A stretch of 32,444 bases of DNA, from the NCBI GenBank assembly GCA_002792275.1, contig PFOA01000081.1:1-32444 (forward strand), written 5' to 3'. The notes below the pieces were generated by a model. That model was given only the letters and a program-made list of their open reading frames with translations, did no database searches and had not been told where the DNA came from. The stretch is from Candidatus Saccharibacteria bacterium CG_4_10_14_0_2_um_filter_52_9. Lineage in GTDB: Bacteria > Patescibacteriota > Saccharimonadia > Saccharimonadales > UBA4665. This document shows, piece by piece, positions 1 to 32,444 of this stretch. Position 1 is the first letter of the stretch; each line of letters starts with the position of its first letter. The position numbers were made by a program, and so were the translations under genes.

Positions 1-48
1 CATGTCCTTAACGGCCACGACTGCGCAAACGTTATTACTTCCTAACAT
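1..48 (-). CDS. Partial 5' end of a gene, possibly VOC/glyoxalase-like
   Basis: Only the first 16 codons lie in the window; the gene runs off the left edge. The frame starts at ATG (46-48) and reads MLGSNNVCAVVAVKDM. An AGGAGG-type Shine-Dalgarno site (complement of 53-59) sits at normal spacing before it, which supports a real translation start. The small hydrophobic strand followed by VKD resembles the opening of glyoxalase/VOC-fold proteins (AVxxVKDxxxAxxFY), but 16 residues are too few to assign a family. The CDS call is fairly safe; the function is a guess. Confidence 0.55.
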   Translation of the reverse strand, partial: MLGSNNVCAVVAVKDM

Positions 49-133
49 AGCGCCCTCCTTTTGATAATAAGGTTAATGATTATGAGGTTCTGGTCTTACT
101 TATACTATACGCCGCCCTATCAAGCCTTGGTAC

Positions 134-718
134 TTATTTCTTTTTGCGGTCGTGATAGGCCAGCTGTTTGCGGAGTTGGTCGAGACGGGTGATCTTGGCG
201 TCGAAGACTTTTAGCAGGCTGGAGTACTGCCAGTTGGGGGTCAGGATCTGCGCCAGCTTGCCCTGCTCTTCCAGGTATTCGGCCAGGCTGAAGAAGTCGC
301 CGTCGCCGGAAACGATGATGGCTTGCTTGTAGTGCTGGAGTTCCTTCATGGCATAGAGGACGAGTTCGGCGTCGACATTGCCCTTGATGGTGGGCTTCTC
401 TTTGTCACCTTCCGGTTTTTTTGGCTGGTCGCCGGCCGGGGCTTCCAGCTTTTGGGGGTCGTCTTTATCGTGGCCGCTGATATCCACCGTTGGTTTAAGC
501 ACCACCAGGAAGCCGAGTTCGTGCATATATTCGTAAAGCGATTCGTTTTCGCTCATGTAGCCGATGAACATGTAGGCCTTGGTGACGCCGTATTCGTCGG
601 CCAGGTACTGGCGGAATTTGCGCCAGTCCAGCTTCCAGCCCATGCGCTGGGTGCCCAGATTGAGGTTCTGGCTATCTATAAATGCATAGGTATTAGGCTT
701 TTGACTCTTTCGTCGCAT
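134..718 (-). CDS. NYN domain protein (LabA/DUF88-like putative ribonuclease)
   Basis: A 194-residue cytoplasmic protein of the NYN branch of the PIN-like nuclease superfamily. These proteins use a cluster of aspartates to bind metal and cleave RNA. Visible family motifs are the N-terminal AFIDSQNL strand with D15, the KGNVDAEL segment with D116, and VSGDGDF with D139 and D141, spaced as expected. A charged, low-complexity insertion (about residues 80-110, rich in D, K, P and E) separates the first motif from the rest. The C-terminus is strongly basic. The gene stands alone on the minus strand, downstream of the HTH regulator gene and upstream of the partial gene. Family assignment is good; the RNA target is unknown. 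Confidence 0.85.
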   Translation of the reverse strand: MRRKSQKPNTYAFIDSQNLNLGTQRMGWKLDWRKFRQYLADEYGVTKAYMFIGYMSENESLYEYMHELGFLVVLKPTVDISGHDKDDPQKLEAPAGDQPKKPEGDKEKPTIKGNVDAELVLYAMKELQHYKQAIIVSGDGDFFSLAEYLEEQGKLAQILTPNWQYSSLLKVFDAKITRLDQLRKQLAYHDRKKK

Positions 719-760
719 GCTTATAGTCTAGCACCGGTTGCAGATTTTGGCTTACCCGGC

Positions 761-1051
761 CTAGACAAAGGCGACCTTTTTGCCCAAGGCTTTGGCGATT
801 CGACACATGGTGTTGTAGGTTGGCATGGCACCACCGTTTTCGAGACGGGCAATGGCCGACTGTTTCATGCCGGCTTTTTTTGCAAGCTTGGCTTGGGTAA
901 TGCCCTGGCTGAGCCTGGCGTGTGCAAGCTGGTGGGCAAAGAGCATTTTCTGCTCGTACTCTTTGCAGGCTTTTGCAAATTGCGGATCCTTAAGCCACTG
1001 GTGTTTAGGGTCACTCCAGCTCGGTAGATCGTTAATATTCACTTTATCCAT
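761..1051 (-). CDS. XRE-family HTH regulator, HigA-like antitoxin type, no toxin partner
   Basis: A 96-residue protein with an N-terminal helical extension (about 1-40) and an XRE helix-turn-helix at about 45-92. ITQAKLAKKAGMKQSAIARLE contains the scaffold and recognition helices. The layout (a DPxFxKxYE-type helix, then the HTH, ending in LGKK) is that of HigA-like antitoxins and related phage-type regulators. No RelE/HigB-like toxin frame is present on either side, so it is an orphan here. The ATG at 1051 follows a TATAAT box by 9 nt. A perfect inverted repeat overlaps the promoter, so autorepression is likely. Function beyond DNA binding is inference. Confidence 0.85.
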   Translation of the reverse strand: MDKVNINDLPSWSDPKHQWLKDPQFAKACKEYEQKMLFAHQLAHARLSQGITQAKLAKKAGMKQSAIARLENGGAMPTYNTMCRIAKALGKKVAFV

Positions 1052-1060
1052 AATATTTGA

Positions 1061-1090
1061 ATTATAACTAACTCGTTATAATGAAGTCAA
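1061..1090 (-). promoter_or_regulatory. Promoter with palindromic operator for the HTH gene
   Basis: On the minus strand TTGACT (complement of 1085-1090) is followed by an 18-nt spacer and TATAAT (complement of 1061-1066). A perfect 8-bp inverted repeat, ATTATAAC-6 nt-GTTATAAT (1061-1082), covers the -10 box and most of the spacer. A dimeric repressor bound there would block RNA polymerase, and the gene immediately downstream encodes an XRE repressor, so this is the probable autoregulatory site. Confidence 0.7.
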
Positions 1091-1135
1091 GCTCCTCTAC
1101 ATAGCGTTTTACTTCCCAGTTCACTGGCAGCGAGT

Positions 1136-1720
1136 CTATTGGGCTATGCCGCTGAACGCGAAATCTATATTGCCCAGCGTGGCACCAGTGCCGCTGACAG
1201 CATCAGCCGCCATCGATACTTTGAGGGTAAACTGGGAAGTGTTGCCCACGAACAACTGTGCCGGGGCGGTGATGGCGGTGCCGGCACCGGCGCCGGCTGT
1301 CATCAGCGCGTCCAGACTGAAGGTCTGTGCCACGCCACCGGAAACCGGCGTTAGAATGACCGAAACTTTAGACAGGTCAATATTGCCAGTGATGGTTGGC
1401 GTGGTAGTGACTGCAATTTTAAGAGCCAGCGGCGTGCCGCCGATATTCTTCAGCCAGAAACTGTAACCGCTCTGCGGTACGGCCGCGCCGCCCGGTACGA
1501 CATTGGAAAAATTAAAACCGGTTTGAGCCGTTTGGTAGGTCGTGCCGTCGGTGCTGATTTGCAGATTTGCAGTGGCTGTTTCTATAGTGTTGCCGGTTAA
1601 TTTATCTTGCTGGCTTTGTAAGATGGCGAAGGCGGCACTGCCCATTAGGCTGATAGTAAGCAGTGTAGCCAAGGCTAGCTGCCAGCCTGGCTGCCGCCTT
1701 GATGATTTACATTTGTACAT
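1136..1720 (-). CDS. Secreted TasA/camelysin-like surface protein (putative)
   Basis: A 194-residue exported protein. The N-terminus has a basic segment (KCKSSRRQPGW) followed by a hydrophobic stretch (about residues 14-33) ending in small residues, a typical signal peptide or anchor. The mature part is rich in T, S, G, A and V, has no cysteine, and alternates beta-type segments. A TATANLQIS-like start to the mature region, a VVPGG turn, FWLKNIGGTPLAL and a closing FAFSG resemble the camelysin/TasA fold of extracellular fibre proteins, which CPR genomes often encode. AGGAG lies 6 nt before the ATG. No SipW-type peptidase is adjacent. Export is well supported; the family is tentative. Confidence 0.6.
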   Translation of the reverse strand: MYKCKSSRRQPGWQLALATLLTISLMGSAAFAILQSQQDKLTGNTIETATANLQISTDGTTYQTAQTGFNFSNVVPGGAAVPQSGYSFWLKNIGGTPLALKIAVTTTPTITGNIDLSKVSVILTPVSGGVAQTFSLDALMTAGAGAGTAITAPAQLFVGNTSQFTLKVSMAADAVSGTGATLGNIDFAFSGIAQ

Positions 1721-1805
1721 GCGATCTCCTGAAATTAGTCAGTTCAGCATGCAACACATGAAAACAGGCGTCAAAAGTTTAGGGCTCGATTTAATGATTA
1801 TTTAA

Positions 1806-3326
1806 TTAAACGGCGTGGTTAGCGATGATGGCCAAGATGTCGGATCCGTAGGACTCGACTTTTTTACTGCCAAAACCGGGCAGTGCCAGCAGCTGTTGAG
1901 GAGTGGCCGGCTTGGCGCTGGCCACGGCTTGCAAGCCGGCGTTGTGGGCGATCATATAGGCGGCGACACCGTCGGACTGGGCACGCTGAAGGCGCCAGCT
2001 TTTGAGGTCTTCGAACAGGTCTTCGTCGAGTTCGAAGACGGCGGCCTTAACCGGCTGTTCCTCGCCGATATCATCGGTGTTGGCGGCCAGGTGGACTGAC
2101 TCACGGCGCAGTTCCTCATCAAATTCGTGGATTTGGGGATGCATAACAAAGGCCATGCTGTTCAGGCCTTTCAGGTATAAGCCGTCCAGGCTACGGACTC
2201 GCGACAGCGCCACATAACCCATGCCCGGCGTGAAGGCCCGGCTGAGGTCGATCTCGGCAGAGTCCAGGCTCATGCCCTGGCTCTTGTGGATGGTAATCGC
2301 CCAGGCCAGCCGCAGTGGCAATTGGGTGATTTCTGCCCGGATCTTACCGTCTTCGGACAGACTCCAGGTGTTGGGCTCCACCCTTATTTTGCGGCCGTTA
2401 ATAAGCTGAACCACCGGCACGTCATATTCAAAATCGATCACCCTGCCCCGGCTGCCGTTGACATAACCCTCCCCAAAATTGTTGGCAACGAACATCACCT
2501 CGGCACCGGTTTTGAGCAGTAGCGTTTCCGGCACCAGCAGGCTCTTGGCCAGCTGTTCCAGCTTGGCCTTACTGCCCTTGGTTTGCCTGCCAAACTGCTG
2601 GAGACTGCCCGGCAGTGCTTTGAGGTGGCGGTCGTTGATGCTGTCGACATCGACGTTATGTGAATACAGCCGGGTGATGGTTGTGGCCTCGTCGGGCTGT
2701 ATCTGCAGGCGGTCTTTGATGACCTCAAAATGGTCGTCGCTAACTTCGGCACTGCGCATGGCCTCCAGGAATCCCAGCAAAGCATCATTGCCGGCTTGGC
2801 GGTGCTGTTCGGTCAGGTAGCAAATCTGCAGATCCAGCTCGGCCCAGGACTGGGACATATGGGCAAAGTCGACAATTTGCGAGCCACGAGTAATCGGTGG
2901 CAGTTGGAATAAGTCGCCCACCAGAATCACCTGCATGCCGCCAAACGGCGCCTCGGATGACCTCAGCAGTTTGGCCATTTGGTTGACCATGTCGAGCCGC
3001 TGGCCGTGCAACATGGAAACTTCGTCGATCACCAGCACGTCAGTAGCATTGTAGCGTTTGAGCAGGCGGTCACTGCCGCCCAGACGCTTTAAGTCCTCGG
3101 GCAGTAACTCATCCAGAATACCCAGGCCGGACCAGGAATGGATGGTGGTGCCGCCCAAGTGACTGGCGGCAATGCCGGTGCTGGCCGTAACCGCCACCCG
3201 CTTGCCTGCCCGCTCGGCACGCTGAATAAAACGGTTCAAAACATAGGTTTTGCCCGCTCCCGGCGCACCCGTCAAAAAGACATTTGCGCCGCTCATCATA
3301 ACCGATAGTGCTTGTGCCTGCCTCAT
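1806..3326 (-). CDS. PIF1-like superfamily 1B DNA helicase with HRDC-like C-terminus
   Basis: About 506 residues from the preferred ATG at 3326. Walker A (GAPGAGKT, about 20-27) and Walker B (VIDEVSM, about 99-105) are intact, followed by the sensor GDLFQLPP and the late helicase motifs TIHKSQGMSLD and YVALSRVRSLDGL, all diagnostic of PIF1/RecD-type 5'-3' helicases. The last 65 residues (LKSWRLQRAQSDGVAAYMI... LALPGFGSKKVESYG) look like an HRDC nucleic-acid-binding domain, a fusion common in bacteria. The reading frame extends to 3356, but TACAAT (complement of 3337-3342) lies 10 nt before the ATG at 3326, so the upstream start would sit inside or before the promoter. Likely role: genome maintenance, unwinding G-rich or stalled-fork structures. 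Confidence 0.9.
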   Translation of the reverse strand: MRQAQALSVMMSGANVFLTGAPGAGKTYVLNRFIQRAERAGKRVAVTASTGIAASHLGGTTIHSWSGLGILDELLPEDLKRLGGSDRLLKRYNATDVLVIDEVSMLHGQRLDMVNQMAKLLRSSEAPFGGMQVILVGDLFQLPPITRGSQIVDFAHMSQSWAELDLQICYLTEQHRQAGNDALLGFLEAMRSAEVSDDHFEVIKDRLQIQPDEATTITRLYSHNVDVDSINDRHLKALPGSLQQFGRQTKGSKAKLEQLAKSLLVPETLLLKTGAEVMFVANNFGEGYVNGSRGRVIDFEYDVPVVQLINGRKIRVEPNTWSLSEDGKIRAEITQLPLRLAWAITIHKSQGMSLDSAEIDLSRAFTPGMGYVALSRVRSLDGLYLKGLNSMAFVMHPQIHEFDEELRRESVHLAANTDDIGEEQPVKAAVFELDEDLFEDLKSWRLQRAQSDGVAAYMIAHNAGLQAVASAKPATPQQLLALPGFGSKKVESYGSDILAIIANHAV

Positions 3327-3418
3327 GTAGACTACGATTGTACCACCCGAGCCCACCCTACCCCAAAACGCCCAAAAGATTTAACAATAATTTAACTTTA
3401 TGGCGTACACTAGCTTCT

Positions 3419-3741
3419 ATGAAAATCATCGGCATCGCCGGCGGCTCCGGCTCAGGCAAATCAAGCGTCAGCTACGCTCTTGTTGACTCCAACCCAGCCA
3501 ACTTTGAAGTAATTAATCTTGATGATTTAGCAACAAATACTACCTAAATCTGGATCAAACCACTCGAGATTCCCGCAGAGATAAGGGCAAAGTCATAGAC
3601 CAAGTTGACTACGAAACAAAGGTTCTGGCACCGATGTTCAAGCGATACATGGAACCGACCACGCAGAACACCGACGTCGTATTAGATGTTGCAAACCTGT
3701 CAGTTGAACAAATAGCCCAGAAGATACTAGAAGACCTGTAA
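3419..3741 (+). pseudogene. Broken P-loop kinase (uridine kinase-like), frameshifted and shortened
   Basis: An ATG at 3419 opens a frame beginning MKIIGIAGGSGSGKSS, a P-loop typical of uridine kinase/phosphoribulokinase-type NTPases, and continuing to VINLDD. This frame stops at 3547. The likely continuation is in a different frame from about 3538 (YYLNLDQTTRDS... to KILEDL) with a stop at 3739-3741. The frames differ by one register, so there is a frameshift near 3525-3538. Even when joined the product is only about 107 residues, against roughly 200 for uridine kinases, so an internal deletion is also likely. It is the only plus-strand gene in this part of the window and has no Shine-Dalgarno site. 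A sequencing indel could explain the frameshift but not the short length. Confidence 0.6.
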
Positions 3742-3746
3742 ACGGA

Positions 3747-4209
3747 TCATCTATTGAACTTCTCGCACAGTAACTTTACGTCGTGATAATCATTCTCGTC
3801 GAGCTCGTAGCCGCTGTGAAACTTGACCATCCATTGCGGATCAATGCCTTTGACCTGGTGGTCACCGATTTTGCCGGTGCCGGTCAGATGCTCAGCAATA
3901 TAAGCCACACCAAATATTGCCCTGCTCGTCGAGCTCGAAACTATGGATATCGACCTGCCGCCCGGCGTCATCGCCGAGTACGAAATTGCAATCCCGGGTA
4001 TCGTCTCGGGGTATCGGCTTGTAGCCTCTTGCCGCTATTATCTCGCGGAGCTTGCCCACATCCTTATGTCGCAGAGCGATATCCAGATCGCTATGTTCCC
4101 TGGTCTGCTCACCAAGCAAAGCGTCGACGCCCCAGCCGTCATCGACCCAAACCTCGATGCCGTTGCTTTCAAAAAGCTCCAATAATTCTAAGACGTCTTC
4201 TTCGCTCAT
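3747..4209 (-). pseudogene. Lincosamide/aminoglycoside-type nucleotidyltransferase, frameshifted
   Basis: The N-terminal frame (start 4209) reads EVWVDDGWGVDALLGEQTREHSDLDI. Its GWGVDALLG and DLDI motifs are those of small LinA/ANT(2'')-like nucleotidyltransferases that adenylylate antibiotics. The frame continues through NFVLGDDAGRQVDIHSFELDEQGN and then stops at 3892. The expected C-terminal half (GVAYIAEHLTGTGKIGDHQ... QWMVKFHSGYELDENDYHDVKLL) is intact in another frame ending at 3747. The registers differ as if one extra base (or two lost) lies near 3905-3915, around a TTT run. With it repaired the protein would be about 154 residues, a normal family length. It is either a fresh pseudogene or an assembly indel, since every conserved motif survives. 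Substrate is unknown. Confidence 0.75.
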
Positions 4210-4224
4210 GCCTCAATAATAGCA

Positions 4225-5100
4225 CTAGCCCAGGTTTAGCCAGACTATGCCGGCCACTACCAGCACCGCCCCAGCTCGCTTCACGGCGCCGATTCTTTCA
4301 TGGTCGAGAACCGCTGCCCATGCGGAAGCCACCAGCGGGCCAATTGAAGATAAAACTGCGGGAATCACGATTCCAGTTGAATAATCAGAACCTATGTACA
4401 GGGTGATGCCTCCTAGAGCTCCCACCGTAGCCGTTAGCAGTACAAGCTTGCGGCTAAGCGTTCGCTTAATGGCGGCAACTGTTTTACGTCTGTGGGCGAG
4501 TAACAGCAAGGCCAATGCCATGATAAAAGAATAGATGTAGGCCACTACGACCAGTGATTGCCAAGAAATTTCCTGCGTAATAGGATTAAGCACAAAGAAT
4601 GCTACGCCCCACGTGACAGCTGCCACGATTGCCAGCATCGTCTCGTAATGCAGCTCTTTGAGCGTGAGGTTCTGCGTATTCTTTTCATATGACAATACTG
4701 CAGCACCTAAGATAATGATGCCCATTGCACCGAACTGCACGTACGAAAAGATCTGGTTGAGAAATACCACTGAAAGCACGATCGTTACCAAGGCATAGGA
4801 GTTAGCGAGGGGCACGATTATGCCAACTACTCCTGAGGAAAGCGCCTTCACAAACACTAAGTATGCCGCTGTGATGAGCGTGCTGCCTAAGACAATGCTA
4901 CCTATTTGATGAAGAGTGGGTATGGCGATGCCTGAAAAGCCAATTACTAAACCTGCCAGCAACAGATCAACCACCGAAATTGCAAAATTGATTTCTATAG
5001 GACTGAACTTTTTGGCACTTCGTGCGGACAGATAATCACCCGTGCCCCAGAATAAAGCGGTTAGCAATCCCGCGATTGTAGCTACTAGTAGAGGATTCAT
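4225..5100 (-). CDS. EamA/DMT-superfamily membrane transporter
   Basis: A 291-residue integral membrane protein with about ten hydrophobic helices in two similar halves, the layout of drug/metabolite transporter (EamA) permeases. The first helix carries the typical ALFWGTGDYLSARSAKK loop, and the second half repeats the pattern from AIVAAVTWGVAFFVL. The C-terminal helices contain SSIGPLVASAWAAVLDHERIG, corresponding to the EamA end motif (P..a...a...l.E). It starts 7 nt after the glyS stop and is probably co-transcribed with it. Transport direction and substrate cannot be read from the sequence. Confidence 0.85.
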   Translation of the reverse strand: MNPLLVATIAGLLTALFWGTGDYLSARSAKKFSPIEINFAISVVDLLLAGLVIGFSGIAIPTLHQIGSIVLGSTLITAAYLVFVKALSSGVVGIIVPLANSYALVTIVLSVVFLNQIFSYVQFGAMGIIILGAAVLSYEKNTQNLTLKELHYETMLAIVAAVTWGVAFFVLNPITQEISWQSLVVVAYIYSFIMALALLLLAHRRKTVAAIKRTLSRKLVLLTATVGALGGITLYIGSDYSTGIVIPAVLSSIGPLVASAWAAVLDHERIGAVKRAGAVLVVAGIVWLNLG

Positions 5101-5107
5101 CGTCGAT

Positions 5108-6445
5108 TCAGTTTAGTTTGCTTGGTAGGTTTGCTATGGCAACGCGCGTTTGTTTGGTAGTGTCACGGTCGCGGACGGTGACGGTGTCGTCTTCCAGGGT
5201 GCCGAAGTCGATGACTACGCAGTACGGGGTGCCGATTTCGTCTTGGCGGCGGTAGCGTTTACCGATGTTGCCGTTGTCGTCCCACATGACGTTGCCGAAT
5301 TCTTTTTTGAGCGCGTCGTAGACTTCACGGGCTTTCTTGGCCAGTTCGGGCTTGTTCTTTAATAGCGGTGACACGGCGACACGATATGGAGCCAGGTCAG
5401 GTTTGAGTTTAAGGACAACGCGGGTTTCACCGTTGATTTCTTCTTCGTGGTAGGCGTCTGTCAGCACGGCCATCAGCATGCGGCCTACGCCAACGGATGA
5501 TTCGATAACATACGGCGTGAAGCGTTCCTGGCTTTGATCGTCAAAATATTGCAGGTCTTTGCCGCTGGCCTTTTGATGGGCACCTAGGTCGTAATCGGTG
5601 CGGTTATGCGTGCCCCATAGTTCCTTGAAGCCCTGCGGAAACTTGAAGTAAATATCGTGGGCGGCGGCGGCATAGTGGGCGCGTTCTTTGGCATCGTGCT
5701 CGTGCCACTCCAGGTTTTTTTCATCAATGCCGAGTCGCTCAGTCAAGAACTTCCAGGCAAAATCACGCCATTCCTCATATGTCTTTTCCTGCTCTGCCGG
5801 TCGGATAAAATATTGCATTTCCATCTGTTCCAGCTCGCGGACGCGGAAGATAAAGTCACGGGGGCTGATCTCGTTGCGGAAGGCTTTGCCGATCTGGGCG
5901 ACACCGAACGGCAGTTTGGCGCGCATGGTTTCGCGAACGTTTTCATAATTGGTAAACATCGGGCCAGCGGTTTCCGGGCGCAGGTAGGCCGTGCTCTCGC
6001 TGTCTTCAACCGGGCCGACGTAGGTCTTCATCATCATATTAAAGACTCTTGGTTCGCTGAGCGGATTGCCGTCGGGGGATTTTTTATCTTTTAGCAGCTT
6101 GGTTAGTTCTTTTAGGTCGTTGCTGTCTACTCCCGCCAGGTGGTCGGCACGGTAGCGTTTGTGCGTAACGGTATCTTCGACCAACGGATCGGTGAAGCCG
6201 CCGACGTGGCCACTGGCTTCCCACAGTTTTGGATTCTGGATAATCGCGCTGTCGACACCGAAAATATTGTCGTGCTCGCGCACCATGGCCTTCCACCATT
6301 CCTGTTTCAGATTGTTTACGAGTTCGACGCCGAGCGGACCGTAATCATAAAAACCGGCCAAGCCGCCGTAAATCTCGCTGGCCTGGAACACAAAGCCGCG
6401 GCGTTTGGCCAGGCTAACGATGTCTTCTAGTTTTACTTGGCTCAT
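5108..6445 (-). CDS. glyS: Glycine--tRNA ligase (class II, alpha2 type)
   Basis: At 445 residues this is the single-chain dimeric glycyl-tRNA synthetase that attaches glycine to tRNA-Gly. Class II motifs are visible: GFVFQASEIYGGLAGFYDYG at the N-terminus, RPETAGPMFTNYENV, motif 2 in AFRNEISPRDFIFRVRELEQMEM and motif 3 in VIESSVGVGRMLMAVL. The anticodon-binding domain follows (APYRVAVSPLLKN... DEIGTPYCVVIDF). The length fits the bacterial and archaeal alpha2 form. TATAAT (complement of 6454-6459) lies 8 nt before the ATG with no Shine-Dalgarno site, so a leaderless transcript is likely. A 25-bp palindrome sits 65 bp upstream. Confidence 0.96.
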   Translation of the reverse strand: MSQVKLEDIVSLAKRRGFVFQASEIYGGLAGFYDYGPLGVELVNNLKQEWWKAMVREHDNIFGVDSAIIQNPKLWEASGHVGGFTDPLVEDTVTHKRYRADHLAGVDSNDLKELTKLLKDKKSPDGNPLSEPRVFNMMMKTYVGPVEDSESTAYLRPETAGPMFTNYENVRETMRAKLPFGVAQIGKAFRNEISPRDFIFRVRELEQMEMQYFIRPAEQEKTYEEWRDFAWKFLTERLGIDEKNLEWHEHDAKERAHYAAAAHDIYFKFPQGFKELWGTHNRTDYDLGAHQKASGKDLQYFDDQSQERFTPYVIESSVGVGRMLMAVLTDAYHEEEINGETRVVLKLKPDLAPYRVAVSPLLKNKPELAKKAREVYDALKKEFGNVMWDDNGNIGKRYRRQDEIGTPYCVVIDFGTLEDDTVTVRDRDTTKQTRVAIANLPSKLN

Positions 6446-6509
6446 TGTTGATAATTATACCTTAAGGTGTGGGTTCCTATATGTCTTTTTTGGGTACTGC
6501 TTAAAGTGG

Positions 6510-6534
6510 TGTATAAAGTGTATCACTTTATACA
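6510..6534. repeat. 25-bp palindrome, copy 1 (upstream of glyS)
   Basis: A perfect inverted repeat with 11-bp arms, TGTATAAAGTG and CACTTTATACA, around a TAT centre. The same 25 bp occurs once more, in inverted orientation, at 17337-17361. It lies 9 bp beyond the recO stop and 65 bp before glyS. It has no T-run, so it is more likely a protein-binding site or a small repeat element than an intrinsic terminator. Confidence 0.8.
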
Positions 6535-6543
6535 GGTGGTGAT

Positions 6544-7236
6544 TTAGACCCTAAGGTGGTTGTGCATCATGGTCATTATCAGCGGTGCGCATTCATTAAT
6601 CAGCTTGCCGACGCCTTGCACCCGGCCGATTGAGGCCGGTGAGTGCGAGCTGAATAATAGCCGCAGGACTTTGATGTCGTCGGCCGTGAAATTGCCGGCG
6701 GGGTGCGGCATGAAGGCCATGTTTTCGAAGTCGAAGTTGTATTTGGCGGTGGTGGTTAGGGGTTGGTCGTCGCTGTCGGTTTTGAGGTTGGGGCTGTGGC
6801 CAGCCTGCTTGAGCAGGCGGCATTGGAACCAGGCACGAATCAGCTCCGGGTCTATGGTCGGGTCATTCAAAGCCTGGAAGGCTTCGTTTAACAGTGTGAA
6901 GTACTCGGCTTCGGGATTGTCTTCGGTGACCCGGTTGGCCAGCTTGATGAGTTCGTAGCCCAGCTGGACGCGGTCGATATCTTTAACAATCTCTCTGTAG
7001 TACTTGTTGAGGCGGGCGGATATAAGGGTGCCGATTTCGCCCTTGCCTTTTATGTAGGTCAGGTCGCTGACGCTGAACAGCTCGATGCCGCCGGCCATTT
7101 TGCTCTTCATGCGGCGGACGCCGCGCACCATCAGGCGCAGTTTGCCCTGCTCAGGCGTGAGCAGAGTGACGATGCGGTCGGCTTCGCCATAGTCGGTACG
7201 GCTGAGGACTATGCCCTGCGTAACTAACTGTTTCAC
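6544..7236 (-). CDS. recO: DNA repair protein RecO
   Basis: A 230-residue RecO, the recombination mediator that works with RecR to load RecA onto SSB-coated single-stranded DNA. The N-terminal OB-fold (about 1-80) carries the family hallmarks GIVLSRTDYGEADRIVTLLTPEQGKLRLMVRGVRR. A helical domain follows (VQLGYELIKLANRVTEDNPEAEYFTLLNEAFQAL). The CxxC zinc-binding pairs found in Bacillus- and Deinococcus-type RecO are absent in the LLKQAGHSPNL region, so the zinc site appears lost. The start overlaps the stop of the upstream response-regulator gene by 4 nt (ATGA), implying coupled translation at the end of a long minus-strand operon. Confidence 0.93.
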   Translation of the reverse strand: MKQLVTQGIVLSRTDYGEADRIVTLLTPEQGKLRLMVRGVRRMKSKMAGGIELFSVSDLTYIKGKGEIGTLISARLNKYYREIVKDIDRVQLGYELIKLANRVTEDNPEAEYFTLLNEAFQALNDPTIDPELIRAWFQCRLLKQAGHSPNLKTDSDDQPLTTTAKYNFDFENMAFMPHPAGNFTADDIKVLRLLFSSHSPASIGRVQGVGKLINECAPLIMTMMHNHLRV

Positions 7237-7619
7237 GCCTTTACCGCGAGTTGCTGGTTGACCGTTTTGACCAGTTTATCAAGCGAAGTCTGCGGTTTGT
7301 ACAGATAGGCCACGACGCCGAGTTCTTTATTCAGCAGATCCCAACTATCGGCGAATTCGGTGACCGGCACATGGCTCTGCACCACAACCGGAATCTTCTG
7401 CCACTCCGGGTATGAACGAAATTCATATAGGAATTCGATGCCGGAGTGGCTGGTTAGCTGAAGTTCTAACACCACCAGATCGGGCTTAGTCTGATCGGCT
7501 ACCATGATAGCCGCCTGGGCGCCGACGCAAACGCCCACGCTGTGCCCGGCCATGGCCAGAGCTTGCAGATAGGTATCGGCCAGCAGGCGGTCGGGTTCGA
7601 TCAGCAGAATATCGGCCAT
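7233..7619 (-). CDS. Receiver-domain protein with Glu at the phospho-acceptor site
   Basis: A 128-residue stand-alone CheY-like receiver. The acidic pocket (LLIEPD, E8 and D10) and the switch lysine (YLYKPQ) are present. The phosphorylated aspartate, normally in VxLDxxLP, is replaced: VVLELQLTSHSG carries Glu at position 52. A Glu there can mimic permanent phosphorylation. The Thr/Ser switch is in VVVQSHVP. There is no DNA-binding domain. It starts 2 nt after the stop of a degenerate histidine kinase gene and overlaps recO by 4 nt, so the pair is likely translated together. Probably a phosphorylation-independent signalling or scaffold protein; that role is inference. Confidence 0.85.
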   Translation of the reverse strand: MADILLIEPDRLLADTYLQALAMAGHSVGVCVGAQAAIMVADQTKPDLVVLELQLTSHSGIEFLYEFRSYPEWQKIPVVVQSHVPVTEFADSWDLLNKELGVVAYLYKPQTSLDKLVKTVNQQLAVKA

Positions 7620-7621
7620 GT

Positions 7622-8335
7622 CTAAACCAGATGTAGTTGGTTATTGGGCTGGAGGACGGTGCCCAGGCCGTAGAGTCGGTGGTGGCGCGAGGCTACCAGG
7701 TGCAAGTCCATGGCTTTGAGGATGGTATCGGCCACAAAGACGCCTGCTCCGCTGGTGTGGCTGAGGTTCACAAGCGGTTGTCGACTGCGGCGCTGTAGGC
7801 GGCGGCCGCTCTGCAGGGCTTGACTGCTGAGCTGTTTGGTGTCGGCGTAAAGGCCGGCCACAATGCCGTAGCGACTGCGGTGGGTGGCCAGCTGGAGCTT
7901 GAGTTGTGGGCTGTCCTGGGCCGGCAGGCCCTCTATAAGAGCGGCACCCAGACTAACCAGAGCGGCTTCCAGCCCTTGGCGGTGCGCCAGCACTGGGCCA
8001 AAGCGGCCGGCAATGTTCAATTCCAGTTCTACGCCGTAGTTTTTGGCCAGCGCATCGAGCTGTTGGCCGGTGTTATAAAGCACCGAGGAGACGGATACCG
8101 ATTCCAGCGCCAAGTGTTCAGGATCCAAAGCCAGTCGCACGCCCAAGGCATAATTATCAAGTAAACGCAGGGCGCCATCGGCTGTCTCCTGGATCAAACG
8201 CAGGTCGGTTTGGCCGGTTAAACGCCCCTGCTCTGCTTGCCGCGCAATCTGTAATAATGGCAGTTTGAGTTCTTCGGCCACGCCGAGCAGTAGCTGTTGT
8301 GACAAAATCGGGGACCCACCCTCATTACGCGCCAT
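7622..8335 (-). CDS. Degenerate histidine-kinase-like protein (lacks the phospho-accepting His)
   Basis: About 237 residues with the shape of a histidine kinase transmitter but missing key residues. The H-box, normally SHELKTPL, reads AEELKLPLLQIARQ, so the phosphorylated His is Glu. The N-box, normally NLxxNA, reads VSLGAALIEGLP with no Asn. The G-box is only partly kept (TSGAGVFVADTILKAMDLHL), as is a late GLGTV. There are no sensor or membrane segments, so it is cytoplasmic. ATP use and phosphotransfer are therefore doubtful. It pairs with the receiver gene 2 nt downstream, itself altered at its acceptor. GTG at 8338 and ATG at 8335 are adjacent; the ATG is preferred. Confidence 0.65.
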   Translation of the reverse strand: MARNEGGSPILSQQLLLGVAEELKLPLLQIARQAEQGRLTGQTDLRLIQETADGALRLLDNYALGVRLALDPEHLALESVSVSSVLYNTGQQLDALAKNYGVELELNIAGRFGPVLAHRQGLEAALVSLGAALIEGLPAQDSPQLKLQLATHRSRYGIVAGLYADTKQLSSQALQSGRRLQRRSRQPLVNLSHTSGAGVFVADTILKAMDLHLVASRHHRLYGLGTVLQPNNQLHLV

Positions 8336-8388
8336 CACCCAGGGTTACCCTCACTTCCTTGTAGGCTTAGTATAGCCCAAACGGGCGG

Positions 8389-9054
8389 CTACGGCGAGAA
8401 GCTGAAGTTGGGTAGGATGTTCTTGTTGAAATCGTCGAGATATTGGCTGCCCTCGGTCCAGATTTGCAGAGTTTGCGAGCGCAGAGGCAGAACTACCATG
8501 GTTACATTCTTTTGATCGGTAATTTCGCCGGTGGCCAGCAGACCGACCACTTTGGGTAGTTTTGGCAGGGCGTAGGCCGAGGTAGTCAGCTTGCCGCTCT
8601 GTACCTGGCCGGCAAAGGCCTGGACGACTTGGGCATAGGTTTGGCTAAGGACTTTGACGCGCAGGGCGAAGACCGAGTTCTGATCATTAATGGCCGGTAC
8701 AACGCCGGGGGCAAAATAGCCATCCATCGCACCGCTACCACTGCCGGTGGAATCGATATAACCGCTCCAGGTTTTGGGGAAGTTGATGATCAGACTGCCC
8801 AGAGCCTCCGAGCCATTGTAGGTTTTGAGAGGATTCTTGGCGTCTTCGGCGAATTGCAGGTCTTTGGCAGAGCTTTCTTTCTGCTTGGCCACTTCGGCGG
8901 CGGCAGCCGACTTTTTGTCGGAGTTATTCTTGTAATCCTGACGGCCGGTGATGGCCCAGGCGGCTATCCCTATTGTTCCAAGCAGTAATACGATCGTTAA
9001 TATCAGCGACACAACGACGCCGTTGACTGCCCCATCCTGATTATGTTTGATCAT
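8389..9054 (-). CDS. Membrane-anchored extracytoplasmic protein of unknown function
   Basis: A 221-residue protein, not recognised as a named family. One N-terminal transmembrane helix (about residues 11-35, VVVSLILTIVLLLGTIGIAAWAI) is followed by a charged, alanine- and lysine-rich linker predicted to be helical (about 40-72). A globular domain of about 145 residues lies outside the membrane; its segments LGSLIINFPKTWSGYID, SVFALRVKVLSQTYAQVVQAF and NVTMVVLPLRSQTLQIWTEG give it a beta-rich, PsbP-like feel. There are no cysteines. It lies 10 nt after the methyltransferase gene and upstream of the degenerate kinase pair, so it may be the envelope-exposed member of that operon. Confidence 0.75.
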   Translation of the reverse strand: MIKHNQDGAVNGVVVSLILTIVLLLGTIGIAAWAITGRQDYKNNSDKKSAAAAEVAKQKESSAKDLQFAEDAKNPLKTYNGSEALGSLIINFPKTWSGYIDSTGSGSGAMDGYFAPGVVPAINDQNSVFALRVKVLSQTYAQVVQAFAGQVQSGKLTTSAYALPKLPKVVGLLATGEITDQKNVTMVVLPLRSQTLQIWTEGSQYLDDFNKNILPNFSFSP

Positions 9055-9064
9055 AGCCTCAATC

Positions 9065-9562
9065 TTACCCCAGTTGCCGGTAGGTGTAAAGCTGTACGCC
9101 GGCTTTTTCGGCTTCGACCGGCTTGTCGACTATTGTAAAGGCAAAACTCACAAGCTTGACCGGTTTGAATGGATATTGTATAACTTTTTTATTCAATTTC
9201 GCCATGTAGCGTGGCAATAAAAAAGTAAAGATCGCCTGCGCCTCGAGCCAGGGTTTTTGCCAGAAATCACCCCATATAATTTGCACCTGATGGCGATAAC
9301 GCCGGGTTCTGAGCCAGGCGACGGCGGCTAGCAATGGATTAAGCTCGTAGCCCACAACCCTGATGCCCTGCTTGGCGGCCGCCAGCACGACTTTGCCGTC
9401 GCCACAACCCAGTTCTAACAGCGTGTCACCGGGTTTGAGAGCCGCCAGCTCCAGAGCCGCCGCCACCTGGGGCTTTAAGGTTGGCAAATAGGGCGCGCCA
9501 AACAGTAAAACACCGGCGAAACAGACGACCAGAATGGCTACCACTATGGTCAGGAAGATCAT
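9065..9562 (-). CDS. Membrane-anchored SAM-dependent methyltransferase (FAM173/ATPSC-KMT-like)
   Basis: A 165-residue class I methyltransferase behind one N-terminal transmembrane helix (about 1-22). The short GAPYLPT linker after the helix is typical of the FAM173-type lysine methyltransferases. The SAM-binding motif I is clear (LLELGCGDGKVVLAAAKQG, about 48-66), followed by VVGYELNP (motif II acid) and VQIIWGDFWQ. The TFLLPRYMAKLNKKV segment fits the same family. Members methylate membrane-associated proteins such as the ATP synthase c subunit in eukaryotes; the bacterial substrate is not known. It overlaps xseB by 4 nt (ATGA), showing tight operon coupling. Confidence 0.8.
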   Translation of the reverse strand: MIFLTIVVAILVVCFAGVLLFGAPYLPTLKPQVAAALELAALKPGDTLLELGCGDGKVVLAAAKQGIRVVGYELNPLLAAVAWLRTRRYRHQVQIIWGDFWQKPWLEAQAIFTFLLPRYMAKLNKKVIQYPFKPVKLVSFAFTIVDKPVEAEKAGVQLYTYRQLG

Positions 9563-9768
9563 TTTTGGGCTTTATTAAAGCTGGCTTTGATCTCTTTGAC
9601 CTGGTTTTCGGCTGTTTTGAGGTACTTTTCGAGGGCAGTAACCAGTTCCAGGCCGCGGCGGTAGTGTTCCAGGGCTACGTCGACATCCAGGTCTTCGCGC
9701 TGTAACTCATTCATAATGCCGTCGAGCTCGGCTTTGAGGCTTTCGTATGTGGATGCAGGCTTGGTCAT
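9559..9768 (-). CDS. xseB: Exodeoxyribonuclease VII small subunit
   Basis: A 69-residue XseB, the helical small subunit that binds in several copies to XseA to make exonuclease VII, which degrades single-stranded DNA from both ends. The sequence YESLKAELDGIMNELQREDLDVDVALEHYRRGLELV is the family signature (ELExIVxxLE... LEEALxxYExGxxLxxxC), with the usual Cys replaced by Val. A second helix (ALEKYLKTAENQVKEI) follows. It overlaps xseA upstream and the methyltransferase gene downstream by 4 nt each, the usual xseA-xseB coupling. Confidence 0.93.
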   Translation of the reverse strand: MTKPASTYESLKAELDGIMNELQREDLDVDVALEHYRRGLELVTALEKYLKTAENQVKEIKASFNKAQK

Positions 9769-10901
9769 GATTTAATCCCTTCCGTGCCTTTTACGGTGGC
9801 TGTAAAGCTGCCGTCGGCCAGTTGTACGTCCACTATACCACCCGCCCCCAGGGCGCCGGCCCGGCGGACTGCCCGGCCTTGACTGCGTACAATGGCGTAA
9901 CCGCGGCGTAATATTGAGGCCGGATTCAGGGCTTCCAACAAAGTTATCTGGCTATTTATGCCTGCTTTGGCCTGTTCCAGCAGCTGCAACACTGTACGGC
10001 TCATAGCCTCGGTTTGCTGCTCCAGGCCGCCCCGGGCAGTTTGGATATGGTAACGACCAGCCTGCTCAAGTTGCCCGGCGGTTGCCCGCAGTGCCGCCAA
10101 CACCTCTGTTCTATCCGGCACCAGCAGTTCGGCGGCATTACTGGGGGTACTAGCGCGTTGGTCGGCGGCCAGTTCGGCTAAGGACAGGTCGATTTCATGG
10201 CCGATGGCCACCAACGTCGGTACACGGCTGGCGGCTACGGCACGCGTGACCTGCTCGCTACTAAAGGCCGCCAGATCCTCGGCACTGCCGCCACCCCTGA
10301 TGATAATCAGCGTTTCGGGCGGCTGGGGCCGGCCGTTGAACTGCTCGATAGCCGCCGTGATCTGAGCCGGAGCAACTTCGCCCTGCACCTGCACGTCAAT
10401 CAATTCCACCTCCAGGCCGCGCCAGCGAACATCCAGAATCTTTATAAAGTCGGCGTAGGCCGCCGATTGCTTAGAGGTAATCAGCCCTATCCGAGCCGGT
10501 GGATACGGCAGGCTCCGCTTGCGGGCTTCATCAAACAAGCCCTCGGCGGTTAGTTTGGCCTGTAACAGCTGGGCGGCGCGCTTAATCGTCCCCTCGCCCA
10601 CCGGCTGGATGGTCTGAACATTGACACTGAAACCGTATAAATTATGCAGTTTGGGCAAGCCGCGGACTTTGAGCATCATGCCGTCTTCCAGCGGTCCGGG
10701 CAGTTGGTAAACCGTGCCAAAGAACTTTACGCTGGAGAACTCGTCCTTGAGGTCAAAATAGACCCAGCGGTTTTTACTGACCCGCAAATTGGCCAGCTCG
10801 CCGACAATAACCACGCCCGAATAGGCATATTCCAGCGCCTGGTTGAGCAGAGCCACAAAGTCGCTGACACTCAGTTCAACCGCCGGCGCCTCAGTCGCCA
10901 T
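9765..10901 (-). CDS. xseA: Exodeoxyribonuclease VII large subunit
   Basis: A 378-residue XseA, the catalytic subunit of exonuclease VII. The N-terminal OB-fold (about 10-105: LSVSDFVALLNQALEYAYSGVVIVGELANLRVSKNRWVYFDLKD) binds single-stranded DNA. The catalytic domain begins at LPYPPARIGLITSKQSAAYADFIKIL and contains IIIRGGGSAEDLAAFSSE and VATIGHEID-type segments (here VAIGHEIDLSLAELAADQRASTPSNAAEL), all classic for the family. The helical C-terminal arm that binds XseB copies is shorter than in E. coli (about 456 residues), which is common in reduced genomes. It overlaps the upstream flippase-like gene by 11 nt and xseB by 4 nt. Confidence 0.95.
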   Translation of the reverse strand: MATEAPAVELSVSDFVALLNQALEYAYSGVVIVGELANLRVSKNRWVYFDLKDEFSSVKFFGTVYQLPGPLEDGMMLKVRGLPKLHNLYGFSVNVQTIQPVGEGTIKRAAQLLQAKLTAEGLFDEARKRSLPYPPARIGLITSKQSAAYADFIKILDVRWRGLEVELIDVQVQGEVAPAQITAAIEQFNGRPQPPETLIIIRGGGSAEDLAAFSSEQVTRAVAASRVPTLVAIGHEIDLSLAELAADQRASTPSNAAELLVPDRTEVLAALRATAGQLEQAGRYHIQTARGGLEQQTEAMSRTVLQLLEQAKAGINSQITLLEALNPASILRRGYAIVRSQGRAVRRAGALGAGGIVDVQLADGSFTATVKGTEGIKS

Positions 10902-11958
10902 CGAGCACTCCCGGCACTTGCTGTTTGTTCTGGCGCAGGGTCTGCAAATACAGATAATACCCCGGCGGAATCTGAATCAGAGTGTTAACGATGCGATACA
11001 TAACAATTACCGGCAGACTGATGCGGGCCGGCACGCCGGTGCTGGCCAGCACGGCTGTCATCAAGGCCTCGTAGATGCCGATGCCGCCTGGCAATACCGA
11101 GATCAGGCCGGCAAAATTAGCAATCGCGTAGGCCAGAATCACTGAGCCGATATTAACCAGATGGCCGAAGGCCAGAAAGACCACATAAATCGCCATGACT
11201 TCGGTGACATTGGCCAACAAGGCATACAAAAACGGTTTGCCTAGCTGGCGATAACTCTTTTTAATCTCGATGTAATTTTCATGAAAATCATCAATTATCT
11301 GGTGAGCGCGGCCGATATTAAAGGTTTCCGGGTGTTTGGGTCGCACCAGCTGGATCACCCGGTTCAGCGCCTTGGCAGAATTGGTAAAGAAGTTATTGAT
11401 CCGACTCTTGCTCTCCACAACGTAAAAGAAGCCAATGGTGCCCACTAACAGCAATGTGGACAGCGATCCGGCCACCAGAATAACCAGATTGTTCACCCGC
11501 CCCATCACCGCCAGAGCCAGCAATCCAAACACAATCAACAGTTCAAACGACAGGAACGTCAGCGCCAGTTTCATAAAATGCACCAGCGTGGCCTTACTGC
11601 CGGTGAGCCGCTCGCCATCACGTAGCCGCAGGCTGAAATATGACAGCCCGGTTACGCCGCCACTCGGGAAGACATGATTGACGAAATTCAGCTCCAAAGA
11701 GGCTTTATAGAGGTACTTATACTCAAGTTTGTTGCCGACGATACCGAACAGCTGCTGGTACAGCCGCGCCTGGGCATGATAATTTAGTGCCTCAACCGGG
11801 ATAATCAGCAGCAGCGCCCAAGCATGTACCCTAAACAAATTGCCAAAAGTATCGGCCAGCTGATGCCGAATAGCAAAGACCAGCACTACCAGCGCGGCCA
11901 GCGTTACCAGATTCAGAATCAACTTCCACCGCCGCTTCAACCAGCCGTCTTTACTCAT
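10891..11958 (-). CDS. UPF0104/LPG synthase-like (flippase domain) membrane protein
   Basis: A 355-residue polytopic membrane protein with about eight hydrophobic helices, matching the lysylphosphatidylglycerol synthase transmembrane/UPF0104 family. Family marks are HVFPSGGVTGLSYFSLRLR in the first half and the C-terminal FAGLISVLPGGIGIYEALMTAVLASTGVPARISLPVIVMYRIVN segment. No soluble aminoacyltransferase domain is attached, so it is the membrane part only, a form often found with lipid or glycan export. TATAAT (complement of 11966-11971) is 7 nt before the ATG, so this looks like a leaderless first gene of the xseA operon. Function remains general: lipid or lipid-linked transport is inferred. 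Confidence 0.85.
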   Translation of the reverse strand: MSKDGWLKRRWKLILNLVTLAALVVLVFAIRHQLADTFGNLFRVHAWALLLIIPVEALNYHAQARLYQQLFGIVGNKLEYKYLYKASLELNFVNHVFPSGGVTGLSYFSLRLRDGERLTGSKATLVHFMKLALTFLSFELLIVFGLLALAVMGRVNNLVILVAGSLSTLLLVGTIGFFYVVESKSRINNFFTNSAKALNRVIQLVRPKHPETFNIGRAHQIIDDFHENYIEIKKSYRQLGKPFLYALLANVTEVMAIYVVFLAFGHLVNIGSVILAYAIANFAGLISVLPGGIGIYEALMTAVLASTGVPARISLPVIVMYRIVNTLIQIPPGYYLYLQTLRQNKQQVPGVLDGD

Positions 11959-11994
11959 TGCCCCTATTATACCCGACAGGTTACACTGATAGAT
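11959..11994. promoter_or_regulatory. Divergent promoter region
   Basis: Only 36 bp separate the divergent starts at 11958 (minus) and 11995 (plus). TATAAT on the minus strand (11966-11971) lies 7 nt before its ATG. On the plus strand a weaker TACACT (11983-11988) lies 6 nt before the ATG at 11995. Both positions fit leaderless transcripts. Confidence 0.5.
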
Positions 11995-13236
11995 ATGCAG
12001 AGTTTATTAGTTTTGGGGCGGCAGCCGGCGCTTGGCTTGGCAGAGCTGGAGAGCCTGTATGGTGCCGACAAGCTGAAGGCCGTTGGCAAACACGCCGCGA
12101 TTGTCGATGTTGACCCCTGTATGCTGGCCTTTGACCGGCTGGGCGGCAGTGTTAAGTTTTGCCGCTTGCTGACGACTCTTGATACGACTGATTGGCGAAA
12201 AATTGAGAAGTTTTTGCTGGAAGTTTCGCCGGAACACAGTCAAAAGATGCCGGAAGGCAAAATGCAACTCGGGCTGAGCCTGTACGGCTTTAATGAGAAT
12301 CTGAAACGGATCGAAGCCACTGGTTTGAACCTAAAGAAAGCCATCCGCGCCACCGGCCGCTCGGTGCGGCTGATACCGAATAAAGCCGCCGAACTCAACG
12401 CCGCCCAGGTCATCCACAACAAACTGACCGGACCGACCGGCTGGGAACTGGTTTTTATCCGCGACGGCGATAAAACGGTGATTGCCCAGACGGTTAAAGT
12501 TCAGGATATCGAGGCCTATACCCGCCGTGACCGCGAACGTCCCAAACGCGACGCCAAAGTCGGAATGCTACCTCCTAAACTGGCTCAGGTGATTGTTAAT
12601 CTTGGCGCCGGCAAACTGCCCGGGGACAAACTGGAATCGATCTGCGACATTCCGGCCGGACAGCCGATTCCTCGCAAGTTGCTAGGCCAGACAGTGCTGG
12701 ATCCCTTCTGCGGCACCGGAGTATTGCTGCAGGAAGCCCTGCTGATGGGTTATGACATCGTGGGCACAGATCTGGAATCGCGCATGATTGACTACAGTAA
12801 GGTCAATCTGGAGTGGCTGGGCGAGCTGTATGATTTGCCAGCTCAGGATTATCCGCTGGCAGTGGCCGACGCCACCGCTTATGACTGGCGCCAGACGCCC
12901 TTCGACTTTGTGGCCGCCGAGGCCTACCTTGGCCGACCCTTCACTGCCCGACCCGACCCACAAACTTTAGCGCAGACCATTGCCGACTGTAATTTAATTA
13001 TTAAGAAGTTCTTAAATAACCTTGGCGGCCAGATTGAATTCGGCACCCGTTTAAGCCTGGCTGTTCCCGCCTGGCAGGTCAGAAACGGCGAGTTCAAGTA
13101 TCTGCCCCTGATTGACTCCTTAAGCGATTTGGGCTATAATCGGGTAATATTCGAGCGTGTTCAGGACAAAGATTTGCTCTACTATCGAGAAGACCAAATC
13201 GTTGCCCGACAGCTCCTAGTAATCACAAGGAAGTAA
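11995..13236 (+). CDS. Trm11-like THUMP/Rossmann RNA methyltransferase
   Basis: About 413 residues from the ATG at 11995; the frame extends back to 11824 but that part overlaps the divergent gene and its promoter. The N-terminal half (about 1-160) resembles the THUMP-type tRNA-binding region of Trm11/TrmG10. The linker RDRERPKRDAKVGMLPPKLAQVIVNLG (about 179-205) is a Trm11 hallmark, and the SAM site VLDPFCGTGVLLQEALLMGYDIVGTDLE (about 234-261) is intact. The catalytic loop, usually (D/N)PPY in N2-guanosine methyltransferases, reads AAEAYLG (about 307-313), so the exact chemistry is uncertain. It sits 1 nt before rpmA and is probably co-transcribed with it. Confidence 0.8.
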   Translation: MQSLLVLGRQPALGLAELESLYGADKLKAVGKHAAIVDVDPCMLAFDRLGGSVKFCRLLTTLDTTDWRKIEKFLLEVSPEHSQKMPEGKMQLGLSLYGFNENLKRIEATGLNLKKAIRATGRSVRLIPNKAAELNAAQVIHNKLTGPTGWELVFIRDGDKTVIAQTVKVQDIEAYTRRDRERPKRDAKVGMLPPKLAQVIVNLGAGKLPGDKLESICDIPAGQPIPRKLLGQTVLDPFCGTGVLLQEALLMGYDIVGTDLESRMIDYSKVNLEWLGELYDLPAQDYPLAVADATAYDWRQTPFDFVAAEAYLGRPFTARPDPQTLAQTIADCNLIIKKFLNNLGGQIEFGTRLSLAVPAWQVRNGEFKYLPLIDSLSDLGYNRVIFERVQDKDLLYYREDQIVARQLLVITRK

Positions 13237-13237
13237 C

Positions 13238-13510
13238 ATGGCACATGTAAAAGCTGGCGGTACAGCCAAAAACGTTCACGATAGTCCCGGCCAGCGCCTA
13301 GGCGTTAAGCTGTTTGGCGGCCAAAAGGTCAAAGTCGGTCAGGTTATCGTTCGCCAAATCGGCCTCACCAAGCGCGCCGGCAAAGGCACCAAGCTCAGCC
13401 GCAACTTTACCATTCACGCTGCCCGCGACGGCGTAGTTAACTTCCAAACCCGCCGGGTTCGTACTTTTAGCGGCCGCTCAGTCGCCCGCACCGAAGTCAC
13501 TGTCGAATAA
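13238..13510 (+). CDS. rpmA: Large ribosomal subunit protein bL27
   Basis: A 90-residue bL27, which sits at the peptidyl-transferase centre with its N-terminal tail near the tRNA acceptor ends. The start MAHVKAGGTAKNVHDSPGQRLGVKLFGGQKVKVGQVIVRQ is unmistakable. The middle is shorter than in E. coli (IGLTKRAGKGTKLSRNFTIHAARDGVVNF) and the tail (RRVRTFSGRSVARTEVTVE) is longer. There is no cleavable N-terminal extension of the Firmicutes kind. An AAGGAAG Shine-Dalgarno site lies inside the end of the upstream gene. The usual partner rplU is not adjacent. Confidence 0.96.
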   Translation: MAHVKAGGTAKNVHDSPGQRLGVKLFGGQKVKVGQVIVRQIGLTKRAGKGTKLSRNFTIHAARDGVVNFQTRRVRTFSGRSVARTEVTVE

Positions 13511-13894
13511 TTAAAGCTGTTCTTGATGAATGGCGTTGTGCTGAGCCATCAGGGCATCCTGGGATTGCACGGTGTTATGCAAGCCGATAGCGCTCTGAAC
13601 ACCGCCAATGATTTTAAGCGCTACGCCAGGTGCCTCTAAGGCAACCGCTACCCCGCTCATGTAAAGCGCATTCGCCCCTACATAACGCCTAAATGTTTGG
13701 CGATAGTTTTCATCTTCTTGGCTAATAATGGATTCGCCTATATTTCGCTTAAGGCGAGCAAAAGGATGAGTTTTGTCGGCGTTTTCCTCGGCTAAACGAC
13801 GTCCAAGAGCTGAGATACGAGCACGCAAGCCGCTTTGTTCGGGCTGGGTTTCTGGCATTGATGCCTGAAGATCTTCGAGTTTGATTTCAATCAT
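13511..13894 (-). CDS. Small protein of unknown function with a hydrophobic segment
   Basis: A 127-residue protein, not recognised. The first 65 residues are charged and probably helical (LRARISALGRRLAEEN... FARLKRNIGES). A more hydrophobic stretch (about 70-105, YVGANALYMSGVAVALEAPGVALKIIGG) could be one membrane or amphipathic helix. The C-terminus is polar with several His and Gln. No cysteines and no signal peptide. Its stop codon abuts that of rpmA in convergent orientation. TATATT (complement of 13901-13906) lies 6 nt before the ATG, consistent with a leaderless transcript and with real expression. Confidence 0.6.
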   Translation of the reverse strand: MIEIKLEDLQASMPETQPEQSGLRARISALGRRLAEENADKTHPFARLKRNIGESIISQEDENYRQTFRRYVGANALYMSGVAVALEAPGVALKIIGGVQSAIGLHNTVQSQDALMAQHNAIHQEQL

Positions 13895-13980
13895 AACACT
13901 AATATAGCATAAGCGGCTTTGAATGTGCTAGTGTTGATACAAGTGTCCTATATGTTTAGTGGGTCGACCCTGGCCTACGT

Positions 13981-14388
13981 TTATGGGCCGAGGTGGTGGC
14001 GGATGCGTTCGATGACGTCGGCGATGACGACTTGGGATTTGACGAGGTAGTCGTCTGCTCCGAGGGATTGAGCGCGTTCTTTATCGCTCTCCTGGCTGAG
14101 AGCGGTGAGCATAATAATTTTGAGATTGGCGGTTTCTGGCGTGTTGCGCAAAATATCGAGCACATCAAAGCCGCTGACTTTGGGCATCATAACATCCAGG
14201 ACGACTAGGTCGGGATGATAGCTGAGCGCGGTGGCCAGGGCTTCTTCGCCATTGGCCGTGCGGCGAACCTCAAAACCCTCGGACTGGAGGCGGGTTACAT
14301 AAACATTGGCCAGCGAGTCGTCGTCTTCAACCAGTAAAATACGTTTGGGATGGCCGGCAGGTGCCGGCGGTGTCGGGTTCGGATCCAT
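13981..14388 (-). CDS. Receiver-only response regulator
   Basis: A 135-residue CheY/PilH-like receiver domain with a short proline-rich N-terminus (MDPNPTPPAPAG). All catalytic positions are kept: acidic pair in VEDDD (about 21-23), phospho-acceptor D65 in VVLDVMMPKVSG, T95 in MLTAL and K117 in YLVKSQ. There is no output domain. The frame can be read back to a TTG at 14424, but the ATG at 14388 begins just before the conserved domain and is preferred. It follows pyrG on the same strand. No intact histidine kinase gene lies in the window, so its kinase must be elsewhere. Confidence 0.9.
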   Translation of the reverse strand: MDPNPTPPAPAGHPKRILLVEDDDSLANVYVTRLQSEGFEVRRTANGEEALATALSYHPDLVVLDVMMPKVSGFDVLDILRNTPETANLKIIMLTALSQESDKERAQSLGADDYLVKSQVVIADVIERIRHHLGP

Positions 14389-14425
14389 GAAGCTTATGGT
14401 AGCCCAGATATGGGCAAATGGCAAC

Positions 14426-16027
14426 TTATAGGAGGGCTTTGATGAAACCGTCGAACATGGGGTGTGGGCGGTTTGGGCGGCTCTTGAATTCAGGGTGGAA
14501 TTGGCTGGCTAGCAGGAATGGATGGTCGACGCCTTCGATGACTTCTACCAGATTATTCTCGGGATTAATACCAGTAGCCTTGATGCCCCATGCTTCGAAT
14601 TGGTCGCGGTAATGATTATTACACTCGCCGCGGTGGCGGTGGCGTTCAACAATCTTGGTGGTGCCGTAGGTTTTAGCGGCCAGACTACCCTTTTCCAGCT
14701 GGCAGTTGTAGTCGCCCAGGCGCATGGTGCCGCCGGTCATGTGCTTGTCGACTTGGTCGGCCATGGTGGTGATTACCAGGTTTTTGGTGTCGGGGTCGAG
14801 TTCGAAAGTATTGGCGTCTACCAGACCGGCGTTACGAGCAGCGGCAATAACAGCCATCTGTAAACCGAGGCACAGACCCAGGTATGGCAACTTGGTTTTG
14901 AGCGAATACTGGGCGGCTTTGATCTTGCCTTCCAGACCGCGCTGGCCGAAGCCACCGGGCACGACAATGCCGTCGTAACCTTTTAGCTCAGGCTCGATAT
15001 TGGTACCCGGCTCGTCAAATTTGGAAGCGTCGATCCAGGTGATGTCGACACCGCAATCGTTGCGCCAGGCGGCGGCTTTGAGCGCTTCGAAGACTGACAT
15101 GTAGGTGTCGGTGTTGTCCATGTACTTGGCCACAAAGCCGACTTTGAGTTTGCGGTCGTGTTTGGCGGTGGCCAGTTTGACTACTTCGCGCCAGTCTTTC
15201 AGGTCGGGCTTCTTCACTTTGAGATTAAGATGATCGGCGATAACGTCGGCGATGCCGGTGTCTTCCAGGGTCAGCGGTACTTCGTAGATGGTCTCGGCAT
15301 TGGGCAGTGGCGCAATCGCTTCTACCGGCACGCCGCTGAACAGACTGAGCTTGCTGATGACGGCCTCGCTGGCCGGCCTCTCACTGCGGGCTACCAGGAT
15401 GTCGGGCGCGATGCCCAGGCCACGCAGTTCGCGAACCGAGTTCTGCGCCGGCTTGGTTTTGGTTTCGTTGCTGGCACCCAGGTATGGCAGGTAGACAACG
15501 TGGACGTAGGCGCAGTTTTGCAGGCCAACTTTGAGCCCCATTTCGCGGATGGCCTCGATAAACGATAGGGATTCGTAATCGCCGACAGTGCCGCCGATTT
15601 CAACAATGTGCACGTCGTAGCCGGCGCCGGCATTGGCAATCCAATCCTGAATCGCCCCTGTTACGTGCGGGATAATCTGAACGTCGTCACCCTCGAATTT
15701 GCCGGCTCGTTCATCCTGGATAAGTTTGAGCAATACGCGGCCGCTCATCAGTGAGCTGGCGCTGGTCATTTCTTCGTCTACAAAACGTTCGTAGTGGCCA
15801 AGATCGAGGTCAGTTTCAGCACCGTCTTTAGTAACAAAACATTCGCCGTGCTCGCGGGGATTGAGCAAACCGGCGTCAACGTTCAGATACGGATCACATT
15901 TTTGGAGGTTAACTTTGAGGCCGCGGGCTTTGAGGAGGTTGCCAATCGAGGCGGCGGTGATACCCTTTCCTAATCCGGAAAGCACGCCTCCTGTTACAAA
16001 CACATATTTAGTCGCTTTGGCAGCCAC
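14426..16027 (-). CDS. pyrG: CTP synthase
   Basis: A 533-residue CTP synthase converting UTP to CTP with glutamine or ammonia and ATP, the last step of pyrimidine nucleotide synthesis. The N-terminal amidoligase domain starts TKYVFVTGGVLSGLGKGITAASIG. The class I glutaminase domain contains the nucleophile elbow GLCLGLQ (Cys of the triad) and QFHPEFKSRP with the His and Glu. Length is normal. The start is GTG at 16027, with a GAGG site 8 nt upstream. It lies downstream of ctpA with a 57-bp gap. Nucleotide interconversion enzymes like this are often kept in CPR genomes that lack de novo pyrimidine synthesis. Confidence 0.97.
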   Translation of the reverse strand: MAAKATKYVFVTGGVLSGLGKGITAASIGNLLKARGLKVNLQKCDPYLNVDAGLLNPREHGECFVTKDGAETDLDLGHYERFVDEEMTSASSLMSGRVLLKLIQDERAGKFEGDDVQIIPHVTGAIQDWIANAGAGYDVHIVEIGGTVGDYESLSFIEAIREMGLKVGLQNCAYVHVVYLPYLGASNETKTKPAQNSVRELRGLGIAPDILVARSERPASEAVISKLSLFSGVPVEAIAPLPNAETIYEVPLTLEDTGIADVIADHLNLKVKKPDLKDWREVVKLATAKHDRKLKVGFVAKYMDNTDTYMSVFEALKAAAWRNDCGVDITWIDASKFDEPGTNIEPELKGYDGIVVPGGFGQRGLEGKIKAAQYSLKTKLPYLGLCLGLQMAVIAAARNAGLVDANTFELDPDTKNLVITTMADQVDKHMTGGTMRLGDYNCQLEKGSLAAKTYGTTKIVERHRHRGECNNHYRDQFEAWGIKATGINPENNLVEVIEGVDHPFLLASQFHPEFKSRPNRPHPMFDGFIKALL

Positions 16028-16084
16028 TGTTCTAACCTCAATTCTTAATCTCTTATGCTACCCTATTTGACCCCTGCTGGCAAA

Positions 16085-17293
16085 TTATTGTTTGGCGGCC
16101 AGGTAGGCTTGGGCGGCCTGGAGCTGGGTGTCGGTGCCGGCTTTGGCGTCAGCGTCGCTGATTTTGACTATTTTGTCGGGGGTGACGCCTTTGTGGTTAA
16201 TGTTCTGGCCGTTGGGGCGGTACCAGCTGGCGACGGTGACCTTGAGTTGGGAGCCGTCACCGAAGTTAATCAGCTGCTGAACAACACCCTTGCCGTAGCT
16301 TTTTTCGCCTATCAGGTAGGCCTGGTTGTTGTCGTGCAAGGCGCCGGCCATGATTTCGGAGGCGCTGGCACTGCCGCCGTCAATCAATACAACCGTCGGG
16401 ATGCCGGTCAGAATGTTACCGCCCACGGAAGTACTGCTATCAGTTGTCCGGTTGCCCTGTTTTTCGTCGAGAACTTTCTGGCCTGGCGGTAACCACAGGC
16501 TGGAAACTTTAATAGCGGCATCCAGCAGGCCACCCGGGTCATTACGCATATCCAGGATGATGCCTTTTACGTTCTGACTCTTGAACTGCTCGGCGGCTTT
16601 TTGAGCCAGGCCAACGGTGTCCGGCGAAAATGAGGTGATTTGCAGGTAGCCTATATTGCCATCGAGCGTTTTACTCTTAACGCTGGGCAGATTAATGTCC
16701 TGGCGGGTGATGTTGAAGTCAAGTGACTGTTTATGGTCGCGCACAATTTGTAATTTAACCTGGGTGTTCTTGGGGCCGCGGATTTTGCTGACGGCTTCGT
16801 CGACCGACATACCGCTGGTAGTGGTGCCGTTAATGGAGGCAATGATGTCTTTGGGTTTAAGGCCAGCCTTAGCGGCCGGCAGGTCGTCTATGGGGGCGAT
16901 GACTTCCAGGTTGCCGTCGGCATCCTGCCCGAGCTGGGCGCCGATGCCGCTGAAAGAATTATTCAGCTGGTCGCTGAAGTCTTTGGCTTCTTTAGGCGTA
17001 AAATAAACCGTGTAGGGATCTTTGGTAGCCGTGGCCAGGCCGTGCTTCAGGCCATCCTGGAGTTGTTGGGCACTGAGCTTTCCATCGTAATTGTCTTTTA
17101 TAGATCGATAGAGCTGGTCGACTCCGGTGTAATCAAGTCGATTAGGCAAGCTACCGTTTACTGATGAATGGCGCTGAAGATCAATCCGGCCATTGCCGAC
17201 ATTCACTCCGGCCAGGAAAATAGCTGCAATCAGTAGTAGATTGGCTGTGCGGCGTGCCCAACGGCGGCCTTTACCCTTTGTTTTTAATCCCAT
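16085..17293 (-). CDS. C-terminal processing protease (S41 family, CtpA-like)
   Basis: About 402 residues from the ATG at 17293; the TTG start further upstream overlaps the -10 box. A basic N-terminus plus one hydrophobic helix (about 13-32) anchors or exports it. After a helical region comes a PDZ domain (about 110-190: GIGAQLGQD... PAAKAGLKPKDIIASINGTTTSGMS) and the S41 catalytic core with VLIDGGSASASEIMAGAL (Ser nucleophile) and GEKSYGKGVVQ (Lys at about 335). These proteases trim envelope proteins at their C-termini. TATACT (complement of 17302-17307) lies 8 nt before the ATG. It follows the CHAP hydrolase gene, so it may process cell-separation proteins; that link is inferred. Confidence 0.92.
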   Translation of the reverse strand: MGLKTKGKGRRWARRTANLLLIAAIFLAGVNVGNGRIDLQRHSSVNGSLPNRLDYTGVDQLYRSIKDNYDGKLSAQQLQDGLKHGLATATKDPYTVYFTPKEAKDFSDQLNNSFSGIGAQLGQDADGNLEVIAPIDDLPAAKAGLKPKDIIASINGTTTSGMSVDEAVSKIRGPKNTQVKLQIVRDHKQSLDFNITRQDINLPSVKSKTLDGNIGYLQITSFSPDTVGLAQKAAEQFKSQNVKGIILDMRNDPGGLLDAAIKVSSLWLPPGQKVLDEKQGNRTTDSSTSVGGNILTGIPTVVLIDGGSASASEIMAGALHDNNQAYLIGEKSYGKGVVQQLINFGDGSQLKVTVASWYRPNGQNINHKGVTPDKIVKISDADAKAGTDTQLQAAQAYLAAKQ

Positions 17294-17336
17294 TGCCACC
17301 AAGTATAGCAAATATTGGTGCCTTCGTTTTGACTAC

Positions 17337-17361
17337 TGTATAAAGTGATACACTTTATACA
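17337..17361. repeat. 25-bp palindrome, copy 2 (upstream of ctpA)
   Basis: The exact reverse complement of the element at 6510-6534: arms TGTATAAAGTG and CACTTTATACA around an ATA centre. It lies 44 bp before the ctpA start and 30 bp upstream of its -10 box, where a transcription factor could act. A looser partial match (TACACTTTGTGTATCACC) follows at 17371-17388. Confidence 0.8.
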
Positions 17362-17393
17362 CCTGTTAGGTACACTTTGTGTATCACCTTATC

Positions 17394-17414
17394 AACCCTG
17401 CGAAACGCAGGGTT
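17394..17414. terminator. Perfect 9-bp stem-loop between the CHAP gene and ctpA
   Basis: AACCCTGCG-AAA-CGCAGGGTT forms a tight 9-bp GC-rich hairpin in the gap after the CHAP gene stop (17447). It is shaped like a terminator stem but no T-run follows on either strand, so termination would be weak or factor-assisted. It could also be an mRNA processing or stability element. Confidence 0.4.
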
Positions 17415-17446
17415 GGGACGGCGACCAAAAAGCGCAAAAAATAGTC

Positions 17447-18589
17447 CTAGAAGTGGATGAAACGTAATCCACCCGGACTGATTGTATTAGTGGAGTAACG
17501 GCCGCTGAAATCGGTATTGTACTGGCTGATATTTATGGTGCCGTTAGAGTTGACGCTTTCGACGTACATAGAATGCCCCCAGCCACCGGAATTGCTTATA
17601 GCAACGTCGCCAGCCTGTGGGTTGTCATCAACCGGTATGCCAGCATTCTGAGCATTGTTGCCGGGTCGCCCGGTCCAGGGCCGTTCAAATGCCCATTGCC
17701 AAGCATCACCAACACCGCCCCAATACGGCATGTAGCGGCCGGAAGCGGCGACGCGGAAGGCGGTGTAACTGACGCATTCGCGGTTATACATACCCCAGTT
17801 ATCTAGAACTGAATCCTTGTCTATTTCGCACCACTTGGCTGGATAGCCCCCACCACATGCAGCGCCGTTGCCGGCGCCGCCGATGAAGCGGGAGTTGGCG
17901 GCAATCTGCTGACGCCGCAGTTCGGCAATCGCACCGGAGTTGACCGAAATTTGCTGATTATAAGCCACCTGCTGGCCTTCATTATAGGCCAATAATTGCT
18001 GTTGTTGATACTGGGCGGCGCCAAGCTGGTCATTCTGTTGCTTTTGTGAATTGACCAGTACGTCGAGGTCGGCTTTCTGTTTCTGTAGCTGGGCTTGTAA
18101 GGCCGCTATTTGTTTGATGCCGATGTCGATTTTGTTTTGCACGGTGGTGCGATACTCTTCACGGTCGACATAATCACTGAGGTTTTTGCTGGTCGCCAGC
18201 TCCTCGATAGTGCTGAGCTGGCCATCAATGTACATCGTCTTGATGTCTTCACCCAAGAATTTCTTTTGCTGGTCGATCTTGGCCTGGGCTTCGTTAATTT
18301 GTTGCTGTAGGCTGGCCTGCTGAGCCAGGTTGGCGTTAAGGGCGGCCTGCAAGGCGCTGATCTGGGCTTGTAGCTGATTGATAGCACCCTGGTAACTGCC
18401 CGCCTGATTAGCCAAGTTATTGACCAGGCTCTGGGCATCATTATTCTGGACTCTTAGGGCGTTGATCTGCTCATCAAACTGATCGGCGTGGGCAATCGAT
18501 GCTCCGCCGGCTATGCCAAGCGCCGCCAGCACCAGGATGAAGGCGCGTACACGAATTAAAACCGTCTTTGAAAATTTTTGTTTGGGCAT
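17447..18589 (-). CDS. Secreted coiled-coil CHAP peptidoglycan hydrolase (PcsB-like)
   Basis: About 380 residues from the ATG at 18589. A signal peptide (about 1-36, ending SIAHADQ) is followed by a long glutamine-rich coiled coil (about 37-232) in two antiparallel-type blocks, then a C-terminal CHAP amidase/endopeptidase domain (about 255-380) with catalytic Cys 272 (NRECVSYTAFRV) and His 339 (GGWGHSMYVES). This is the PcsB/CwlO architecture: the coiled coil keeps the hydrolase inactive until FtsEX pulls it open. ftsX and ftsE lie directly upstream in the same direction, supporting that partnership. A TATAAT box (complement of 18618-18623) lies 28 nt before the start, excluding the earlier Met codon. 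Confidence 0.92.
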   Translation of the reverse strand: MPKQKFSKTVLIRVRAFILVLAALGIAGGASIAHADQFDEQINALRVQNNDAQSLVNNLANQAGSYQGAINQLQAQISALQAALNANLAQQASLQQQINEAQAKIDQQKKFLGEDIKTMYIDGQLSTIEELATSKNLSDYVDREEYRTTVQNKIDIGIKQIAALQAQLQKQKADLDVLVNSQKQQNDQLGAAQYQQQQLLAYNEGQQVAYNQQISVNSGAIAELRRQQIAANSRFIGGAGNGAACGGGYPAKWCEIDKDSVLDNWGMYNRECVSYTAFRVAASGRYMPYWGGVGDAWQWAFERPWTGRPGNNAQNAGIPVDDNPQAGDVAISNSGGWGHSMYVESVNSNGTINISQYNTDFSGRYSTNTISPGGLRFIHF

Positions 18590-18685
18590 AGTTTTTGTTT
18601 GCTTTATGCGTGATCCAATTATACCATGTGACGTCAAATCCTACCCCCTCTTTGTGGTGCTAAATGCTGATTTAGACTTTGTGAC

Positions 18686-19636
18686 TTACTTGGTTTTAAA
18701 TTTGAGATATCGGTGGGTCGCTATAACAGAAGATGCCGTACCTATGATTATACCAATAGCAATTTGCAAGGTCAAAAGCTGGAAGAAATGAGCGTCAAAA
18801 TACTGGCTGGCATAGTTGATGTCGAGCAGGCCTAGGGAGCTGGCCTGCAAGGCGTTACTGGAGGCCAGAAAGGCCGAGTTAATAATCAGGATTGAAAAGA
18901 CCGCCGACAGCAGGCCATAAATAGCACTCTCTACCACGAACGGCCCGCGGATGTAGCCGGTGCCGGCCCCGAGCAGTCGCATAATCGTGATCTCATCGCG
19001 GCGGTTGAAGATGGCCATTTGGATAGTGTTAAAGATAATCAGGGCGCAGATGATGGCAAAAACAATCACCGTCACGACGCCGATTTTGCGCAAGACGTTG
19101 GTGGCGTGGGTAATATTATCAATGGCCTGTTTGCGGTCGCCATTATAAGACGGCGATCCCGGCGTCTGGAGCTTCGTGTTCTCCGGCGTAGTCAGGATGT
19201 CCTTGATGTGCTGGATTTCATTGAGGTCGCTGGGGTATATCTGGATGGTGGCCGGAATCGGATTACCGACTGTAGCCGCCGCGGTTATCAGATTCTGGTT
19301 GTTCTTGTTTTGGGCAATGTAGGCCTTGAGAGCGGCATCTTTATTAAGGTATTGAACCCGGTGAACGCTAGGCTGTTTTTTAAGCTGGGCCACTAATACT
19401 TTGGCCTGCGCCTCAGTGGTGGTGTCTTCCAGGTAGGCCGAAATGCTGATCTTATTGGTTATCTGGGCAATGGTGTTTTCGAAGGTGGCGTTGGTTATTA
19501 ACGAGAACAGGATGATGGTCAGGGTCACCACCATGACGGCAATAGCGGCTACGGCCAGTGTTACATTGCGCATAAAATTGACAATGCCGGTGTGAATGAT
19601 GCGCCACAGCGTTATCAGCCGTCGTTCCATAATCAT
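18686..19636 (-). CDS. ftsX: Cell division protein FtsX
   Basis: A 316-residue FtsX, the membrane half of the FtsEX complex that couples ATP hydrolysis in the cytoplasm to peptidoglycan hydrolases outside. One helix lies at about 25-48, then a large extracytoplasmic domain (about 50-190, ISISAYLEDTTTEAQ... LNEIQHIKDIL). Three helices follow in the C-terminal FtsX/MacB domain with RRDEITIMRLLGAGTGYIRGPFVVES. It begins 1 nt after the ftsE stop. Two ATGs at 19636 and 19630 are possible. The neighbouring CHAP coiled-coil hydrolase is its likely partner. Confidence 0.95.
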   Translation of the reverse strand: MIMERRLITLWRIIHTGIVNFMRNVTLAVAAIAVMVVTLTIILFSLITNATFENTIAQITNKISISAYLEDTTTEAQAKVLVAQLKKQPSVHRVQYLNKDAALKAYIAQNKNNQNLITAAATVGNPIPATIQIYPSDLNEIQHIKDILTTPENTKLQTPGSPSYNGDRKQAIDNITHATNVLRKIGVVTVIVFAIICALIIFNTIQMAIFNRRDEITIMRLLGAGTGYIRGPFVVESAIYGLLSAVFSILIINSAFLASSNALQASSLGLLDINYASQYFDAHFFQLLTLQIAIGIIIGTASSVIATHRYLKFKTK

Positions 19637-19637
19637 A

Positions 19638-20321
19638 CTAGTGCTTATACCCGGCGCTGGCGCGGTCGCTGGTGACTTTTCCGCCCTGGATAACGACGAC
19701 GCGGCGCTTTAATTTATCGACAATGTCCCGGTTGTGGGTGGTGAGCAGAACGGTGGTACCGTAACGATTAATCTTTTCCAGCACCTTTATGACGTCCCAG
19801 GCGTGCTTGGGGTCGAGGTTACCGGTGGGCTCGTCGGCAATCAGAATCCGCGGCTGGCGGACGATGGCTCGGGCAATCGCCACCCGCTGGCGTTCGCCGC
19901 CGGATAGCTGGCGCGGCATGCGGTCTTCTTTGCCCTTCAGGTTGACGATGTTCAGCACTTTGGGCACAGTGTGGCGGATCTCGCGGTTGCTGACACCGAC
20001 AATCTCCAGGGCAAAGGCCACGTTCTCATATACCGTTTTATTGGGCAGCAGTTTGAAATCCTGAAAGACAACGCCGATCTTGCGCCTGAGCAGTGGGATG
20101 TCTTTGTCTTTCAGCTTGTCGTAATCGATACTACCAATGATAATTTTGCCGCTGGTGGGGCGCTCCTCGCGGGTCAGCAATCTGAGAAGAGTTGTTTTGC
20201 CCGCCCCGCTCTGACCGATGACAATAACGAACTCTTTGGGTTCGACATGCAGACTGATACGGTCTAGCGCCGTCCCCTCGCTACGCACGTATTTTTTTGT
20301 CACCCTATCGAGTAGAATCAT
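19638..20321 (-). CDS. ftsE: Cell division ATP-binding protein FtsE
   Basis: A 227-residue ABC ATPase of the FtsEX complex. Walker [10 protein letters not shown] (about 36-44), Q-loop VVFQDFKLL, signature [16 protein letters not shown] (about 138-153), Walker [13 protein letters not shown] (about 159-170) and the H-loop TTHNRD are all intact. The open frame runs back to 20453, but that part overlaps the reverse-transcriptase gene. TATAAT (complement of 20329-20334) lies 7 nt before the ATG at 20321, fixing the start and indicating its own leaderless transcript. The DGR reverse transcriptase ends only 16 bp upstream. Confidence 0.96.
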
Positions 20322-20337
20322 TACCTTGATTATACCA

Positions 20338-21345
20338 TTACAATAACCACGGCAGCTGCCTGGCTTGTTTGTAAGACAGGTGCATGGCTCGGTAACTACT
20401 AGCATTCCGGCTATTAATAGATTTATTGATTTTACGTGACATGGTTTTATCAATCACCGGCAGTTGCCTCGGATAAAGGTTATGCCCCAAGAAGTGCACA
20501 CCGTGCCGGGCTCGAATAATTACATCGTTCTTTTTATGAACTTTCAGAGAAAGTTTGTTAGACAACCACAGCGTCGCAATTTGCCTAGCCACTATGGCCG
20601 CCGGGCGATCCCGGAAGAACAGTACAAAATCGTCGCCATAGCGCACATAGGCCAGCGGTTTCAAAATGTGGCGGGCATAGCGGTCGAATTCGTTCAGATA
20701 GATGTTGGCGAAAATCTGGCTGGTCAAATTACCAATCGGGATACCCTGACTGACTGACTGACTGACTGACTGACTGACTGACTGACTGACTGACTGACTG
20801 ACTGACTGACTGACTGCATTTTCATAGCTGTCAATCACCTTGTCAAGCAAGTCCCGAGCCGGTGGATCTGAAACGATACGCTGCAAGCAACTCTTCAATA
20901 CCTGGTGATCAATGTGATCGAAAAACTTAGACACATCAGCCCGCCACAGCCACGCGCCGGAGTAATCAGTCATCAACCTACTAGTCCGTCGCAAAGCGGC
21001 GTGCAGACCCTTGCCTGGTCGGCAAGACCAGACATCAAAATCCAGACGCGGATCAACCAGCGGCACTAGGTAGTCATACATTAAGCGATGCACCACGCGA
21101 TCACGCACATTGGCGACGGCTATATCCCGACGCTTCTTTTCGCTGACAATTTTGTGATCATATGAGCCGTGCCGGTACTGTCCGTTATTTAGATCAGCAC
21201 ACAGCCGCAATAAATTAGTTTCCAGCTCACTTTCAAAAGCCATAACTGCCCGGCTGGGTTGCTTGCCGCGCCGAAAAGCCCGCCAAGATCGCCAAAGGTT
21301 TGTTAGACTAAGGTCTATGGAAGAACTGCCGGTCATCGCTGTCAT
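20338..21345 (-). CDS. DGR reverse transcriptase with an in-frame tetranucleotide tract
   Basis: A 335-residue reverse transcriptase of the diversity-generating retroelement type. The N-terminus (LTNLWRSWRAFRRGKQ... KKRRDIAVANVRDRVVHRLMYDYLVP) and CRPGKGLHAALRR match DGR RTs. Catalytic Asp 137 is in RADVSKFFDHID. Motif 4 GIPIGNLTSQ (201-210) has the SQ ending typical of DGR rather than the SP of group II introns, and YGDD (236-239) carries the other two aspartates. Residues 178-200 are a pure (SQSV)n run encoded by a CTGA tetranucleotide repeat, absent from usual DGR RTs. The enzyme copies the template RNA with errors at adenines. TATAAA (complement of 21354-21359) lies 8 nt before the ATG. 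The 5' end overlaps avd head-to-head. Confidence 0.93.
   Translation of the reverse strand: MTAMTGSSSIDLSLTNLWRSWRAFRRGKQPSRAVMAFESELETNLLRLCADLNNGQYRHGSYDHKIVSEKKRRDIAVANVRDRVVHRLMYDYLVPLVDPRLDFDVWSCRPGKGLHAALRRTSRLMTDYSGAWLWRADVSKFFDHIDHQVLKSCLQRIVSDPPARDLLDKVIDSYENAVSQSVSQSVSQSVSQSVSQSVSQGIPIGNLTSQIFANIYLNEFDRYARHILKPLAYVRYGDDFVLFFRDRPAAIVARQIATLWLSNKLSLKVHKKNDVIIRARHGVHFLGHNLYPRQLPVIDKTMSRKINKSINSRNASSYRAMHLSYKQARQLPWLL
20746..20816. repeat. Perfect CTGA tetranucleotide tract (17.75 units) inside the RT gene
   Basis: 71 bp of uninterrupted CTGA on the plus strand (TCAG on the coding strand). Because 4 and 3 share no factor, every frame encodes the same S-Q-S-V period with no stop, so the frame entering the tract is always open. 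Only a copy number matching the present one modulo 3 leaves it in the GIPIGNLTSQ frame. Both other frames stop within eight codons (…RVSRLVI-stop or GYPDW-stop), well before the YGDD motif. Confidence 0.97.
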
Positions 21346-21655
21346 TTATGAAGTTTATAAGAAATTGGTTGAGCTGAACACGGTAATTGATAAAAAGTAT
21401 CGGCACACGCTCGGCGAACCGGTTATTGTAGGTTGTGCCGAAGTATTGAAACAACTTGTCTTGGCCAAGCATGCGCCCAAACCGCTGAAGGCCAGCTATC
21501 TCATCCAGGCTGATGCCGAGGCCGAGCTAACGGCCATGAAATTGCGTGCCATTTTAGAGTTACACCTAGCTAACGAAACCAATGTTTTAAAAATACAGGC
21601 TCGCTTAAGCGAAGCTCGCCGGATGATCGGCGGCTGGCGCAAAAGCGTGCCTTAA
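21317..21655 (+). CDS. avd: DGR accessory protein Avd (four-helix bundle)
   Basis: A 112-residue helical protein of the Avd family, which forms a pentameric barrel that binds the DGR RT and template RNA. Family marks are the start MEELPVIAVIYEVYKKLVELNTVIDKKYRHTLGE, the alternating helical heptads, and the ending EARRMIGGWRKS, matching the (R)MLGGWxKS end of known Avd proteins. It reads in the opposite direction to RT, TR and target. Its start overlaps the RT 5' end by 29 bp, so both genes share sequence head-to-head. Its stop lies 21 bp before the template repeat. The 54-nt extension to the ATG at 21263 is rejected because it lies within RT coding sequence and outside the family alignment. 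Confidence 0.88.
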   Translation: MEELPVIAVIYEVYKKLVELNTVIDKKYRHTLGEPVIVGCAEVLKQLVLAKHAPKPLKASYLIQADAEAELTAMKLRAILELHLANETNVLKIQARLSEARRMIGGWRKSVP

Positions 21656-21676
21656 TTGCTGTAATCCTTTGCACTT

Positions 21677-21786
21677 CACCGCGAGGCGACCGTTGTTGTC
21701 ATTCTCGGCATTCGAGTTGTTCAAGTTCGGCTGGCCATCGTTGTTGACGATAGAGTTCGGGACGCCAGACCAGCCCCCGAACCGCT
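21677..21786 (-). repeat. DGR template repeat (TR1)
   Basis: 110 bp that align end to end with the variable repeat at 22052-22163. Read on the minus strand it is rich in AAC codons (conceptually RFGGWSGVP… then an N-rich stretch ending NGRLAV), the hallmark of a DGR template. All 16 substitutions against the VR fall on its adenines (16 of 26 A positions); no C, G or T position is substituted. The only other difference is a 2-nt insertion in the VR. It is probably transcribed as a non-coding RNA from the minus strand, towards avd and the RT. Confidence 0.95.
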
Positions 21787-22051
21787 ATATTTCCATCACG
21801 GTCTTTTCTGCCAGTCACGCATGACTGGCTTCTTGTTTCTCATTCCGCAAACCGGAATCGTGATAGCAAACGTGGGGTGTAAAGGGTTCTTGATGTGTCG
21901 GCGACACGACCGCTCCGAGGCGGTAACATCACTGAGCCGACAAAATCACACGAGGCACCGATAGCTTTCGCCTTGGATTACTTACCTCTTGTTTTAGATT
22001 GTAGCAAAAGAAAAAGGCTTCAGGAAAGCGGCAAAGCCCAAAACTTTACCC
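21787..22051. other. TR-VR spacer with several short perfect hairpins, no gene
   Basis: No supported coding frame. Perfect inverted repeats: CCAGTCA-4-TGACTGG (21811-21828), ATTCCG-5-CGGAAT (21842-21858), GTGTC-3-GACAC (21895-21907) and ACCGC-6-GCGGT (21909-21924). In characterised DGRs a hairpin just after the VR is needed for efficient retargeting and the template RNA extends beyond the TR, so these may be parts of the DGR RNA or retargeting structures. Which ones matter cannot be told from the sequence. Confidence 0.55.
22006..22038 (-). terminator. Probable intrinsic terminator of the DGR target gene
   Basis: On the minus strand GGCTT (22034-22038) pairs with AAGCC (22016-22020) across a 13-nt loop, followed directly by TTTTTCTTTT (complement of 22006-22015). 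The stem is short but the T-rich tail and the place, just after the target gene stop at 22046-22048, fit a rho-independent terminator. It may also be the VR-proximal hairpin. Confidence 0.45.
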
Positions 22052-22163
22052 CACCGCGAGGCGACCGTCGCTGCCAACCTCGGCAACCGAGTCGTTCAAG
22101 CGCGGCCGGCCATCGTAGAGGCGACGACAGAGTCCGGGACGCCAGACCAGCCCCCGAACCGCT
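22052..22163 (-). repeat. DGR variable repeat (VR)
   Basis: 112 bp at the 3' end of the target gene, homologous to TR1. Relative to TR1 on the coding strand there are 16 substitutions, every one at a template adenine (to G, C or T), plus one 2-nt insertion that looks like a CT duplication (GCCTAC to GCCTCTAC, around 22115-22122). The 5' part (RFGGWSGVP) and the last 15 bp before the stop are unchanged, the latter being the expected initiation-of-mutagenic-homology end. Confidence 0.95.
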
Positions 22164-22941
22164 TGGCGTCTAGATTGAAGTGACGGATATAGGTTTTGTA
22201 AAAGGCTTCGCTATCGCTCAAAGTATCGCCCGATGCCCGCAAAGTCTGCCAGTAGGTAACGGCTTCGAGTACACTTGGTACTTTCAGGCTTGGGTTAGCT
22301 TTTTGCATTTCCGCCAGTTTTGCCTGCTGTTTTACTACGGTGCCGGTCAGCGCTTCGTCAAACTTGCTTGGGATTAAGCTGAACATGACGTCATTCCCAT
22401 TTGACGGGTCAGTGCCGGCCAGTTCTTGGGGGCTATATTTCTTATACAGATTCTCATAAACAGAGGTTTCATATGGCTGTTGCTCACCAAAAGTTTTGGC
22501 CAGACGCTCTACTTCGCCTTTCTCAAGCTCTACATTGGGAGTAGCCACGAGCGTAAAACGCAACTCCGGATCGGCCTCCATAGCTGCTTGCACATAGGCT
22601 ACCTTTTCATCGGTCAGCCAGGTCTCAAATTCAATAGTGATTTCTGTCTCAGAGCCTATACTGACGCGGTCTTTAGTTTTGCGTCCGTCATCAAGTTTTT
22701 GAGTAAGCGTGTCGTAAGCAAGGTAGGCCGTATTCAGCTGGCCGTAGAGGCTTTCGCGAACCTCGTCTAACGTTTCTGGGTGTGTGGTGGCTTCAACTGC
22801 CACGGCAGCGGCCGCAAGCGGCAGCTCTAAACCCCGCACTTGAGCAGCTTCAGCGATTTCTTGAGCCGCACTAATTAGCCACTCATCTGATTGCTCTGCC
22901 GGATTGACTTGTACCGATATACCGTTGCCTTTAAGTTCCAC
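22096..22941 (-). CDS. DGR target protein, frameshifted within the VR (truncated to 281 aa)
   Basis: A 281-residue product as it stands. It starts at GTG (22941) with AGGAG 6 nt upstream and a strong promoter before that. It has no signal peptide or membrane helix; residues 20-85 and 195-260 look helical, and the middle is mixed. The end YIRHFNLDAKRFGGWSGVP leads into the VR, as in DGR targets of CPR bacteria. An extra CT in the VR shifts the frame, giving STMAGRA and a UGA at 22096-22098. Removing those two bases restores a VR-coded tail ending DGRLAVG and a TAA at 22046-22048 (297 residues). The VR domain is probably a C-type-lectin-like ligand-binding fold; the ligand is unknown. Confidence 0.85.
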   Translation of the reverse strand: MELKGNGISVQVNPAEQSDEWLISAAQEIAEAAQVRGLELPLAAAAVAVEATTHPETLDEVRESLYGQLNTAYLAYDTLTQKLDDGRKTKDRVSIGSETEITIEFETWLTDEKVAYVQAAMEADPELRFTLVATPNVELEKGEVERLAKTFGEQQPYETSVYENLYKKYSPQELAGTDPSNGNDVMFSLIPSKFDEALTGTVVKQQAKLAEMQKANPSLKVPSVLEAVTYWQTLRASGDTLSDSEAFYKTYIRHFNLDAKRFGGWSGVPDSVVASTMAGRA

Positions 22942-22973
22942 AGCTAACTCCTTACATCTCTATAATGTTTGCT

Positions 22974-23003
22974 ATTTTATCATCATTATACTACTTATGT
23001 CAA
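22974..23003 (-). promoter_or_regulatory. Sigma70-type promoter of the DGR target gene
   Basis: On the minus strand a perfect TTGACA (complement of 22998-23003), an 18-nt spacer and TAAAAT (complement of 22974-22979), about 33 nt before the GTG start. A second TATAAT-like box lies within the spacer. This is one of the best consensus promoters in the window and gives the target its own transcription rather than read-through from prfB. Confidence 0.7.
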
Positions 23004-23013
23004 GTTTTTGTGT

Positions 23014-24099
23014 TTATGCGTGTAGTGAATACTCTAAAAAGGCGTCAATTAAAGGGTTTAAATTGCCGTCTAGTACGGCGTCGGGGTCGGAGGTTTCGTA
23101 CTTGGTGCGCAGGTCTTTGACCTGTTTGTAGGGGTGGAGAACGTAGCTGCGGATCTGATTGCCCCACTCGGCCGACTGGTTGGGGCCTTTTAGCTCGCCA
23201 AGCTGTTCTTTATGTTGCTCAAGCTGGAGTTGTGCCAGTTTTGATCTGAGGATGGTCATGGCTGTCTCTTTGTTTTGCAGTTGGGAACGCTCGTTCTGGA
23301 TGGCTACTGTGATACCTGTGGGAATATGCATCACCCGTACCGCCGAATCGGTAGTATTAACAGATTGGCCACCCTTGCCTCCGCTACGATAGACGTCGGT
23401 TTTGAGGTCTTTCTCATCTATGTCCAAGTCATCGGGGCGGTCTATCTTGGGCATCACCTCCACCTTGGCAAAACTGGTCTGGCGCAGGTTGTCGCTATTA
23501 AAGGGGCTCAATCGCACCAGGCGGTGAACGCCGTGCTCCCCTTTTAACTTGCCATACGCAAAAGCACCGTCTATCTCGATGGTAGCACTTTTAAGACCGG
23601 CCTCCTCGCCGGCCGACTCATCGATGTTAATCACCTTGTAGCCACTGGCTTCTGCCCAACGAACATACATCCTGAATAACATTTGTGTCCAATCCTGGGC
23701 ATCGGTGCCGCCGGCTCCGGCGGAGAGCGTAAGAATGGCGGCGTGGTCATCGTAAGGACCGTTAAATTTCAGCTCTTCCTTAAGTTCGTTAAAACCGGCC
23801 TCGGTCTCTGTCAATTGCTGGGTTAATTCGGCTTGCATGGTGCTATCTTTGAGTGCGGTCAGCTCAGCGATGTCGTTGCCAGCTTTTTGCAGTTTTTGCC
23901 ATGGTTTAATTCGAGCTTCTAGCCTGGCAATCTGCTTCATAACATCTTGCGCCTTGGCAGAATCATCCCAAAAACCGGAAGCCTGACTGGTAGTCTGGAG
24001 CCCGGCCAATTGAGTACTCAATTCATTGATTTTGAGACGTTCGACAGCTTTGTTGATCTGCTGCTGCAGATTAACAGATTGTTTAGCTAAATCGTCCAT
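23014..24099 (-). CDS. prfB: Peptide chain release factor 2
   Basis: A 361-residue RF2, which recognises UAA and UGA stops and triggers peptide release. The codon-recognition tripeptide SPF (198-200, RLSPFNSDNLRQTSF) and the catalytic GGQ (243-245, SGGKGGQSVNTTDSAVR) are intact. It is read in one continuous frame, with no in-frame UGA for the programmed +1 frameshift found in many bacterial prfB genes. TATACT (complement of 24107-24112) lies 7 nt before the ATG. An intact RF2 agrees with the use of UGA as a stop throughout the window. It is followed by the DGR, then ftsE. Confidence 0.97.
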   Translation of the reverse strand: MDDLAKQSVNLQQQINKAVERLKINELSTQLAGLQTTSQASGFWDDSAKAQDVMKQIARLEARIKPWQKLQKAGNDIAELTALKDSTMQAELTQQLTETEAGFNELKEELKFNGPYDDHAAILTLSAGAGGTDAQDWTQMLFRMYVRWAEASGYKVINIDESAGEEAGLKSATIEIDGAFAYGKLKGEHGVHRLVRLSPFNSDNLRQTSFAKVEVMPKIDRPDDLDIDEKDLKTDVYRSGGKGGQSVNTTDSAVRVMHIPTGITVAIQNERSQLQNKETAMTILRSKLAQLQLEQHKEQLGELKGPNQSAEWGNQIRSYVLHPYKQVKDLRTKYETSDPDAVLDGNLNPLIDAFLEYSLHA

Positions 24100-24117
24100 G
24101 TAGCCCAGTATAACAGT

Positions 24118-24240
24118 TCAGCCAGCTTTGGGTTTGAGCTGAAGAGAGTGTTCTTTGACGACAGTTTTAAGCATTGTCTGGCCGCTTTCAAGCAGATTGA
24201 TGCGTTCGGTATGATCATCTACCTGGTCTTTGACAGTATT
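24118..24240 (-). pseudogene. Possible remnant of a small coiled-coil protein gene
   Basis: In the gap between the M16 gene and prfB an open frame ends at UGA (24118-24120) and reads VKDQVDDHTERINLLESGQ, then TMLKTVVKEHSLQLKPKAG. It has heptad-like spacing seen in many short coiled-coil proteins. There is no start codon upstream before a stop, only an internal ATG that would leave about 19 residues. It may be the tail of a degraded gene. Weak evidence. Confidence 0.25.
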
Positions 24241-24241
24241 A

Positions 24242-25558
24242 TTATTTAAGAATTGGGACTAGCTCGGGGGCACCTTCCCACAGCGGTGCCAGCTGTTGCT
24301 GGAGTTCGTGGGCAAAGATTTCGCCGCAGTTACCGAGCACGCCTATGCCCCAGAGATCGTCGGCAAACATGGCCTTAGTAACCTCAACGATGCGCTCTTT
24401 GGTGACGGCTTTGATGCGTGCCGGAATGCGGTAATAACTGTCTATGACATCGTCAAAGAAGTAGCGGCCGGCATAGCCGCCGACGGTGCCGCCAACGGTT
24501 TGGCCACTGCGCTGGAAGCGACCCAGAGCATACTGTTTGGTGGCTTCTATTTCGGCTTTGGATATATCACCGTTGAGAACTTTGTGGAGTTCATCGACGG
24601 TAATTTTGAGCAAGGCGGCGGCATTCTTGTCTGATACCTGGGCGCCGAACCACCAGTTGCTGGCTTTACGGGTATTACTAAGTCCGGAGTTCATGCCGTA
24701 GACCAATCCCCTCTCGCGGGCGGTGCCCAGGATCTTGGAGTACAGCGTTTCAGTTAGCATGGTGTTAACCAGGCTCAGAGCGTCGGTTTCGGCCTCGCTC
24801 AAACGGCGCCTCATAAAAGTATCGATGTAAAAGTAGAGGTTTTCGACGGTGTCATTGGCAATGTAAACCGGCCGGACAAGTCGCTTGGGACGCTCATGCG
24901 GCAAAGCAAAACGCTTGCCGTCTTTTGACAGTTCTATGTTTTCGAACAGCTGAACCAGCGACTTGCGGCGGCTCGGTGTCAGATTGCCGGCCACCACAAA
25001 ACGCATGTTAGGCGCAAAGTGAGTGCGGGCATAGTGATCCCTTACATCGTCAACTGTGACATTACCCATAAGTTCCAGGCGTTCGGCATCGGTTTTGGCG
25101 ATCAGGCCGAGACCCTCGCGCATTTCCAGGCTCAGGCGGCGGAAGTGGTTGTTACTGCGGGCAACCATTTCTTCCTGGACATTACCAAATTCGGCCTTGA
25201 ACTCTTCATCCAAAAATAAGGGTTTGGTTATAGCCACCAGCATCAGGCCAAGCACCCTGTCCCATTCAAAATCGGCGCATTCGGCTTCGTAGGTAATGTC
25301 GTACACTCCCGTTGTGGCATTGGAATAGGCGCCGTTTTTCTCGAGTTCGGCCTGAAAGTCGCGAGCTCGTGGTATGAGGTCGTTGGCACCAAGCAGAACG
25401 TGTTCCATTAGGTGAGGCACTTCCCATTTGTCGGGTTCTACCAGATATTCGCCAGCCCTGAAATTAATGTCAAAGGTCATGACAGAAGCACTGGGAATGT
25501 GGATAAACAGGCCTTTGGCACCATTATCCAGGGTGATTTCAGAAACAGTGTGCCGCAC
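24242..25558 (-). CDS. M16-family zinc metallopeptidase-like protein
   Basis: A 438-residue member of the pitrilysin/processing-peptidase family. The inverted zinc motif HxxEH is present as HLMEH (49-53) with the downstream glutamate around E129-E130 (FGNVQEEMVARSNN), so the N-terminal half should be catalytically competent. The C-terminal half contains the usual R/Y pair region (LGTARERGLVYGMNSGLS). There is no signal peptide, so it is cytoplasmic or cell-associated. The start is GTG at 25558, 3 nt after the secA stop, so it is translated from the secA transcript. Substrates cannot be inferred. Confidence 0.9.
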   Translation of the reverse strand: MRHTVSEITLDNGAKGLFIHIPSASVMTFDINFRAGEYLVEPDKWEVPHLMEHVLLGANDLIPRARDFQAELEKNGAYSNATTGVYDITYEAECADFEWDRVLGLMLVAITKPLFLDEEFKAEFGNVQEEMVARSNNHFRRLSLEMREGLGLIAKTDAERLELMGNVTVDDVRDHYARTHFAPNMRFVVAGNLTPSRRKSLVQLFENIELSKDGKRFALPHERPKRLVRPVYIANDTVENLYFYIDTFMRRRLSEAETDALSLVNTMLTETLYSKILGTARERGLVYGMNSGLSNTRKASNWWFGAQVSDKNAAALLKITVDELHKVLNGDISKAEIEATKQYALGRFQRSGQTVGGTVGGYAGRYFFDDVIDSYYRIPARIKAVTKERIVEVTKAMFADDLWGIGVLGNCGEIFAHELQQQLAPLWEGAPELVPILK

Positions 25559-25561
25559 GCC

Positions 25562-28171
<2,610 letters not shown>

Positions 28172-28258
28172 CGATTAGTCTATCAACCTCCGGTTACGAA
28201 ATATGCGCACGTCGTATTGTCGTCAATTATAGCCGTTTTTCTCTCTAAATGCGACTGT

Positions 28259-28630
28259 TTATAGCTCAGGCTGATGGCGCCGGAAGCGAGCCATAAGATG
28301 CCGGTGCAGTCTGCCACTGCCGTGCAGGTCTTTATACTTTTGCAGCTGTTGCTTGAGTTTGGCCTCCACAATGTCGACGGCGGCGTACATATTGAGGGTG
28401 CTCTCTTTGATAACAATTACCTGATGCGGCAGGTGCACAGTCACCTCGCAGGTATAACGGTTGTTTTTTTGCTTGGCTTTGGCCTCTTTTAGGTGAACAT
28501 CGACGTGGGCGCTCTCGCGACTGTGACGTGAAATGTAGCGATCCAGGCCGCCGATTTTTTTGGTTACGTAGGTTTTTAACTGATCGTCAACCTTGGCATG
28601 AACGCCATGGATTTCAAATTTCTTGAGCAT
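28259..28630 (-). CDS. hpf: Ribosome hibernation promoting factor (HPF/RaiA family)
   Basis: A 123-residue protein with the beta-alpha-beta-beta-beta-alpha fold of HPF/YfiA. It begins FEIHGVHAKVDDQLKTYVTKKIGGLDRYI, contains SAHVDVHLKEAKAKQKNNRYTCEVTVHLP, and has the second helix in NMYAAVDIVEAKLKQQLQKYKD. These factors bind the small subunit's decoding site in starved cells and silence ribosomes. The dimerising C-terminal domain of long HPF is absent, so this is a short form with a basic tail (RLHRHLMARFRRHQ). AGGAGG lies 4 nt before the ATG, the best Shine-Dalgarno site seen here, with TATAAT (complement of 28678-28683) upstream. Confidence 0.93.
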   Translation of the reverse strand: MLKKFEIHGVHAKVDDQLKTYVTKKIGGLDRYISRHSRESAHVDVHLKEAKAKQKNNRYTCEVTVHLPHQVIVIKESTLNMYAAVDIVEAKLKQQLQKYKDLHGSGRLHRHLMARFRRHQPEL

Positions 28631-28758
28631 CTGTCCTCCTTTGTTTTAATCTGCTGAATGGAACAGCTGTACTATCTATTATACTCCGCACAACCAACCC
28701 GTCTGTGATACGCATCAACCCCACACACGGTTTGGCCAGCCTTTAGCTTTCAGCCGTA

Positions 28759-28797
28759 GCAGTACAATATACATCGTTTGTCCGTATATTGTACTGC
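28759..28797. repeat. 14-bp perfect inverted repeat between serS and hpf
   Basis: GCAGTACAATATAC and GTATATTGTACTGC pair perfectly around an 11-nt loop in the 231-bp gap. No T-run follows on either strand, so it is not a classic intrinsic terminator. It may end or protect the serS transcript, or be a regulator site about 75 bp upstream of the hpf -10 box. The rest of the gap (28631-28861) holds the hpf promoter and several short GTGTAC/CCAC-type repeats, and no gene. Confidence 0.75.
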
Positions 28798-28861
28798 CGC
28801 AGCGTATCCACACCGTGGACCTTTTGTGTACACACTGTGTACCCACACCGAAAGTGGAGAG

Positions 28862-30157
28862 TTAGATTTCGGATCGGCCACCCATAAACGGCTGTAAAAT
28901 CTCCGGAATTTTGACATTGCCTTCGGCGGTCTGGAAATTTTCGATGATAGCAATGGGCGTGCGGCTGAGTGCAAAGGCCGTGGCGTCATTGGTATGAATC
29001 AGCTCGGTATCTTCGCCTCGCTTAACTCTGGTTTTAAGGCGGCGAGCCTGATAGTCGGTCATGTAGTCGGCGGTGTGAGTTTCGCGATACGCGTCCTGAC
29101 CCGGCATCCAGGCATTTATGTCGATGCCGCGCGCATTGGGCTTGCCGATATCGGCAGTACATTTGGACAGTACCCGATAAGAAATGCCGAGCAATTGCAT
29201 TAATTTTTCCTGGACTGCCACCAGGAGCAAGTGCTCTTGCAGACCTTGTTCGCCTAGCGTCAGTGATTCCATCTCTAATTTGTCGAACTGGTGCATGCGG
29301 AACATGCCTTCCATATCTTTGCCGTAACTGCCGGCTTCGCGGCGGAAACTGGTGGCATAACCGATGTAGCGCAATGGCAGGTCATTTTCGCTTAACATCT
29401 CATTAGCATGCATAGAACCGAGTACATGCTCGGCACTGCCCTGAAGCCAGAGTTCTTCGCCCTCAATTTTGTAGCGGTCGTCACGCGGCTCCAGACGATC
29501 CATTGCATCGTAAACATCAGTCCGCAACATCAGCGGTGGCAGTACGGGCAGGAAGGGTTTGTTGCTCGTTTGTAAATCGTTTTCCTTAATAACTTCGTCC
29601 AGGAAAGCCTGATCACCCAGCTTGGTGATCACAAACTGCATAATAGCGAACTGAAGGTGGACTAAATCGCCCTTTAAATAAGCAAACCTCGATCCGGTGA
29701 CTTTAGCGGCTCGTTCTTTGTCTAACCAACCTTTGGCCTCGGCAATTTGAGTGTGGGTCTTGGGCTCGAAATCAAACTTTGGTGGCTCACCAACAGTCTT
29801 GCTAACCACATTTTCGTCTTCGCTGGCACCGACCGGTACATCGTCGAGAGGCATGTTTGGCACCTGTTTAAGCAGTTCGGTGAATTCCAGTTCAACAGAG
29901 GCAAGTTGGTGTTCGAGTTTGCCTAGCTGGTTTTTAAGGTCGCGGCCGGCGGCCATTTGCTCCTCGCCGGGCTTCTGGCCTTCGGTTTGGGCGGTTAGTT
30001 CGTTGCGTTGGCGGCGCAGGTCTTCGACCTGCTGTTGTAGTTGACGGCGTTCTTCATCAAAACCCAGCAATTGGGCGATATCCACCTCATAGCCCTTTTG
30101 CCTGGACTTTTCGGCCACAAGTTCTGGATTGTCGCGGATGAACTGAATGTCTAGCAT
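28862..30157 (-). CDS. serS: Serine--tRNA ligase
   Basis: A 431-residue seryl-tRNA synthetase. The N-terminal part (MLDIQFIRDNPELVAEKSRQKG… to about 110) forms the long antiparallel coiled coil that grips the long variable arm of tRNA-Ser. The catalytic domain has class II motif 2 (GYATSFRREAGSYGKDMEGMFRMHQFDKLEM) and motif 3 (ALSRTPIAIIENFQTAEGNVKIPEILQPFMGG). Length and ending are normal. TATAAT (complement of 30164-30169) lies 6 nt before the ATG with no Shine-Dalgarno site, a clear leaderless candidate. Confidence 0.97.
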   Translation of the reverse strand: MLDIQFIRDNPELVAEKSRQKGYEVDIAQLLGFDEERRQLQQQVEDLRRQRNELTAQTEGQKPGEEQMAAGRDLKNQLGKLEHQLASVELEFTELLKQVPNMPLDDVPVGASEDENVVSKTVGEPPKFDFEPKTHTQIAEAKGWLDKERAAKVTGSRFAYLKGDLVHLQFAIMQFVITKLGDQAFLDEVIKENDLQTSNKPFLPVLPPLMLRTDVYDAMDRLEPRDDRYKIEGEELWLQGSAEHVLGSMHANEMLSENDLPLRYIGYATSFRREAGSYGKDMEGMFRMHQFDKLEMESLTLGEQGLQEHLLLVAVQEKLMQLLGISYRVLSKCTADIGKPNARGIDINAWMPGQDAYRETHTADYMTDYQARRLKTRVKRGEDTELIHTNDATAFALSRTPIAIIENFQTAEGNVKIPEILQPFMGGRSEI

Positions 30158-30164
30158 AGCGTTA

Positions 30165-30935
30165 TTATAGCTTATCTATGTGCTTGAGGGTCAGCTCGGT
30201 GCGGGCGCGGGCGTAGCTGCAGTGTTCGCAGGGGCCGCCCATGGCGGCGGTGCCGATCGGCGGCATGTCATCGTTTTCCAGGCAAGCTTTCATTTTTGAC
30301 AGTGTCGGCTCGATCCAGGCGTCGCTACCGGTGTACGGAATTAATTTTGTGTAAAACTCCAGCTTGTCACCAAAGCCGTCCAGGTCAAGCCGGGCGTTGG
30401 TGTAGACAAAGTAGCCGGTGTTGCTAACCTCAAAGCCGTTCTGGCGCAGTAGCCACTGGTAGACTTCCAGTTGGCGCTTGTAACTGATCTGCCAGTCGGA
30501 ATCAATGCTGACCTCTTTATTCTTTGAGGTTGCCTTATAGTCCACCACAATTAATTCGCCGCTGTCATTGACCCACACATCGTCCACAGCGCCAAAGACG
30601 TGCAGGTTGGTTGGCCGGTGCAAGGCCGTCACACCGGTGAAGTTATAACGCCATTTGTCCAGATCATTGTGGGCATATGGGATTGCCTGAATGGCGTTGG
30701 CGACCATGATAGGGTGCGGCGTGCCGGCGACCCGGTGGGCGTCGAATTCCTTTTTATAAAGTTCGTCGATAGTTTTGTTGATGTTAAATGGCGGACTGCC
30801 GGGGCGCTTAATCTTGAGCCGGGCATCGAGCCAGAAACAGCGCGGGCACTGCGTAAACAGCTCGATTTTAGACCGCGAAACTTTATACGGAGCAGACTGC
30901 CCAAGTTTGTATGCGGGTGATCGTTCATAAGCCAT
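30165..30935 (-). CDS. PD-(D/E)XK nuclease with a four-cysteine (Fe-S type) site
   Basis: A 256-residue nuclease-like protein from the ATG at 30935 (an upstream TTG overlaps the -10 box). The catalytic core reads FGAVDDVWV (D118/D119) then ELIVVDYKAT (D132, K134) and QLEVYQWLL (Q155, Y159), the PD-(D/E)XK arrangement of Cas4/AddB-type nucleases. Two Cys pairs flank it, TQCPRC (30, 33) and CEHC (236, 239), suggesting an iron-sulfur cluster holding the ends together. Cas genes or a CRISPR array are not present, so it is a stand-alone relative with a probable role in DNA repair. TACAAT (complement of 30944-30949) lies 8 nt before the start. Confidence 0.82.
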   Translation of the reverse strand: MAYERSPAYKLGQSAPYKVSRSKIELFTQCPRCFWLDARLKIKRPGSPPFNINKTIDELYKKEFDAHRVAGTPHPIMVANAIQAIPYAHNDLDKWRYNFTGVTALHRPTNLHVFGAVDDVWVNDSGELIVVDYKATSKNKEVSIDSDWQISYKRQLEVYQWLLRQNGFEVSNTGYFVYTNARLDLDGFGDKLEFYTKLIPYTGSDAWIEPTLSKMKACLENDDMPPIGTAAMGGPCEHCSYARARTELTLKHIDKL

Positions 30936-30959
30936 TACCCTATATTGTAGCAAGCCGGC

Positions 30960-31580
30960 TCAGATATCTTCGAGGATTCGCAAAAGTTCGGCCGGCGTGT
31001 CAGCCAGCGCTGTTGGATTAGCTTCTTTGAGATTTTTGCGATTGGCGAAACCCCAAGTAACCGCGACTGCGCGCAAGCCGATAGACTGAGCGGCTTCGAC
31101 ATCACGAAGTTCATCGCCTACATAAACGGCATGCTCAACGTTCAACTGATGATCTTTCAGAAGCTGCCGGAGTGCCGGAGCTTTACCAAACATACCGGCA
31201 CCACCATAAACTTCCAGAAAATATTTGTGGATTTTTTCCTGATGTAGAAACCGCCGTACGTTGCGCAAAGAATTGGTGCTAAGCACGAATAACTCATGGC
31301 CTTCGGCATGCAATTTGCGAATTAGTTGTGGCATGCCATCGAACGAATCCAGATCTTTAATCGCCTGCTGCATGCGTCGCCGACCCTTGAAAAATACGGC
31401 AATCGCCTGCCACCAATGAAAACCCAGCCGGCGGGTCATGGCTGCCATCGATAAGCCGCGCAAAGCTTGTCGAGCCTCCTCGCTAAGCGGCGCTACGCCG
31501 GCTTCTTCGGCCATAAAGTCGGCCACGTAATCAAAACTATCGGCTATGGTGCCGTCAAAATCAAAAATAATCGCTGCCAT
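30960..31580 (-). CDS. HAD-superfamily phosphatase (phosphoglycolate phosphatase-like)
   Basis: About 206 residues from the ATG at 31580. HAD motif I is at the very N-terminus (IIFDFDGTIADS, nucleophile D7 and acid D9), motif II in LFVLSTNSLRN, motif III lysine near FGKAPALRQLL and motif IV in AVYVGDELRDVEAAQSIG. A helical cap (about 15-85) makes it a subclass I enzyme like Gph or pyrophosphatase PpaX. The substrate is probably a small phosphate ester. The ATG overlaps the msrA stop (TAATG), so the two are translationally coupled. It ends with UGA. Confidence 0.9.
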   Translation of the reverse strand: MAAIIFDFDGTIADSFDYVADFMAEEAGVAPLSEEARQALRGLSMAAMTRRLGFHWWQAIAVFFKGRRRMQQAIKDLDSFDGMPQLIRKLHAEGHELFVLSTNSLRNVRRFLHQEKIHKYFLEVYGGAGMFGKAPALRQLLKDHQLNVEHAVYVGDELRDVEAAQSIGLRAVAVTWGFANRKNLKEANPTALADTPAELLRILEDI

Positions 31581-32059
31581 TACACGGCCTCGTAAGGAAT
31601 GTGGCACATGCCCCGCCCTGTGCGTTCGGCAAATTTCTGGTGGTAGTCTTCGGCCGGATAAAAAGTAGTGGCCTTGGTAATTTCGGTCACGATCGGCTCC
31701 TTAAAGTTCGACTGGGCTTTGGTTTTACCAGCTTCGGCGGTGGCTTTTTGCTCATCATTTAGGTAGAAAATAGCCGTCCGATAGCTGTCGCCGACATCGG
31801 GGCCTTGGCGATTCAACTGTGTGGGGTCGTGCATCCGGAAAAAATGCATCAAAAGTGTTTCGTAATCGACCTTCTCAGGCTCAAATTCCAGCTCGACAGC
31901 TTCGGCGTGGCCGGTGGTATGGGTGCAGACTTCTTCGTAAGATGGATCCACGGTATGACCGCCGGTGTAGCCGACAGTGGTCTTCGTTACACCTGGTACT
32001 TGATCAAAATAATACTGCACGCCCCAGAAACAACCGGCTGCAAATATTGCCCTGTTCAT
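31580..32059 (-). CDS. msrA: Peptide-methionine (S)-S-oxide reductase
   Basis: A 159-residue MsrA that repairs oxidised methionine. The active-site motif GCFWG (C10) is near the N-terminus and YTGGHTVDPSYEEVCTHTTGHAEAVE follows as in the family. DPTQLNRQGPDVGDSYRTAIFY and ATTFYPAEDYHQKF are also conserved. The open frame extends upstream to 32221, but that part is the AAC-rich DGR-like stretch and does not belong to MsrA. TATAAT (complement of 32066-32071) lies 6 nt before the ATG at 32059, fixing the start. MsrB is not adjacent. Confidence 0.95.
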   Translation of the reverse strand: MNRAIFAAGCFWGVQYYFDQVPGVTKTTVGYTGGHTVDPSYEEVCTHTTGHAEAVELEFEPEKVDYETLLMHFFRMHDPTQLNRQGPDVGDSYRTAIFYLNDEQKATAEAGKTKAQSNFKEPIVTEITKATTFYPAEDYHQKFAERTGRGMCHIPYEAV

Positions 32060-32071
32060 TACCAAATTATA

Positions 32072-32190
32072 CACCGCTACGGGACGGAAGCGCAGATTCC
32101 GGTTGTCGTTGTCACGGTTGTTCCAGTTCGCGTTGACCTGGCCGTTGTTGACGTTGGCAATCCGAGCGTTGTCGCGCTCCGCCCTTCCCT
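32072..32190 (-). repeat. Candidate second DGR template repeat (TR2-like)
   Basis: On the minus strand, just upstream of msrA, a run of AAC-rich codons would read DNARIANVNNGQVNANWNN then RDNDNRNLRFRPVAV, with ten AAC codons and one AAT. This is the typical conceptual translation of DGR templates feeding C-type-lectin/FGE-like variable domains (NxNNG…WNNR.NDN.N..FRP). A stop lies a short way upstream and no conserved protein precedes it, so it is more likely template than coding. No matching variable repeat was found in the window. Boundaries are approximate. Confidence 0.65.
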
Positions 32191-32444
32191 CGGCCAGGTT
32201 CCCTGGCCACCGTCTGAGCATGGTCGATCGGGGCTCGATTGTTTCAGCGCAAAGACTGCGCTCACTCGCCGAGGATTCCAGTGGTGATTGTTAAGTGTTG
32301 TCGATCGCCGTGAGTCGTGCCGGCTCAGGCATAGCCTGCCAGCAGATCACATCTTGGCGATTGAGACCAGGGTGAGCCGCCCTTTGCCGCACAGGCAAAT
32401 GGCATGATTCGCTCACCAAAGAAAAATATACTACAAGATTCAAA
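32191..32444. other. Right-edge region with stem-loops, no gene recognised
   Basis: No convincing coding frame. Perfect hairpins: GGCCAG-5-CTGGCC (32192-32208), AGCGCA-5-TGCGCT (32246-32262), CAGGC-3-GCCTG (32326-32338), and a nested pair in which GGTGAGC/GCTCACC (32371-32377, 32411-32417) encloses TTTGCC-5-GGCAAA (32383-32399). The clustering next to a DGR-like template suggests a structured RNA or the flank of a second retroelement continuing beyond the window. This is inference. Confidence 0.45.

Follow-up and report, generated by a model that had tools for sequence, protein, structure and literature searches.

Simple-sequence tracts as probable slippage switches in the reverse transcriptases of Patescibacteria DGRs, and a Saccharibacteria locus with a frameshifted target gene

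Many DGR reverse transcriptases (RTs) of Patescibacteria are, we consider it likely, phase-variable: slippage-prone tracts, located in a loop ahead of a catalytic motif or near the N-terminus, would switch targeted hypermutation on and off, so that cells may either diversify a protein or freeze it. DGRs of the BPP-1 type are also known from Patescibacteria (CPR). The locus studied here is in a stretch of 32,444 nucleotides (‘the window’) from a Saccharibacteria draft genome of 784 kb in 92 contigs. Its RT gene contains a long tetranucleotide tract, and its target gene is frameshifted by two extra bases in the variable repeat (VR). For this locus, we favor as a fairly probable explanation that the two bases were gained in a recent retrohoming event, that the target is repairable, and that the RT is switched by slippage.

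Judged by the pattern of its template repeat (TR) and VR and by its RT motifs (GxxxSQ-type and YxDD), the locus is a DGR (Table 1). The RT gene product matches RVT_1 (E=1.1e-17), and its best PDB sequence match is the reverse transcriptase 8ub7 (E=8e-27). The neighboring bAvd-like gene has a weak match to PF22296 (E=2.2e-7), its 31.8 bits being under the curated cut-off of 40. The two genes run divergently and share an overlap at their 5′ ends (21317-21345), an arrangement also observed in two relatives (L020 and L022). As in BPP-1-type DGRs, the TR and VR differ by substitution at adenines only, the RT has GIPIGNLTSQ and YGDD, and the target has its VR at the 3′ end. The product of the bAvd-like gene, by the weak match given above, may be the accessory protein of such a system. 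Unlike in those systems, the VR bears a frameshifting insertion.

Table 1. Positions of the DGR features in the window
Feature	Position	Strand	Remarks
DGR reverse transcriptase, 335 aa	20338..21345	-	In frame in the assembly; GIPIGNLTSQ, YGDD
Perfect (CTGA)17.75 tract	20746..20816	-	Inside RT coding sequence; encodes (SVSQ)n; proposed phase-variation switch
Candidate accessory protein (bAvd-like), 112 aa	21317..21655	+	PF22296 bAvd match
Template repeat (TR), 110 nt	21677..21786	-	In-frame coding potential RFGGWSGVPNSIVNNDGQPNLNNSNAENDNNGRLAVK
TAA stop of the target family's usual frame	22046..22048	-	3′ of the VR
Variable repeat (VR), 112 nt	22052..22163	-	TR/VR alignment
Target gene of the DGR, 281 aa in the assembly	22096..22941	-	Start GTG 22941; stop UGA 22096-22098
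Site of 2-nt excess	about 22116..22121	-	GCCTCTAC for TR AACAAC; exact bases ambiguous

The first-pass annotation had described an adenine-specific VR with two bases beyond the adenine substitutions, and the alignment with the TR bears this out. On the coding strand, 16 of the 26 TR adenines are substituted in the VR (11 A>G, 2 A>C and 3 A>T) while none of the 84 non-adenine positions is altered, which argues that the last rewriting was recent. The only length difference is the gain of two bases, with GTCAACAACGATGG in the TR and GTCGCCTCTACGATGG in the VR, and the TR itself is free of them. The GC-rich 3′ end GGTCGCCTCGCGGTG, where the VR of a DGR would have its IMH, is identical in both repeats. 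This TR has a single VR in the whole 784-kb genome, and no TR2 was found. The insertion would have arisen by slippage of the RT on the AAC AAC run in the course of a recent round of mutagenic retrohoming, or soon after that round.

It is also possible, though unlikely, that the two bases are an assembly or sequencing artefact, introduced where the assembler joined two VR versions at the most variable site of the population. The insertion does fall within a hypervariable repeat, in a 92-contig draft that was judged from its assembly. However, the VR is otherwise clean with changes at adenines only, two extra bases in a short-read assembly as a rule require reads that bear them, and interior VR indels are present in other, independent genomes. 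The last point comes from a survey of 82 TR/VR pairs in 75 loci, obtained by BLAST with altered scoring and looser filters and including a few loci present twice under two identifiers. Among these, 17 alignments are gapped, mostly near the repeat ends. Such end gaps were not scored as interior indels, and L084 and L066 were excluded on that ground. About five of the 82 pairs have interior indels: the window (+2), G356 (-1), L129 (+1), L114 (two single bases) and perhaps L096 (-2). The G356 case (G356:C12) belongs to the same target family as the window. An interior VR indel is thus not unique to the window. Most of these indels are at adenine runs of the TR, as one would expect if the mutagenic RT had made them, but five loci are too few to prove such an origin.

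The early UGA that had been proposed to truncate the target does end its open reading frame 44 nt short of the VR end, and 3′ of the insertion the coding strand retains a frame that reads ...YDGRPRLNDSVAEVGSDGRLAVG-TAA, giving the expected tail ...DGRLAVG and the downstream stop. A search of the class gave target homologues in 18 further genomes. None was found in the single same-genus genome searched. We read the C-termini of 17 other sequences, one of them masked and one (G356) frameshifted in its VR. Most Saccharibacteria homologues have an RLAVG-like tail and about 300 aa or more, so the 281-aa end of the window target is abnormal, and among the homologues read only the window and G356 have shifted ends. 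As far as these homologues show, a short end is not the norm of the family, a possibility that the first-pass annotation had named as a refutation of its view. We therefore regard it as highly improbable that the 281-aa protein is the normal working form, even though it has a long reading frame whose conservation otherwise reaches about residue 266. A gene resembling a release factor (RF2 by eye) adjoins the target at 23014-24099; because of this by-eye call, a reading of UGA as a sense codon was set aside. No -1/+1 slippery heptamer was seen by eye in the sequence at the 2-nt insertion.

Alternatively, the DGR may be decaying, with the frameshifted target a dead gene. The same genome does contain a second RT, on contig C37, that is a 5′-truncated, out-of-frame remnant, and a further RT fragment on C57. 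Yet the RT, the bAvd-like gene and the TR of the window are all open, as the first-pass annotation had held for the TR; the lack of non-adenine differences indicates recent rewriting; and the VR 3′ of the insertion retains the frame and the stop of the family. Decay of the locus thus seems quite improbable. Since the machinery is open and rewriting appears recent, repair of the target by retrohoming from the intact TR is plausible. The tract in the RT gene should switch the enzyme on and off, so any such repair would depend on the state of the RT.

The (CTGA)17.75 tract, which the first-pass annotation did not note, is in a loop just ahead of the catalytic motif GIPIGNLTSQ and separates the catalytic domain into two halves. 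By computation, gain or loss of one or two CTGA units makes the RT stop at 202-209 aa, ahead of YGDD, instead of at 335. The loop (residues 179-200) has pLDDT<50 in a structure prediction. Unlike 8ub7, which has about 5 residues at this place, the window RT has about 29, a stretch built from the tetranucleotide tract. In sequence, the tract resembles a contingency locus: it is coding, its unit is not a triplet, and a change of one or two units is predicted to shift the frame. Genome-wide, (CTGA)5 occurs only in this RT and in the C37 remnant. That remnant (L023 918-1581, G000:C37) carries (GACT)23.75 and is next to sequence resembling an inverted bAvd; it was considered as an off copy of the RT and rejected because of its 5′ truncation. 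The C57 fragment (L024 2496-2801, G000:C57) has GNLTSQ and YMDDF in a 101-aa open reading frame.

Related RTs carry tracts with other units in the same loop: (AGAC)24.5 in L185, (AGCC)12.25 and (AGCC)14.25 in G245 and G356, (CTTG)8.5 in G027, G13 in G280, G9 in G262, and (CT)22.5 and (GA)15.5 in G379. The RT halves on both sides of the tract are readable in these genes. RTs of other Patescibacteria have (CA)17.5, (GA)8.5 and G11 in the tract loop. The tracts of L062 and L129 are in a different internal loop. Among 14 RTs with an internal tract, five are in frame (the window, L185, G245, L062 and L129) and nine are out of frame (G356, G027, G280, G262, two of G379, L098, L102 and L133); the five match the one third expected for random tract length, and because the set was partly gathered through split RT matches, the proportion of off copies may be an overestimate. 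Two RTs were left out of this count, the 5′-truncated C37 remnant and the second G245 RT at a contig end. In the latter (L136 19868-19932, G245:C24) the contig ends within a (TCAG) tract, where the assembly may have broken because the tract is variable. Two of the out-of-frame RTs, L137 (G280:C6) and L139 (G356:C12), also bear an in-frame nonsense codon, and some off RTs may therefore be pseudogenes. Two RT loci of different species that are 92% identical have (CT)14.5 and (CT)23.5, respectively; this difference of nine CT units (18 nt) preserves the frame and is the only length difference seen, with no other large gap.

The distribution of tracts was assessed in 80 RT loci chosen by sequence motif alone and not by repeats, with tracts called by a non-triplet period, a position in or near the RT, and fixed thresholds of our own choosing. 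A tract was found in or near the RT in 42 of these 80 loci, and the tract density is 0.54 per kb at the RT versus 0.043 per kb in the flanks (12-fold; Poisson P 9e-32). By record title, 34 of 55 loci from named Patescibacteria and 8 of 12 from unnamed bacteria bear tracts, compared with 0 of 13 from other phyla. In the viral set, 1 of 80 RT loci has a clear tract, namely L185, which closely resembles the window in both RT and target. Two others with tracts downstream, L204 and L194 (AATC x4, 3′ of the RT match), were counted as marginal. Many motif-chosen loci have poly-G or GA tracts near the RT N-terminus, after short coding stretches such as PQQISLFD; L096 and L120 have the stretch 5′ of the tract in frame, and L110 has it out of frame. 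At these N-terminal tracts, a switch might be bypassed by use of a start codon further downstream. A few tracts, for example the GT tracts of L071 and L080, may be non-coding owing to a start codon 3′ of them.

One could also regard the tracts as unimportant low-complexity linkers, or as bypassed by slippage in transcription or translation, with no switching of the RT. The tract does encode a loop that is predicted to be disordered and could tolerate changes in length, and homopolymers can cause transcriptional slippage. The units, however, are almost never multiples of three: of the non-homopolymer repeats of at least 15 nt in RT regions, 12-13 are non-triplet in period and a single one is triplet, an excess that argues against a mere linker. 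In addition, 9 of the 14 RTs with internal tracts are out of frame, relatives carry different units at one and the same loop, and tetranucleotide tracts are not known to act as ribosome slippage signals. We therefore consider it rather unlikely that the tracts are without a switching function.

Under the explanation that we favor, the DGR would copy TR RNA with adenine-directed errors and overwrite the 3′ end of the target gene with this copy. Replication slippage at the tract would leave the RT either in frame and on, as in the window, or cut before YGDD and off. With the RT on, the VR would be rewritable, and with the RT off it would be frozen. The Saccharibacterium would thereby alternate between diversifying the target and freezing a useful variant. 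The frameshift in the VR, by removing the conserved C-terminus, would give rise to a cell line with an unproductive target, and a later retrohoming event from the intact TR could replace the frameshifted VR as long as the RT is on.

Phase variation driven by SSRs is established at the contingency loci of Haemophilus, Neisseria and Campylobacter (e.g. PMC2651432). The RT tracts resemble these loci in being coding tetranucleotide, dinucleotide or poly-G tracts, in having about one in three copies in frame, and in having units that are not multiples of three. In contrast to the contingency loci of those three genera, the gene with the tract encodes an RT for targeted mutation rather than a surface structure or a methyltransferase, and switching is here predicted from sequence. 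In the open-licence literature searched, there was no report joining DGRs and phase variation, and we found no description of a DGR RT switched by slippage. Little is known about the on/off control of DGRs. Slippage in the RT gene would, if true, give uncultured bacteria a simple genetic means of turning targeted hypermutation on and off, and it could account for many of the broken-looking RT genes in assemblies. The frameshift in the VR suggests that mutagenic rewriting also yields dead variants, which the same DGR may overwrite.
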